In this document: in pieces, positions 1 to 64,000 of the stretch
How the letters are laid out: each line of letters begins with the position of its first letter
How positions within the stretch are numbered: position 1 is the first letter of the stretch
DNA from: Alphaproteobacteria bacterium
Lineage (GTDB): Bacteria; Pseudomonadota; Alphaproteobacteria; Thalassobaculales; Thalassobaculaceae
Length of the DNA: 64,000 nucleotides
Assembly: GCA_024742275.1 (NCBI GenBank)
Contig: JANSYS010000003.1
Coordinates: forward strand, 186,001 to 250,000
Direction of reading: 5' to 3'
Notes under the pieces: model-generated
Database searches by the model: none
What the model was told of the DNA's origin: nothing
The model's input: only the letters and a program-made list of their open reading frames with translations
Program-made: the position numbers and the translations under genes

Positions 1-1
1 G

Positions 2-166
2 GTCTACAAGTCGACCGACTTCACCGAGACGGCCGATGGCTCGCCGGAGCAGAAGTTCGGCCCCTTCTCGGACTACGAGGAGGCAAAGTCCGTCTGGTCG
101 CAGAAGGCATGGGAAAGCGTGGACGACGCCCATTCCCGCTGGCGAATCGAGAAGATCAGCCACTGA
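2..166 (+). CDS. DUF4170 family protein, 3' part
   Basis: Only the last 54 codons are present; the gene starts before the window. The tail reads VYKSTDFTETADGSPEQKFG, then GPFSDYEEA and a Trp/Arg-rich end with DDAHSRWRI. This matches the C-terminal half of the small (about 80 residue) DUF4170 proteins common in alphaproteobacteria, which have no established function. Its last 11 bases overlap the 3' end of the MATE gene on the other strand, so the two are convergent with no room for a separate terminator. Confidence 0.75.
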   Translation, partial: VYKSTDFTETADGSPEQKFGPFSDYEEAKSVWSQKAWESVDDAHSRWRIEKISH

Positions 167-1562
167 CCGGTCGCGGCGGACGGAATCGACCCGCCACCCG
201 CCGCAGCCGCAGCGCAAGCATTCCCCAGACGGCGAAAAGACCGAGCGCCAGCCCGGCCCAAACGCCCGCGCCGCCGAACCCCAGGGGAAAGGCGAACAGG
301 AGGGCCGCGCCGATCCCCATGGGCCAGTAGCCGATCAGGGCGATCACCATAGGCACCCGTGTATCCTTGAACCCGCGTAGCACTCCCGCCGAGACCGCCT
401 GCCCACCGTCCGCGAACTGGAACAGGCCGGCGATGGCGAGATACGCGACCGCATGACCGACGGCCGCGGCCTCCGCCGGATCGCCGATGTCGAGAAACAG
501 GGATACCAGCGTCTTGCCGAAGAACACGTAGACAAGCGCCGAGGGGATCATCACAACCGTCCCGACCAGGATCGAAACCCGACCGGCCAGGACCGCGCCA
601 TCCGGCTGACGGCGCCCGACCGCCAAACCGACCCTTACGGTTGCGGCCTGAGCGACCCCGAACGGGATCATGAAGGCGATGGCGGCGAACTGAAGCGCGA
701 CCGCGTGACCGGCGAGTTCGGCAACGCCGATCAGACCGATCAGGAAGCCCGTGGCGGCGAACAGACCGGCTTCCGCCAGCTTGGTGCAGCCGATGGGCAG
801 CCCGACCGACCAGATCTCGCGGAAGCGCGGCCAGTCGGCCCGCCAGAAACGGGCCAGCAGCATGTAGCGCCGATAGCGCCGGTCCCGTTGGATGTAGACC
901 AGCAGCGCCACGAACATCGCCGCCTGCACGCAGGTCGTGGCCAGGCCCAGACCGAAGAGTTCCAGGCGCGGGAAGCCGAACTTTCCGAACATCAGAACGT
1001 AGTCGACCGCGGCGTTGACCGGGATGCCGACGGCCAACAACCACATGGCCGGACGCGGGCGGCCGTGGGCGGCGATGAAATTCCGCAGCAGCGCGAACCC
1101 GGCCATGAAGGGCAACCCCCACATAACGCCGTCGCAATAGCTTTGCGCCCGCGCCGCGAGAACGGGCGATTGGCCCAGGGCGATCAGGATGTCCTCCGCG
1201 TAGGCGAAGTACAGCCACGATGCCGGCATCACCGCCAGGATCAACCAGAAACCCTGGCGAAAGGTCCGGCGGACGCCCTTGTAGCGCCGGCCGCCAAGCT
1301 CCTGGGCGAACATCGCCGACGTCGCGAACAGGGTGCCGAGGATCGTGACGAACACCGGAAAATAGAGGTTGTGGCCGAGCTGGGCGGCGGCCAGCGCCTC
1401 GGGACCGAGCCGCCCCGTCATCAGGACGTCGGTGGTCTGCAGCGCCATCTGCGCAAGCTGGGTCGCGGCGATCGGAATGGCCAGCGCCAGGGTGGCCCGT
1501 ACCTCCGTCGCGAACGCGGTAGGGTCGGGCTTGCTGTCAGCGGAAGGCGCCGGGGAGGCCAT
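156..1562 (-). CDS. MATE family efflux transporter (NorM-like)
   Basis: Inner-membrane multidrug/toxin exporter of the MATE family, expected to use an H+ or Na+ gradient. The protein is about 468 residues, the usual size, with about 12 hydrophobic segments in two halves. The N-terminal half carries the familiar AIPIAATQLAQMALQTTDV stretch and the second half a related LPIGCTKLAEAG stretch. The start at 1562 has GGAG 7 bases upstream. A second ATG lies 12 bases further out at 1574 and itself contains that GGAG. The substrate cannot be read from the sequence. Confidence 0.9.
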   Translation of the reverse strand: MASPAPSADSKPDPTAFATEVRATLALAIPIAATQLAQMALQTTDVLMTGRLGPEALAAAQLGHNLYFPVFVTILGTLFATSAMFAQELGGRRYKGVRRTFRQGFWLILAVMPASWLYFAYAEDILIALGQSPVLAARAQSYCDGVMWGLPFMAGFALLRNFIAAHGRPRPAMWLLAVGIPVNAAVDYVLMFGKFGFPRLELFGLGLATTCVQAAMFVALLVYIQRDRRYRRYMLLARFWRADWPRFREIWSVGLPIGCTKLAEAGLFAATGFLIGLIGVAELAGHAVALQFAAIAFMIPFGVAQAATVRVGLAVGRRQPDGAVLAGRVSILVGTVVMIPSALVYVFFGKTLVSLFLDIGDPAEAAAVGHAVAYLAIAGLFQFADGGQAVSAGVLRGFKDTRVPMVIALIGYWPMGIGAALLFAFPLGFGGAGVWAGLALGLFAVWGMLALRLRRVAGRFRPPRPVSG

Positions 1563-1680
1563 CTGTCGCTCCATGGGGCACCGCCGGGGGGCGGCGCCGG
1601 TCTCCGGCTCTAGAAGCGGGGGGCGCTTCGGTCAAGCATCTTGGCCGGCCAGCGGACGGCGCACGTTGCCGGACCCGATG

Positions 1681-2388
1681 TCACCGCGGGTCGGGATCGG
1701 GCAGCTCGGCGAGAACGCCCACATAGTCGCTGCCATCGATTCCATTTATCGGCCTGTCGCCGACAGCCCGGACGGTCGCCCCCTGGACCGGCAATCCCCG
1801 GCACAGCAGAAAGTCGATCCGCCGACCGCCACATGTGGGGAAGGGGGCGGCTTCGGCGAGGTCGTGAAAGCCCGCCTCCCGAAGCGTCCGCGGGGCCCAC
1901 CCCTCCGGCTCCGCGTTCAGGTCGCCCGCGACGACGGTGGGTTTGTCCTCCGGCAGCCGGTCGAGGAGGTGGACGATCTGTCCGCGTCGCAGCGCATCGG
2001 CGCCCGCCAGGTGGGTCAGATGCACGTTCACCACGACCAGCGCCCCGACCCGAACGATCTGGGCGATCCGATCCGGGTCGTCCGGGTGAGCCGGAAGGGC
2101 AACGACCCGGTTGAAGTCGACGGGCCGGCGGGACAGGATCGCCAGTCCGTTGGTACTGTCGACCATAGCGCCGCCATGCGGCCGGCGCTTCAGCCGCGCC
2201 GGTGCCGCCGTCGCAACGAGACCGAGCGCGCGACCGAGATCCCGGGCCGTGTCCGCTCCACCGCCGACAAACGCCTCCTGAAGCAAAACGATGTCGGGGT
2301 CCGCCGCCGCGATCTCGGCCGCGATGATCCGCACCCGGGTTTCATAGGGCGGGCTGTTCTTCCAGACGTTCCAGGTGAGCAGGCGCAT
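1681..2388 (-). CDS. Endonuclease/exonuclease/phosphatase (EEP) family protein with altered active site
   Basis: A 235-residue EEP-fold protein. The fold's landmarks are in order: TWNVWK at the N-terminus (Asn), LLQEAF (metal-binding Glu), NVHLTHLAG in the middle, GDLNAEP (Asp/Asn pair) and RRIDFLLCRG. The last signature is normally SDH and carries the catalytic His; here it reads SDY (codon TAT), followed by the usual GVLAEL. Phosphodiester hydrolysis may therefore be impaired. The first ATG matching the family start is 2388; an upstream extension has no family similarity. It is a single gene, divergent from the aldolase at 2520. Confidence 0.85.
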   Translation of the reverse strand: MRLLTWNVWKNSPPYETRVRIIAAEIAAADPDIVLLQEAFVGGGADTARDLGRALGLVATAAPARLKRRPHGGAMVDSTNGLAILSRRPVDFNRVVALPAHPDDPDRIAQIVRVGALVVVNVHLTHLAGADALRRGQIVHLLDRLPEDKPTVVAGDLNAEPEGWAPRTLREAGFHDLAEAAPFPTCGGRRIDFLLCRGLPVQGATVRAVGDRPINGIDGSDYVGVLAELPDPDPR

Positions 2389-2519
2389 TGCCGTAGGTCC
2401 CAGTGAGCTCTCGACCGCATTGCGGATTTGGGCATTCTCCGCGTTGCGGGCGACCGGCGGGCGTGGTTCGATCCGGTCGGAAGCCCCAAAAAACGGGATC
2501 CATGGGAGGAAACAAGAGA

Positions 2520-3365
2520 ATGTTCCGTGAAAACGCGCTGAAGGCGAAGATCGCAGCGGGCGAGCCCACGCTGGGCGTCTGGCTCCAGATGTCGGAGCCG
2601 TCGATCGCCGAGATCGCCAGCCTCGTCGGCTACGACTGTCTGATCCTGGACAACGAGCACGGTTTCGCGTCGCTCGATACGACGGTTCACATGATGCGCG
2701 CGGCCCAGGCCGGCAACGCCACCTGCATGGTGCGCTGCCCCGGATCCGACGGTGACTACATGAAGCGGGTGCTGGACGCCGGCGCCGAAGCGCTGATGAT
2801 CCCGATGGTGGAGAGCGCCGCCGAAGCCAAGGCGATCGTGGACGCCTGCCGCTACCCGCCGCAGGGCCGGCGCGGCTACTCGGCCCCGACCGTACGCGCC
2901 TCCGGCTACGGCGCCGCACCGGACTATGCGGATCGCGCGAACGACAACCTGCTGATCTGCGTGCAGATCGAATCCGACAACGCGGTCGCCCAGGCCGGCG
3001 CCATCGCCGCGGTGGACGGCGTGGATCTTGTCTTCATCGGCGTGGCAGACCTGTCCGGATCGATCGGTCTGCTCGGACAACCCGGCGATCCCAAAGTGAC
3101 CCGACAGATCGAAAAGGCGGAGCGAGCGATCCGCAAAGCCGGCAAGCCGCTCGGAACGATCCCCCGGCCGGGTCATAGCCTCACCGATCTCGTCGCCGAG
3201 GGATATTCCTTCGTCGCCGGGCTCGCCGACGCCTATCTGCTGCGAGCCGGTATGCAGGCCGATGTGGACGCGTTCCGATCCAGCATCAATCAGGCCGACA
3301 AATCGACCACCAAGCCGGCGGGCAAGAGTGCTGCGAAGAAAACCCGTAAAATAAAGAGCAAATAG
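2520..3365 (+). CDS. HpcH/HpaI aldolase family protein (class II pyruvate aldolase type)
   Basis: Probable 2-keto-3-deoxy-acid or 4-hydroxy-2-oxo-acid aldolase of 281 residues. Family landmarks are GVWLQMSEP near the start, LILDNEHG (the DxEH catalytic His), an Arg in MVRCPG, QIE (metal Glu) and a GVADLS stretch holding the metal Asp. The start at 2520 is set by GGAGGA 9 bases upstream; an in-frame ATG at 2502 precedes that site. The last 25 or so residues are a Lys/Ala/Ser-rich tail that is not part of the aldolase fold. The exact substrate is unknown. Confidence 0.88.
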   Translation: MFRENALKAKIAAGEPTLGVWLQMSEPSIAEIASLVGYDCLILDNEHGFASLDTTVHMMRAAQAGNATCMVRCPGSDGDYMKRVLDAGAEALMIPMVESAAEAKAIVDACRYPPQGRRGYSAPTVRASGYGAAPDYADRANDNLLICVQIESDNAVAQAGAIAAVDGVDLVFIGVADLSGSIGLLGQPGDPKVTRQIEKAERAIRKAGKPLGTIPRPGHSLTDLVAEGYSFVAGLADAYLLRAGMQADVDAFRSSINQADKSTTKPAGKSAAKKTRKIKSK

Positions 3366-3435
3366 GTATCCCTCGTCCTTTCGTCGCCGTCCCCGGTCAA
3401 GTCTGCTAGATTGGTGATTCGCGACGGGGGCGCCT

Positions 3436-4185
3436 ATGAGACTTGCGCAAAGGTGGGCTTTACTGGCGGTTCTGGTTCTGCTCGGCGGCTGCGGAACCGG
3501 CGCGATCTTCGAAACAGAGATCCAGCGTCAGGCCCGGATCGATGACGCCGTCCGCATCGCTCTCGACCGGGAACGCGACCGCCAGGCCCTTCTGGTGGAC
3601 CAACGCACCGCGCCGGTGGTCGACGGCCAGCAGGCGATCGCCGATCGCATGGTGGCCCTCGAGCGCATGGCCCACGCCATTGCCACCCGTCTCGACCAGA
3701 TAGAACGGATGACTCTTGCCGCCGAACCGCCTATCGCCCGGACAGCCGTCCAGACGACCATCGAGGCGGAGATCGATTCGATTCAGCGCGATCTTGGTGC
3801 GCTCACCGGCGCCGTCACGAATCTGGCCCAGACCGACGACCAGGACGAGGCCGTGGTCCGCGCCCGGCTGGAACGCCTGGAACTCAGGACGAGCCGGCTG
3901 GCGTGGCCGACGCCAAGCAGCCAAGTCAGGGCCGTCCACCTTGCCAGCTACAGATCGCACGAGGCGGCCCTTGCGGGCTGGGAAGTCCTGACCCGGCGCT
4001 ATCGGGACGTTCTCGGCAACGAGATTCCGACACTCATCGAGGTCAGAACCGTCGCGGGGGAATTCGTGCGCCTGTTCGTCGGCGCCGGGGATGACCAGAG
4101 CGCCCTGCTCCGGATCCGGGAGGCGCTGCGCGACGGCGGCGATTACGCCATGATCCTGCCTCTACCGGGAAATGCCGGTAGTTGA
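3436..4185 (+). CDS. Lipoprotein with coiled coil and SPOR-like C-terminal domain
   Basis: The protein has 249 residues. The N-terminus is a lipoprotein signal with a lipobox ending LLGGC (Cys19). The middle (about 35-140) is rich in Arg, Glu, Asp and Gln and looks like a coiled coil. The C-terminal part (about 155-245) has the SPOR pattern: VRAVHLASYRSHEAALAGW, a long linker, then FVRLFVGAG and a closing helix and strand. SPOR domains bind denuded peptidoglycan, so a periplasmic cell-wall or division role is plausible (inference). No partner genes adjoin it. Confidence 0.7.
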   Translation: MRLAQRWALLAVLVLLGGCGTGAIFETEIQRQARIDDAVRIALDRERDRQALLVDQRTAPVVDGQQAIADRMVALERMAHAIATRLDQIERMTLAAEPPIARTAVQTTIEAEIDSIQRDLGALTGAVTNLAQTDDQDEAVVRARLERLELRTSRLAWPTPSSQVRAVHLASYRSHEAALAGWEVLTRRYRDVLGNEIPTLIEVRTVAGEFVRLFVGAGDDQSALLRIREALRDGGDYAMILPLPGNAGS

Positions 4186-4279
4186 GTCATAGCGAAATGC
4201 TTCGCTGCTTTTCCGAAAATTGAAAAACTATTAGAATTTAAGCTCAAAAATTTCACACTTTTCGGAGGTGATCGGGGAC

Positions 4280-4696
4280 GTGTCTTCAGCCTGCGTGCGC
4301 TTCGAGTTCGATCCGTCCCTCAGCCTTCTGATCTTCACGGCGTCAGGGCGCTTAGACCATTTGCAGATCATAGATTGCAGCAACAGAGCATTCGCTGCCC
4401 ATGCGGCCGTAAGCACCATCTGGGATCTCACCGGAGCCGATCTGAGCGAATTGAGCCATCACAGGCTGCAGGAGATCATCGACGCGACGAAACCGATCAA
4501 CGCGCGGCGTCCCATGGGCGCGAAAACCGGGTTGGCCGCCAGCCGCGAAGACGTCCGGGCTCTCCTCGGCCTTTTCAGGGCGCTGAACTTCAACGCCCCG
4601 AGTCACATCGACTACCGCGTCTTCGATAGCGTTCGCGAAGCGACGGATTGGATCGCGGGCGATAGCGGTAACGCGACCATTGGCAGCATCGCCTGA
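4280..4696 (+). CDS. STAS/SpoIIAA-like protein
   Basis: About 138 residues with the alternating strand-helix pattern of SpoIIAA-like (STAS fold) proteins: an early LLIFTASGRLD strand, then TIWDLTGADLSEL, a helix, and RVFDSVREATDWI at the end. The role is probably as a regulator or binding module; no ligand is evident. GTG 4280 is preferred because the ten bases 4264-4273 (GGAGGTGATC) fully complement the 16S rRNA tail and sit 6 bases upstream. An in-frame GTG at 4268 lies inside that site. The upstream 70 bases are strongly AT-rich. It is convergent with the methyltransferase, 7 bases apart. Confidence 0.6.
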   Translation: MSSACVRFEFDPSLSLLIFTASGRLDHLQIIDCSNRAFAAHAAVSTIWDLTGADLSELSHHRLQEIIDATKPINARRPMGAKTGLAASREDVRALLGLFRALNFNAPSHIDYRVFDSVREATDWIAGDSGNATIGSIA

Positions 4697-4703
4697 CCGG
4701 CCG

Positions 4704-5504
4704 TCAATACTTCAGCAAGAGGCCCTGCCCCGTCGGGAGTTCAAGAATCCTTTGACCGAAGGCCTTCATCTTTTTGTCGATCGCGATTTTCTGATCCGAT
4801 AACTGCCACCAACCATAGTCATCGAAGATGATCGCTCCCCCAACGGACAGTCTGGGGTATATCGCCTCGAAAGCTGCAGCTTCCGCATCCGCGTTATTCA
4901 TGTCTATGTGGGCGAAGGCAACCTTTTCCGGAAGTGTTCCCTCAAGAGAATCGGGGACTTTTCCGCGGATTATTTTCACGAAATCAAATTTCGAAAAACG
5001 AGAAACAACAAAATCGTAAATTTTTTCATCACTAAGATCTGTTAAACTAATATGATCATCTCCATCTTTCCATACGAACAAATCATATAGATAGTAATTT
5101 TTTCCAAATTTATTGAATCCAATTCTATCACACAACAAATGAGCTGAATCTCCTTTATATACCCCTAATTCCAAAAAATCTCCTTCAATATTTACACAAT
5201 TATTTGCAAAATAATCGAATATATAAGAGCGCCATATCAAGCCTTTTTGCTTTTCATTCACCATATCAGAGTAATTTATTACTGTGTTATAAGATCTTAG
5301 AAAATCCTCGTCCCGAAGAAACGAAAGATTTTTTCCCCAGGTGATGAGAGAATCCGAACTAAATATTGTGTTATATACATTTTTAGGATTCTTAAATGAG
5401 TTAATAAGCATAGTCATGGCATTCTTGAATATTTCATTGTCTTTACTATTTACAATGTGTCCAATAAATTTGACTTGTTTAAGGTATTTCTTATCAATAG
5501 TCAT
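4704..5504 (-). CDS. TylF/MycF-type class I SAM-dependent O-methyltransferase
   Basis: The protein has 266 residues. The SAM-binding motif GDFLELGVYKGDSA lies at about 105-118. Later come FAHIDMNNADAEAAA and GGAIIFDDYGWW, which match the TylF/MycF macrocin O-methyltransferase family. Members methylate hydroxyls on sugars or glycosylated products, often in surface-polysaccharide or natural-product loci. Base use is strikingly AT-rich, with many AAA/AAT/TTT/ATA codons, especially between about 5030 and 5504; the 3' third is closer to the host. No glycosyltransferase or other sugar gene adjoins it, so the substrate is unknown. Horizontal acquisition is likely. Confidence 0.8.
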   Translation of the reverse strand: MTIDKKYLKQVKFIGHIVNSKDNEIFKNAMTMLINSFKNPKNVYNTIFSSDSLITWGKNLSFLRDEDFLRSYNTVINYSDMVNEKQKGLIWRSYIFDYFANNCVNIEGDFLELGVYKGDSAHLLCDRIGFNKFGKNYYLYDLFVWKDGDDHISLTDLSDEKIYDFVVSRFSKFDFVKIIRGKVPDSLEGTLPEKVAFAHIDMNNADAEAAAFEAIYPRLSVGGAIIFDDYGWWQLSDQKIAIDKKMKAFGQRILELPTGQGLLLKY

Positions 5505-5694
5505 GACATCACCTTATCGACCAGGATGTTGTCTTCTTGCTAGCATAGTGAAGTGCTGATGCGGTTGCCGAGATAGAAACGGCAGAGTGCCTGGGCCACG
5601 TACCAACCAGGCTGACCGAATACGGGTTTCTGGCTCAGCACCTCCGGATCGCTTCACACTAATTTTGAGGGTTTAGAGGCAAGCTCTATAAAAA
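5505..5694. other. AT-rich gap with a GC-rich relic, between methyltransferase and tRNA-Thr
   Basis: This gap is mixed in composition. A GC-rich patch (about 5555-5660) is flanked by AT-rich DNA. On the minus strand it holds a 33-codon open frame (5540-5641, GTG start) reading LSQKPVFGQPGWYVAQALC, with no family I recognise; it may be a gene fragment. I see no integrase, transposase or direct repeat of the tRNA end. The run TTTTATAGAG downstream of the tRNA (minus strand, about 5683-5692) may help terminate tRNA transcription. Confidence 0.4.
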
Positions 5695-5770
5695 TGGTGC
5701 CGCAAGAGGGACTTGAACCCCCGACCCACGCATTACGAATGCGTTGCTCTACCAGCTGAGCTATTGCGGC
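5695..5770 (-). tRNA. tRNA-Thr(CGU)
   Basis: A complete 76-base cloverleaf including an encoded CCA. It has a 7-bp acceptor stem (GCCGCAA with TTGCGGC), a D arm GCTC/GAGC, an anticodon stem ACGCA/TGCGT with loop TTCGTAA, a T arm GGGGG/CCCTC with loop TTCAAGT, and discriminator A. The anticodon is CGT, reading ACG (Thr). The AT-rich island lies directly at its 3' side. Confidence 0.95.
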
Positions 5771-5874
5771 CCCGTCGGCATGGATCATGCCGTTCGAATT
5801 CGGCGCCTTTGATACGGAGGAAGTTACCCGGATGCAAGCATCCCGTCACCCCTGCCACCGAACTGTCGGATGAA

Positions 5875-6669
5875 TCAGCGGAAAGACAGAGCCCCGACAC
5901 CCGGAAAAACCTGACCCAGCGAACGGCTGTCGTCCGAGGACAGCCCGCCCTCGAACAGATCGCGCAACGGAGTCTCGTCGCCCTGACGGAACGCCTGAAG
6001 GGCGTCCTGAACCGCTTTCACGCGGGCAAGTCCCGCCTGCGCCGCCTCCAACCGCTTGCTGGCCGCCTCGCTGCGGCCTCCGTCGTCGCTCCCGGTATCC
6101 GTTCTGGCGAACCGCCCGCCGGTCGCCAGTCCGGCCCGCACCTGCTCCTGACTGAGACCGAGATCGTTGCCGTCGGGCGCCAGGACGCGGGTATCCTCGG
6201 CCCGCACCTCGCCGTTGCGGGCGACGCCGACTTCGAGAGCAAACTGGCGGATCGACGCGAAGGCAGGGGATTCGGCCCCGTCGGCGACCGCAACGTCGAG
6301 AGAGGCGATACGGAGTTGCACCGCGACGTTCTCGCCGGCCGCCTCCGCGTCGTCCAGCGTCTTTGAGATTTCGCCCACGATGCGATCGACGACAGCCGTC
6401 ACCCCTTCGCGATTGGCGAAGGCCCGCGCGACCGCCTCGATGGCCTGACGCAAACGGTCGCGAAAGCCGATATCGTCGCGTCCGTCGGGCTCCACCGTGA
6501 TATAGCCGGGATCGTCCGGCCGGAAGGGTCGAGACGCCGCAGTTTCGGCAGGACTGTCTTGGCGTGAAATAGCTGCCGTCTGCCGGCTTGTCGCGGGCAG
6601 ATTTACAGGCTGGAGTGACGCGCCGGCACCGGTGAATGATCCGGCCGCGCTATCGATTGTAGCGACCAT
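5875..6669 (-). CDS. Hypothetical protein
   Basis: 264 residues, not recognised. The N-terminal 45 residues are Ser/Thr/Ala/Gln-rich and look disordered. A helical stretch follows (GFRDRLRQAIEAVARAFANR), then an alternating strand region containing VAVQLRIASLDVAVADG. The C-terminal third is again low in complexity (GRSEAASKRLEAAQAGLARV). There is no signal peptide, membrane helix or known motif. It stands alone between tRNA-Thr and the haem operon. GC-rich codon use like the host argues that it is a real, lineage-specific gene. Confidence 0.55.
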   Translation of the reverse strand: MVATIDSAAGSFTGAGASLQPVNLPATSRQTAAISRQDSPAETAASRPFRPDDPGYITVEPDGRDDIGFRDRLRQAIEAVARAFANREGVTAVVDRIVGEISKTLDDAEAAGENVAVQLRIASLDVAVADGAESPAFASIRQFALEVGVARNGEVRAEDTRVLAPDGNDLGLSQEQVRAGLATGGRFARTDTGSDDGGRSEAASKRLEAAQAGLARVKAVQDALQAFRQGDETPLRDLFEGGLSSDDSRSLGQVFPGVGALSFR

Positions 6670-6938
6670 GACTCTGTCCTTTCTGGACTGCGCGTCGGAA
6701 ATGCTCCCGTTAGTCGCGCGGTCTAATCCTCCGGCATTCTCGCCGAATACATCGAAATCTACTTAATAAAACGCAAAGAGCCAACTGAAAAATCGATTGC
6801 TCGTTGGCGCAGGCTCAGCAATTCCGCCGATTCGCGCCCATAGAGCGAGGCGCCCACCGAGACTCTCCAACATAGCGCGCGGATCACCCGGAAGCAGGGT
6901 TGCGAGAGACGGGGTCGACCGGCGCCGAACGCCGTCCC

Positions 6939-8348
6939 CTATGCGGCGCTGGCCTTCCCCGTGGCCGACGCGTCTTGGTTCCCGGCGTCATCAGACCCGG
7001 CCGTCAGCTCGACGATCGGCCCGGCAGCATCGCCATCCTGGGTGACCAGGGCAGACGACATGACCGCCACGCGCGGCGGATGCGACCATCCGACGGTATC
7101 GAAAGCACCGCAATTGCCACAAACCGCCGACCAGGAGGTCGCAACCGCGCCGCAACTGTCGCACGTCCAGGACGGGTCGCGGGGCGCATAGGCCGCCCGC
7201 TCCAACCACAGCCGAGCGGCGGCGGCATCGCCTTTCTCTCCCTCCTCCAAGCGGGCCCAGAGCGCACAGGCCCGCGGGCCGATATCCTGCGGATCGAGCG
7301 CCGCAAGTTGAACCCGCGCTTCACCCCAAAAGTCTCCGTCGAGCGCCGTTTCGGCCACCGCCAGACGGCTTTCCGGATGGTCCGGAATCTTCGCGACCAG
7401 ACCCTGGATCTTGCGCAGGAGGAAGGCATGCGACTCGCCGGGCCACAGGTCGCGCAGGGCCGCCGCAAGGTCCGGATGGGGAGCGGATGCCCACCGATCC
7501 TCGACCAGTTTTCGCGCCTTTTCCTTTCGGCCGCCCGCCGCGGTCAGGGTGGCTTCGGCGACGATGGCCGGTACGAAGTCCGGCTGGTTTTCCCGCGCCT
7601 TCGCCGCAAGCTCCAGCGACTCGGCCTGGGTTTCGGCCTCGCGCGAACGTTCGAGCAGCAATGCCGCCCGGTGCTTGCGTCCCTCGGGCCGGGGGATCAG
7701 GCCGCGCTTCACTGCGTCGTACAACGCCGCCTGGGCCTCCACCCATCGTCGGGCGCGGGCGAAACCGAAGACCCGAGTGTTAGCGACCTGAGCGGAACTC
7801 GGCCTCAACGTATGGGCCTCCTCGGCCAGCTCAAGAACATGGGCGTCGTCGCCGCGCGCATCGGCCAGCCGCATCAGACCGACCAGCCCGATGAACGCGG
7901 TATCCTTGTCGTCGCGCAGGGCCGCGAAGTATCTGGCCGCTGCGGCGGCATCACCGCTGAGCGCCGCCGCCTGCGCCGACAGCAGACGGGTGAGGTGCGG
8001 GTCGCGCAGGAGCCGGTCCGCCTCTCTCGCGAGCCGCTTGGCCTCCTCAGCGTCGCCGATCGCGACCGCCGCCATACCCTGCACCAGGGCCCTGTACCCC
8101 TCTTCGTGCCTGTGCTCGCTGCGACTGCGCAAGAAAGAGAAGGGAGCGCGCAATGCACTGAGTGCCGCCCGCCACCCCACCGCGGCGATCCACAGCGCGG
8201 CGACGATGACCGCAAGGAACAGCGCAAACGGCGTTTCCAGCCGCCAGCCCAGCCAATCGATTCGAACGCCGCCGGGATTCTGAACCAACCACACGGCAAC
8301 GGCGACGAAGCAGGCGAGTTGGACGAGATAGATCAGGGACCGGCGCAT
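6939..8348 (-). CDS. hemY: HemY-like TPR membrane protein with C-terminal zinc ribbon
   Basis: 469 residues. Two transmembrane helices lie in the first 65 residues (YLVQLACFVAVAVWLV; FALFLAVIVAALWIAAVGW). About 300 residues of TPR-like helical repeats follow. Near residue 400 is a rubredoxin-like zinc ribbon, CDSCG and CGNCG 12 residues apart. This is the alphaproteobacterial HemY N-terminal-domain family, unrelated to protoporphyrinogen oxidase. Its precise role in haem synthesis is unproven. It is the last gene of hemC-hemD-mitofilin-hemY, 3 bases after the mitofilin stop. The last 40 residues are a low-complexity tail. Confidence 0.85.
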   Translation of the reverse strand: MRRSLIYLVQLACFVAVAVWLVQNPGGVRIDWLGWRLETPFALFLAVIVAALWIAAVGWRAALSALRAPFSFLRSRSEHRHEEGYRALVQGMAAVAIGDAEEAKRLAREADRLLRDPHLTRLLSAQAAALSGDAAAAARYFAALRDDKDTAFIGLVGLMRLADARGDDAHVLELAEEAHTLRPSSAQVANTRVFGFARARRWVEAQAALYDAVKRGLIPRPEGRKHRAALLLERSREAETQAESLELAAKARENQPDFVPAIVAEATLTAAGGRKEKARKLVEDRWASAPHPDLAAALRDLWPGESHAFLLRKIQGLVAKIPDHPESRLAVAETALDGDFWGEARVQLAALDPQDIGPRACALWARLEEGEKGDAAAARLWLERAAYAPRDPSWTCDSCGAVATSWSAVCGNCGAFDTVGWSHPPRVAVMSSALVTQDGDAAGPIVELTAGSDDAGNQDASATGKASAA

Positions 8349-8351
8349 GGA

Positions 8352-10067
8352 TCAGCCCCCCGACAGGGTGGCTAGGGCACGGGACTGAAGCACCCGGACG
8401 GCAGCGTTCACCGCGATCCGCGCCTTGGCCTCGGCGATCCAGGGAGCGGCGACCGTCGCCGGGTCGCCGTCCAGGGCCGAGAGAGCCTCGACCGCCGCCG
8501 GCAGATCGCCGGCATTGGCTGCCGCTTCCGCCCGATTGACGATAGCGTCGATCGCGTCTCCGTCATCGGTTTCGGTACGACGGAGGGTCACGAGCGCCGC
8601 AATCCGGGTCAGCGCCGTTCCGACGACACCGTCATCGGCACCGACGATCGACGCGTCGATCGCCGACGCGGCCACCCCCGGCAAGCGCACCCGCAGATCC
8701 GCAACCGAGGCGACACCGGCCGCATGGGCCCGGAGCGTTGCGAGGGCGTCGTCCACCTCGGGCTGGTCGAGGGCGGCGGCCTCAACCGCGTCGAGCTCCG
8801 CCGAGAACCCACCCGAATGAGTGCTCGTCGCCGCCAGCAAGTTGGTGGCGAGCAGAAAGGCGCCGGCCTTCTCCTGAACGTTGCGCCCCTGGGACAGACG
8901 GTCGGCCAGATCCTGCTGCGCCGCCGCCAGCGCTTCGATCCGCGCCCCGAGGTCCGCTGTCCCGTCCCGGTCCGCCTGCGCCACCGCATCAAGGCGGTCG
9001 GACACGGATGTCAGGTCCTGGCGGGTGACCGCCGGCGCATTCTCCACGGCCGATAGACGTGCGTCGAGATCGGACAGACGGTCGGACAGCGCCGCCGCCG
9101 CCTCCGACACGCCATCTGTATCGTCGGCATTTCCGAGACCTTGGCGGACAATCGCCATTTCGTCGTTCAGGGCCGTCAGCTTGCTTTCCAGCGCCGCGAC
9201 CCTGTCGGCAAGAACGGTGGCGGCCGCGTCCGGAGCACTGCCGGACGCCGCGGGACCGCTCGCAATTCTGCCGATCTCGGCTTCGGCGGCGGCGACCCGC
9301 TCAACCAGCGCTTCGAATGCCTCCACACTCACCCCGGATACCGGTGGTTCGGTTTCCTGTGCCTGGGCCGGGGCAGCTTGAACCGGGCCGGCTTGAACCG
9401 GGGCGGTTGGGACCGGTGCAGCTTGAGTCGTTTCGGTCTGGGCTGTCTCCGACTGGGCGGACGCGGTCTTTCCGCCATCCGGCGCCGACTCGCCTTGCGC
9501 CGTCGCCGGGGACTGTGCGTCGGTTGCTGCCGGTACTTCCGGCAGGGAAAGGCCGACCATCCGGGCATACGGCTCGGCCTGATCGCGCCACTGCGGATAG
9601 GTCGCATAGCCCGCGCCCGCGACCAGGACGACCAGGATCAGGAACACGACCAGCCGTCCGGCACCGCCGCTCTTGGTCTTGCTTGCCTCGGACGAACCGC
9701 CGTCCCCCCCTGAAGAGCCGGACCGGCCGGTCGAGGTGTCGGCTTCAGCGGAGGCGGTCGTCGTCGACCACGGGCTGGCGGGCGCAGCGTCGGAGGAGGG
9801 CTCGGAGAGTGTGTCCCGCCCTTCACCCCCTTCGAGATGATCGGACGCGCTTTGTCCGCTCGTGCCGTCGGCCGAGGCGGTCGCGCCGTCGTCCGTACCC
9901 GCCGCGACGGAATCGATCGCCTCGGATCCGGTCACGCTGTCGCCGGTCTCTTGACCACCGCTCTCCGGAACACCGCTCTCCGGAACACCGCTCTCGGGGA
10001 CACCGGTCTTGTTGGCGTCAGGGTCATCGACGCCGGTCTCGTTCCCGTCTTTCGGCGACACCGCCAT
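8352..10067 (-). CDS. Alphaproteobacterial mitofilin (Mic60-like) inner-membrane protein
   Basis: 571 residues. An acidic, Ser/Gly/Thr-rich cytoplasmic N-terminus (about 1-130) includes three PESGV-type pentapeptide repeats. One transmembrane helix follows (LVVFLILVVLVAGAGYATY, about 139-157), then a Pro/Ala/Gln-rich stretch, a long coiled coil (about 245-400) and a C-terminal helical mitofilin domain with WIAEAKARIAVNAAVRVLQ. Mitofilin homologues in this position between hemD and hemY are known from alphaproteobacteria and are linked to membrane curvature and contact sites. It lies 3 bases after hemD, so it is probably translated with the haem genes. Confidence 0.85.
   Translation of the reverse strand: MAVSPKDGNETGVDDPDANKTGVPESGVPESGVPESGGQETGDSVTGSEAIDSVAAGTDDGATASADGTSGQSASDHLEGGEGRDTLSEPSSDAAPASPWSTTTASAEADTSTGRSGSSGGDGGSSEASKTKSGGAGRLVVFLILVVLVAGAGYATYPQWRDQAEPYARMVGLSLPEVPAATDAQSPATAQGESAPDGGKTASAQSETAQTETTQAAPVPTAPVQAGPVQAAPAQAQETEPPVSGVSVEAFEALVERVAAAEAEIGRIASGPAASGSAPDAAATVLADRVAALESKLTALNDEMAIVRQGLGNADDTDGVSEAAAALSDRLSDLDARLSAVENAPAVTRQDLTSVSDRLDAVAQADRDGTADLGARIEALAAAQQDLADRLSQGRNVQEKAGAFLLATNLLAATSTHSGGFSAELDAVEAAALDQPEVDDALATLRAHAAGVASVADLRVRLPGVAASAIDASIVGADDGVVGTALTRIAALVTLRRTETDDGDAIDAIVNRAEAAANAGDLPAAVEALSALDGDPATVAAPWIAEAKARIAVNAAVRVLQSRALATLSGG
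9960..10004. repeat. Three 15-bp tandem repeats in the mitofilin gene
   Basis: Units begin at 9960, 9975 and 9990 (GCTCTCCGGAACACC, with three changes in the third). They encode the PESGV pentapeptides of the disordered N-terminus. The reading frame is kept by the 15-bp period. Confidence 0.85.
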
Positions 10068-10070
10068 GGA

Positions 10071-10871
10071 TCAATCCTCACTTCGCCTTGCCATCGGAGC
10101 CGCTTCGTTCCGCCCCTGCAACAGCGTGGACACCAGGGCGGACTTCGTCGGACCATCCGCAACATGTATGGCTCGCCACGCAAGTTTCGAGGCTGCCCGT
10201 GCGATCGCATCGCTCATGCAGTAGGCCGCGACCCGTCCGCACGCGGCCTCCAGTCCAGCCTGTTGAACGAGCCTAGCAAACGCCTCGGCGCTGCGGGGAG
10301 AGAAAAACAGAACCCCGTCGACCGTCTGGTGCCGCAGGGCGAAATCGACCGCCGTCGGCAGCGCCTCGGCCTGCACGGTCCGATACGCGATACGCCGCTC
10401 CACCCGAAAGCCGCGGGCGGCGAGGTCGGCGGCCAGATCGGTGCTGACCGCCTCGCCGCTGACCCAGACCAGGGGACCAGCGGTCGGTCGGCAGCGATGC
10501 ACGGCGTGTTCGACGAGGCCGGTCGCGTCGCCGGATGCCGTCGAGACCCTGGAAAAGCCGGCTGCCCGCGCGGCGGCGGCCGTGGCGTCTCCGACAGCCA
10601 GCACCGGCAGATCGCGTCGCTCCGTGAGGCGGGCCGCACCCTCCGCGCCGTTGGCGCTGGTCAGCAGGATCGCTTGCGCCGGATCGGGAAACGGCGCCGG
10701 TGGCGGTACCGCCTCGACGCGCAGCATTGGCGCAGACAGCGCCTCGATCCCATGGACCGCCAGATCGGCCGCCAGATCCGCCGAGGCTTCGGACGGGCGA
10801 GTGACCACGACCCGCCGGAGGAGCCGCCCCTCCTTGGTCCGCCCCTTCTGGCTGCAAGACCCGGATCCCAC
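10071..10871 (-). CDS. hemD: Uroporphyrinogen-III synthase
   Basis: Closes hydroxymethylbilane to uroporphyrinogen III in tetrapyrrole synthesis. Two alternating lobes are visible: VVVTRPSEAS at the start with ILLTSANGAEG, and later VDGVLFFSPRSAEAF and YCMSDAIARAA near the end. These are the family's weak but typical signatures. The protein is 266 residues if the GTG at 10871 is used, which lies 14 bases after the hemC stop. The homology begins at LLRRVVVTRP about 16 residues later, where no better start is seen. It is the second gene of the haem operon. Confidence 0.88.
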   Translation of the reverse strand: MGSGSCSQKGRTKEGRLLRRVVVTRPSEASADLAADLAVHGIEALSAPMLRVEAVPPPAPFPDPAQAILLTSANGAEGAARLTERRDLPVLAVGDATAAAARAAGFSRVSTASGDATGLVEHAVHRCRPTAGPLVWVSGEAVSTDLAADLAARGFRVERRIAYRTVQAEALPTAVDFALRHQTVDGVLFFSPRSAEAFARLVQQAGLEAACGRVAAYCMSDAIARAASKLAWRAIHVADGPTKSALVSTLLQGRNEAAPMARRSED

Positions 10872-10885
10872 GGCGGTTCCGGCGG

Positions 10886-11824
10886 TCAGGCCAGAAAATC
10901 GCGCCCGCAGCGCGACAGGATGTCCTCGCCCACGCCGCGGCCGAGCGCCTCGGCGTCGCCGACATCCGCGGTGGCCGACCCGGCATGGCTCTGGCTCCCG
11001 TCAAGCGACAGGACGAGGCCATCCAGGGTGAGCCGGTCGCCGTCGAGCACGGCATGGCCCGAGATCGGGGTCCGGCAGGAACCGTCCAACGCCGACAGCA
11101 TCGCCCGCTCCGCCGTGACCCGGACGCGGCTCGGCGTATGGTCGAGCGCGCTGAGCCACCGGGCGATATCGGCGTCGCGGGACCCGCCGTTGCCGTCCCG
11201 GCATTGCACGGCGATCGCGCCCTGGCTCACCGGCGGCGGGAACGCGTCCGTTTCCATGACGCGGGTGATGGCATGCTCCATCTCCAGGCGCTTCAGGCCA
11301 CAGACGGCGAGGAACGTGGCGTCCGCCTCGCCGTCATGCAGCTTGCGCAGGCGGGTATCCACATTGCCGCGGAACATCACCACCTGCAGATCCGGGCGGC
11401 GGTTCAGCACCAGGGCGGCGCGGCGCACGGATGCGGTGCCGATCCGCGCGCCCTGGGGCAACGCCTCGAAACTGTCGGCCTTGGGGGAGATGAAGGCATC
11501 GCGAGGATCCTCGCGCGGCAGGACGGCTGCGAGAATCGTGCCATCGGCGATCGTCGTCTCCATGTCTTTCATGGAATGTACGGCGGCGTCGATGGCGCCG
11601 GACAGGAGTTCGGCCTCCACCTCTTTGATGAACAGCCCCTTGCCGCCCAGCTCGGCGAGCGGTCGGTCACGGACCACGTCGCCGGTCGTCTTGACCGTCC
11701 GGATGTCGATGGCCCCCTCGTCCCGCAATTCCGGCCAGGCGGCCATCAGGCGCTCCCGGGTCTCGCGGGTCTGGGCCAGGGCCAGCGCCGATCCGCGCGA
11801 ACCCAGGATGATCTTGGCGGTCAT
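10886..11824 (-). CDS. hemC: Porphobilinogen deaminase (hydroxymethylbilane synthase)
   Basis: Joins four porphobilinogens into hydroxymethylbilane. It is 312 residues, the usual length. Motifs are [13 protein letters not shown] at the start, [13 protein letters not shown], an Arg pair in [19 protein letters not shown] and [11 protein letters not shown], whose Cys holds the dipyrromethane cofactor. The start at 11824 ([12 protein letters not shown]) agrees with the family. It is the first gene of hemC-hemD-mitofilin-hemY and is divergent from tsaD across a 155-bp gap with tandem repeats. Confidence 0.95.
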
Positions 11825-11863
11825 GGATGCCTCTTCGTCGACTGCATGGTGCGCGTATCCTCC

Positions 11864-11931
11864 TGCGGCCCATATCACTCTGCGGCCCATATCACTTTGC
11901 GGGCCATATCACCTTGCGGGCCGTGTCTTCG
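11864..11931. repeat. 17-bp tandem repeat, four imperfect copies, in the hemC-tsaD gap
   Basis: Copies start at 11864, 11881, 11898 and 11915. Copies 1 and 2 differ by one base (TGCGGCCCATATCACTC/T); copy 3 differs from copy 2 by two or three bases and copy 4 is decayed. They fill most of the divergent promoter region, with copy 1 only 40 bp from the hemC start. Confidence 0.85.
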
Positions 11932-11979
11932 GCTCGGGTTTCGTGTAGACGGTGGCACGATCGATGGGGAGACCGCGCC

Positions 11980-13053
11980 GTGCCTTCCGGCCCGACTTGC
12001 ATTCTAGGCATAGAAACCAGTTGCGATGAAACCGCCGCGGCGGTGGTCGACTCGGATCGGCGGATTCTGTCCAATGTGGTTCTCAGTCAGCTGGAGGATC
12101 ACCGCGTCTACGGCGGCGTGGTACCCGAGATCGCGGCCCGCGCCCATCTCGACCATCTCGACGCGATCGTCGACCGGGCCGTCACAGAGGCCGGGATCGG
12201 TTTCGACGCGCTGGCGGGCGTCGCGGCGACGGCGGGACCGGGACTCATCGGCGGCGTGCTTGTCGGCGCCACCCTGGCGAAGGCCGTCGCCTGCGCCCAC
12301 GGCAAGCCGTTCCTTGCGATCAACCACCTGGAAGGCCACGCCCTGACCGCCCGGCTGACCGACGGCATCGACTTTCCCTATCTGCTCCTGCTGGTCTCCG
12401 GCGGTCATTGCCAACTCCTGCAGGTCGAGGGCGTGGGACGCTACCGCCGGCTCGGCACGACGATCGACGATGCGGTCGGCGAGGCGTTCGACAAGACGGC
12501 CAAGCTTCTGGGACTCGGCTACCCCGGCGGGCCGGCGGTCGAGCGGGCGGCGGCCGGGGGCGACCCCGACGCGGTCGCCTTGCCCCGGCCCATGGTCGGC
12601 AAACCCGGCTGCGACTTCTCGTTCTCCGGCCTGAAGACCGCGGTGCGCCGTCGCGTCGAGGAGGCGGGAGACGCCCTGGACGCGGAGCGGCTCGCCAACA
12701 TCGCGGCGGCGTTCCAGCGCGCGGTGGCCGCCTCCCTGGTGGATCGCACCCGACGCGCGGTCGACCTGCTGGAGCAGGAGGGCATCGTCGGACGGCCGCT
12801 GGTGGTCGCCGGTGGGGTGGCCGCAAACGGCGCCGTCCGCGCCGCGCTGGCCGAGTTGGCCGGAGCGCGCGGAATGCAGTTCGTCGCGCCGCCGCTGGCG
12901 CTGTGCGGCGACAACGGCGCGATGATCGCCTGGGCGGGCCAGGAGCGCCTGGCGCTGGGCCTCGTCGACGGCCTGGACTTCCGTCCGCGGCCGAGATGGC
13001 CCCTGGATCCCGACGCCGCCCCCTCGATCGGCGCGGGCCGGGTGAAAGCGTAG
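11980..13053 (+). CDS. tsaD: tRNA N6-adenosine threonylcarbamoyltransferase TsaD
   Basis: Transfers the threonylcarbamoyl group to A37 of ANN-decoding tRNAs, with TsaB and TsaE. The protein is 357 residues. It has [14 protein letters not shown] at the N-terminus, the metal motif [68 protein letters not shown] and [12 protein letters not shown]. The start is GTG 11980, with GGGGAGA 8 bases upstream; nothing earlier in frame resembles the family. The partner tsaB is 26 kb away on the other strand. Confidence 0.95.
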
Positions 13054-13059
13054 GGCAAC

Positions 13060-13090
13060 GGCGCACCCTCCCATACTCCAGGGGTGCGCC
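13060..13090 (+). terminator. Stem-loop after tsaD
   Basis: A perfect 9-bp stem, GGCGCACCC/GGGTGCGCC, with a 13-base loop, 6 bases after the tsaD stop. No T-run follows, so it may be a processing or weak termination hairpin. Confidence 0.4.
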
Positions 13091-13148
13091 ATCGGGCATT
13101 CTCGGGCTAAAACCTGCGAGCATCATCGAGACGGGAGGCATCGACCCC

Positions 13149-13568
13149 ATGGCTTACTGGCTGTTCAAATCCGAACCCGGCACCTGGTCCTGGGACGATC
13201 AGGTGAAGAAGGGCGACGTCGGCGAAGGCTGGGACGGGGTGCGCAACTACCAGGCGTCGAACAACATGAAGGCCATGAAGGTCGGCGATCTCGGTTTCTT
13301 CTACCACTCGGTCAACGAGAAGCAGATCGTCGGCATCGTCGAGGTGATCGAAGAGTACCATCCGGATCCGACCGACAAATCAGAGCGTTTCGGTATGGTA
13401 ACGGTCAAGGCCGTGAAGGCCGTGACGAAGCCGGTCACCCTGGCCGACATCAAGGGCGAACCCTCGCTGGAGGATTTCGCCCTTGTCCGGCAGTCCCGGC
13501 TTTCGGTGGTTCCGGTCACCGATGCCCAGTGGCGGCAGATTCTGTCGATGGCCGAGACGGCCCTCTAG
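13149..13568 (+). CDS. EVE domain-containing protein
   Basis: 139 residues, a single EVE (PUA-like) domain. The N-terminus MAYWLFKSEPGTWSWDD is diagnostic, followed by WDGVRNYQASNN, GFFYHSV and a C-terminal LVRQSRLSVVPV. EVE domains bind modified bases in RNA or DNA through an aromatic cage. The cellular target is unknown. It follows tsaD by 95 bases and overlaps the CoA lyase gene tail to tail by 4 bases. Confidence 0.92.
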   Translation: MAYWLFKSEPGTWSWDDQVKKGDVGEGWDGVRNYQASNNMKAMKVGDLGFFYHSVNEKQIVGIVEVIEEYHPDPTDKSERFGMVTVKAVKAVTKPVTLADIKGEPSLEDFALVRQSRLSVVPVTDAQWRQILSMAETAL

Positions 13569-14455
13569 TCGCGCCGGGCCGAGGCCTCCAGCTCGGCGAT
13601 CATGTCCGCCATGTCGACCAGTCGTTGCGCCTCCGCAACGTGAAGACCTTCCACCAGCTTGCCGTCCACCTGGAGCACGCCCCGGCCCTCGGCCAGGGCA
13701 ACGGCGTGTGCCTCCGCGATTCTGCGGGCCCAGGCGATGTCCTTCGGCTGGGGGGAGAAGGCGTCGTTGGCCGCGGCTATGGTCTTCGGATGGATCAGGG
13801 TCTTGCCGTCGAACCCTAGCTCCACCCCCTGCCGGCACACGGCGGCAAACCCGGCATCGTCGTTCAGATCGGCATGAACCCCGTCGAGGATCGCCAACCC
13901 GTAGGCCCGCGCCGCCAGGATGCAGAGGCCGAAGGAGGTCATCATCGGCAGCCGGTCCGGCGTGTGCAGGCAGTGCAGGTCCTTGGCCAGGTCGTTGGTG
14001 CCGAGCATGAGGCCCGCCATCCGCGGCGTCGAGGCGGCGATCTCCTGCGCCGCCAGCACGCCGCGCGGGGTCTCGATCATGCACCACAGGCCCATCGCTT
14101 CAGGGGCACCGTTGCGCACCAGCAACGACTCCGCCTGACGCACCGTCCCGCCGCCCTCGACCTTGGCCAGGACGACGCCGTCGGCCGGTTGGGAGGCGGC
14201 GAACAGCAGATCGTCGTGGCCCCAGGGCGTATCGAGGCCGTTGACCCGGATCAGGATCTCCCGGCGACCGTAGCCGCCGGCTGCCAGGGCCTCGGCGATG
14301 GCATCGCGCGCGGCCTGCTTGGCCTCGGGCGCCACCGCGTCCTCCAGATCCATAACGATGGCGTCGCAAGCCAGGGAACGGCCCTTGTCGAGGGCACGCG
14401 GATTGGAACCGGGCATGTAAAGGACGGAGCGGCGAGGGCGGGTGACGGCGGCCAT
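13565..14455 (-). CDS. CoA ester lyase (CitE/malyl-CoA lyase-like, HpcH/HpaI superfamily)
   Basis: A 296-residue TIM-barrel lyase that probably cleaves or forms a 3-hydroxyacyl-CoA such as malyl-CoA or citramalyl-CoA. Motifs are RSVLYMPGSNPRALDK, IVMDLEDAV (metal Asp/Glu), ILIRVNG, CMIETPRGVL (metal Glu), LMLGTNDLAKDL and GKTLIHPKTI. The start at 14455 fits the family. It is transcribed alone, divergent from pdxY. Sequence does not tell malyl-CoA lyase from citramalyl-CoA lyase. Confidence 0.88.
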   Translation of the reverse strand: MAAVTRPRRSVLYMPGSNPRALDKGRSLACDAIVMDLEDAVAPEAKQAARDAIAEALAAGGYGRREILIRVNGLDTPWGHDDLLFAASQPADGVVLAKVEGGGTVRQAESLLVRNGAPEAMGLWCMIETPRGVLAAQEIAASTPRMAGLMLGTNDLAKDLHCLHTPDRLPMMTSFGLCILAARAYGLAILDGVHADLNDDAGFAAVCRQGVELGFDGKTLIHPKTIAAANDAFSPQPKDIAWARRIAEAHAVALAEGRGVLQVDGKLVEGLHVAEAQRLVDMADMIAELEASARRD

Positions 14456-14601
14456 GGACGGAAATCCGGTCGGTTGACGGGATCGCGAGGTTAGCGAGCC
14501 CGGCCAGTCCCGACAACCGACGGCCCGGACGACGCGCGGTCTCGACAACGCATCGGATTTGTCCCGCTGACGGCGGCGGTCGAACCGGGTATGAGGAGGC
14601 C

Positions 14602-15435
14602 ATGCCTGTCCTCGCCCTCTCCTCCCATGTCGCCGTCGGCCATGTCGGCAACGCCGCCGCCGTCCCCGCACTGGAACGGCGCGGACACGAGGTCTGGCGA
14701 GTCGACACGGTCAGCTTCTCGAACCACCCGGGCCACCACAAGTTCGCCGGCAAGGTCCGCGAAGGCCACGAGATCGCCGACCTGCTCCACGGCATCGCCC
14801 GGCATACGGGCTGGGTCGGCGTGGACGGGATCTATTCCGGCTATCTCGGTACGCCGGAGACCGGCCGCGCCTTCGCGGAGATGCTGGACGCGATAGAAGA
14901 GTCGAGCCCTGGGGCCGCCTACCTGTGCGATCCGGTCATCGGCGACCACGGACGGGTGTTCGTGCGCGACGGGATCGAGAATGTGTTCCGGGACCGGCTG
15001 GTGCCGCGGGCGACGATCATCACACCGAACGCGTTCGAACTGGCGCGGCTGTCCGGCCATCGGGTCGAGACGGTGGCAGATGCCCATGACGCCGCCGTGA
15101 CCCTTTTGGAATGGGGGCCGCAGGTGGTTGTGGCCACCGGCGTACCGGACGGCGAGCACCTGGCCATCCTCGCCGTCACGGCGGAGGAGAACTGGGTCGC
15201 CCGGTCGCCCTGGCACGACCGGCCGTTTTTCGGGACCGGGGACCTGTTCTCCGGGCTGTTCCTGTCGCACTGGCTGGAGCACCGCAGCGCCGCTCCGGCC
15301 CTGGCCCGGGCCGTGGCCGGTCTGGAAGTGGTGACGGCGGCGACCAAGGCGGCGGGCTCGGTCGACCTGGTTCTCATTGCCCATCTGGATGCCATCGTCG
15401 GCGCGCCGCCGGCGCAGGTCTCCCCGCTGAAGTAA
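14602..15435 (+). CDS. pdxY: Pyridoxal kinase PdxY
   Basis: Phosphorylates pyridoxal to PLP in the salvage pathway. The protein is 277 residues of the ribokinase fold. It has LALSSHVAVGHVGNAAA at the start, DTVSFSNHPGH, GYLG, CDPVIGD, TPNAFELARL and the anion-hole/catalytic GTGDLFSGLFL near the C-terminus. The first ATG matches the family. It is monocistronic and converges on the glycerophosphodiesterase, with a small hairpin between. Confidence 0.92.
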   Translation: MPVLALSSHVAVGHVGNAAAVPALERRGHEVWRVDTVSFSNHPGHHKFAGKVREGHEIADLLHGIARHTGWVGVDGIYSGYLGTPETGRAFAEMLDAIEESSPGAAYLCDPVIGDHGRVFVRDGIENVFRDRLVPRATIITPNAFELARLSGHRVETVADAHDAAVTLLEWGPQVVVATGVPDGEHLAILAVTAEENWVARSPWHDRPFFGTGDLFSGLFLSHWLEHRSAAPALARAVAGLEVVTAATKAAGSVDLVLIAHLDAIVGAPPAQVSPLK

Positions 15436-15449
15436 CGGCGAGCTCGCCG
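15436..15449. terminator. Short hairpin between convergent pdxY and phosphodiesterase genes
   Basis: CGGCG-AGCT-CGCCG, a 5-bp GC stem with a 4-base loop in the 16-base convergent gap. It has no T-run on either strand, so any termination would be weak. Confidence 0.3.
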
Positions 15450-15451
15450 GA

Positions 15452-16192
15452 CTAGAGGCCGAGGAGGGCCGGCGGATCGTCGGTGACGATGCCGGCGACA
15501 CCCCAACCATAAAGTTCCTTCGCCCGTTGCGGATCGTTAACGGTGTAGGTCAGAGGCACCCATCCGCCGTCGAGAATCGCTGTGACATCCTGCGGGTCAA
15601 GGATATCGCGCGACCCGGGTATCACCGCGTCGACCGCGAGTTCAGTCGCCGCATCGCGCCAGTCCTCGGGGCGGCCGGTCAGCAGCAAGCCGCGGAGGTA
15701 GTCGGGCGCGGCGTCCCGCACCACGGCAAGCGCATCGCGCTCGAAAGATGTGATGATGATCGAGTCGTCGGACCTCCAGCCCTCGGCGGCGAGAACCTCC
15801 AGAACCGCCCTGGCGGTTGCCGGGCCGGTTCCAGAGTCCGGCTTGATTTCGAGGTCCAGGCCGAGCCCCAGCTCGCGGCAGAGCGACAGGCACTGGGCCA
15901 GGGTCGGCACGCTCGCGCCGTCGCCGGCGTCGACCGACGCCAATTCCCTCGAGGTGAGGGCCACCACCGCCCCGGTCCGATTGGTGGTGCGATCGAGAGT
16001 CGCGTCATGCATCAGGACCGGCACCCCGTCGCCCGCGAGCTTGGCGTCGATCTCGATCCAGGGCGCACCGGCCTCCCAGGCGGCCCGGATGGACGGCAAC
16101 GTGTTTTCCGGCGCCAGCGCCTTGGCGCCTCGGTGACCGATCAGACGGGGCGGAACGAAGGAACGGGGGACCATTGCGCGCTCTTGATACAT
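15452..16192 (-). CDS. Glycerophosphodiester phosphodiesterase
   Basis: Hydrolyses glycerophosphodiesters to glycerol-3-phosphate and an alcohol. About 246 residues of the GDPD TIM barrel: IGHRGAK with PENTLPS (catalytic His/Arg and Glu), WIEIDAKLAGDGVPVLMHD (metal Glu/Asp and second His), LDRTTN, LDLEIKP, and YTVNDPQ near the end. There is no signal peptide, so it is cytoplasmic (UgpQ-like). The start may be 16192 or the internal ATG at 16174; neither has a strong ribosome site. Confidence 0.9.
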   Translation of the reverse strand: MYQERAMVPRSFVPPRLIGHRGAKALAPENTLPSIRAAWEAGAPWIEIDAKLAGDGVPVLMHDATLDRTTNRTGAVVALTSRELASVDAGDGASVPTLAQCLSLCRELGLGLDLEIKPDSGTGPATARAVLEVLAAEGWRSDDSIIITSFERDALAVVRDAAPDYLRGLLLTGRPEDWRDAATELAVDAVIPGSRDILDPQDVTAILDGGWVPLTYTVNDPQRAKELYGWGVAGIVTDDPPALLGL

Positions 16193-16304
16193 CTTTCAGT
16201 AGAAGATTGACCGGGTGAATACTCTTTTATTAGTCTGCGCTCCGCCGGATGCCCTGTCGGGCCGTCCGGGATTTCGCCCCTGTCACAGCGTCGGTAGCAC
16301 GGCA

Positions 16305-16796
16305 ATGCTCCACCAGGAATATCTTTCGGCAATCGTCGCCGCGATTGAGATCGTCGGGCTTTCGGTGCGTTGGGGGCCGGTGGCGGACGATATCCAGTTG
16401 CCGGGAATTCGCATCGTCGACGGCGGGCTGACGGTCGACACCGAGCGGCTCCTGTATGCCGGCGATGTCCTGCACGAGGCCGGTCATCTCGCCGTATTGC
16501 CGCCGTCAGAGAGGGCGTCCGTATCCGGCACGCTGCCGTCCGACGGCGCGCAGGAAATGGCTGCGCTGGCTTGGTCCTTCGCCATGGCCCAGCGATTCGA
16601 TCTGCCGCTGGACGTCGTATTCCACGACGGCTTCAAGGCGGGCGGGTCGTCGCTGCGGGAAACCTTCGCCGCCGGACACCTGCTGGGCCAGCCGATGCTG
16701 CAATATTGGGGTATGACACGCCTCGACCCCGACGATCCGGAACGGGCGCACCTTCCGCTCTACCCCGAGATGGGCCTCTGGCTGCGGCCGGCGTGA
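16305..16796 (+). CDS. Hypothetical protein with HExxH motif
   Basis: 163 residues from the ATG at 16305; an in-frame ATG at 16239 or further out would add a stretch that looks non-coding. The recognisable element is VLHEAGHLAV at about residue 52, an HExxH of zinc metallopeptidase type. The C-terminal half (AALAWSFAMAQRFDLPLDVVF, then GHLLGQPMLQYWGM) has no motif I know. ImmA/IrrE or minigluzincin-like proteins are possible relatives, but peptidase activity is not shown. It is a single gene, convergent with pnp. Confidence 0.6.
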   Translation: MLHQEYLSAIVAAIEIVGLSVRWGPVADDIQLPGIRIVDGGLTVDTERLLYAGDVLHEAGHLAVLPPSERASVSGTLPSDGAQEMAALAWSFAMAQRFDLPLDVVFHDGFKAGGSSLRETFAAGHLLGQPMLQYWGMTRLDPDDPERAHLPLYPEMGLWLRPA

Positions 16797-16797
16797 A

Positions 16798-16831
16798 CGA
16801 AAACGGCGCGGCAACCAAAGCTGCCGCGCCG
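16798..16831 (-). terminator. Rho-independent terminator of pnp
   Basis: On the minus strand a perfect 10-bp stem (CGGCGCGGCA/TGCCGCGCCG, 16804-16831) with an 8-base loop is followed by TTTTCG. It lies 25 bases after the pnp stop and ends the whole rimP-pnp block. Confidence 0.85.
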
Positions 16832-16855
16832 CTGAACCGTGGAACTCGGGAATGC

Positions 16856-18973
<2,118 letters not shown>

Positions 18974-19363
18974 CCGTGTCATTCCTCATTTGCGAACCGA
19001 CATGCATGACGTCCCGCGTTCCAGTTTCCGTTCCGGCCGGCCCGTGCCGCGGTGAATGCCCGCGACCGGATGGACCAACACGACCAACCGCCGGCAGCGC
19101 ACGGCCGGCGGTGACTCGCGATCAGGATTGCGATGAACGGATAATGGACGCCCCTTGCGTCATGGCGCCCCAACGGCAGCCTTCGGTTCTCATACTTCGT
19201 CTCATCTTGCGCGCGGGTTCTTTGACACGGAACGACCGCGCGGTCAACGCGCGTGTCAAGGAACGCCAATCCCAGAGCCGCGCGCCCGGAACGCAAACGC
19301 CCCGGCGGTCGGCCGGGGCGCAAGGTCTCGTCGTCGGTCGGCTGCGCTCAGCGGCGCAGGCAC
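18974..19363. other. rpsO-pnp intergenic leader
   Basis: 390 bases without a gene. It holds the rpsO terminator hairpin (19298-19320), a palindrome GACCGCGCGGTC (19233-19244) and a 9-bp stem-loop (19087-19112) about 115 bases ahead of pnp. The arrangement resembles enterobacterial pnp leaders, where RNase III cuts a leader stem. Any such regulation here is inference. Confidence 0.6.
19298..19320 (-). terminator. Terminator after rpsO (possibly leaky into pnp)
   Basis: On the minus strand, a perfect 9-bp GC-rich stem (CGCCCCGGC/GCCGGGGCG) with a 5-base loop, followed by TTTGCGT. It is 44 bases after the rpsO stop. The short T-run suggests partial read-through to pnp. Confidence 0.7.
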
Positions 19364-19633
19364 TTAGCGGCGCAGGCCCAGGCTGGTGATCAGCGAGGTG
19401 TAGCGGTCGTTGGACTTCTTCTTGAGGTAGTCCAGCAGACGGCGGCGCTGGCCGACCATCATCAGCAGACCCCGGCGGGAGTGGAAGTCGTGCTTGTGGG
19501 TCTTCATGTGTTCGGTCAGGTTCGAAATGCGCTCGCTCAGGATCGCGACCTGCACTTCCGGCGAACCCGTGTCGCCGTCCTTCTGGGCGTATTCCTTGAT
19601 CAGCTCAGCCTTGCGCTCAGCGGTAATCGACAT
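19364..19633 (-). CDS. rpsO: 30S ribosomal protein S15
   Basis: 89 residues, the standard length. It binds 16S rRNA in the central domain. The sequence is typical throughout: [50 protein letters not shown] and LLDYLKKK. The start is supported by GGAGAGGA a few bases upstream. It lies between truB and pnp, as in most proteobacteria. Confidence 0.98.
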
Positions 19634-19647
19634 CGTCCTCTCCTTCT

Positions 19648-20574
19648 CTAGAGGTTCAGCACCCTGACCGGACGAATGGCGCCGCTCTCGATCCGCGCGA
19701 TGGCGACCGGGACCGTGCCGTCTGTGGCATAGACCAGATCGCCTTCCTGCAGATCCCCGAACCGGTCCCGGTCCATCGAGCGATAGACCGGAACACCCTG
19801 TCCGTTGCGCAGCGTCGTCGCCTCGGGACCTCTCAAGGCCAACGCCGGGATGCCGTCCAGCGCGGTCTCAACAGGCCACAGGTGCTCCAAAGAGGCCGGG
19901 TTATGCATCAGCGCCGCGAGGGAATCCAGCGAAATCGCGCGCGCGGCGTCGAAGGGGCCGACCCGCAGACGCCGCAGATCGCGGATATGACCGACCGTCC
20001 CCAACGCCGCGGCGAGATCGCGGGCCAGCGACCGCATGTACGCTCCCTTGCCCGAGGTCACCCGGAACCTCGCCTCGTCCCTGCCCGGCAGATCAACCAG
20101 TTGCAGGTCGAGGATCTCGATGATCCGGGAATTGAGCTCCACCGCCTCGCCGGACCGGGCCAGATCATAGGCGCGCTCGCCATCCACCTTGATGGCCGAG
20201 AAACGCGGCGGAATTTGCTCTATTTCGCCAACGAAACGGTCCAGGACGCCGAGGATCTCGGTCTCGTCCGGTCGAACGTCGCTGGTGGCGACCACTTCGC
20301 CCTCGGCATCGTCGGTCGACCGGGCCTCGCCCCAGCGGACGGAGAAGGCATAGTCCTTGGTCGCGTCCATTACGTAAGGAACGGTCTTGGTCGCCTCGCC
20401 CAGCGCGACTGGCAGGACCCCCGTCGCCAGCGGGTCGAGGGTTCCCGCGTGCCCGGCCTTGGCGGCGTCGAAGACCCGGCGCACGGTAGCGACCGCCTGC
20501 GTCGAGGTGACGTCGACCGGCTTGTCCAGGATCACCCAGCCGTGGATCGGATTTCCGCGCCGCCTACGCGCCAT
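19648..20574 (-). CDS. truB: tRNA pseudouridine(55) synthase TruB
   Basis: Makes pseudouridine 55 in the T loop of tRNAs. 308 residues: [17 protein letters not shown], then [20 protein letters not shown] with the catalytic Asp, [34 protein letters not shown] and a short C-terminal PUA-like region ending PVRVLNL. Its ATG overlaps the 3' end of rbfA by 11 bases, so the two are translationally coupled. Confidence 0.96.
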
Positions 20575-21034
20575 TGTCGCCCGTCTCGCCGGTTTCAGAC
20601 GCCCCCGTCTCTCGACGATCTGTCTCGGGAGTCTCCGCCCCGGCGCTCGCCACGTCCTGGCGGATCACGGGGTCGTTCAGAATTGCTTGCATGCGGCCGG
20701 AGGCGTCGAACGCGGTATCCCGCTTGAAAGCGAGGCGCGGGGCGAACTTCATCCGAACCTCGCGCGCGACCTGACCGGACAGCCTGCCCGAAACCCGAGT
20801 CAGCACAGGCAGTACGTCGGCGATATCGCCGTCGATCGGTGGAATCACCCAGACCGTCGCGTTCCGCAGGTCCGGGGAGACACTGACTTCCGACAGGGTG
20901 ATGCGGACGCCCGCCAACGCCGGCTCGTGCAGCTCGCCGCGCTCGAAAACGCGGGCAAGAACGCGGCGAATCTCCTCACCGACACGCAATTGTCGCTGAC
21001 TCGGGCCCTCGCGGGCCGCGTCACGCTTTGCCAT
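20564..21034 (-). CDS. rbfA: Ribosome-binding factor A
   Basis: A 30S maturation factor with a KH-type fold, 156 residues. It has SQRQLRVGEEIRRVLARVFERG, VRITLSEVSVSPDLRNATVWV and the C-terminal MKFAPRLAFKRDTAFD. About 40 disordered residues rich in Glu, Thr and Asp follow. It lies between infB and truB in the conserved order. Confidence 0.95.
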   Translation of the reverse strand: MAKRDAAREGPSQRQLRVGEEIRRVLARVFERGELHEPALAGVRITLSEVSVSPDLRNATVWVIPPIDGDIADVLPVLTRVSGRLSGQVAREVRMKFAPRLAFKRDTAFDASGRMQAILNDPVIRQDVASAGAETPETDRRETGASETGETGDNGA

Positions 21035-21067
21035 GGTCGTATTCCCGTTCGGCGAGACGCCGCCGCG

Positions 21068-23740
21068 TTAGCCGGCGGACGCCTCCTGCTGAACCTGCTC
21101 GAGCGTACGGGCGACTTCCTTCAGCTCGAAGCACTCGATCTGATCGCCCTCGCGGATGTCGTCGTAGTTCTCGAACGCCATGCCGCACTCGTAGCCCTCA
21201 CGCACTTCCCGGACCTCTTCCTTGAAGCGCTTCAGGGTCTTCAGCGTGCCCTCGTGGATCACCACGTTGTCACGTAGAAGGCGGACCTTGCAGCCCCGCT
21301 TGATGACCCCGTCGGTGACCATGCAGCCCGCCACCTTGCCGACCTTGGTGATGTTGAACACCTGGCGGATCTGGGCGTAGCCGATGAACTCTTCCTTGAG
21401 CTCGGGCGCCAGCATACCGGTCAGCAGGGCTTTCACGTCGTCGATCAGGTCGTAGATGATCGAGTAGTAGCGGATCTCCATGCCGTCGCGGCGCGCCATA
21501 TCGCGGGCCTGCGGGTTGGCACGGACGTTGAAGCCGATGATGATGCCGCCGGAAGCACCCGCCAGCGAAACATCGGACTCGCTGATCCCGCCGACGGCGG
21601 AATGCAGGATGCGCGGCTTAACCACGCTGGTCTCCAGCTTCTCCAGGGTCGCCCGGATCGCCTCCAGCGAGCCGTGAACATCGGTCTTGATGACCAGCGG
21701 CAACTCGTCGGCCTCGCCCGACTTGATCGCCGAGAGCATCTGCTCGACCGTGCCGCGGGCACCGGCCGTCGCGCTCTTCTCGCGCAGCAGGCGCTGCCGG
21801 TAGTCGGCGATCTCGCGGGCTCGGCTTTCGTTCTCCACCACGACGAATTCGTCACCCGCAGTCGGCGTCCCCTGCAGACCGAGAACCTCGATCGGCTCGG
21901 ACGGACCGGCGCTCTCCGCCTGCTCGCCGCGGTCGTTGACCAGGGCGCGCACACGGCCCCATTCCGCACCCGCAACGAAGACGTCGCCGGTACGCAGGGT
22001 GCCGCGCTGGACCAGCACGGTCGCGACGGAACCGCGCCCGCGCTCGACCTTGGCCTCGATGACCACACCGGCGGCCGACCGCTCGGGGTTGGCCTTGAGT
22101 TCCAGCACTTCGGCCTGCAGCGCGATCGCTTCCAGCAGGGTGTCGAGACCCTGCTTGGTCAGAGCCGAGACGTCGATCGCCTGAACGTCGCCGCCCATCT
22201 CCTCGACCACGATCTCGTGCTGCAGCAGCTCTGTGCGGACCCGCTGGGGGTCGGCGTCGGGCTTGTCGATCTTGTTCACCGCGACGATCACCGGGACGCC
22301 GGCGGCGCGGGCGTGGCGAATGGCCTCCACCGTCTGCGCCATGATGCCGTCATCGGCCGCCACGACCAGGATGACGATATCGGTTACGTTGGCGCCGCGC
22401 GCCCGCATCTCCGTGAACGCCTCGTGGCCCGGGGTGTCGATAAACGTGATCTTGTCGCCCGAAGGCACCTCGATCTGATAGGCGCCGATATGCTGGGTGA
22501 TGCCGCCGGCCTCGCCGGAAGCCACGTCCGCCTGTCGGATAGCGTCCAGCAGGGACGTCTTGCCGTGGTCGACATGCCCCATGACCGTGACGACCGGCGA
22601 ACGCGGACGGAGATCCTCGTCCCTGTCGTCGTCGCCGCCCATGCCAAGCTCCACATCGGATTCCGCGACCCGGCGGACGCGGTGACCGAATTCCTGAGCC
22701 ACCAGTTCGGCGGTGTCAGCATCGATGATCTGATTGATCGTCGCCATGACGCCCATTTTCATGAGCGACTTGATGACCTCACCGCCGCGCTCGGCCATAC
22801 GGTTGGCCAATTCCTGGACGGTGATCGTTTCCGGGACGACGACGTCGCGCGATTGCTTGACGGCTTCGCCCTGTTCGTTGCGGGCACGCTGACGCTCCCG
22901 CTCGCGAGCGCGCCGCACCGAGGCCAGAGACCGCACGCGGCCGCTGTCGCCACTTAGGGCGTCGCTGATGGTGAGCTTGCCCTGGCGGCGCCGGGGCTCG
23001 TTGGTGGTCCGGGTGCGGGCCGGCCGCTTCGGCGCTTCCTTGGCGCCGCCGCCGCCGCCGCCACGCTTGCGGCGGTCGTCGTCCTCGCCCTCGACAGGCG
23101 CGCGGGCCGCCGGGGCGGCCGCCGGAGCGGCGGCGCTGGGAGCCCGGTCGAGGCGTGCGGTCGCCCGCTCCGCCGCGGCCTTTGCCTGACGGGCCGCCTC
23201 CTCCTCCGCCAGACGCGCGGCCTCGGCCGCCTTAACGGCGTTCTCCGCGTCTTCTATCTTACGAAGTTCGTCGAGCTCGGCCTGGCGACGGTCGACCGGT
23301 TCCGGCGCAGGTTCGGGCGCTGCGGGCCGCACCTCCGGGCCAACGGCCCTCGGCTCGGCTGCGGGCGCGCCGCTCTCCGTTGTCTTCGCCTGAGTGGCCG
23401 GCGCCTGATCCTCCGCGGCATCCGGACGCTTGGCGGCCTGCTCCAACACCCGGGCGCGGGCTTCGCGCTCCTCGGTCGTCAGCTCACGGCCGCCTTTGCC
23501 TCCGCCTGCCTTGGCAGCGGCGATCGCGGCTTCACGGGATCCGGGAGCCGGCGAACTCGGCCGACGGCGACGCACCTCGACCTGCACGGTCTTGGAGCGG
23601 CCATGGGAAAAGCTCTGCTTGACCTGCCCGGTTTCAACCGTCTTACCAAGCGACAGCTTGCTCCGGCCGGAGCCGAGGCTCAGCTTCTTGCGATCTTGTT
23701 CGTTGGTGCTCGACATATCGTCTGTGCCCACGTCATCCAT
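21068..23740 (-). CDS. infB: Translation initiation factor IF-2
   Basis: GTPase that places initiator tRNA on the 30S subunit. 890 residues: an N-terminal [12 protein letters not shown] segment, a long charged and Ala-rich linker (about 40-270) with a polyglycine run, an IF2-N domain with [20 protein letters not shown], the G domain ([28 protein letters not shown]) and C1/C2 domains ending with [14 protein letters not shown]. The start could also be ATG 23716 (MSSTNEQ); neither has a clear ribosome site. Confidence 0.97.
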
Positions 23741-23761
23741 CCGTCAACGGGCAAGCCATCA

Positions 23762-24493
23762 CTACTTGGCGCCCTGAATACACGTCCCGGCGCGGTTTTC
23801 CAAGCCGGGGCCCACATCTGATGCGGTCTTTTCCGACCGCAGTCCTTCAAGTCTCGCCGCTTCGCGCAGCAACCGGTCGGCGAGCCCTGCCCGAGGCCCG
23901 GTCGATTCGACGAACGCATGCACCGCGTGGTCCCGCCCGAAGGCTTCGGCGATCTGCGCCGAAACCAGGCAGGAAACCACCGATCGGCCCGCCGCCAGAG
24001 CCCGCAATCGGGCCCGGCCGTCTTCCGCACCGTCGGCGGCTTCAACCAACACACCGGCACGACCGGCCTCCAGAGCCTGACGGACCTTGGTCTGTCCGGC
24101 TACCGCGCCGCCGGCCCGGCGGGCCAGCGACAGGGTCTCGATGCAACGCCGCGCGACAAGCGCCTCGACCCGGTCCGTCAGACCCGGATCCACCGTCACC
24201 GACCGTTTCGCCGCCCGGGCGAACAACCGTTTCGACACCGCCTGGTCGAGGATACCACGATCGGCGGCAACCCACAGGCCGCGGCCCGGAAGCCGCTCGT
24301 CCACGTCGGGCACGACAGAGCCGTCCGGCCCTACCACGAAGCGGATCAGTCCGCCCCGTGGCCCGCTTTCGCGCGTGACGAGGCAACGTCGGTCGCCGTC
24401 GTCGATACGCGTCGTCGGATCATGCCGTCGGCTCAGGATCGCTCTCCTCGGCCGCCGCGTCCACCCCGGCGTTGGACTCGCTGCCCTCTTCAT
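23762..24493 (-). CDS. YlxR (DUF448)/ribosomal L7Ae-like RNA-binding protein
   Basis: A YlxR domain (DGDRRCLVTRES, LIRFVVGPDGSVVPDV, LPGRGLWVAADR) is followed by an L7Ae-like domain (LARRAGGAVAGQTKVRQAL, AGVLVEAADGAEDG) that probably binds RNA. It sits between nusA and infB as in most alphaproteobacteria. The start is unclear: no ATG, GTG or TTG lies in frame between the nusA stop and the YlxR domain. The listed ATG 24493 overlaps nusA by 74 bases. A CTG at 24436 has GAGGAG 8 bases upstream and is a real alternative. Confidence 0.85.
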   Translation of the reverse strand: MKRAASPTPGWTRRPRRAILSRRHDPTTRIDDGDRRCLVTRESGPRGGLIRFVVGPDGSVVPDVDERLPGRGLWVAADRGILDQAVSKRLFARAAKRSVTVDPGLTDRVEALVARRCIETLSLARRAGGAVAGQTKVRQALEAGRAGVLVEAADGAEDGRARLRALAAGRSVVSCLVSAQIAEAFGRDHAVHAFVESTGPRAGLADRLLREAARLEGLRSEKTASDVGPGLENRAGTCIQGAK

Positions 24494-25991
24494 CCTCGAA
24501 CCAATGGGCCCGTGCCGCCATGATGATCTGGTTGGCGGCGTCTTCATCGAACCCGGCATCCGGGAGGATTTCACGTAGCTCGTCGCTGGCGAGGTCGGCG
24601 AGATCATCCAGGGTCTTCACGCCGTTCTCGCCCAGGGTGACCAGCATGGCGGGGGTGAAGACCTCCATCTCCGCCAGGTCGTCGGTCACGCCCAGTTCGC
24701 GGCGGCGGCTGTCGTGGCGTTCGCGCTCCGCCTCGACGAAGTTGAACGCGCGGGTCCGCAGTTCCTCGGCGATGTCCTCGTCGAACCCTTCGATCTCGGC
24801 CAGGTCGTCGATGTCGGTGAACGCGATTTCCTCGACCGACGCGAAACCCTCGGCCACGAGCAGTCCGGCGATGACGTCGTCGATGTCGAGCGCTTCGATG
24901 AAGTTCTCAGAGCGCTGACGGAACTCCTCGCGCCGGCGATCCGACTCCTCCTGCTCGGTCAGGATATCGATGTCCCAACCGGTCAGCATGGACGCGAGGC
25001 GCACATTCTGGCCGCGCCGGCCGATCGCCAGCGAAAGCTGCTCGTCCGGCACCACGACCTCGATCCGGCCCTGGTCCTCGTCGAGCACGACCTTGGCCAC
25101 CTCGGCCGGCGCCAACGCGTTCACAACAAAGGTTGCCGGATCCTCGGACCAGGGAATGATGTCGATCTTCTCGCCCTGCAGTTCACCCACGACCGCCTGG
25201 ACGCGCGAGCCGCGCATACCGACGCAGGCGCCGACGGGATCGATCGAGCTGTCGTAGGAGATCACCGCGATCTTGGCGCGGGAGCCGGGGTCGCGGGCGA
25301 CCGCCTTGATCTCGATGATGCCGTCATAGACCTCCGGCACCTCCTGGCGGAACAGCTGGCGCATGAACTCCGGATGCGTCCGGGACAGGAAGATCTGCGG
25401 GCCGCGCTGCTCTTCTCGCACGTCCTCGATATACGCGCGGATCCGGTCGCCCTGGCGGAAGGTCTCGCGCGGCAGCAGGCGGTCGCGACGCAGAACGCCC
25501 TCGGCCCGCGGAATCTCGACCGTGACATTGCCGTACTCGACGCGCTTGACCACGCCGTTGATGATCTCGCCGGAGCGGCCGTCGTACTCCTCGAACTGAC
25601 GCTTGCGTTCGAACTCGCGCACCTTTTGGACGATCACCTGCTTGGCGGTCTGAGCTGCGATGCGGCCGAAATCGATCGGCGGCAGCGGTTCCTCGATCAC
25701 CGAACCCAGTTCCAGAGCCGGGTCGATCTTCTTGGCTTGATCCAGGGTGATCTCGGCGGACTCGTCCTCGACCTCCTCGACGACCGTGGTGCAGCGCTTC
25801 AGGCCAATATCGCCGGTCCGCCGGTCGATGGTCGCGCGGATGTCGTGGTCGGGCCCATATTTCGACCGGCCGGCCTTCTGGATCGCCTGTTCCATGGCGA
25901 TCAGCACTTCCTCGCGATCGATCCCCTTGTCGCGGGCGACCACATCGGCGACCTGGATCAGCTCCAGCTTCGGTGTCGTGGCGATGTCCAT
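24420..25991 (-). CDS. nusA: Transcription termination/antitermination protein NusA
   Basis: Binds RNA polymerase and nascent RNA to control pausing and termination. 523 residues: an N-terminal polymerase-binding domain ([20 protein letters not shown]), an S1 domain with [19 protein letters not shown]1 ([17 protein letters not shown]) and KH2 ([13 protein letters not shown]), and C-terminal acidic repeats, as is usual in this class. The start at 25991 ([11 protein letters not shown]) matches the family and has GAGGA upstream. An extension to 26060 would run into rimP. Confidence 0.96.
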
Positions 25992-26043
25992 CGGCTCTTT
26001 CGTCCTCTTTAACCCGGCGGGCACGCCCGCACCGGTTGCTCCC

Positions 26044-26556
26044 TCAGTCCAGTCCTTCACCCGCGCCGGCCGGCCGGCTGGCCTCCAGCAGAGCGTCGGT
26101 CAGCACCAGCTTGGCCCGCGAAATACCCTCGAAAGGCAATTCCGCCAGGGTGCCGCCCTCGATCTCGATCCGCACCTGCTCGCCCGCGGCAACTCCCTTC
26201 AGCCGTCCGCTAAAGCGCTTGCGTCCGTCCATCGGGACCGCCATGTCGATCCTGGCGTCGAACCCGACCCAACGCTCGAAATCCTTGATCCGCGTAAGCG
26301 GACGATCGATCCCCGGCGACGACACCTCCAACGTGTACTCCCCGGCGATCGGGTCCTCCACGTCAAGAACGGCGGAAACCGTGCGGCTGATCTCGGCACA
26401 GTCGTCCACCGAAATCATCGAACCGTCGCGCCGATCGGCCATGATCTGCAAGGTCGGCCGCTGGCCGCCCGTCATCATCACCCGCACGACATCGAAGCCC
26501 ATGGCCTCGATCGACGGGGTCACGATGCCCTCGATGCGCCGGGTGTGTGCGTCCAC
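26044..26556 (-). CDS. rimP: Ribosome maturation factor RimP
   Basis: Needed for 30S assembly. 170 residues with IEAMGFDVVRVMMTGG, the signature SRTVSAVLDVEDPIAGEYTL, EVSSPGIDRPLTR and FERWVG. The GTG start at 26556 has GAGGA 6 bases upstream. It is the first gene of rimP-nusA-ylxR-infB-rbfA-truB-rpsO-pnp and follows a terminator-type hairpin 37 bases before its start. Confidence 0.94.
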   Translation of the reverse strand: MDAHTRRIEGIVTPSIEAMGFDVVRVMMTGGQRPTLQIMADRRDGSMISVDDCAEISRTVSAVLDVEDPIAGEYTLEVSSPGIDRPLTRIKDFERWVGFDARIDMAVPMDGRKRFSGRLKGVAAGEQVRIEIEGGTLAELPFEGISRAKLVLTDALLEASRPAGAGEGLD

Positions 26557-26592
26557 CAGTCGTCCTCACCTGTGACCGGCGGCGGCACCAAT

Positions 26593-26615
26593 AAAAAAGT
26601 GGGCCGTTGGCCCAC
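26593..26615 (-). terminator. Rho-independent terminator between trmB and rimP
   Basis: On the minus strand, a perfect 7-bp stem (GTGGGCC/GGCCCAC) with a 3-base loop is followed by six T's (26593-26598). It is about 147 bases after trmB and 37 bases before rimP, so it may end the metK-trmB transcript or act as an attenuator for the nusA operon. Confidence 0.85.
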
Positions 26616-26761
26616 CCCCGATCGAATTCCGATTGAAGAAGCGCTGATATATCGCACGCGGTCGCCGAGTTCAAGTGCGGCGTGCGGCAACCCACGCGCC
26701 GACCACCGCGTTGGCGCAAGCGCCCGCCGCAATTCCGCTCCACTCCACGCCCGAGCAAGGT

Positions 26762-27460
26762 TCACGCCGGTTTGCGGAATTCCATATAAACCGGCATTCG
26801 ACCCTCGCGCCGGGCCTTGGCCTCGTAACGGGTCTCCGGCCAGTCGTCTCGCCGCTCGGTGAAATCGGCCATGGACGAGCCCGCCCAGCGGAACGTCGGA
26901 TGGGCGGTGATCCGGGACAGGATCCAAACCAGGTAGCCTGGATCGTCGGTCGCCATGCGCAGGATGCCGCCAGGCTGCAGCAACTCGTAGAACCGGGCGA
27001 TGGTCTCGTGCTGGACGATGCGGCGATAATGATGGCGCCGCTTCGGCCAGGGGTCCGCATGGAGGACGAAGATCCGCTCCAGGCTCTCGGGCATCAGCAC
27101 GTCGAGCACGTCGCGGGCGTCGTCGGGATGGATGCGTACCCGGTCGCCCTCGACATCGTCGAGGTGGCGCAGCAGCGAAGCGACCCCGTTGACGAAGGGT
27201 TCGCAGCCGACCAGGCCGACCTCCGGGTTGTGGCGGGCCTGCCAGGCGAGATGCTCGCCGCCGCCGAAGCCGATCTCAAGCCAAACCGCGCGCGGCCGCT
27301 GCGGGAACCATGCTTTCGGATCGGTCGCGTTGGCGGCCGAGGTCTCCACCGGCGCCAGGCGGACGGCGAGGTCCTCATCGATCCGGCGCTGCATTCCTGC
27401 GCGCAGGGGACGACCTTTGCGGCGGCCGAAGAACAGGCGCTCTTCACCGGGATCGGGCAT
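26762..27460 (-). CDS. trmB: tRNA (guanine(46)-N7)-methyltransferase
   Basis: Makes m7G46 in the tRNA variable loop using SAM. 232 residues: FFGRRKGRPLR near the start, the SAM site WLEIGFGGGEHL, VGCEPFVNG, then LHADPWPKRRHHYRRIV (the DPWPKxRH signature) and a C-terminal ETRYEAKARREGR. The start at 27460 (MPDPGEERL) is preferred to 27514. It lies 70 bases after metK and probably shares its transcript. Confidence 0.95.
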   Translation of the reverse strand: MPDPGEERLFFGRRKGRPLRAGMQRRIDEDLAVRLAPVETSAANATDPKAWFPQRPRAVWLEIGFGGGEHLAWQARHNPEVGLVGCEPFVNGVASLLRHLDDVEGDRVRIHPDDARDVLDVLMPESLERIFVLHADPWPKRRHHYRRIVQHETIARFYELLQPGGILRMATDDPGYLVWILSRITAHPTFRWAGSSMADFTERRDDWPETRYEAKARREGRMPVYMEFRKPA

Positions 27461-27530
27461 GGCTCTACAGGTGCGGTTTCGGTCCGGCGGCCGTATCTCC
27501 CGGCCGCCCGTCAAAGTCGGGTCACGCGTC

Positions 27531-28697
27531 TCAGAACGCGGACTTCAGCTCGTCCACCAGGTCCAGACGCTCCCAGGTGAAGTGGCCGGCGGCGTCCGGC
27601 TCGCGGCCGAAATGTCCGTAGGCGGCGCTCGGCGCATAGATCGGATTGCTCAGCGCCAGGCGCTCGCGAATGCCGCGCGGCGACAGATCGACCATCTCGC
27701 CGATGACCTTCGACAGCTTCTCCTCGTCGACCTTGTTGGTGCCGTAGGTGTCGACAAAGATCGACAGCGGGTGGGACACGCCGATGGCGTAGGACACCTG
27801 AAGCACGCATTTCTCGGCGAGACCGGCGGCCACCACGTTCTTGGCGACCCAGCGGGCGGCATAGGCTGCCGAGCGGTCGACCTTGGTCGGATCCTTACCC
27901 GAGAAGGCCCCGCCGCCATGCGGCGCCGCGCCGCCATAGGTGTCGACGATGATCTTGCGACCGGTCAGGCCGCAGTCGCCGTCCGGACCGCCGATCACGA
28001 ACCGGCCGGTCGGGTTGATGTAATAGACCGTGTCCTCGTCCACCCAGCCCTCGGGCATGACCTGGCGCACGAAGGGAAGCACCAACTCGTGGACCTCGTC
28101 CTGGGAGAGGCCGGCGTCGTGCTGGGTCGAGACCACGACGGAAGTGCAGCGCACCGGCTTGCCGTTCTCGTACTGCAGGGTCACCTGGCTCTTGCTGTCC
28201 GGGCCGAGACCCTTGGCCGTGCCGTCCTTCCTGGCGACCGCCATCCGGCGCAGGATCTCATGGCTGAAGTAGATCGGCGCCGGCATCAACACGTCGGTCT
28301 CGGTGCAGGCGTATCCGAACATGATACCCTGGTCGCCGGCGCCCTCGTCCTGGTTGCCCGTCGCGTCGACGCCCACGGCGATGTCGACGGACTGTTCGTG
28401 CAGCACGTTCTCGAGGCTGGCGGTCTCCCAGTGGAAACCCTCCTGCTCGTAGCCGATGTCCTTCACCGCCGCGCGCACCGCCTCCTCGATCACCTCGTGG
28501 GTGACGCTGGCCGGTCCCCGGACTTCGCCGGCAAGCACGATCTTGTTCGTCGTCGCCAGCGTCTCACAAGCCACCCGGCTGCCTGGATCGGCGCCGAGGT
28601 ACAGATCGACCACCGTGTCGGAAATCCGATCGCAGACCTTGTCCGGATGTCCTTCGGAGACGGATTCGCTCGTGAACAGATAGCTGGCTTGACTCAC
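27531..28697 (-). CDS. metK: S-adenosylmethionine synthetase
   Basis: Makes SAM from methionine and ATP. 388 residues: [73 protein letters not shown] and a closing [13 protein letters not shown]. The GTG at 28697 is chosen because GGAGG lies 5 bases upstream; the in-frame ATG at 28718 lies before that site. The upstream 190 bases hold no SAM riboswitch that I can recognise. A XRE regulator precedes it. Confidence 0.96.
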
Positions 28698-28884
28698 CTG
28701 GGCCTCCGGAAAGCTCATTTGTCGCGGGAATCCGCGCGGGCGTCGCGTAAATCTGCGCTGGGCGGCTGCCGCACGAAAATTCATGCCGCAGCCGATACCG
28801 GGGCGGCGTTTTTGCGCGAATGCCCGGCCGGGTCAAGGGGAAAGCCGCCGACCGACGGGCGAGACCGGTCCCGTCGGAATGTTC

Positions 28885-29337
28885 CTAGGGCTTGTCGCCA
28901 TCCATGGAGCCGGCGATCGAGCGCATCAATTCGTAGAGGCGTCGACGGGCGGTTTCGTCGGGTATTCTGTAATAGGTTCTGACCAGTTCGACCGTTTCCC
29001 GGCGGCGCATCGGGTCTTCATCGGTCTGGCCGGTCGGCGCGGTAGACGGGCCGGCGCCGCCTTCCTCGGGCATATCATCGAAGAAATACGACACGGGAAC
29101 GCCCAGAGCCTTGGCCAACTCGAACAGCCGGCTCGCGCCCACCCGGTTCGCACCACGCTCGTATTTCTGGACCTGCTGGAAGGTCAGACCGAGAGCCTCA
29201 CCCAACCGCTCCTGGCTCATGCCCAGGAGAGTTCGACGCAGTCGCACACGCGCGCCGACATGGATATCGATCGGATTCGGATTGGTGGCCGTAGGCGGAC
29301 GGCCGACCCGACGGCGTCCTGGGCGGTCGTTCGCCAT
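28885..29337 (-). CDS. XRE-family HTH transcriptional regulator
   Basis: 150 residues. A Cro/cI-type HTH (about 25-80) reads VRLRRTLLGMSQERLGEALG then TFQQVQKYERGANRVGASRL. A linker and a C-terminal helical region with YYRIPDETARRRLYELMRSI follow. The start at 29337 has AGAGGA 5 bases upstream. Its place between lnt and metK is conserved in alphaproteobacteria, but its targets are not evident here. The AT-rich gap upstream has a palindrome TACAATTGTA (29386-29395). Confidence 0.88.
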   Translation of the reverse strand: MANDRPGRRRVGRPPTATNPNPIDIHVGARVRLRRTLLGMSQERLGEALGLTFQQVQKYERGANRVGASRLFELAKALGVPVSYFFDDMPEEGGAGPSTAPTGQTDEDPMRRRETVELVRTYYRIPDETARRRLYELMRSIAGSMDGDKP

Positions 29338-29437
29338 GCGATCCTCTGAGTTCGTTAACCAATCTTCAAGTAAAGTCATAGACCATACAATTGTACTCAG
29401 TCAATGTGATCAAATCGTCAAAGAGATTTATTTCCAA

Positions 29438-31054
29438 TCAATTCGCGGGACTTCTTCGACCGTCACGAAATCGCCCGTACGCTGCAATGGCGAGCAGCGA
29501 TACGACCATAAGGCTGAAAGGGATATCGCCACCAATCCCGAAAGGCGTTGCCGGCATCGCGGCCGGCAAGGGAGCATCGAGACTTCCGGTTACGCCCATC
29601 CCAACGCTGGCAACGATTCGGCCCGCCGGATCGATGACCGTGGATACTCCTGTATTCGCCGCCCGAACCATCGGCAACCCTTGCTCGATCGCCCGCAGGC
29701 GGGCGATCGCCAGATGCTGATAAGGCCCGCTCCAACGTCCGAACCAGGCGTCGTTCGTCGCGTTGAGCAGCCAGGCCGGGCGGCGGTCGGCGGCGACCGC
29801 ACCGTCCGGGAAGATCGCTTCGTAGCAGATCAGCAAGGAGACCGGCGGCGCGCCGGGCAGGTCCAGGGTTCTTGGTCCGGGGCCGGGAACGAAATCGCGC
29901 CGGCTTTGAACGATCGGCGTGACCGGAATAATCCGGCGCAGCGGCACATACTCGCCGAAGGGCACCAGATGGGCCTTGTCGAAGAACCAGGACAAGGCGC
30001 CCCTGGAATCGACCGCGAAGACGCTGTTATGCACGGTCTCCGCCCCGTCCGAGCGGCCAAGCCGGGGGGCGCCGAACAACAGGCTCCCACCGGCCGGGGC
30101 CGCGTGGGACAACGCCTCGAAAAGGTCCGGCGCATCGGCCAACAGGTGGGCCACCGCGGTTTCCGGCCATACCACGACCGTTGGTCGGGCATTGTCTGCC
30201 AAACCGGGCGCCCGCAGGTCGGCCGGGCGGCCGGCATTGCTGAGGTTCATATAGCGGCGCAGATGGTCCGGCTTCAGCAGCGGGTTCCACTTGTCGCGCT
30301 GGGGGACGTTGCCCTGAACGACCCGGACCACAGTGCCCGGGACCCGCCCGCCTTCGTCCGTCACCTGAGGAACCGCCGACAGCCGAACGAGCCCCCCGGC
30401 CGCCATCGCCGCAAGCAGGATGCCCGCAAGCGCGGAACAGACCAGACGGCTGCTTCGGACGGTGCCGCGCGGGGCGCTCCAGAACCCGTCCCACCACAGG
30501 GCCGGCGCCGTCGTGACAACCATCACCATCAGGCTGAGGCCGTACGTTCCAACCAGCGCGGCCGGCTGCAGCAGCGGCAGCCAGCCGTCGACCGTCGCCG
30601 AGGGAAGGTTCCAGGGAAATCCGGTGAGCGCATGGCCGCGGACCCATTCGGCGCCGCTGTACAGAACGGCAAAACCGAGCCACAGAGGCCATCCGCTCCG
30701 GAAAAGCCGCCGGGCAAGCCCGCCGGCAAGCGCCGCGTAGAGGGCCAGCACCGCCGGCAAGCCGATATTGGCGAAGGGGATCAGCCAGGCGTGCTCGCCA
30801 GCATTGACCAGCATGGCGTTGGCGATCCAATGCAACCCCGCCATATGGTACCCGAGCGCCCAGAGCCAAGCCCGGAACGCCGCGCTCCGAACACTCCCGG
30901 CTCCCGCCACCGCGGCGAGCAGCGCAGCATGGCCGAACGCGAAAGGCAGGACGTGCAAGGGCGCGAGCGACAGCCCGGTGGCCGCACCGGCGAGCAGGAC
31001 CGCCACCGGCAGGACCCAAGGTCGCCGCCGATCGCCGTGGTCGCGCGTCGGCAT
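29438..31054 (-). CDS. lnt: Apolipoprotein N-acyltransferase
   Basis: Adds the third acyl chain to the N-terminal Cys of lipoproteins in the inner membrane. About 538 residues: six N-terminal membrane segments and a nitrilase-type periplasmic domain. The catalytic triad is visible in VVVWPETAVAHLL (Glu), FFDKAHLVPFGEYVP (Lys) and LLICYEAIFP (Cys). A last membrane helix lies before the C-terminus. The start is ATG 31054; a GTG at 31087 falls inside an upstream tandem repeat and is unlikely. Confidence 0.94.
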   Translation of the reverse strand: MPTRDHGDRRRPWVLPVAVLLAGAATGLSLAPLHVLPFAFGHAALLAAVAGAGSVRSAAFRAWLWALGYHMAGLHWIANAMLVNAGEHAWLIPFANIGLPAVLALYAALAGGLARRLFRSGWPLWLGFAVLYSGAEWVRGHALTGFPWNLPSATVDGWLPLLQPAALVGTYGLSLMVMVVTTAPALWWDGFWSAPRGTVRSSRLVCSALAGILLAAMAAGGLVRLSAVPQVTDEGGRVPGTVVRVVQGNVPQRDKWNPLLKPDHLRRYMNLSNAGRPADLRAPGLADNARPTVVVWPETAVAHLLADAPDLFEALSHAAPAGGSLLFGAPRLGRSDGAETVHNSVFAVDSRGALSWFFDKAHLVPFGEYVPLRRIIPVTPIVQSRRDFVPGPGPRTLDLPGAPPVSLLICYEAIFPDGAVAADRRPAWLLNATNDAWFGRWSGPYQHLAIARLRAIEQGLPMVRAANTGVSTVIDPAGRIVASVGMGVTGSLDAPLPAAMPATPFGIGGDIPFSLMVVSLLAIAAYGRFRDGRRSPAN

Positions 31055-31085
31055 CACGGCGTCAGGTCGCACGAGTATAGGCCCC

Positions 31086-31130
31086 ACGGGGATTGGTAGT
31101 ACGGGGATTGGTGATGCGGGGATTGGCCGC
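31086..31130. repeat. Three 15-bp tandem repeats between corC and lnt
   Basis: Units start at 31086, 31101 and 31116, each containing CGGGGATTGG. The flanks are ACGGGGATTGGTAGT, ACGGGGATTGGTGAT and GCGGGGATTGGCCGC. They lie in the leader of lnt, 32 bases ahead of its ATG. Confidence 0.85.
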
Positions 31131-31175
31131 GACAGGTCCCGACGGAAGCCGCTGCGCCGACGCTGGCCGACCCCA

Positions 31176-32155
<980 letters not shown>

Positions 32156-32159
<4 letters not shown>

Positions 32160-32742
32160 CCCACCGCTCCGACACCGGACAGTGGCTCGCCGTCGATGAC
32201 AGGATCGGCACCGGCATAGGGATCGGGGATCCCGAGGCCGGCCAGAACCTCGCGCTCCAACGACTCCATCTCCTCGGCCTCGACCTCGTCTGCATGGTCG
32301 TACCCGAGCAGATGCAGGGTGCCGTGGACCAACAGATGGCTGACGTGATCGGCCACGCTCTTGCCCTGTTCGCCGGCCTCGCGCACGACGGTCTCCAGCG
32401 CCAGGGAGATATCGCCGAGCGGCCGCGGGCCCTCCGGCGGTACGAAGCCGACCGGAAAGGACAGAACGTTGGTGGACGAGTCCTTGCCGCGATGATCGCG
32501 GTTCAGGGTTCTCTGCTCGGCATCGTCGGTGAGCAGGACCGATACCTCGACGGCGCCGTCGACGCCCACATGCGCCAATACGGCGGAAACAGCCGACTCC
32601 GCACGCGCACAAATGTCGTTTACGGAGTCGCCCCAATCGGGGGCCGTGATGGATATATCGAGATCGACCGACCGGACAACGCCGGAAGGTCGGGTTCTAG
32701 ATCGAGGACAACTATCGTCCTCGGCAGAAGAATCTTCGTCGG

Positions 32743-32746
<4 letters not shown>
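32156..32746 (-). CDS. ybeY: rRNA maturation endoribonuclease YbeY
   Basis: A zinc endoribonuclease for 16S 3'-end maturation and ribosome quality control. 196 residues, with an N-terminal acidic extension of about 25. The core has LNRDHRGKDSSTNVLSFP and the zinc signature HGTLHLLGYDH, in which all three His are kept. The C-terminus extends 40 residues past this. It overlaps phoH and corC by 4 bases at each end, so the three are translationally coupled. Confidence 0.95.
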
Positions 32747-33758
<1,012 letters not shown>

Positions 33759-33762
<4 letters not shown>

Positions 33763-35207
33763 GCAGGGACCCTTTCGGCAGGAGGAGGCTGGGGGGAAGG
33801 CGCGACGGGATCGACCCGGCCTGCCGTCTCGACGGTCACGACGTGCCCGGACAGGCTGTTGGCGCCGCCGAGATCGACGGCGACACCGACGATGGCGCCG
33901 AGCAGACGCTCCGGCGCTTCGGCATGGATCGACTGCATCCACGGGCCGCGCCCCACGAGCTGGCCCGGCCGGTTGCCGCGGCGTTCGAACAGAACCGGCT
34001 GCACCGATCCGACGGCCGCCTCGTTGAAGGCCCGCTGCTGGGCATTGAGAATCTGCTGCAGCGCCTCCAGCCGGTCCGACTTCTCCGCTTCGGAGAGCTG
34101 GTCGGCGACCGACGCCGCCGGCGTTCCAGCACGCGCGCTGTACTTGAAGGAATAGGCCTGGGCGAAACCGACCTCGCGAACGAGCCGCAGGGTGTCGGCG
34201 AAGTCGCGGTCGCTCTCGCCGGGAAAGCCGACGATGAAATCGGAACTCAGCGCCAGATCCGGGCGCGCGTCCCGCAACCGGTCGACGATACGCCGGTAGT
34301 CGTCGGCGGTGTGACCCCGGTTCATGGTGTCTAGGATCCGATCGGAGCCCGACTGCACCGGCAGGTGCAGATACGGCATCAGCGCCGGAACCTCGCCATG
34401 GGCGGCGATCAGATCGTCGTCCATATCGCGGGGATGGGACGTGGTGTAGCGCAGCCGCGCCAGCCCGTCGATTTCGGCCAGGGCCCGAATCAGGCGGCCG
34501 AGCCCCCAGTCGCGACCGTCCGGCCCCTCCCCATGATAGGCGTTGACGTTCTGGCCCAGCAGCGTGATCTCCAAGGCGCCCCCGGCGACAAGGCGGCGCG
34601 CCTCGGCCACGACCGCGGCGGCCGGCCGCGAGAACTCCGCGCCCCGGGTGTAGGGAACGACGCAGAAGGTGCAGAACTTGTCGCAACCTTCCTGGATCGA
34701 CAGAAAGGCGGCCGCGCCCTGGGTCCGGCTCTCTTCGGGCAGATGGTCGAACTTGTCCTCGGCAGGGAAATCGGTGTCGACGACGCCGGCCCCGCGCCAG
34801 CCGCCGCGCCCGGTCTCGCGCCCGAGCGCCCGGGTCACCAATTCAGGCAGGCGATGATAGGTCTGCGGGCCGAACACCATGTCGACGACAGGCGCCCGTC
34901 GGACGATCTCCTCGCCCTCCGCCTGGGCAACGCAGCCGGCCACGGCGATGAGCATCCGTCGGCCTTCCTTCGCCGCCTCCTCCTTCATCACCCGCAGGCG
35001 ACCGAGTTCGGAATACACCTTCTCGGTCGCCTTCTCGCGAATGTGGCAGGTGTTCAGGATGACCAGGTCCGCGCCGTCCGCTCTGTCGCTGGCGGCATAG
35101 CCATACGGCGCCATGACATCCGCCATGCGGGCGGAATCATAGACGTTCATCTGGCAACCGTATGTCTTGACGTGAAGTTTCTTGCTCAAGGGGCCCGTCT
35201 TGCTCAA
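33759..35207 (-). CDS. miaB: tRNA-2-methylthio-N6-dimethylallyladenosine synthase MiaB
   Basis: Radical-SAM methylthiotransferase acting on i6A37 of tRNA. 482 residues. The N-terminal domain holds three cluster Cys ([28 protein letters not shown]). The radical-SAM motif is [15 protein letters not shown], with [14 protein letters not shown] and [12 protein letters not shown] in the barrel. A C-terminal TRAM domain carries [14 protein letters not shown]. It leads miaB-phoH-ybeY-corC-lnt. Confidence 0.96.
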
Positions 35208-35452
35208 TGCCGCCGCCTTCCATCAAGGCGTCCATGGTTCCGGGACCGCGACATCACCTCTCCCGTCCGGAATCGTCCCGGCCGGGGGCAGCGCCAGATC
35301 GTCTGATCCATCAAGATCGGGGAGACTCCCGCATGCTGATCGCGCCGGATGACCTCAACCGCGTCCGGTTCGACTTCGGACCCTACGAATCGGTGCGCCG
35401 CTGTCAAGCGACACGCGCATGACCATGCCGCGCGCCGGACCGGGCGAGTCCC
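35208..35452. other. Intergenic region between olsA-like gene and miaB
   Basis: 245 bases with no supported gene. On the plus strand, 35333-35422 encodes MLIAPDDLNRVRFDFGPYES and a few more residues to a stop. This faintly resembles the N-terminus of some ArsR-type regulators and could be a relic. I see no terminator or strong promoter. Confidence 0.35.
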
Positions 35453-36331
35453 CTAGCGGCCCGCATTCGCCCGCGCCACACCGTCGGCGACGCGTCTGCG
35501 CACCTCCATTGCGAGCGCCTTGCGGGAACCGGCATCCTCCAGGGTAAGCGGCGGATGAAACTCGATGACGACGGTCAGCTTACCGAGCGCGGCCACCGTC
35601 CACAGATGCGGCGCCAGATCCATGTCGCCATACCACGCGAAGAACGGCCGCAGCCCCCGCCCGAGGGGAACCCCGTTCAGCCGGGTATAGGCGATCGATA
35701 CCGGCTGGACGGTCAGCGCCCGGTCGCCGGATTCTCGTTCCGCAACCGAAAAGAACGCGCTCTTGAACGGCAGGACACGGGTTCCGTCGCCGCTCGTGCC
35801 CTCCGGAAACAGGATGAGGTTGTCCCCGTCCTCGAGCCTGCTGGCGATATCGTCGCTGTGGGCGGCCACGGCGGACCGGCGTCGGGCAACGAACACCGTG
35901 CGCTGAAGCTTTGCCAGAACTCCGAAGAACGGCCAGCCTGCCACCTCCGACTTGGCGATGAAGCAGCCGATGACCACGGCGCCGAGCGCGGTGATGTCGA
36001 GATAGGAAACGTGATTGGCGGCGAACAGGACCGGCCGTTCGCGGACCCGGCGGCCCTGCACGACGATGTGAATGCCGAGGATGCGGGCGCAGATCCGGTG
36101 GTAGACGCGAGGCAGTCGCTCGGCGAGCCGCAACCGCAGCAGCACCGCGATCGCCTGGACCGGAATCAGCGCAAGAGTGACCGTCAGATAGGCGCCGAGC
36201 CGAACGACCGCACGGGTTTCGGAACGGATCATGCCGCCGCCGAGGGACAGCAGGCGGCGCTCCTCGGCTTCATCGACATAGACCGGTTCGACCCTGCGTA
36301 TCGACGTCGATCCGGAAACCGCCTCCGCCAT
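35453..36331 (-). CDS. Lysophospholipid/lyso-ornithine-lipid acyltransferase (PlsC family, OlsA-like)
   Basis: 292 residues. There is one N-terminal membrane segment (LTVTLALIPVQAIAVLL), then the PlsC signature ANHVSYLDITALG (HX4D), VFVARRRSA, LILFPEGTSGDGTRVLPFKSAFF and IAYTRLNGVPLG. It transfers an acyl chain to a lysolipid at the inner membrane. Because its gene is 2 bases downstream of an OlsB-like acyltransferase, the likely job is the second acylation of ornithine lipid (inference). A general PlsC role is the alternative. Confidence 0.85.
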   Translation of the reverse strand: MAEAVSGSTSIRRVEPVYVDEAEERRLLSLGGGMIRSETRAVVRLGAYLTVTLALIPVQAIAVLLRLRLAERLPRVYHRICARILGIHIVVQGRRVRERPVLFAANHVSYLDITALGAVVIGCFIAKSEVAGWPFFGVLAKLQRTVFVARRRSAVAAHSDDIASRLEDGDNLILFPEGTSGDGTRVLPFKSAFFSVAERESGDRALTVQPVSIAYTRLNGVPLGRGLRPFFAWYGDMDLAPHLWTVAALGKLTVVIEFHPPLTLEDAGSRKALAMEVRRRVADGVARANAGR

Positions 36332-36333
36332 CG

Positions 36334-37170
36334 TCAGCCGCCTCGCGCTTCCCGCTCGTAGTGCTTGTAGTACTTGTCCGTCACCGCGCTTGTCTGGACG
36401 ATGACGCAGACATCCGTGGTGTTGAACTGGGGATCGACAACCGCGCCGTCGCCGACGAAACCGCCGAGACGGAGGTAGCCCTTGATCAAGGGCGGAAGAG
36501 CCGCGAGCGCCCGTTTTCCGTCGATTCCATCGCGCGGGACACGGTTCATGTCCACGTGCAAGTCATCGAGCGCCCGGACCCGCAGCGGCTCTGGGGCGAG
36601 ATGATAGTGATAGAGATAGCTGAGATCGCCGGCCAGCGCGTCGGGATCGGTGCCCGGCAGCGACGCGCAACCGAACATCAGCATGATCTCATGCTTGAAC
36701 ACATAGGCCGCGATGCCGCGCCATAGAAGCTGCATGGTCGGCCGGTTGCGGTGATCCAGGTCTACGCAGGACCGGCCCAGCTCCATGATCTCCCCCGGGA
36801 AAGCGAGGATCTTGGAGATGTCGTACTCGCCGACGGTGTAGAACCCGCCGTGGCTGTCGGCTCGGCTCTTGCGGATCAGGCGATAGGTGCCGACCACCGC
36901 CTTAGCGCCCTCTCCCTTGCCGTGATCGAGCACGAGAAGATGGTCGGCGATGGGATCGTATCTGTCGAAATCGCGGCGCAAGTCGGCCATGGCCCCGATG
37001 GGCTTGGCGGCACGCTCCTCGTAGAACACCTGATATCGCAGGGCTTGCGAGGCGTCGATTTCGTCGGGGTCGCGCGCCAGCCGGACTTCAAGATCGCCCG
37101 ATCGGATCGCCGGAAAGGCGGCCTTCGGATCTGGCATGGCGATGGCGGGGCGTTCGGTCAAATCGCTCAT
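36334..37170 (-). CDS. Ornithine N-acyltransferase, OlsB-like (GNAT fold)
   Basis: 278 residues. It matches the hemolysin/OlsB acyltransferase family: LEVRLARDPDEIDASQALRY, VFYEERAAKP, RDFDRYDPIADHLLV, VVGTYRLIR, IMELGRSCVDLDHRNRPTMQ and LMFGCASLPGTDP. The family makes lyso-ornithine lipid from ornithine and 3-hydroxyacyl-ACP. With the adjacent PlsC-type gene it forms a putative olsBA pair for phosphate-free membrane lipids. Confidence 0.85.
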   Translation of the reverse strand: MSDLTERPAIAMPDPKAAFPAIRSGDLEVRLARDPDEIDASQALRYQVFYEERAAKPIGAMADLRRDFDRYDPIADHLLVLDHGKGEGAKAVVGTYRLIRKSRADSHGGFYTVGEYDISKILAFPGEIMELGRSCVDLDHRNRPTMQLLWRGIAAYVFKHEIMLMFGCASLPGTDPDALAGDLSYLYHYHLAPEPLRVRALDDLHVDMNRVPRDGIDGKRALAALPPLIKGYLRLGGFVGDGAVVDPQFNTTDVCVIVQTSAVTDKYYKHYEREARGG

Positions 37171-37314
37171 GTGCCGCTATCCGACATCGGGGGATGTCTC
37201 CGCGAGGCCATTGGTCGGCCTTCCGTGGCCGGCGGACCGGATCGCGGGACCCTAACGCCGCATCCACCCCGGGACAAGATGCAATAGGGCCGCTTTTTGT
37301 GACAGTTTTGGGTC

Positions 37315-37785
37315 TCATGCGGAAAGGATCTTAACCATTACCAACGCGTCCACCGGAGACGGCCGGCCGGCCGCGTAGTACCGATCGCGCCGGGCCACCG
37401 TCTCGTAGCCTCTGGACCGGTACAGGGCCTCGGCAGCGGCGTTGTCGGACGCCACATCCAATAGCACCCGATCCGCCCCGGAGGCCGCGGCGACCGCCTC
37501 GAAACCGGCCAGCAACGCAGCGCCCCAGCCTGCCCGCCGGCGGTCGTCGTCTACGGCCACCGCAAGCACTTCGGCGGTGTCGACGACGCACTGGCCGATC
37601 AGGAAGCCCACCACCCCGCCGTCTTCGGCGACAAGGGACAGGTTGGCCGGGCCGTCGAGCAAACGGCGGACCGACTCGGCGCTCCACGGATCGTCGAAGG
37701 ACGCTCGCTGCAACACGGCGATGGCCTCGGCATCCGCGAGATCGGCCCCCCGCAAGAGGTCGCGCTTGTCCTGCGAGACGCTCAT
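37315..37785 (-). CDS. rimI: Ribosomal protein S18-alanine N-acetyltransferase (RimI-like)
   Basis: A 156-residue GNAT enzyme. ADAEAIAVLQRASFDDPWSA is the typical RimI opening. VVGFLIGQCVVDTAEVLAVAV and RRAGWGAALLAGFEAVAA form the acetyl-CoA site, and NAAAEALYRSRGYETVARRD the closing motif. The assignment is strengthened by the 4-base overlap with tsaB upstream, the usual tsaB-rimI pairing. The substrate is expected to be S18, but other N-termini are possible. Confidence 0.88.
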   Translation of the reverse strand: MSVSQDKRDLLRGADLADAEAIAVLQRASFDDPWSAESVRRLLDGPANLSLVAEDGGVVGFLIGQCVVDTAEVLAVAVDDDRRRAGWGAALLAGFEAVAAASGADRVLLDVASDNAAAEALYRSRGYETVARRDRYYAAGRPSPVDALVMVKILSA

Positions 37786-38444
37786 GGAGGCGGCGGATTG
37801 ACAGCCGGGGCGCGCAGGTAGAGCGGCCGCAAACGCCCTTCGCCGCCGGTCGCCAACCTCATATCGGCGAGCGCCGCGACGAAACGCGCGTCAGGAACCC
37901 GGCAAGACGCCACCACGTCGGCCCGCCGATCCTCGGCCATCGCGGCAGCGGCCAGGGGATCCGCTCCGTCGCCGGCAACCCGGAACATCCGGTGCGGCGC
38001 GGCGCGGACGGCATTGACGGCTTCCATGATCGTCGGCTCGCCCATCGACCGGCCGGAGGGGTCGAACCATTGGACGTAGAAGTCGCCCCGTTTTGTGTCG
38101 AGGCCAACCAGAAGCGGCAGACCGGAGTCGCCCGCGGCCCGCGCAATCGCCTCCAGCGAGGTCACCGGGATCGTCCGGGCGCCGACCGCAAGGGCAAGGC
38201 CGCGGGCGGCGGCGAGTCCGATTCGCAGACCCGTGAAGCTGCCGGGACCGACCGTTGCGGCGACCGCATCGAGATCTCGGGCCGTACACCCGGCCTCGTT
38301 CAGGACCCGTTCGATCATCGGCATCAGGACCTCGGCATGACCGCGCGCCAGATCCAGGTGCTCGAAGGCGCGGGATTTCCCGCCATCCGCGACGGCGACG
38401 GAGCAGGCCCCGGCCGAGCAGTCGAGAGCGAGCAGCAGTGTCAT
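37782..38444 (-). CDS. tsaB: tRNA threonylcarbamoyladenosine biosynthesis protein TsaB
   Basis: Non-catalytic partner of TsaD in t6A37 synthesis. About 220 residues: LLLALDCSAGACSVAVAD at the start, HAEVLMPMIERVL, and the signature VAATVGPGSFTGLRIGLAAARGLA. It lacks the metal motif of TsaD, as expected for TsaB. The start is 38444 by homology; in-frame ATGs at 38459 and 38465 would add 5 or 7 residues. It overlaps rimI by 4 bases. Confidence 0.94.
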   Translation of the reverse strand: MTLLLALDCSAGACSVAVADGGKSRAFEHLDLARGHAEVLMPMIERVLNEAGCTARDLDAVAATVGPGSFTGLRIGLAAARGLALAVGARTIPVTSLEAIARAAGDSGLPLLVGLDTKRGDFYVQWFDPSGRSMGEPTIMEAVNAVRAAPHRMFRVAGDGADPLAAAAMAEDRRADVVASCRVPDARFVAALADMRLATGGEGRLRPLYLRAPAVNPPPP

Positions 38445-38507
38445 GCGGGGACCCGACATCGACACGCCCCGTCGCGATGAAGCGCGGTATTTCGAAAAGC
38501 GGTGGCC

Positions 38508-39575
38508 ATGGCGTATCTTATCCCCATGAAATCAGGTGCTCGTTCCATCGCGCTTGCGCTGGCCCTTCTCGGCCTCTCCGCCACACCGTCTATCCAGGCC
38601 CTCGGTCTGGCCGGATCGACGGCAACGGCTGCGGAATCGGCCGTTGTCTTCATGTATCACCGTTTCGGCGAAGCCGAGTACCCAAGCGCGAACATCCGCA
38701 TCGACCAGTTCGAGGCCCAGATCGACGAATTGCGCAGCGGCGGCTACACCGTTCTGCCGATCCCCGAGATTCTGGAGAAGATGCGGACCGGAACCGATCT
38801 TCCGGACAGGACCGTAGCGATCACCATCGACGACGCCTATGCCTCGGTCTACGCCGAAGCCTGGCCGCGCCTCAAGAAGGCCGGCTATCCGTTCACCCTG
38901 TTCGTGGCCACGGACCCCATCGACCGCGCGAATCCCGGATACATGACCTGGGACCAGATCCGCGAATTGCAGGAGAGCGGCGTCACCATCGGTAGCCAGA
39001 CCGCGTCCCACCCGCATCTCCCCGACCTGGATATCGAGACGGTGAAGATCGAACTCGACCGCTCGGCCGGGCGGTTGGAGGCCGAGCTCGGGCAGCGGCC
39101 GACGCTGATCGCCTATCCATTCGGTGAGTACGGTCTGGAAATCCAAAAAATCGTCGCGGAAAGAGGTTACGTCGCCGGGTTCGGACAACAATCCGGCGTT
39201 GTGCATGCCACCAGCGACCGCTACGGCCTTCCCCGCTTCGCCTTGAACGAGACCTATGGCGGCATCGACCGGTTCAGACTGACGGCCAGCGCGTTGCCGC
39301 TGCCGATCCGCGATCGGGTGCCGGCGGATCTGATCGTGACCGCCAACAATCCCCCTCCGTTCGGATTCACGGTGGCGTCGGAGATCGGCGATCCGAGCCG
39401 CATCGATTGCTACGCCTCGGGCCAGGGCCGCACCCAGACGGAGGTGCTCGGTGACCGGGTCGAAGTGCGGCTCGCCGAGCCGTTTCCGGCCGGTCGGGCC
39501 CGCGTGAACTGTACGATGCCGGGGCCTGAGGGACGCTGGCGCTGGTACGGAATCCAGTTCTACATTCCGCGCTGA
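38508..39575 (+). CDS. Secreted polysaccharide deacetylase-family protein with altered metal motif
   Basis: 355 residues. There is a signal peptide (hydrophobic ALALALLGLSA, cleavage near TATAAES). The NodB domain (about 48-240) has VVFMYHRFGE, the catalytic/metal TIDDAYAS, and motif 2 as GSQTASHPHLPDL, where the first zinc His of the usual HTxxHP is Gln. YPFGEYG and a later LPRF follow. The last 90 residues form a separate strand-rich domain with two Cys. It probably acts on envelope polysaccharide, but activity is uncertain. ATG 38526 is another possible start. Confidence 0.85.
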   Translation: MAYLIPMKSGARSIALALALLGLSATPSIQALGLAGSTATAAESAVVFMYHRFGEAEYPSANIRIDQFEAQIDELRSGGYTVLPIPEILEKMRTGTDLPDRTVAITIDDAYASVYAEAWPRLKKAGYPFTLFVATDPIDRANPGYMTWDQIRELQESGVTIGSQTASHPHLPDLDIETVKIELDRSAGRLEAELGQRPTLIAYPFGEYGLEIQKIVAERGYVAGFGQQSGVVHATSDRYGLPRFALNETYGGIDRFRLTASALPLPIRDRVPADLIVTANNPPPFGFTVASEIGDPSRIDCYASGQGRTQTEVLGDRVEVRLAEPFPAGRARVNCTMPGPEGRWRWYGIQFYIPR

Positions 39576-39591
39576 TCGCGGCGGTCGCCCG

Positions 39592-40635
39592 TCAACTCTC
39601 CGGCGGGGACTGGAGCGATTGCCAACCGTCGCCGCGCCGGATCGACGTTGCGCCGAGCTGGGCGCCAGCGAACGCGTCCAGGTCGTTCTGCTTCATGATC
39701 TCCACCAGTTCTTCGCCATAGACCGCCCCGCGTTCGCTGTAGCGAGTGAGCGTGCGGGCAAGCTGATGCGAATCGGCCCCGCGGGCGCGCGCGGCTCGAA
39801 ACTCCCGGTAGGCAGGATGGGTGTTCAGGTTGTGCATGTAGCCGCGTACCGAATGCAGCAAGCTGTCGAACGCCCGCACCGCATGGGCCGCGTCCGGCGC
39901 GCCGGCCGGGGCGATGCCCTGAGATTTGTCCCAGGTCCATTGCCCGTAGAGCGCATTGCCCTCCATTGCGAACCGGGACCGGCCCCAACCGCTCTCGACG
40001 ATCGCCTGGGCCAAAGCCAGCGGCACCGGGACTGCATCGACGCGGCGGAGCAGCCTGCGTCGCGCCTCGTCGTCCAAAATTTCCTCGATCGGTTTCGCTC
40101 CAAGGGACCCGTCGGAGCTATCGATCACCCCGTAGCGCCGGGCGACCGATATCAGCCACCGCCGATCCTGGGGCCGCAGGGTTTCGCCCGCCTCGATCCG
40201 ATCAAGCAAGGCCGTCATCCGGGTCCGCACGATGCCGATCTCGACATCGACCCGAAGGATCAGCGGTAGCGCGACCCTCAGAAACGCGCGTTTTCGCGGG
40301 CCGACTTTTTCGAGTTTGTCGAACCCCGTGGGCAGTCTGGTGAGATACAGGCGGGGAACGTCCCGCTCGCCGGAGCGGACGGCCGCAAGGTCGAAAGACG
40401 CCCGATCGTAGAGCTCAAGCAGCGTCGCGGCGGATGCGACCGTGAAGGCCCGTCCACCGTCCGGGATCGGCGCCGGGGTCACCACACGGGTCAGAGGCGG
40501 TTCGACCTTCGGGTCGATCTGCCACTGGGGCGGGCCGAACGTCAGGGCCGATACCTGGAACGCGCCCAGCATAAGCAGGCCAACGACCAGGGCGGCTCTT
40601 CCGCGACCGGTGAAAGGTCTGTTCTCGAAACTCAC
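39592..40635 (-). CDS. Bax-like glucosaminidase-domain protein
   Basis: 347 residues. An N-terminal signal anchor reads ALVVGLLMLGAFQVSAL. The C-terminal half (about 200-335) is a Bax/glucosaminidase domain with PLALAQAIVESGWGRSRFA (catalytic Glu), NALYGQWTW, AVRAFDSLLHSVRGYMHNL and LTRYSERGAVYGEEL. It is probably a periplasmic peptidoglycan hydrolase. It converges on the deacetylase gene, 16 bases apart. Confidence 0.88.
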   Translation of the reverse strand: MSFENRPFTGRGRAALVVGLLMLGAFQVSALTFGPPQWQIDPKVEPPLTRVVTPAPIPDGGRAFTVASAATLLELYDRASFDLAAVRSGERDVPRLYLTRLPTGFDKLEKVGPRKRAFLRVALPLILRVDVEIGIVRTRMTALLDRIEAGETLRPQDRRWLISVARRYGVIDSSDGSLGAKPIEEILDDEARRRLLRRVDAVPVPLALAQAIVESGWGRSRFAMEGNALYGQWTWDKSQGIAPAGAPDAAHAVRAFDSLLHSVRGYMHNLNTHPAYREFRAARARGADSHQLARTLTRYSERGAVYGEELVEIMKQNDLDAFAGAQLGATSIRRGDGWQSLQSPPES

Positions 40636-40698
40636 TGGAACATATGAAACGCGGCCGGCCGGACGGAGAACCGTCTTCCCGTCGCCGCGTTCCGAGCC

Positions 40699-41277
40699 TC
40701 AGTAGTATTCGGGCATGCCACCGGCGGCGCGGACTTCGCGCACCTCGGGGATGTAGTGGCGCAGCATGTTCTCGATCCCCATCTTCAGGGTCGCCGTCGA
40801 GCTGGGACAGCCGGCGCACGCGCCCTGCATGGTCAGGGTGACGACCCCATCGTCGAACCCGTGGAAGACGATGTCGCCCCCATCCATGGCGACCGCCGGC
40901 CGCACGCGGGTATCGAGCAGTTCCTTGATCTGGGAGACCACCTCCTCATCCTCCGGCCGCACCTCCGCCTCGGCGGCTTCGACCGCGCCGTCGGCCAAGA
41001 TAGGCTTGCCGGCGACAAAGTGCTCCATGATGACGCCGAGCACCGCAGGCTTCATCAGGTACCATTCCTTGTCGTCACGTTTGGAGACACTGATAAACTC
41101 GTTCGCCAGGAACACGGTCGTCACACCATCGACCTCGAAGAGGGCGGCGGCGAGGGGCGACCCGGCGGCCGCTTCGTCCTCCGACTTGAACTCGGCGGTT
41201 CCGCTCATCATAACGGTGCGTCCCGGCAGGAACTTGAGCGTCGCCGGATTTGGGGTCTCTTCGGTCTGAATGAACAT
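40699..41277 (-). CDS. NifU/Nfu-type iron-sulfur scaffold protein
   Basis: 192 residues. The N-terminal Nfu_N domain has FIQTEETPNPATLKFLPGR and FLANEFISVSK. The C-terminal NifU domain has RPAVAMDGGDIVF and the cluster-binding CAGC (VTLTMQGACAGCPSS). It carries and delivers Fe-S clusters. It is monocistronic and divergent from the cyclase gene, with its ATG at 41277. Confidence 0.95.
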   Translation of the reverse strand: MFIQTEETPNPATLKFLPGRTVMMSGTAEFKSEDEAAAGSPLAAALFEVDGVTTVFLANEFISVSKRDDKEWYLMKPAVLGVIMEHFVAGKPILADGAVEAAEAEVRPEDEEVVSQIKELLDTRVRPAVAMDGGDIVFHGFDDGVVTLTMQGACAGCPSSTATLKMGIENMLRHYIPEVREVRAAGGMPEYY

Positions 41278-41367
41278 GCGTCATATCTCCAATAGGGCAT
41301 CGCTCGACCGCGCGGCTCGGCCGCCGCGTCGACGCCTCCGGTTGCGGCATAGTTGGGGCGTGGAAGG

Positions 41368-42732
41368 ATGACGTCAAGGCAGCCGCCCGCCGACGACACC
41401 GATGCCGGACGCGCACGGACCGACGATATCGCCGCTTCGGCACAATCCTCGCACACGCCTTCCCGCATCTTGGGGCCGCGGAACGAGGAGGCGCGACGGC
41501 TGGTCCTCAACCTGGAAGACGACGACGACAGCGGAATGCCGCCGATAGATCCGACCGTCACCCCCCTGCAATGGCTCCTCAAGGATTCCGCCGTCTACAC
41601 CTCGCGCCAGTATCTCGCCCGCGATCTCGGACGGATTCTGGTGGCGCGAGGCTTCCCGCTCATGCGCATGACCTACTTCATCACGACGCTGCATCCGCAG
41701 GCGACGGGGACCTCGATCATCTGGTACCGCGACGGCGACACGCCGAGCCAGTGGCGGGTCATGCGCGGCATGCAGCAAACCGACGCCTATAAACGGAGCC
41801 CCCTGCCCCTGATCTTCGAGGGTGCCCAAGGCATCCGCCGACGCCTCGACATGGAAGGCGAGCAGAACGATTTTCCAATTCTGGACGACCTGAGGACGGA
41901 GGGCGCGACGGACTACGTGGCCATGCCGCTGGTGTTCTCCGACGGCAACATCAACTTCACCACCTGGACAGCGGACCGTCCCGGCGGGTTCAGCACCGAA
42001 GAGCTGCGGGAAATCTGGGAACTCATGCCGGCCCTGTCGCTGCGCATGGAAATGCTGGAACGGCGCGATCTGACCCGTCAGCTGCTGACCACCTATCTGG
42101 GCCGCAACACCGGCGAGCGCATCCTCGCGGGCGAGATCGTCCGCGGCGTGGCGGAAGGGATCCGGGCGGCGGTCTGGTACACCGACATCCGCGACTTCAC
42201 CACCTTGTCCGACGAGCGGAGCCGCGACGAGATCATAGACATGCTCGACGCCTTCTTCGAACGCGCGGTGCAGGCCGTCGAGGAGCGCGGCGGGGAGGTC
42301 TTGAAGTTCCTCGGCGACGGAATGCTGGCGATCTTCCCGGCCGATCCGACGCGCAGCCAGGCGGAGGGAGACGCGGAGGCCTGCCGCCTGGCCCTGGCGG
42401 CGGCACGCGACACGGTCACCCTCGTCAATACTCTCAACGCCCAGCGCCGGCGTCAGCGGAAGCCGGAGATCGACTTCGGAATCGCCCTGCATCTCGGAGA
42501 GGTCGGCTACGGATATATCGGCGGCGCGGAACGGCTCGACTTCACGGTGATCGGCCCCGCCGTCAACCTCGCCAACCGGATCGAGGGTCTCACGAGCACG
42601 CTTGGCGCCTCGATCCTGACGTCGCACGAGTTCGCTGACGCCGTCGACGAGCGGCTGACCGGTCTCGGCGCCCATCCGGTCAAGGGCCTCCAGCGGCCGA
42701 TCGACGTCTTTACGCCGCCCGCGCCCTCGTGA
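41368..42732 (+). CDS. Class III adenylate/guanylate cyclase with N-terminal sensory domain
   Basis: 454 residues. After a polar start comes a GAF-like region (about 65-235) containing YLARDLGRILVARGFPLMRM and DYVAMPLVFSDG. The catalytic domain (about 260-450) has WYTDIRDFTTLSD (both metal Asp), EVLKFLGDGMLAIF (Lys that selects adenine), ERLDFTVIGPAVNLANRIEG (Asp, transition-state Asn and Arg). All key residues are present, so an active, probably cAMP-forming, soluble enzyme is likely. Its TGA overlaps the GTG start of the next gene, an MVF flippase. A TTG at 41353 is an alternative start. Confidence 0.92.
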   Translation: MTSRQPPADDTDAGRARTDDIAASAQSSHTPSRILGPRNEEARRLVLNLEDDDDSGMPPIDPTVTPLQWLLKDSAVYTSRQYLARDLGRILVARGFPLMRMTYFITTLHPQATGTSIIWYRDGDTPSQWRVMRGMQQTDAYKRSPLPLIFEGAQGIRRRLDMEGEQNDFPILDDLRTEGATDYVAMPLVFSDGNINFTTWTADRPGGFSTEELREIWELMPALSLRMEMLERRDLTRQLLTTYLGRNTGERILAGEIVRGVAEGIRAAVWYTDIRDFTTLSDERSRDEIIDMLDAFFERAVQAVEERGGEVLKFLGDGMLAIFPADPTRSQAEGDAEACRLALAAARDTVTLVNTLNAQRRRQRKPEIDFGIALHLGEVGYGYIGGAERLDFTVIGPAVNLANRIEGLTSTLGASILTSHEFADAVDERLTGLGAHPVKGLQRPIDVFTPPAPS

Positions 42733-44084
42733 CCCTGCCGGACCGCCCCAACGCTCCAACGCCCATCCTGGGCATGGACGACCGGGCCGTGGCACGGGCC
42801 GGAGCGACCATCGCGATCCTGTCGATCCTGGCCAAGTCCTCCGCCTTCGTCCGCGAGGCCGCGATCGCGATGATCTACGGCCGCGGGCCGGAGGTGGACG
42901 CGTTCTTCGTCGCCCTGGCCTTGCCGGTCTTCCTGGTGCAGCTCATCGCCGGTTCGTTCCAGATCGCCGTCGTACCCGGCCTGCTGGCGGCGCGCCGGAC
43001 CGGGGGTCACGGTCGCGCCTCCGCCCTCGCCGGATCGGGCGCCCTGACCGTCTCGGTCGCGGTCGCGGCCATCGCGCTCCTCACCGCGGCCACCGCACCT
43101 CTCTATCTGCCGCTGGTCGCGCCGGGCTTTTCTGAACGCGCGGTCGTGCTGGCCGCCGACATGCTGTGGATCATGACCCTGTTCGCGATCTTCGGCGGTC
43201 TGGCCTATGCCGGCGGCGCCATGCTGACGGCGGAACGCCGCTTCGCGCTCCCGGCCATCGCGCCGGCGCTGACCCCGCTGATGATGACCGTGCTTCTGAT
43301 CGCCTACCGCGAGCAGCTCGGCGTGACTGCGCTCGCGTGGGGCGCGGTGCTGGGAACACTGGCGGAGGCCGCGATCGTGCTCTGGGCAGCCCGGCGGCTC
43401 GGCTACCGGCCCAGGTTCGCGATCTCGCCCGACGACCTGCGGGATCTGGGTCGGCGCTGGGGTCCGCTGATGCTGGCCACGCTCCTGCTGTCGGGCGCCG
43501 GGCTGATCGACCAGCTGATGGCCGCTTCTCTCGGGCCCGGCTCGGCCTCGGCTCTCGGCTATGGCGCCAAGCTGGTGCTCGCGGGGCTGCACGTCGTCAC
43601 CACGGCGCTCGGGATCTCCGTGCTGCCGGCCTACGCAGCAAGCGCCCTGGACGACCCGCATCGGCTTCTGGCCCGCCTGAACCGACACCTGATCGCCGTG
43701 ATCCTGCTTGCCTTGCCGGGAGTCGCCATCGCCTGGCTGCTGTCGGAACCGGTGATCGCGCTGCTGTATCAGCGCGGCGCCTTCACAGCCGAAGACACCC
43801 GCCTCGTCGCCGGCGTGCTGTCGGCCTACGCAACCCAGCTGCCGGCTTTCGCCGCCGTCGTCATCCTGGTGCGGGCCGCCGCCGTGCTCAGTCTCGGCTG
43901 GGTGATCCCGACCGCCGCCGCCGTCAACATGGTGCTGACCGTCGCGCTGAACGCCGTGTTCATGCAGTTCTGGGGCGTGATCGGCATCGCACTGGCGACC
44001 GCTCCGGCCTTCGCGGCGACGGGCACGGTCCTGTACGCCGGGATCGTCGCCGGCTACGGCCGCAGGAAGCCGACCGTCTCGTAG
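42729..44084 (+). CDS. MVF (MurJ/Wzx-like) family lipid flippase, divergent paralogue
   Basis: 451 residues with about 12-14 membrane helices. It begins like Mur[20 protein letters not shown] and [12 protein letters not shown]. The next MurJ signature, which holds an essential Arg (FRRxxxEGA), is replaced by [34 protein letters not shown] is kept. A bona fide murJ lies 2 kb away, so this copy probably flips another lipid-linked substrate (inference). The GTG start overlaps the cyclase stop by 4 bases, so the two are translationally coupled. The 3' end overlaps trpS by 31 bases. Confidence 0.85.
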
Positions 44085-45058
44085 ACCTCGTCGACAATGG
44101 GCTTCGCGAGCGCGCGGGCCCGGTTTCCGCCCTCGGCCAGCACGCCGTCGATATGGCCCGGGTCGGCCATCAGCTTCTGCAGTTCCGCGCCGATCGGTCC
44201 GAGAACGCCGACCGCCAGTTCGGCCAGCGCCGGCTTGAATTTGCCGAATCCCTGGCCGCCGAACTCGGACAGAACATCACTAACGGTACGATCGGCGAGA
44301 GCCGCGTAGATCGTCACCAGGTTTCGCGCCTCCGGCCGCTCGATCAGCCCCGCCGCCTCGCTCGGCAGCGGCTCCGGGTCGGTCTTCGCCTTCTTGATCT
44401 TGTTGGCGATCGTATCGGCGTCGTCGGTCATGTTGATGCGCGACATGTCGGACGCATCCGACTTGCTCATCTTCTTGCTGCCGTCGCGCAGGCTCATCAC
44501 CCGGGTCGCCTCTCCCAGGATCTGCGGCTCCGGCAGCGGAAAGAACTCGACGCCGAACATTGAGTTGTAGGCCTGGGCGATATCGCGCGACAGTTCCAGG
44601 TGCTGCTTCTGGTCGTCGCCGACCGGCACATGGGTCCCCTTGTAGGCGAGGATGTCGGCGGCCATCAGCACCGGATACCACCAAAGGCCCGTGGTCGCGT
44701 TGTCCCGATCCTTGCCGGCCTTGTCCTTGAACTGGGTCATGCGATTCAACCAGCCCACCCGCGCCACGCACCCGAGCACCCAGGCCAGACGCACATGCTC
44801 GGCGACCTGGGATTGGTTGAACAGGATGGCCTCTTTAGGATCGATGCCTGCCGCGATCAGGCTGGCGGCCACCTCGCGGGTCGCCTGGCGGAGTTCGGCC
44901 GGATCCTGCGGAATGGTGATCGCGTGCTGGTCGACCACGCAGAAGATGCATTCGTAGCTTTTCTCGCCCTGCAAGGTCACCCAATTCCGGATCGCGCCCA
45001 GATAGTTTCCGAGGGTGAGGTTTCCGGTCGGCTGAATGCCGGAGAAGATGCGTCTCAT
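44054..45058 (-). CDS. trpS: Tryptophanyl-tRNA synthetase
   Basis: 334 residues, a class I synthetase. [20 protein letters not shown] carries the HIGH-like motif; [20 protein letters not shown] and KKMSKSD (the KMSKS loop) follow. The C-terminal helical region is complete. Its 3' end runs 31 bases into the tail of the flippase gene on the other strand, an unusual but clear convergent overlap. Confidence 0.96.
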
Positions 45059-45198
45059 GGATCAGGAACTCGCGATCAGCTAGGGTGCGTTCGGGAACCG
45101 TCACGGACGGCCGTGGCCGGTTTATCCCCGGCCCGCGGCCGCAAATCAAGCATCCGTCGACCGCCGTGTCTCCCACCCACCCGCAGACGGATGCCGCG

Positions 45199-46026
45199 AT
45201 GATCAGAATCCTCGACAGCGTGAACGACCCGGGCAGGGGGCGGGATTCGGAGGATCGGGTTGGCGCCGCAGCGGATCATGGCGTGGCCTGGGTCCTGGAC
45301 GGCGCGACCGATATCTGTGCCGCCCGGCTGGTCCCCGACGCTCCCAGCGATGCCCATTGGTTTGCCGAGACCGCCCATGCGGTTCTGCAGGAACTAGGCG
45401 GCGGACCGTCGGAGAGGATCGTCGCCGCGCTCATCGACCGATTGCGGGATGCGCTGGAGGAACGGGCGGGCCGAGCTGTGCAGGACATCCCGCCGGGCGA
45501 TATGCCGAGCGCCGCCCTGACCCGCATGACGGTCGATCCGGCAGCCGGAACGCTCACCTTCTGCGGGGATCCCGATTGCACGGCGCTGATCCTGCCGCCG
45601 GCGGGCGACGGGTTCGCCGTTGAGAAACCGCCGGCCCCGCGCGACGAGCAGAAGCAGGCACGGCGCCTTCTGTCTTCGGGGGCCGATATCGCCGCGGCGC
45701 TGCGGGCCGACCGATCGATGATGAATCGTCCGGATGGGTATCCGGTGCTCAGCGTGCACAGCGCGGCCGTGGAAAGGCTCGACCGTCGGACAGTGCGGGC
45801 GGAACCGGGGACCCGAGTCCTGCTCTGTACGGACGGGCTCTACCGCTTGGTCGAAATGTACGCGCTGTTCGACGACGCCGGGCTGATTCGAGCCGCATCC
45901 GAGGAGGGTCTCGACCGACTGATCGACCGGCTGCGCGGTTTCGAGGCCGATGCCGCCGACGACATACGCTTCGGCCGGTTCAAGACCTCCGACGACGCGG
46001 CGGCACTGCTTCTGGAACTGGTCTAG
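45199..46026 (+). CDS. PP2C-type serine/threonine phosphatase
   Basis: 275 residues. PPM/PP2C motifs are DSVNDPGRGRDSEDR, VAWVLDGATDI (metal Asp), TRMTVDPAAGTLTFCGDPDC, VLLCTDGLYRL and the final KTSDDAAALLLELV. It probably dephosphorylates Ser/Thr or a signalling protein. No kinase gene is nearby. The ATG at 45199 fits the family; longer frames upstream do not. It converges on murJ with a 4-base overlap. Confidence 0.88.
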   Translation: MIRILDSVNDPGRGRDSEDRVGAAADHGVAWVLDGATDICAARLVPDAPSDAHWFAETAHAVLQELGGGPSERIVAALIDRLRDALEERAGRAVQDIPPGDMPSAALTRMTVDPAAGTLTFCGDPDCTALILPPAGDGFAVEKPPAPRDEQKQARRLLSSGADIAAALRADRSMMNRPDGYPVLSVHSAAVERLDRRTVRAEPGTRVLLCTDGLYRLVEMYALFDDAGLIRAASEEGLDRLIDRLRGFEADAADDIRFGRFKTSDDAAALLLELV

Positions 46027-47570
46027 CCGCCGGATCGGCGCATCAGGCGCAGATCGCCTGGCCGGAGGGCTCCCGACCCAAGGCAGGCGGCGGCATAGAC
46101 CATCAGGCCGACAATGACTAGCCCGGCCAGGGACAACACCTTCTCGAGAGCGCCCGCGGCAAGCCAAGGGGCGGCCCAGGAAGCCAGGAACCAGAGTGCT
46201 ATGCCCATCGCCGATGCCGCCAGGACGATCCGAGGCGCTCTTGTCGCCAAGCGCGCGTCCACCAGAAGATGCCCCCGCCGCCAGAGCAGCACCGCCAACA
46301 GTGCGGCGTTCAGCCAGGACGAGATCACCGTCGACAACGCGATGCCGACCTGATCGTAGAGCGGCAGGAGAACGGCGTTGCAGGCGAGATTCGCCGCGAC
46401 CGCCGCCGCCGCGACCTTGACCGGGGTCGCCGTGTCCTCGCGCGCGAAGAAACCGGGCTGGAACACCTTGATCAGAACGAAGGCGGGCAGGCCGGCGGCG
46501 TAGGCGGCGAGCGTCATGGCGGTCTGGTAGCCGTCGACTTCGGTGAAGGCGCCGCGCTCGAACAAGACCGTGATCACCGGTTCGGCGATTACCGCCAGCG
46601 CCACCGCCGCCGGGACGGTCAGCAGAAGGGCGATCTCCAGCGCCCGATTCTGGGTACCGATCGCCTCCGCCGTCGATCCCGCGCGCACCTGGCGGGACAG
46701 CATCGGCAGCAGGGCCGTCCCGATCGCCACGCCGACCACGCCGAGGGGAAGCTGAACAACCCGGTCGGCGTAGTAGAGGTAAGAGACGGAGCCGGCCGGC
46801 AACAGGGAGGCGAGCAGGATGCCGATGAAGGCGTTGACCTGGACCACCCCGGCGCCGAGCGCGGCGGGGGCCATCAGAATCAGCAACTTCTTGACCTGAG
46901 GCGTTAGCCGAGGACGGACCAGCGGCGGCAGCGCGTCCTCTCGCCGGCAGGCGACGGCGACGAACAGCGCCTGGGCGACGCCGGCAGCCGCCACCCCCCA
47001 GGCGAGAACATGGCCCGGCGTCTCCAACGCCCCGGCGGCGGTCGCCAGAGCGGTGATGAGGATCAGGTTCAACAGGATCGGCGCGGCCGCCATCGCCCAG
47101 AACCTACCGAGGCTGTTCAACATCCCGCCCCAGAGCGCGACCAGGGAGATCAGCGGCAGGTAGGGGAAGGTGATCCGGGTGAGCTCGACCGCCAGGTCGT
47201 AGCGCAGTGCCTCGTCGGCGAATCCGGGCGCCATCACCAGGATCACCCCGGGCATGGCGAGTTCAGCCGCCACGACCAGCGCCAGCAACGCCATCAGCAG
47301 GACGGACTGGACTTGGCCGGCGAACGCGACGGCAGCCTGCTTGCCCTTGGTCTCGACCAGGCCGGCGAACATTGGGACGAAGGCGACGGTCAGCGCGCCC
47401 TCACCGGTCAATCGGCGGAAGAAGTTGGGAATCTGGAAGGCGACGAAAAACGCGTCCGCGGCGGGTCCGGCACCGACCACGGCAGCGATAAGCATGTCGC
47501 GCACGAAGCCCGTCACCCGGCTGATCATGGTGAAGCCGCCGACGGTGGCGATGGCGCGCGCGAGGTTCAT
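46023..47570 (-). CDS. murJ: Lipid II flippase MurJ
   Basis: 515 residues with 14 membrane helices. It flips lipid II across the inner membrane for peptidoglycan synthesis. MurJ landmarks are TMISRVTGFVRDMLIAAVVG, ADAFFVAFQIPNFFRRLTGE (essential Asp and Arg) and GALTVAFVPMFAG. YYADRVVQLPLGVVGVAIGT and LFERGAFTEVDG are also present. It is probably co-transcribed with glnD upstream (95-base gap). Confidence 0.94.
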   Translation of the reverse strand: MNLARAIATVGGFTMISRVTGFVRDMLIAAVVGAGPAADAFFVAFQIPNFFRRLTGEGALTVAFVPMFAGLVETKGKQAAVAFAGQVQSVLLMALLALVVAAELAMPGVILVMAPGFADEALRYDLAVELTRITFPYLPLISLVALWGGMLNSLGRFWAMAAAPILLNLILITALATAAGALETPGHVLAWGVAAAGVAQALFVAVACRREDALPPLVRPRLTPQVKKLLILMAPAALGAGVVQVNAFIGILLASLLPAGSVSYLYYADRVVQLPLGVVGVAIGTALLPMLSRQVRAGSTAEAIGTQNRALEIALLLTVPAAVALAVIAEPVITVLFERGAFTEVDGYQTAMTLAAYAAGLPAFVLIKVFQPGFFAREDTATPVKVAAAAVAANLACNAVLLPLYDQVGIALSTVISSWLNAALLAVLLWRRGHLLVDARLATRAPRIVLAASAMGIALWFLASWAAPWLAAGALEKVLSLAGLVIVGLMVYAAACLGSGALRPGDLRLMRRSGG

Positions 47571-47665
47571 AGGGTCAGGATGTACGCGATTCGGCGGGGC
47601 ACGCCTATGGCCGGCATGCGGCGGAACGGTGACCGCAGCCGGGAAAAGAAGACGAGCCGTCTCAG

Positions 47666-50578
47666 TCAGGAGCCCTGCTTTTTCCGCGCCTCCTTCTTCG
47701 GCTCGGCCTTCGACACTTCAGGCTTCGACGCTTCAGGCTTCGGCGGTTCGGGCTTCGACGGTTCGGGCTGGACCCCCAACGCCTCGAGCAGCGCCGCGCG
47801 GATCTCGTCGAGCTTGCGCGCGCTGTCGATCTTCAGGCCGAACACGTCCTTCACATAGAACACGTCGACGAATCGCTCGCCGTATGTCGAAACGGTAGCG
47901 GAATGAATTTGCACGCCGACCCGCGCCAGCGCCCGTGTCATGCGGTGAAGCACACCCGGTTCGTCATGGGCGTTCACCTCGATGACCGTGTGGGTCACGC
48001 TGGCTTTCTGGTCGATCAGCACCCGCGGCGGCACCTTGAGGGCACGCGTGCGGCGGCCGGTCAGCGTGCCCTTCTTCTCGAGCTGCTCCTCGAGACGCAG
48101 ACTGCCGTCCAGGGTCCGTTCGATCGCCGAGGCGAGCCGGGCGAGCCGATCGGGGCGATCGAACATCTGGCGCTTGTCGTCCTGAATCATGAACGTGTCG
48201 ATCGCCATGCCGTTGGCCAATGTCACGATGCGGGCGTCGACGATGTTCGCGCCGACCGCGGACATGGCGCCGGCGATCCGGGAGAACAGGCCGGGGTGAT
48301 CGGCGGCATAGACCGTAACCTCGGTGACCTCGCGGTCCGGATCGAGCCTGTGTTCGACCACCAGCCGCGCATCGGAAGCCTGGGCGCGCCGCACCAGCCA
48401 GGCGTGGCGCACCAACGTATCGGTGTCGAATCCGAGCCAGTACGGATCATAGCCGAGTCCGAGATGGGCCTCGATCTCGGCGTCGGTCCAGCCGACAAGC
48501 TGTTCGGTGACCTTGTTCTTGGCGGCGGCCACCCGCGCTCCGGTCTTGGCGGGCGAGGACGCGCCGGTGAGCATCTCGTCGGTAGCGTAGTACAGGTCGC
48601 GCAGCAGTTGCGCCTTCCAGCCGTTCCAGACATGCGGCCCCACCCCGCGGATATCGGCGACGGTCAGCACCAGCAAGAGCCGCAGACGCTCCGGCGACTG
48701 AACGACCCGGGCGAAATCCTCCACCGTCTTCGGATCGTGGATATCGCGCTTGAAGGCGGTGTCGGACATCAGCAAATGCCAGCGGATCAGCCACGCGACC
48801 GTGTCGGTCTCCTCTTCGGTCATGCCGAGGCGCGGGCAGACCCGGCGCGCCACCCTTTCACCGAGGATCGAATGGTTGCCGCCCCGGCCCTTGGCGATGT
48901 CGTGCAGGAACATGGCGACGTACAGCGCGCGGCGCGACAGCACCTTGTGGACCACGTCCGTCGCGATCGGAGCGATGTCCTTCAGCTCGCCTTGCTCGAT
49001 CGCGTGCAGCACGCCGAGGCAGACCAGCGTGTGCTCGTCCACCGTGTAGGTGTGGTACATGTCGAACTGCATCTGGGCGACGACCCGGCCGAAATCGGGG
49101 ACGAACTTGCCGAGCACCCGTGCCTCGCTCATGCGGCGCAGATTGCGCTCGGGCCCACGCTCGCTGCTCAGGATCTCGAGGAACAGCCGATTCGCCTCCG
49201 GATCGCGCCTGAGATCCGCGTTGATCAGGTTCTGGTTCTGGGTGATCACCCGCAGCGCATGCGGATGGATCATGAGATCGCGGAAATGCGATTCGTGGAA
49301 CAGCCGGATGATGTTCACAGGGTCGCGCTCGAACGCGTGATCGTCGATCACGGTGATCCGGTCGCCCTCCACCCTGAAATCGCCGAAGCGCTCCTCACCG
49401 AACATCTTCGGCAGCCGGAAGCGGCGGCGGCGGCGCTTGTATTCGGCCTCGATCGCCGCGCAGAAGATGCGGGTGAGATCGCCGACATCCTTGGCCGTCA
49501 GATAGTAGTGCTTCATGAAGCGTTCGACCGCCATGGCCCCGGCGCGGTCGGTGTAGCCGAGCCGCTCGGCGATCACCGGCTGCACGTCGAAGGTCAGCCG
49601 CTCTTCGGGGCGGCCGGTCAGATAGTGCAGGTGGCAGCGAATGGTCCAAAGGCGCTTCTGGGCCTGGGCGAAGCGCTGCGCCTCGCCGAGATCCAGAACT
49701 CCGCGCTCGACCAGTTCCGACACGTCGTCGATCCGGTAGACGTATTTCGAGATCCAGAACAGGGTGTGCAGGTCGCGCAAGCCGCCCTTGCCGTCCTTGA
49801 TATTCGGTTCGACAACGTAACGGCTATCGCCCATTCGTTGATGCCGATGGTCCGACTCCTGGAGTTTCTGCTCGACGAATTCGAGCGGCGAACTCGACGC
49901 TATGTCGGCCATGAATTTCTCGCGCATCTCGTCGTAGAGCGCGTCGTCGCCCCACAGGAAGCGGGATTCGAGCATCGCCGTTCGGATCGTGATATCCGCA
50001 TGCGCCTGACGGATGCATTCCGAGACCGAGCGGGTCGAGTGGCCGACCTTCAGGCCGAGATCCCACAGCATATAGAGCGTGTACTCGACGATCTGCTCGC
50101 AGCGGGCGGTCTGCTTGTAGGGGAGCAGGAACAGCAGGTCGATGTCCGACTGCGGCGCCAGTTCCCCACGGCCGTAGCCGCCGACGGCGGTGACAGCGAT
50201 CCGCTCGGACGTGGTCGGGTTCGTCGCCGGGAACTCACGGTCTGCCGCCTGGGTCGCGATCAGCCTGATGACCTGATCCATCAGCCAGGCCCGGCCGCGC
50301 ACGCAGGCGGCCCCGTCGTTGGTCGCCTCCAGGCGCCGTCGGATCTCCCCGGTGGCGTCAGCGAGCACCTGCTTCAACAGGTCGAGGACGGCGCCCCGAC
50401 GGACGACCGGATCATCGTGTTCGGCGGCCAGCCGCCCGATATCCTCGGCAAGGGCCGGAACGTCGCAGATCGCCTTGCGGTTCGGGATCCGCTTGCCCAG
50501 AACCGCCAGTTCGACCTCCGGCGCGGCACGCTCGCGGGAACTGTCGGTGGCGGTATCGAACTCGGCGGTAGCGGCCAC
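47666..50578 (-). CDS. glnD: Bifunctional [protein-PII] uridylyltransferase/uridylyl-removing enzyme
   Basis: Nitrogen-status sensor that modifies PII. 970 residues: the nucleotidyltransferase motif GGYGRGELAPQSDIDLLFL, a helical middle, an HD domain (MFLHDIAKGRGGNHSILGE) and two ACT domains (AADHPGLFSRIAGAMSAVGA; AHDEPGVLHRMTRALARVGV). The C-terminus ends in a Lys/Pro/Glu repeat tail of about 30 residues. GTG 50578 is chosen because AAGGAGG lies 5 bases upstream. murJ follows. Confidence 0.95.
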   Translation of the reverse strand: MAATAEFDTATDSSRERAAPEVELAVLGKRIPNRKAICDVPALAEDIGRLAAEHDDPVVRRGAVLDLLKQVLADATGEIRRRLEATNDGAACVRGRAWLMDQVIRLIATQAADREFPATNPTTSERIAVTAVGGYGRGELAPQSDIDLLFLLPYKQTARCEQIVEYTLYMLWDLGLKVGHSTRSVSECIRQAHADITIRTAMLESRFLWGDDALYDEMREKFMADIASSSPLEFVEQKLQESDHRHQRMGDSRYVVEPNIKDGKGGLRDLHTLFWISKYVYRIDDVSELVERGVLDLGEAQRFAQAQKRLWTIRCHLHYLTGRPEERLTFDVQPVIAERLGYTDRAGAMAVERFMKHYYLTAKDVGDLTRIFCAAIEAEYKRRRRRFRLPKMFGEERFGDFRVEGDRITVIDDHAFERDPVNIIRLFHESHFRDLMIHPHALRVITQNQNLINADLRRDPEANRLFLEILSSERGPERNLRRMSEARVLGKFVPDFGRVVAQMQFDMYHTYTVDEHTLVCLGVLHAIEQGELKDIAPIATDVVHKVLSRRALYVAMFLHDIAKGRGGNHSILGERVARRVCPRLGMTEEETDTVAWLIRWHLLMSDTAFKRDIHDPKTVEDFARVVQSPERLRLLLVLTVADIRGVGPHVWNGWKAQLLRDLYYATDEMLTGASSPAKTGARVAAAKNKVTEQLVGWTDAEIEAHLGLGYDPYWLGFDTDTLVRHAWLVRRAQASDARLVVEHRLDPDREVTEVTVYAADHPGLFSRIAGAMSAVGANIVDARIVTLANGMAIDTFMIQDDKRQMFDRPDRLARLASAIERTLDGSLRLEEQLEKKGTLTGRRTRALKVPPRVLIDQKASVTHTVIEVNAHDEPGVLHRMTRALARVGVQIHSATVSTYGERFVDVFYVKDVFGLKIDSARKLDEIRAALLEALGVQPEPSKPEPPKPEASKPEVSKAEPKKEARKKQGS
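47708..47767. repeat. Four 15-bp repeats in the 3' end of glnD
   Basis: Units start at 47708, 47723, 47738 and 47753 (such as CTTCGACGCTTCAGG). They encode KPEx(S/P)-type pentapeptides in the disordered tail of GlnD and keep the frame. Confidence 0.85.
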
Positions 50579-50676
50579 GAGAGCCTCCTTTCCTTCGACT
50601 GCGACTATACGCGGGCCTTGTCCGGGCGTCACGGATGGCCGAGGCTCCGGGCTGAAGCCAATCTCGGGAGCTCCGC

Positions 50677-51885
50677 ATGGACCGGACGGACGAAGTGCCC
50701 CCAGCCGTTTCCGCGGATGTCGTCATCGTCGGCGGCGGCGCCGTGGGATCGGCCACCGCCTATTTCCTTGCGGCAGAGCCCGGTTTCGACGGACGGATCG
50801 TCGTGGTCGAGCGCGATCCAACCTATGCCCGAGCCTCCACACCGCTCTCGGTCGGCGGCATCCGGCAGCAGTTCTCGATTCGGGAAAACGTGGAGATCGG
50901 CCTGTTCGCCCGCGCCTTCATCGGCCAGGCGGCAGACCTGCTGGAGGTCGATGGCGAGCGGCCGGATCTGGGTTTCGTCGAGAACGGCTACCTTTTTCTC
51001 GCCTCGCCGGAAGGTCAGGCGGTCCTCGCCGAGAACCACACAGTCCAGACGCAGGCCGGCGCTCAGATCTCCTGGCTCGAGCCGGCCGATCTCGCCCGAC
51101 GCTTCCCCTATCTCAACACCGACGGCATAGCGGCCGCCACTTTTGGGGAGCGGGGCGAGGGATGGATCGATCCGAACACGCTCCTGCAAGCCTTCAAGCG
51201 CAAGGCGAGGTCGCTCGGCGCCGAGTACGTCACCGGCGAGGTCGCGGCGATCGAGCGCGGCGCGACCGGCGTCGAGCGGGTGGTGCTGTCCGACGGCACC
51301 GCGATCGCCTGCGGCGCCCTGGTTGTCGCGTCGGGCGCCAACTCCGGCGCGGTTGCCGCTCTGGCCGGGGTGGCGCTGCCCGTCGGCCCGCGCATCCGCA
51401 CGGTCTACCAGATCGCCTGCCGCGAGCCGCTGGAGGGCCCGCCTCTGCCGCTCACCATCGGCACGACCGGCGTCTTCGTGCGCCCGGAGGGTACGGGCTT
51501 TGTCTGCGGTACCTCTCCGCCGGAGGACCAGGACCCCGAGAGCTGGGAAATCGAGGTCGACTGGCGTTGGTGGGAGGAGGTGGTCTGGCCGGCCCTCGCC
51601 GAGCGGATTCCCGCCTTCGAGGCGGTCAAGCTGACCGGCGCCTGGGCGGGACCCTACGACTACAACGCGCTGGACCAGAACGCGGTGATCGGCCGCCACC
51701 CGGAGATCGGCAACCTGATCTTCGCCACAGGCTTCTCCGGCCACGGCCTGCAGCAGTCCCCCGCCGCGGGCCGGGCGGTGGCGGAACTGATCACGGCCGG
51801 GAGCTACCGCAGCCTCGATCTTACCCGTTTCGGCATCGAAAGAATTCTTGAGCGCCGACCGCTGAAGGAACGGAACATCGTCTGA
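50677..51885 (+). CDS. FAD-dependent oxidoreductase (DAO family)
   Basis: 402 residues. The FAD-binding GxGxxG is in VVIVGGGAVGSATAYFLA near residue 16. LSVGGIRQQFSIRENV, GWIDPNTLLQAFKRKA and the C-terminal IFATGFSGHGLQQSPAAGR are typical of sarcosine/glycine-oxidase or FOXRED1-like amine oxidases. The substrate is not evident. It is a single gene, divergent from glnD. Confidence 0.88.
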   Translation: MDRTDEVPPAVSADVVIVGGGAVGSATAYFLAAEPGFDGRIVVVERDPTYARASTPLSVGGIRQQFSIRENVEIGLFARAFIGQAADLLEVDGERPDLGFVENGYLFLASPEGQAVLAENHTVQTQAGAQISWLEPADLARRFPYLNTDGIAAATFGERGEGWIDPNTLLQAFKRKARSLGAEYVTGEVAAIERGATGVERVVLSDGTAIACGALVVASGANSGAVAALAGVALPVGPRIRTVYQIACREPLEGPPLPLTIGTTGVFVRPEGTGFVCGTSPPEDQDPESWEIEVDWRWWEEVVWPALAERIPAFEAVKLTGAWAGPYDYNALDQNAVIGRHPEIGNLIFATGFSGHGLQQSPAAGRAVAELITAGSYRSLDLTRFGIERILERRPLKERNIV

Positions 51886-51919
51886 CCGGCCGAGCGGTCG
51901 ACGGGTGGCACCGCCAAGA

Positions 51920-52345
51920 TCAGACAGGCACCGCGTCACCCGCATATTGCGCCAGGAACTCCGGGATCGGCGGGATCGGCTTGATCACATCGATCAGCAC
52001 GCCGCTGGGGTCGCGGGTGATGAAATGGCGTTGGCCGAACGGCTCGTCGCGCAGGGACAACAGGATCGGCAGCCCGGCGGCCTCGGCCCTGGCGAACTCG
52101 GCGTCCACGTCTTCCACCTCGAAATTGATCAGCAGGCCGTAGACATGGCCCCGACCCGCCGCCGGCACGGTCTCGTGGTGGCCGTCCAGGACGGCGATGT
52201 TCACCGCCGGATCCTCGCGTGACTGCAGATGCACGTACCAGTCGCTCTCGAAGGCGGGCTGGAAGCGGAAATGGTCGACGTAGAATCGGGCGGTGTCGGT
52301 GACCGCGTCGGTCATGATGACCGGATAGAACTGGGTGCATTTCAT
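51920..52345 (-). CDS. VOC family (glyoxalase-like) protein
   Basis: 141 residues, two vicinal-oxygen-chelate modules: [38 protein letters not shown] and the closing [14 protein letters not shown]. Members include dioxygenases, glyoxalases and resistance proteins. It is divergent from a TetR regulator; two palindromic operators lie in the gap, so it is probably repressed by that regulator. GGAGG lies about 10 bases ahead of the ATG. Confidence 0.88.
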
Positions 52346-52368
52346 GGCTTACGCGCCTCCTCAAAATA

Positions 52369-52383
52369 CATACACTCTGTATG
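52369..52383. promoter_or_regulatory. TetR operator, VOC-proximal copy
   Basis: A perfect inverted repeat CATACA-CTC-TGTATG. It shares both half-sites with the second copy 31 bp away (centre to centre) and lies 24 bp upstream of the VOC start. Confidence 0.85.
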
Positions 52384-52399
52384 CTTCTGAGACAATTAA

Positions 52400-52414
52400 C
52401 ATACAGGCTGTATG
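52400..52414. promoter_or_regulatory. TetR operator, tetR-proximal copy
   Basis: A perfect inverted repeat CATACA-GGC-TGTATG, extended by one A/T pair on each side. It ends one base before the regulator's ATG, so binding would block its own expression. Confidence 0.85.
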
Positions 52415-52415
52415 T

Positions 52416-53009
52416 ATGCAACAGACTGTCCGCCGCACCAACGAGGCCCGCACCGCCGCCACCAGGGCGGCGTTGCTCACCGCCGCCAGAACGCTGTTCG
52501 TGGACCAGGGGTACGGCGAGACCGGCACGCCGGAGATCGTCGCGGCCGCCGGCGTCACTCGCGGCGCGCTCTATCATCACTTCGCCGACAAGGCCGATCT
52601 GTTCCGCGCGGTGGTGACGGCCGAGGGTGCCGCCGTCGCGGAGGCCATCGGCCGGGCGGCGGGTGCTGACGGACCACCGCGCCGAGCCTTGATCGAGGGG
52701 GCGGGCGCCTATTTCGCGGCGATGACGGAACCCGGCCGGGCCCGGCTCCTGTTGCTTGAAGGGCCAGCCATCCTGGGCCCGGAGACCATGGCGGCGCTGG
52801 ATCGGGAACAGGGCGGCGGCACCCTGCGCCGCGGACTGGCGGCGGCCCTCCCCCGGATCGATCCGTCCGAACTCGACGCGCTGGCGGACTGCCTGTCGGC
52901 CGCGTTCGACCGGGCGGCGCTGGCCATCGCAGGCGGGGCCGATCCGGCCCCCTATTGTGCGGCGATCACCCGGCTCATCGACGCGACGCTCGCCGCGCGC
53001 CGACCCTAA
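52416..53009 (+). CDS. TetR/AcrR family transcriptional regulator
   Basis: 197 residues. The N-terminal HTH is typical: RTAATRAALLTAARTLFVDQ, YGETGTPEIVAAAGVTRGALY then HHFADKADLFRAVV. The C-terminal ligand domain is helical and variable. ATG 52416 is the only start that leaves the operator outside the gene. It has no ribosome site, so the message may be leaderless. It probably represses itself and the VOC gene. Confidence 0.92.
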   Translation: MQQTVRRTNEARTAATRAALLTAARTLFVDQGYGETGTPEIVAAAGVTRGALYHHFADKADLFRAVVTAEGAAVAEAIGRAAGADGPPRRALIEGAGAYFAAMTEPGRARLLLLEGPAILGPETMAALDREQGGGTLRRGLAAALPRIDPSELDALADCLSAAFDRAALAIAGGADPAPYCAAITRLIDATLAARRP

Positions 53010-53016
53010 CCCGGAT

Positions 53017-55713
53017 CTACTCCCCGCCGAGTTTGGCCTTCAGCGCATATAGGGCCTCCAGCGCCTCGCGCGGGCTCATCTCGTCCGGATTGAGGTCCCG
53101 CAGCGCCGCTTCAGCAGGGCTCGGACCGGCGGCATCAGCCTCGCGCGGCTTCGACGCGGCCGCGCTGAAAAGCGGCAGATCGTCGATCAGAGTGGTCGCC
53201 GCCTTGCCCTGCTCACCCTTCTCCAACCTGTCCAGAACCTCTTCGGCCCGGCCGATCACCGCGCCGGGCAACCCGGCCAGCTTGGCCACATGGATCCCGT
53301 AGGACCGGTCGGCGGCCCCGGCGATCACCTCGTGCAGGAAGACGATGTCGTCCTTCCACTCCTTCACCGCCATCGTATGGCAGGAGAGGGCCGAGAGCCG
53401 GTCGGCCAAGGTCGTTAACTCATGGTAATGGGTTGCGAACAGCGCCCGGCATCGGTTGGTCTCATGCAGGTGCTCGACCGTCGCCCAAGCGATGGACAGG
53501 CCGTCGAAGGTCGCCGTCCCTCGGCCGATCTCGTCCAGAATCACCAACGCCCGCGCGCCCGCCTGGTTGAGGATCGCGGCGGTTTCCACCATCTCGACCA
53601 TGAAGGTAGAACGGCCGCGGGCGAGGTCATCGGCCGCGCCGACACGGCTGAACAGCCGGTCGACCACGCCGATCCGGGCCGAGGCCGCCGGCACGAAGGC
53701 ACCGATCTGCGCCAGCAAGGCGATCAGCGCGTTCTGCCGCAGGAAAGTCGATTTGCCGGCCATGTTCGGGCCGGTCACCAGCCAGACCCGGTCGTCCGGC
53801 ACCAGCGCGCAGGAATTGGCGACGAAGGCGCCCGGGCCGTCCGGCAAGCTCGCCTCGACCACAGGGTGGCGCCCGCCCGTCACCTCGAACCCGAGCCCGT
53901 CATCGACAACGGGCCGGCACCAGTCACGCGCCGCGGCGAGGTCCGCCAGGGCGGCCGACACGTCCAGGCGCGCCAGGGCGGCGGCGGCGATGGCAAGCGT
54001 ATCCGCCGCTTCCATCACTTTGCCGATCAGGTCGGCAAACACCTCCAGCTCCACCGCCAGAGCCTTGTCGGCGGCGCTGGACAGATCCTTCTCCAACTCC
54101 CCGAGTTCGACCGTCGTAAACCGGACCGCGTTCGCCATGGTCTGACGATGGATGAAGCCGTCCCGCCCCATCACCTTGTCGCCGTTGCCGGCGGAAACCT
54201 CGATGAAGTAGCCGAGAACGTTGTTGTGCTTGACCTTGAGCGCCGCGACGCCGGTCTCCTTGGCGTATTTCGCCTGCAGGACGGCGATCATCCGGCGGCT
54301 CTCGTCGCGCAGACCTCGCAGACGGTCCAGTTCCGGCGCGTAGCCCGCCGCGACCAGTCCGCCGTCGCGGGCCAGCAGCGGCAGCTCGGCCGCCAACGCT
54401 CGGCCGAGCACGTCCACCAGCTCGGAATGCTCCCCCAGATCGGCGAGGTCGCGAGCGATCGGGGCCGGCGGGCTCGACAACGGCGCGCGAGCGATCGCGG
54501 CGCGAATCGGCCCGGTCTCAGCCAGGGCGTCGCGGATCGCCGCCAGGTCGCGCGGGCCGCCGCGATCGAGCGCCAGACGGGACAGCGCCCGGTCGACATC
54601 CGGAATCCTGCCCAGGATCTCCCGCAGGTCCCGCCGGGCCCGCTCGGCCTCCAGAAAGAAGGAGACGCCGTCCAGGCGCGCCCCGATCTCGACCGGATCG
54701 GTGAGCGGCGCCGACAGCCGAGCGACAAGCAGCCGCGCGCCGGCGCCGGTGAGCGTGCGGTCGATGGTGGCGAGAAGGCTGCCCCGCCGCTCGCCCGAGA
54801 GGGTGCGGGTGAGTTCAAGGTTGCGCCGGGTCGCGGCGTCGATCTCCATCACCCCGCCGGGCGACCAGCGGCGAATCGCGGCCAGCCGCGGGCGCTTGCC
54901 CTTCTGGGTGAGGTCCAGATAGTCGACGATGGCCCCGGCCGCAGCGAGCTCGGGACGGGAGAAGGCGCCGAACGCGTCCAGCGCCGTCACGCCGTAACTC
55001 GCCTCCAGGCGCCGCCGCCCGTTCTCGCTGTCGAACCGGGCGCCGGGCATCGGATGGCTGATCCCGCGCGCTTCAGCCAGCCCGGCCTCCAGCGCCGGAT
55101 CGCCGAACAGCTTCTCCGACAGGATCAGTTCCGACGGGGCGAGCCGGGCCAGCGCGGCTTCGAGCCCGCGGAGCTCGACCGGTTGAGTCTGAAAGTCGCC
55201 GGTAGAGAGATCCACCCAGGCAAGGCCGAAGGATCCGCCGGCTTCGGCCAGAGAAGCCAGATAATTCGGCCTGCGGGAGTCGAGCAGGGTGTCCTCGGTC
55301 AGGGTGCCCGGCGTGACGACGCGCACCACGTCGCGCCGGACGACGGACTTGCCGCCGCGCTTCTTCGCCTCGGCCGGATCCTCGGTCTGCTCGCAGACCG
55401 CTACCCGGTGACCCTGCCGGATCAGCCGCGCAAGGTAGCTCTCCGAGCTGTGATGCGGGACCCCGCACATCGGGATCGGCTCTCCCTGGTGCTGGCCCCG
55501 TTGCGTCAGCGTAATGTCCAGGGCCCGGGCGGCTACCACCGCATCCTCGAAGAACAGCTCGTAGAAGTCCCCCATGCGATAGAACAGCAGCGCGTCGGGA
55601 TGGGCGCGTTTGACCTCGAAATACTGCTGGAACATCGGCGTCGCTCCGGCGGCGCGCGCGTCCAGCACGGTATCCTGGTCCTGATGGTCGCGAAGGGACG
55701 GCTCGGCGGGCAC
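53017..55713 (-). CDS. mutS: DNA mismatch repair protein MutS
   Basis: 898 residues. The mismatch-binding domain has [19 protein letters not shown] then [15 protein letters not shown] with the Phe-x-Glu wedge. Connector, lever and clamp domains follow. The ATPase has [51 protein letters not shown] and FATHYHELT. The GTG start at 55713 gives the expected N-terminus. It is monocistronic and divergent from maeB. Confidence 0.96.
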
Positions 55714-55979
55714 GGCTCGGCGGGGCTCCGGGATGGCAAGAAGCCGGCGACCCTACCATAGGGGGCGTCGCCGAGGGAGACGGATCGGCTTCCGACAGAC
55801 CTCCATTTCGACGGCGCCGGGTAAGGAACTGTTTTGCAACAGACTGTTTTTCAGCAAGCCCTTCCCCCCACTCGCCGGCGACGGTAACGTCGGATCGGAA
55901 GACAAAGGCGGGGCTACCGCCGCAGGCGCCGATTCGGCGAGGCCGGCACCGGCTTGGTTCAGGGAGCGAAAAGACGGAC

Positions 55980-58247
55980 ATGGACACAGAGAATCGGACC
56001 GACGCGGAAACCGAAGCGCTGCTGTTTCACTCGACCGGCCGACCCGGCAAGATCGAGATCACGCCGACCAAGCCGCTGACGACGCAGCGAGAACTGTCCC
56101 TGGCCTATTCGCCGGGCGTCGCGGTCCCCTGCCTGGAGATCGAGAAGGACCCCAACACCGCCTACGACTACACGTCGCGCGGCAACATCGTCGCCGTCAT
56201 CTCCAACGGTACCGCGGTTCTCGGCCTCGGCAATATCGGCGCGCTGGCCTCGAAGCCGGTGATGGAGGGCAAGGCCGTCCTGTTCAAGCGCTTCGCCGAT
56301 GTCGACGGCATCGATCTGGAGGTCGATACCCAGGACGTGGACGAGTTCGTCAACTCCGTGCGCTATCTCGGCCCGAGCTTCGGCGGCATCAACCTGGAAG
56401 ACATCAAGGCGCCGGAATGCTTCATCATCGAGCAGCGCCTCAAAGAACTGCTGGACATTCCAGTGTTCCACGACGACCAGCACGGCACGGCGATCATCTC
56501 CGCCGCCGGTCTGATCAACGCCATGCACCTGACCGGCCGCGACATCAAGACCACCAAACTGGTGGTCAACGGCGCCGGCGCCGCCTCGATCGCCGGGGTC
56601 GAGTTGCTCAAGGCCATGGGCATGCCGCACAACAACATCATCATCTGCGACACGCGCGGCGTCGTGTACCAAGGCCGCGAGCAGGGGATGAACCAATGGA
56701 AGTCGGCCCACGCGGCGGTGACCGACCGGCGGACACTGGCCGAGGCCCTGGACGGGGCAGACGCCTTCTTCGGCCTGTCGGTGAAGGGCGCGGTGACCAA
56801 GGACATGGTGGCGTCCATGGCGGCGAATCCGATCATCTTCGCCATGGCCAACCCGGATCCCGAGATCACGCCCGAGGACGTGCAGTCCGTGCGCAGCGAC
56901 GCGATCATGGCGACCGGGCGGTCGGACTATCCGAATCAGGTGAACAACGTCCTCGGCTTCCCCTACATCTTCCGCGGGGCGCTCGACGTGCGGGCGTCCG
57001 AAATCAATCAGGAGATGAAGATCGCCGCCGCCAACGCACTCGCTGAACTGGCCCGCGAGGACGTGCCGGACGAAGTCGACGCCGCCTATTCCGGCCGGCG
57101 CCTGCACTACGGCCGCGACTACATCATTCCGGCCCCCTTCGACCCCCGCCTGATCGTCCACGTTTCCGCCGCCGTCGCCCAGGCGGCGATGGACACCGGC
57201 GTCGCGCGCAAGCGCATCGAGGACATGGACGCCTACCGGGCTGAACTCGGTGCCCGCCTCGACCCGACCGCAGCCAGCCTGCAGAACATCTTCGACCGCA
57301 TCCGAAAAGCCCAAAAGCGGGTGGTCTTCGCCGAGGGCGAGGAAGAGAAGACGATCCGTGCCGCCCTGTCGTTCCAGAACGGCGGCTACGGCCACGCGGT
57401 GCTGATCGGCCGCGAGGACCGGATCAAGAGCAAGATCCAGGACATGGGCATCGCCGGTGCCGAGTCCCTGGAAGTGCAGAACGCCCGCGTGTCACCCTTC
57501 AACGAAAAGTACATAGAGTTCCTGTATAACCGCCTTCAGAGGAAGGGCGCGATGCATCGGGACTGTCAGAGAATGGTGAACCAGGACCGCAACATCTTTG
57601 CCGCCTGCATGGTGGCGATGGGCGACGCGGACGGCATGGTGACCGGGCTGACCCGAAGCTTCGGCGTCTCCGCCGACGACGTCACCCGGGTCATCGACTG
57701 CAAACCGAACGAGCTTCTGATGGCCGTCACGATGGTGATCTCGCGCGGCCGCACGATCTTCATCGCGGACACGAACGTCCACGAACTTCCCGAAGCGGAT
57801 CAGCTCGCCGACATCACCTGCCAGACCGCGGCCGCCGCGCGTGCTTTCGGCCATGAGCCGCGCGTGGCGCTGCTGTCGTTTTCCAACTTCGGCAATCCGA
57901 TGCGCGAGAAGGCGCTGCGAATCCGCGAGGCGGTGGAGATCCTGGACGGCCGCGCGGTTGATTTCGAGTACGACGGCGAGATGTCCGCCGATGTCGCGCT
58001 GGATCCGGAAGTACGGCGGCTCTACCCGTTCTGCCGCCTTTCCGGACCGGCCAACGTCCTGATCATGCCGGCCCTGCACTCGGCCAACATCTCCTACAAA
58101 ATCCTCCAGCGCTTCGCCGGCGGGTCGGTGATCGGGCCGATGCTGCTGGGCCTTCAGAAACCGGCGCAGATCGTCCAGATGGGCGCGAGCGTCACCGACA
58201 TTGTGAACGCCGCGGCGATCGCAGCGCACGAGGCGACCATCGGCTGA
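55980..58247 (+). CDS. maeB: NADP-dependent malic enzyme with C-terminal phosphotransacetylase-like domain
   Basis: 755 residues. Residues 1-430 are malic enzyme: [41 protein letters not shown] (metal Asp) and [16 protein letters not shown] (nucleotide site). The rest is a Pta-like domain ([39 protein letters not shown]) that is usually regulatory in this MaeB type. It decarboxylates malate to pyruvate. It lies 65 bases ahead of phoR. Confidence 0.94.
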
Positions 58248-58312
58248 CGGAACGGGCGGGCCCGTCCGCCGCCGTCGGACCGCAAGATGCCGGCCGAGGC
58301 ATCGGAGGAGAC

Positions 58313-59866
58313 ATGGCGGACCCGAACACGCCGGGGGCGAATAACAGGACTGACGACCGCAAACGGTTCCAGGCCGCGTCCCAGGCCATGCCGGCATGGG
58401 GTACGGTCAGCCGCATGGCCGGTCTCCTGGTCATGGTCCCGAGCCTCGTCTTCATCGGTCTGGCAGTTGCAGGCGAAATCGCCGCGCCGATTGCCGCGGC
58501 GTCGGTCGCCGCGAGCTACCTGGCCATGCTGGCCGTCGTCCGCCACCATCTGCGGGAGCTGGCGATCCTGCGCCAGCACCTGGACGAGCGGGCCCAGGCG
58601 CCGGATCTGGAGACGGCGCTCGCCGACCGGCGCGGCGCGATCTCGCTGATCAGCGATACCGGACCCTCGGCCGATCTGGCCCTGTCGCTGGAACGGGCGG
58701 ATCGGCAGTTCTCCCTCTGGATGACCGCGGCCCACCGGGAGGCGGAAACCCGTACCCGCATCATCCAGGCCATTCCCGATCCGCTGCTGGTGGTCGACGC
58801 ACGCTCACGCATCCTGAGCGCCAACCGGGCCGCTCTTTCCCAGTTCGGCCAACGCATCGAGGGCCGCGACCTCTCGGCGGTAATCCGCCACCCGGCGGTG
58901 CTGTCGGCGGTGCGCGACGTACAGGCCGGACGCGAATGCGACCCGGTCGAGTTCGAGATGGCGGCGCCAACCGAGCAGACCTTCACGGTCCAAATCGAGC
59001 CGCTCCACGACGGCGACGGCAAGCCCGCAGCCGCCCTATTGCTTTTCGTCGACCTGACCGCGGTAAGACGGTCGGAGCAGATGCGGGTCGATTTTGTCGC
59101 CAATGTGAGCCACGAACTGCGCACCCCCCTCGCCACCCTCATGGGCTTCATCGAGACGCTGCAGGGACCGGCCCGCGACGATGCCGACGCCCGCGACCGA
59201 TTCCTGGAGATCATGCGGCTGCAGGCCCATCGCATGAGCCGGCTGGTCAACGACCTGCTATCGCTGTCCAGAATCGAGACGAACGAGCACAGCGCGCCCA
59301 CGTCGCGGGTGGCGCTCCCGCCGCTTCTGGAAGGGGTGAAGGCGACCCTGGACCTCGAGGCGCGGCGCAAGGACATGCGGGTTCGTGTCGAGGTGGCAGA
59401 CGGTCTGCCGCCCGTCATCGGCGAGTCCGACGAATTGACCCAGGTCCTGCAGAACCTGATGGACAACGCCATCAAGTATGGCCGCAGCGGCACGGTCGTC
59501 GAGGTATCTGCAGCACCGGCGGAGAAAGTCCCCGCGGCCTATCCCGGCAAGCGAGCCGACGCCATAGCCATTCGGGTGCGCGATCAGGGCGAGGGGATCG
59601 ATGCCGCCCACGTTCCGCGCCTGACCGAGCGTTTTTACCGCGTCGACACGGCGCGGTCCCGGGAGCTGGGGGGGACCGGCCTCGGACTCGCCATCGTCAA
59701 ACACATCATCGGCCGGCACCGCGGCGCGCTGACAATCGAATCCGCCCGCGGCGTCGGAACGACGGTGACCGCCTATCTGCCCCGTGCGACCGATGAGGCA
59801 CAAACGCCCGGAACTCCCGAGGAACACCACGGTCGTAGCGGGCCGAGAACGATTACCGCTGCGTGA
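58313..59866 (+). CDS. phoR: Phosphate-regulon sensor histidine kinase PhoR
   Basis: 517 residues. Two N-terminal membrane helices lie at about 36-80, then a linker and a PAS domain (IIQAIPDPLLVVDARSRILS). HisKA has FVANVSHELRTPLATLMGF with the phospho-His. The HATPase has LQNLMDNAIKYGRSG, DQGEGIDAAHVPRLTERFYR and GGTGLGLAIVKHIIGRHRG. PhoR identity rests on the pst genes downstream. phoB is not in the window and probably follows pstB. No periplasmic sensor domain, as in known PhoR. Confidence 0.9.
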   Translation: MADPNTPGANNRTDDRKRFQAASQAMPAWGTVSRMAGLLVMVPSLVFIGLAVAGEIAAPIAAASVAASYLAMLAVVRHHLRELAILRQHLDERAQAPDLETALADRRGAISLISDTGPSADLALSLERADRQFSLWMTAAHREAETRTRIIQAIPDPLLVVDARSRILSANRAALSQFGQRIEGRDLSAVIRHPAVLSAVRDVQAGRECDPVEFEMAAPTEQTFTVQIEPLHDGDGKPAAALLLFVDLTAVRRSEQMRVDFVANVSHELRTPLATLMGFIETLQGPARDDADARDRFLEIMRLQAHRMSRLVNDLLSLSRIETNEHSAPTSRVALPPLLEGVKATLDLEARRKDMRVRVEVADGLPPVIGESDELTQVLQNLMDNAIKYGRSGTVVEVSAAPAEKVPAAYPGKRADAIAIRVRDQGEGIDAAHVPRLTERFYRVDTARSRELGGTGLGLAIVKHIIGRHRGALTIESARGVGTTVTAYLPRATDEAQTPGTPEEHHGRSGPRTITAA

Positions 59867-59897
59867 AAATCGCATGACGAAATTATTACGGCACCCG

Positions 59898-59937
59898 CTG
59901 TAATCAAAGTTTCATGGTTCTGTCTTAAAAACTTTCT
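59898..59937 (+). promoter_or_regulatory. Tandem Pho-box array upstream of pstS
   Basis: Heptamers at 59898 (CTGTAAT), 59909 (GTTTCAT), 59920 (CTGTCTT) and 59931 (ACTTTCT), each 11 bp apart. The first pair forms an 18-mer matching the E. coli Pho box CTGTCATAAAACTGTCAT at 14 of 18 positions and the second pair at 12 of 18. This is the expected PhoB target. Confidence 0.75.
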
Positions 59938-60057
59938 ACCCCGTCGGTACTTCTCCGCACAGCCGAACCGGGGGAGCGAAGGCGCATCGATGACGATGCG
60001 GCTCACCTGCGGGGACGGCGGAACGCAACCTCCCAAGCGAAAGACTGGAGGACTCTC

Positions 60058-61086
60058 ATGACTTTCTCGTTCGGCAAGGCGGCCGCCATCGCCGCGCTCG
60101 GCGTCGTCGCGATGACGGCCCAGGCCGAGGCCCGTGATCAGATTCGCATCGTCGGTTCGTCGACCGTGTTCCCGTTTGCCACCGTGGTCGCGGAGAACTT
60201 CGGCAAGACCACCGGCTTCAAGACCCCGGTGATCGAGTCGACCGGCTCCGGCGGCGGCCTCAAGCTGTTCTGCCAGGGCGTCGGGACCGAGCATCCCGAC
60301 TTCACCAACGCCTCGCGTCGGATCAAGAAGTCCGAGGTCGAGCTCTGCGCCGAGAACGGCGTAACCGACATCACCGAGATCAAGCTCGGCTATGACGGCA
60401 TCGTGCTGGCCAACTCGAAGGCCGCCGAGACCTACAATCTGAGCCGCAAGGACATCTTCCTGGCCCTGGCCAAGCAGGTTCCGGTCGACGGCAAGCTGGT
60501 CCCGAACCCCTACACCAAGTGGTCGGAGATCAACCCGGACCTGCCGGACACCGAGATCGAGGTCCTGGGCCCGCCGCCGACCTCCGGCACCCGCGACGCG
60601 TTCGTGGAGCTGGTGATGCGCGAAGGCGCCGAACAGTTCCCGATGCTCAAGGAGATGGGGAAGAAGGACTTCCGAGCGGTCTCCGATTCCATGCGCGAGG
60701 ACGGCCGCTTCGTCGAGGCCGGCGAGAACGACAACCTGATCGTCCAGAAGCTCGAGGCCAACCCGGCCGCGCTGGGCATCTTCGGCTTCTCCTTCCTCGA
60801 CCAGAACGCCGACAAGGTCCACGGCTCGATCATCGACGGCTCGGCCCCGACCTTCGAGGCCATCGCCGACGGCTCCTATCCGGTCTCCCGCTCGCTGTTC
60901 TTCTACATGAAGAACGCCCATGTCGGCGTGATCCCGGGAATGAAGGAATACGTCGCCGAGTTCACCAGCGAGAAAGCGGCCGGCCAGGAAGGCTATCTGA
61001 CCGATAAGGGCCTCATCCCGCTGCCGGAAGAGGATCTGAAGAGCTATCGCTCGGCTGGCGAGAACCTCACCAATCTGAGCCTCTGA
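60058..61086 (+). CDS. pstS: Phosphate ABC transporter substrate-binding protein PstS
   Basis: 342 residues with a signal peptide (AAAIAALGVVAMTAQAEA, cleaved near ARDQ). The mature part has IRIVGSSTVFPFATVVAENF, the phosphate-binding ESTGSGGGLKLFC loop, PPTSGTRDAFVELV and a C-terminal YPVSRSLFFYMKNAHVGVIP. It binds phosphate in the periplasm for PstCAB. Its promoter region contains the Pho-box array. Confidence 0.95.
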   Translation: MTFSFGKAAAIAALGVVAMTAQAEARDQIRIVGSSTVFPFATVVAENFGKTTGFKTPVIESTGSGGGLKLFCQGVGTEHPDFTNASRRIKKSEVELCAENGVTDITEIKLGYDGIVLANSKAAETYNLSRKDIFLALAKQVPVDGKLVPNPYTKWSEINPDLPDTEIEVLGPPPTSGTRDAFVELVMREGAEQFPMLKEMGKKDFRAVSDSMREDGRFVEAGENDNLIVQKLEANPAALGIFGFSFLDQNADKVHGSIIDGSAPTFEAIADGSYPVSRSLFFYMKNAHVGVIPGMKEYVAEFTSEKAAGQEGYLTDKGLIPLPEEDLKSYRSAGENLTNLSL

Positions 61087-61102
61087 GCGGGCTCCGATCA
61101 AG

Positions 61103-61126
61103 GCGGCCGGCCCTCGGGTCGGCCGC
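61103..61126 (+). terminator. Stem-loop between pstS and pstC
   Basis: A 10-bp GC-rich stem (GCGGCCGGCC with its partner including one G-T pair) and a tetraloop, 17 bases after the pstS stop. No T-run follows. It probably protects or attenuates, letting pstS exceed pstCA. Confidence 0.5.
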
Positions 61127-61265
61127 TCCCGTCTTCACCGCTTGCTTCCCGGCATTCTCCGCCGACACATGCGGCGGTTATTTCCAGACACAAATTCGTT
61201 AGACCCTTTTCAACACCGGCGACTCCAGCGTCGGATCGGGATCGCTCTCAGGGGACCGGCTACCC

Positions 61266-62651
61266 ATGCAAACCTTCATCGTGGTTCTCGCGCTGCTCGG
61301 GTTCGCCGCCGTCGGCTACACCATGGGGCGCGCGCGATCCATCATGACCGCAGGCGGCACGCCGAAAGGTCTTCATTCCCTGCCGAGCTACTATGGGGCC
61401 TACACCGCCATGTGGATCGGCCTGCCGTCGCTTCTACTGCTGGCGGCCTGGCTGATCGTCCAGCCGCAGATCGTCGACGGTCTTGTCATGGGCGGGCTGC
61501 CGTCGGCGATGACCGAGGGCCTTTCGAGCTCCGAATACGGTCTCCTGCTGAACGACATCCGCAACGTGGCCACCGGCAACATCTCGTCCCGCGGCGACGA
61601 TCCGGCGATCACCGCGGCGGCGGCCCGGCTCAGCGGTTTGCACGACACCGGCTTCATTCTGATGATCGTGGCGGCCTTCGGAATCGGCGCCGGCGGTCTC
61701 GCCGTCGCCCGCAGCCGGATCAGCCCCACCCTGCGGGCCCGCAACACGGTCGAGAAGGTCATCAACGTCATTCTCATCGTGAGTTCGCTGATCGCGATCC
61801 TGACGACGGTCGGGATTGTGCTGTCGCTGCTGTTCGAGAGCTTTCTTTTCTTCACCCATGTTCCGTTCTACGAGTTCGTCTTCGGCTTGAACTGGAGCCC
61901 GCAGACAGCGCTGCGCGCCGATCAGGTCGGATCGTCCGGCGCCTTCGGCGCCATCCCGCTCTTCGTCGGCACCCTGCTGATCACCTTTATCGCCATGATG
62001 GTTGCCGCGCCGATCGGTCTGCTGTCGGCGATCTACATGGCGGAGTACGCCGACCCCCGGTTCCGAGCCTTCGCCAAGCCGATGCTCGAGGTCCTGGCCG
62101 GCATCCCGACCGTGGTCTACGGCTTCTTCGCCGCCCTGACGGTCGCCCCGGCGTTCCGGAACGCCGGCGAAAGCATCGGCCTCGACGTTTCCTCGGAGAG
62201 TGCGCTCGCCGCCGGCGTTGTCATGGGGATCATGATCATCCCCTTCGTCTCGTCCCTGTCCGACGACGTCATCAACGCGGTCCCCCAGTCCTTGCGCGAC
62301 GGCTCCTACGGGCTCGGCGCCACCAAGTCCGAGACCATCCGCTCCGTGGTCGTGCCGGCGGCGCTGCCCGGGATCGTCGGCGCCTTGCTGCTGGCGATCA
62401 GCCGTGCCATCGGCGAGACCATGATCGTGGTCATGGCCGCGGGGTTGGCGGCCAATCTGACGGTCAATCCGCTGGAGGCGGTCACCACCGTCACCGTTCA
62501 GATCGTCACGCTTCTCGTCGGCGATCAGGAGTTCGACAGCGCCAAGACCCTGTCGGCCTTCGCGCTCGGCCTTGTCCTCTTCTTCATCACGCTCGCCCTC
62601 AACGTGATCGCGCTGAGCGTGGTCCGCAAATACCGAGAGAAGTATGACTGA
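61266..62651 (+). CDS. pstC: Phosphate ABC transporter permease PstC
   Basis: 461 residues, far longer than the roughly 320 of E. coli PstC. An extra N-terminal part (about 1-190) has three more membrane segments and a soluble region, a form seen in many alphaproteobacteria. The core permease has PLFVGTLLITFIAMMVAAPI, EVLAGIPTVVYGFFAAL and the EAA loop QSLRDGSYGLGATKSETIRS. AGGGGA precedes the ATG. It overlaps pstA by 8 bases. Confidence 0.93.
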   Translation: MQTFIVVLALLGFAAVGYTMGRARSIMTAGGTPKGLHSLPSYYGAYTAMWIGLPSLLLLAAWLIVQPQIVDGLVMGGLPSAMTEGLSSSEYGLLLNDIRNVATGNISSRGDDPAITAAAARLSGLHDTGFILMIVAAFGIGAGGLAVARSRISPTLRARNTVEKVINVILIVSSLIAILTTVGIVLSLLFESFLFFTHVPFYEFVFGLNWSPQTALRADQVGSSGAFGAIPLFVGTLLITFIAMMVAAPIGLLSAIYMAEYADPRFRAFAKPMLEVLAGIPTVVYGFFAALTVAPAFRNAGESIGLDVSSESALAAGVVMGIMIIPFVSSLSDDVINAVPQSLRDGSYGLGATKSETIRSVVVPAALPGIVGALLLAISRAIGETMIVVMAAGLAANLTVNPLEAVTTVTVQIVTLLVGDQEFDSAKTLSAFALGLVLFFITLALNVIALSVVRKYREKYD

Positions 62652-63984
62652 CGCGACCTCCTTTCCGCCGGGCACCGGTTCCGGAGGCAGGCCGACCGAT
62701 CCGGCTCGCCGCCCCCTGGTCGTCAGCCCGCACCTCGCCAGGCGATACGCGCGGGAACGCCGGTTCCGTCTTCTCGGACTTGCCAGCGTCGCCACCGCCG
62801 GTCTGATCCTGCTGATCCTGCTCGGCAGCATCGTGTCCAAGGGCTACTCGGCCTTCTGGCAATACAATGTCGACCTCACCATCGAGTTCAGCGCCGAGGA
62901 GCTGAACCCCGACGGCGGCCCGGTCGACATGGAAACGCTGCGGCGCGCGAACTACCTGGCCCTGGTGCGCGACTCTCTGAAGCGCGAGTTCCCGGACGCC
63001 GCCGGCGACCGCAGCGAGCGCCGCAAGCTCTACGGTCTGGTGTCGCCGAACGCCGATATCGTCCTGCGGAGCATGGTGCTGGAAGATCCAGGCCTGATCG
63101 GTACGACCCAAACCGTTACCATCAAGCTGTCCGACGACATGGACACGTTCGCCAAAGGCTATATCGATCGCAATCTGCCCGAGGGCGATCGGCGGGTGAC
63201 GGATCTGGAGATCGGCTGGTTCGACCATTTGAACTCGGAGGGTCGGATCCACGCCGCCTTCAACGTGGACTTCTTCACCCAGGGCGACAGCCGGGAACCG
63301 GAGGAGGCGGGCATCTACGGAGCCTTGATCGGCTCGATCCTGACCCTGATGGTAACCCTGCTGGTGTCTTTCCCGATCGGGGTGATGGCGGCGGTCTATC
63401 TTGAGGAATTCGCGCCGAAGAATCGGCTGACCGATCTCATCGAGGTGAACATCAACAACCTGGCGGCGGTGCCCTCGATCGTCTTCGGTCTGCTCGGTCT
63501 GGCGGTTTTCCTGAATTTCTTCGGCCTGCCCCGGTCGGCGCCGCTAGTCGGCGGCCTCGTCCTGGCGCTGATGACCCTGCCGACCATCATCATCGCTTCC
63601 CGATCGGCGCTGAAGGCGGTGCCGCCGTCGATCCGGGAGGCGGCCCTCGGCCTCGGCGCCTCGCCGCTCCAGGTGGTCACCCATCACGTGCTGCCGCTGG
63701 CCATGCCCGGTATCCTGACCGGCACCATCATCGGCATGGCTCAGGCCCTCGGCGAGACCGCGCCGCTGCTGATGATCGGCATGGTGGCCTTCATCGTCGA
63801 TATTCCCCAGAGCTTCACCGATCCGGCGACCGTTCTGCCGGTACAGGTCTACATCTGGGCCGACAGCCCCGAGCGCGCGTTCGTCGAGAAGACGTCGGCG
63901 GCGATCATGGTGCTGCTCGGCTTCCTCGTCCTCATGAACGCGATCGCGGTCCTGTTGCGCAAACGCTTCGAGCGCCGGTGGTAA
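62644..63984 (+). CDS. pstA: Phosphate ABC transporter permease PstA
   Basis: 446 residues. The N-terminal DUF3333 region (about 25-215) starts RRYARERRFRLLGLASVATA with one membrane helix and then a periplasmic part. The permease core has IGSILTLMVTLLVSFPIGVM, VPSIVFGLLGLAVFLNF and the EAA loop PPSIREAALGLGASPLQVVT. It pairs with PstC. Confidence 0.94.
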   Translation: MTDATSFPPGTGSGGRPTDPARRPLVVSPHLARRYARERRFRLLGLASVATAGLILLILLGSIVSKGYSAFWQYNVDLTIEFSAEELNPDGGPVDMETLRRANYLALVRDSLKREFPDAAGDRSERRKLYGLVSPNADIVLRSMVLEDPGLIGTTQTVTIKLSDDMDTFAKGYIDRNLPEGDRRVTDLEIGWFDHLNSEGRIHAAFNVDFFTQGDSREPEEAGIYGALIGSILTLMVTLLVSFPIGVMAAVYLEEFAPKNRLTDLIEVNINNLAAVPSIVFGLLGLAVFLNFFGLPRSAPLVGGLVLALMTLPTIIIASRSALKAVPPSIREAALGLGASPLQVVTHHVLPLAMPGILTGTIIGMAQALGETAPLLMIGMVAFIVDIPQSFTDPATVLPVQVYIWADSPERAFVEKTSAAIMVLLGFLVLMNAIAVLLRKRFERRW

Positions 63985-63996
63985 GGAGATATACAG

Positions 63997-64000
63997 ATGA
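63997..64000 (+). CDS. Start of the next gene, probably pstB
   Basis: Only the ATG and one more base are in the window. A strong ribosome site AAGGAGAT (63983-63990) lies 6 bases upstream. Its identity as the phosphate ATPase PstB is inferred from the operon order only. Confidence 0.45.

Follow-up and report, generated by a model that had tools for sequence, protein, structure and literature searches.

A MurJ-like flippase gene outside the MurJ clade lies behind a class III cyclase gene between nfu and trpS in Thalassobaculaceae

Organization of the locus

The window, a 64,000-nucleotide stretch of contig JANSYS010000003.1 from a genome of the Thalassobaculum group, carries a class III nucleotidyl cyclase gene that is followed closely, on the same strand, by a gene for a MurJ-like flippase. 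Both reading frames are present where the earlier note on this DNA had placed them, and the true murJ that it had mentioned in the vicinity lies on the far side of trpS. The features of interest are the following, in window coordinates:

40699..41277, minus strand: nfu (NifU-like scaffold), divergent neighbour delimiting the conserved locus on one side (PF08712, PF01106, synteny)
41368..42732, plus strand: class III nucleotidyl cyclase, 454 aa (PF00211 at 40.5 bits, catalytic residues, model)
42729..42732, plus strand: GTGA, in which the cyclase stop overlaps a possible GTG start of the flippase (sequence, comparison of starts)
42729..44084, plus strand: 12-TM flippase of the MVF family (PF03023), 451 aa, not MurJ
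44054..45058, minus strand: trpS, convergent neighbour (PF00579, synteny)
46023..47570, minus strand: true murJ, 515 aa (TIGR01695 at 439.5 bits, cut-off 235.55; inside the MurJ clade)

The order of genes at the locus is rimI, tsaB, polysaccharide deacetylase, a glucosaminidase-type gene, nfu, cyclase, flippase, trpS, a SpoIIE/PP2C-like gene, murJ and glnD; names were assigned by Pfam scan except for rimI, tsaB and glnD, which are what we take these neighbours to be. The genome has 11 matches to PF00211 and two to PF03023, and its named relatives comprise the type strain T. litoreum DSM 18839, which has the gene pair too, T. fulvum KCTC 42651, alpha proteobacterium BAL199 and four MAG contigs. 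The 3' ends of the flippase gene and trpS overlap by 31 bases on opposite strands (44054-44084). In a similar manner, the SpoIIE/PP2C-like gene between trpS and murJ (45085-46026) overlaps murJ by 4 bases; it is present in L055, L056, L057 and L060, and gives no match in L058 and L059 at E<=1e-8.

Spacing, expression signals and selection

The 4-base overlap of the cyclase stop with the flippase gene exists only if the flippase starts at GTG, and an alternative in-frame ATG is found 45 bases downstream, at 42774. The same -4 arrangement is seen in four of the eight orthologous loci (G000, G003, G004, G026), the spacing in the other four being +39, +7, +6 and +7; in G088, a genome of another family, it is +33. 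What is conserved is therefore the close co-directional spacing and not the overlap itself. The earlier note had read the overlap as evidence that the two proteins are made together. With the GTG start the overlap stands, but it is shared by only half of the loci, and translational coupling of cyclase and flippase is what we infer from the arrangement of the two frames. A sigma-70-type scan of the locus gave no promoter-like site and a terminator scan gave 2 sites versus 1.8 in shuffles; neither result carries weight either way. At the level of selection, pairwise NG86 omega values range from 0.11 to 0.28 for the flippase (4 pairs), from 0.16 to 0.25 for the cyclase (4 pairs) and from 0.14 to 0.32 for murJ (3 pairs). 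All three genes are therefore maintained, with cyclase and flippase under purifying selection.

The cyclase

The product of the first gene belongs to the class III nucleotidyl cyclases, as manifested by its PF00211 match (40.5 bits against a cut-off of 21.9), by the fold of its catalytic domain and by its catalytic residues. In class III enzymes catalysis depends on two metal-binding Asp residues and an Asn/Arg pair, and the base is recognized by Lys and Thr/Asp. The corresponding D273, K313, D317, T393, N400 and R404 are invariant across the 8 orthologues and also align with the cyclases of known structure, in agreement with the previous claim that the catalytic residues are kept. K313 and T393 align with the equivalent residues of P. 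aeruginosa CyaB. The guanylyl cyclase Cya2 carries Glu and Gly at these positions, which makes ATP the more probable substrate, and the enzyme is predicted to be an adenylate rather than a guanylate cyclase.

The structural model (mean pLDDT 66.8, pTM 0.47) places an N-terminal domain at about 60-205, a long linking helix at 210-248 and the catalytic domain at about 260-454. It matches class III cyclases over 259-454 (best Z 20.1, 179 residues, 3.2 A), and the catalytic fold resembles that of the soluble class III adenylate cyclases CyaB of P. aeruginosa (3r5g), to which the aligned residues are also similar, and CyaC of S. platensis (1wc1). Unlike in these two enzymes, the N-terminal domain has no match in the Pfam scan. 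Its alpha/beta order and the long helix that follows, as modelled at this quality, suggest a sensory domain; the fold search barely probed this part, and the model is too weak to name a GAF-type or any other fold.

Placement of the flippase outside MurJ

The second gene encodes a member of the MVF family of the MOP superfamily, with a PF03023 score of 168.8 bits (cut-off 27.4) and a model (pTM 0.75) whose best PDB matches are MurJ, followed by MATE and WzxE. With MurJ, the lipid II flippase, it shares this family, the MOP fold (7wax, TMq 0.83), R24 and D39. Nevertheless, it reaches only 179.3 bits with the MurJ equivalog TIGR01695, below the cut-off of 235.55 that the neighbouring murJ largely exceeds. 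The earlier note had reported a change in the Arg-containing segment, and this is borne out by the orthologues: E. coli position 52 is V or L in 8/8 flippases (V in the window) and R in 58/58 MurJ proteins. In E. coli numbering, the eight flippases have K18, R24, E25, D39, V/L52, A/T269, K270 and L273, whereas R24, D25, D39, R52 and R270 are found in all 58 MurJ proteins and R18 in 57 of them. To the changes listed previously can thus be added D269 to A/T, R270 to K, E273 to L, R18 to K, D25 to E and the absence of TM13-14. Only 7-13 residues remain from E. coli position 431 on in 8/8 flippases, versus 81 in E. coli MurJ, and hydropathy counts give 12 TM segments in the 3 orthologues counted (the window included), 11 in G088 and 14 in E. 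coli.

The passages of PMC4790310 that deal with the MurJ cavity give R18, R24, R52, R270 and D39 as essential, and those of PMC9973255 describe the cavity arginines as essential and MurJ as a 14-TM protein in which TM13-14 form the groove thought to hold the lipid tail. In the passages of PMC4790310, R52 and D39 are dispensable in B. cenocepacia BCAL2764, so that loss of R52 alone would prove little. By alignment, the window flippase departs from the essential set, with K, R and V at positions 18, 24 and 52, K at 270 and D at 39, and it is predicted to lack the 14-TM arrangement with its TM13-14 groove.

The phylogeny points in the same direction. A tree of 77 MVF proteins unites the 8 Thalassobaculaceae flippases with that of G088 in one clade (100/98), which shares its side of the tree with 9 other MVF proteins, while the 59 MurJ proteins (the 58 plus E. 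coli) are separated from the flippases by a branch of length 3.79 with 100/100 support. Long branches in several non-MurJ rows prompted a warning from the program; both splits were kept in a rebuild by a quick method without six long-branch rows (SH-aLRT 100 and 92). When the flippases were forced together with the 6 Thalassobaculaceae MurJ proteins, the topology was rejected (p-AU 1.1e-65). By this placement the flippase belongs outside the MurJ clade, so the outcome that the earlier note had named as speaking against its reading, clustering inside MurJ, was not obtained, and its proposal of a MurJ-like flippase distinct from MurJ is upheld by the equivalog score, the 100/100 split and the loss of residues and of TM13-14. 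The same value of p-AU rejects an origin of the flippase by recent tandem duplication of the neighbouring murJ. Pairs of MurJ-like genes side by side on one contig are seen in small alphaproteobacterial genomes (L032 of G048, G040, G163 and G251).

A comparison with Wzx of the PST family was also carried out. The MOP fold is again shared (WzxE 9g95, TMq 0.65) and an analogous job is proposed for both, but the window flippase has no match to PF01943 at E<=0.1. Canonical Wzx gives no PF01943 match in G000, either; E<=0.001 matches were obtained in 9 of 12 genomes, in 6 of them above the cut-off, and murJ lies at three of the PF01943 places listed.

Relatives of the flippase and probable substrate

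Since the flippase lies outside MurJ, it probably moves another lipid-linked glycan, and the previous suggestion of a different lipid-bound sugar is probable to this extent. The genes that surround its relatives are relevant here. Six of the 9 other MVF rows of the tree are located in polysaccharide-type loci. That of G063 neighbours a glycosyltransferase and an asparagine synthase gene; that of G114 adjoins an LPG-synthase-type membrane protein and has a glycosyltransferase some 4 kb away; that of G210 has a UDP-sugar dehydrogenase and a NusG-type factor (Pfam) as neighbours, with the same genes by eye in G294; that of G441 lies with glycosyltransferase, epimerase, UDP-sugar dehydrogenase and SLBB/Poly_export genes; and that of G485 has a sugar transferase. 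Among the remaining rows, a methyltransferase adjoins the MVF gene in G383 and G241, the two examined for neighbours, G316 having been left out. The MVF gene of G779, whose product was left out of the tree, lies with genes for dTDP-sugar epimerase, dehydratase and asparagine synthase. These proteins resemble the window flippase in their side of the tree, in the absence of Arg at position 52 (9/9 rows) and in their length, as 8/9 end no more than 26 residues from E. coli position 431 (L111 of G485 extends 61 beyond it). They differ from it in having glycosyltransferase, sugar-nucleotide, asparagine-synthase or export genes in their vicinity. A search of stretches of 5 to 17 kb around these other MVF genes turned up no cyclase homologue. 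Altogether, such surroundings support, without proving, a lipid-linked oligosaccharide as the substrate. PslK, which we take to be a further MVF flippase, was not mentioned in the papers listed by a literature search.

A point against this assignment is that, in the window genus, the pair has no gene for polysaccharide synthesis as its immediate neighbour. A GT4 glycosyltransferase gene is situated between flippase and trpS in g3 and g5, and adjoins the flippase gene in g6. It gave no match at E<=1e-30 in the 4 of 6 g1 (window genus) genomes searched or in G088, and L148, L149 and L153 have it in the absence of the flippase; it was consequently not retained as a fixed third member of the unit. 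A GT4 gene also follows trpS in several genera of Thalassobaculaceae, whether cyclase and flippase are present or not (L057:9948-11102, L058:9275-10459, L148, L149, L153).

Distribution of the gene pair

Within the order the flippase is found in 10/36 genomes and 4/12 genera, all from one family. The single flippase genome from another family is G088 (43% identity), whose own order has it in 1/7 genomes; the next closest protein is that of G063 (37%). In a class sample, 17/386 genomes pass E<=1e-34, several of them with proteins that are MurJ by tree. A second class sample yielded 5/389 at E<=1e-42, the new ones with respect to the first being G002, of the window genus, and G779 (32%). In a phylum sample 47/397 pass E<=1e-32, and apart from the window's own flippase none exceeds 30-35% identity. 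The class and phylum samples are overlapping draws from larger groups, and the rarity of the flippase is accordingly a sample estimate.

Wherever the upstream side is visible, the cyclase gene directly precedes the flippase gene: 10/10 cases, made up of 8/8 complete loci, L061, where the contig ends inside the flippase gene, and G088 (L062). G019 was left out of this count because its contig ends inside the gene. This answers the question raised in the earlier note of how often the two genes adjoin, and the pairing is not confined to one strain, being present in Thalassobaculaceae and one other lineage. Restriction to close relatives, which the note had given as an outcome that would refute its reading, is nearly what is observed, with one family and one genome of another. 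Two genomes labelled as the window genus, G001 and G005, are single 1.5 Mb contigs of 99% completeness with one MurJ-level match each; neither the cyclase (E<=1e-65) nor the flippase (E<=1e-34) finds a match in them.

Cyclases at the locus without the flippase

Relatives of the cyclase (P0001) are far from rare, as 114/386 class genomes have one at E<=1e-65. In 32 locus stretches examined, 25 contain the cyclase, 8 with the flippase and 17 without it, and 7 contain neither, with murJ and glnD as the only genes found in L073 and L151. The stretches were chosen for a cyclase close to murJ on one contig or for belonging to the window's family, which makes this an existence count and not a frequency. 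The 17 cyclase-only stretches come from 11 families, including two g2 genomes and one g4 genome of the window's own family, and nfu and trpS flank the cyclase in 16 of them (the contig of L071 ends before nfu). These cyclases share position, orientation and protein family with that of the window; they differ in having no flippase behind them and in not forming one clade. Gene calling in 12 of the gaps that lack the flippase gave no co-directional ORF with a start less than 100 bases behind the cyclase; these gaps are mostly filled by ORFs on the trpS strand. A cyclase in this position therefore needs no flippase.

In the cyclase tree (quick method, 55 rows) the 10 flippase-linked cyclases and 3 unlinked ones of Thalassobaculaceae form one group (SH-aLRT 96), with G088 outermost. 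This topology agrees with a single gain of the flippase that preceded the divergence of the two families, and with later losses; two gains or a transfer are also possible on the tree. Locus cyclases from the other families do not enter this group as a single clade: the 16 rows of locus cyclases without flippase require 9 changes, of which starred branches force at least 7; among the rows labelled as from elsewhere, L100 (G232) is a locus cyclase, and its twin L142 was dropped as identical. Related cyclases may have come to occupy the nfu-trpS site on more than one occasion. As the locus cyclases are not one clade, a cyclase older than the flippase is the simpler reading, not a proven one.

Interpretation

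Gene order, placement of the flippase apart from MurJ, intact cyclase residues, close spacing and purifying selection are direct observations. The explanation that we favour, with somewhat better than even confidence, is that a class III adenylate cyclase gene standing alone between nfu and trpS acquired a polysaccharide-type MVF flippase gene behind it, and that both are probably co-transcribed. The 17 cyclase-only stretches from 11 families and the 12 gaps free of a co-directional ORF support the stand-alone character of the cyclase. Both genes would be transcribed from a promoter before the cyclase gene, the flippase thus being made when the cyclase is made. The flippase, whose transport cavity would keep K/R/K at E. 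coli positions 18/24/270, probably moves a polyprenyl-diphosphate-linked oligosaccharide, and not lipid II, outward. The cyclase would make cAMP from ATP in response to the input of its N-terminal domain, and this cAMP presumably acts on general cAMP receptors, a role that probably predates the arrival of the flippase. The link between both proteins would consist of shared expression and not of gating of transport.

The alternative that survives best, though we hold it to be unlikely, is a positional accident, in which the flippase gene was inserted once between convergent genes and has no functional or expression link to the cyclase. The single locus fits such an event, and so does the fact that genes come and go in the nfu-trpS gap (GT4, and ORFs that by eye resemble UspA and transporter genes). 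It also fits the internal ATG of the window flippase: a promoter inside the cyclase gene is possible, and the flippase of the window genus may use this ATG as a start of its own. Yet the two genes stay on the same strand at -4 to +39 in 8 loci and at +33 in G088 over a large divergence, with little intergenic room.

That the pair is kept as a dedicated module, with cAMP or the cyclase protein itself controlling the flippase or its glycan pathway directly, is less credible still. The flippase is never seen without the upstream cyclase in the 10 visible cases, the spacing is tight, and the pair extends over two families in which the flippases are 43% identical and the cyclases group together. 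However, all cases occupy one corresponding locus and may count as one event, and the family cyclase stands there without the flippase in the 17 stretches mentioned above, three of them from the window's own family. The dedicated second-messenger-linked export advanced in the earlier note is hence not supported: because all pairs lie at one corresponding locus, and cyclases occur there (17/32 stretches, 11 families) and elsewhere without the flippase, the evidence does not carry a cAMP/flippase system. A literature search by title and start of abstract, which mostly excludes subscription papers and is no proof of absence, found no description of a cyclase-flippase gene pair. Improbable, too, is an ancestral cAMP-set export unit of cyclase and flippase, older than the split of the two alphaproteobacterial families, whose patchiness would be explained by repeated loss. 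Finally, a second lipid II flippase, that is, a divergent MurJ paralogue for some special condition, is very unlikely: the PF03023 score, MurJ as the closest fold, the retained R24 and D39 and the replacement of MurJ by Wzk, a MOP flippase outside MurJ, announced in the title of PMC4990322 speak for it, but the protein lies outside MurJ in the tree, scores below the equivalog cut-off, has no TM13-14 and has lost R52, D269 and E273.

The flippase is thus judged to be a polysaccharide-type MVF flippase placed behind a common cyclase. It constitutes a clear case of a protein that Pfam-based annotation would call MurJ, while its residues, length and tree position place it outside and a true murJ exists in the same genome. 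Beyond Thalassobaculaceae, many families of the Alphaproteobacteria have a class III cyclase next to trpS. If the cyclase did control the flippase, the pair would provide a direct second-messenger handle on the export of a lipid-linked glycan.
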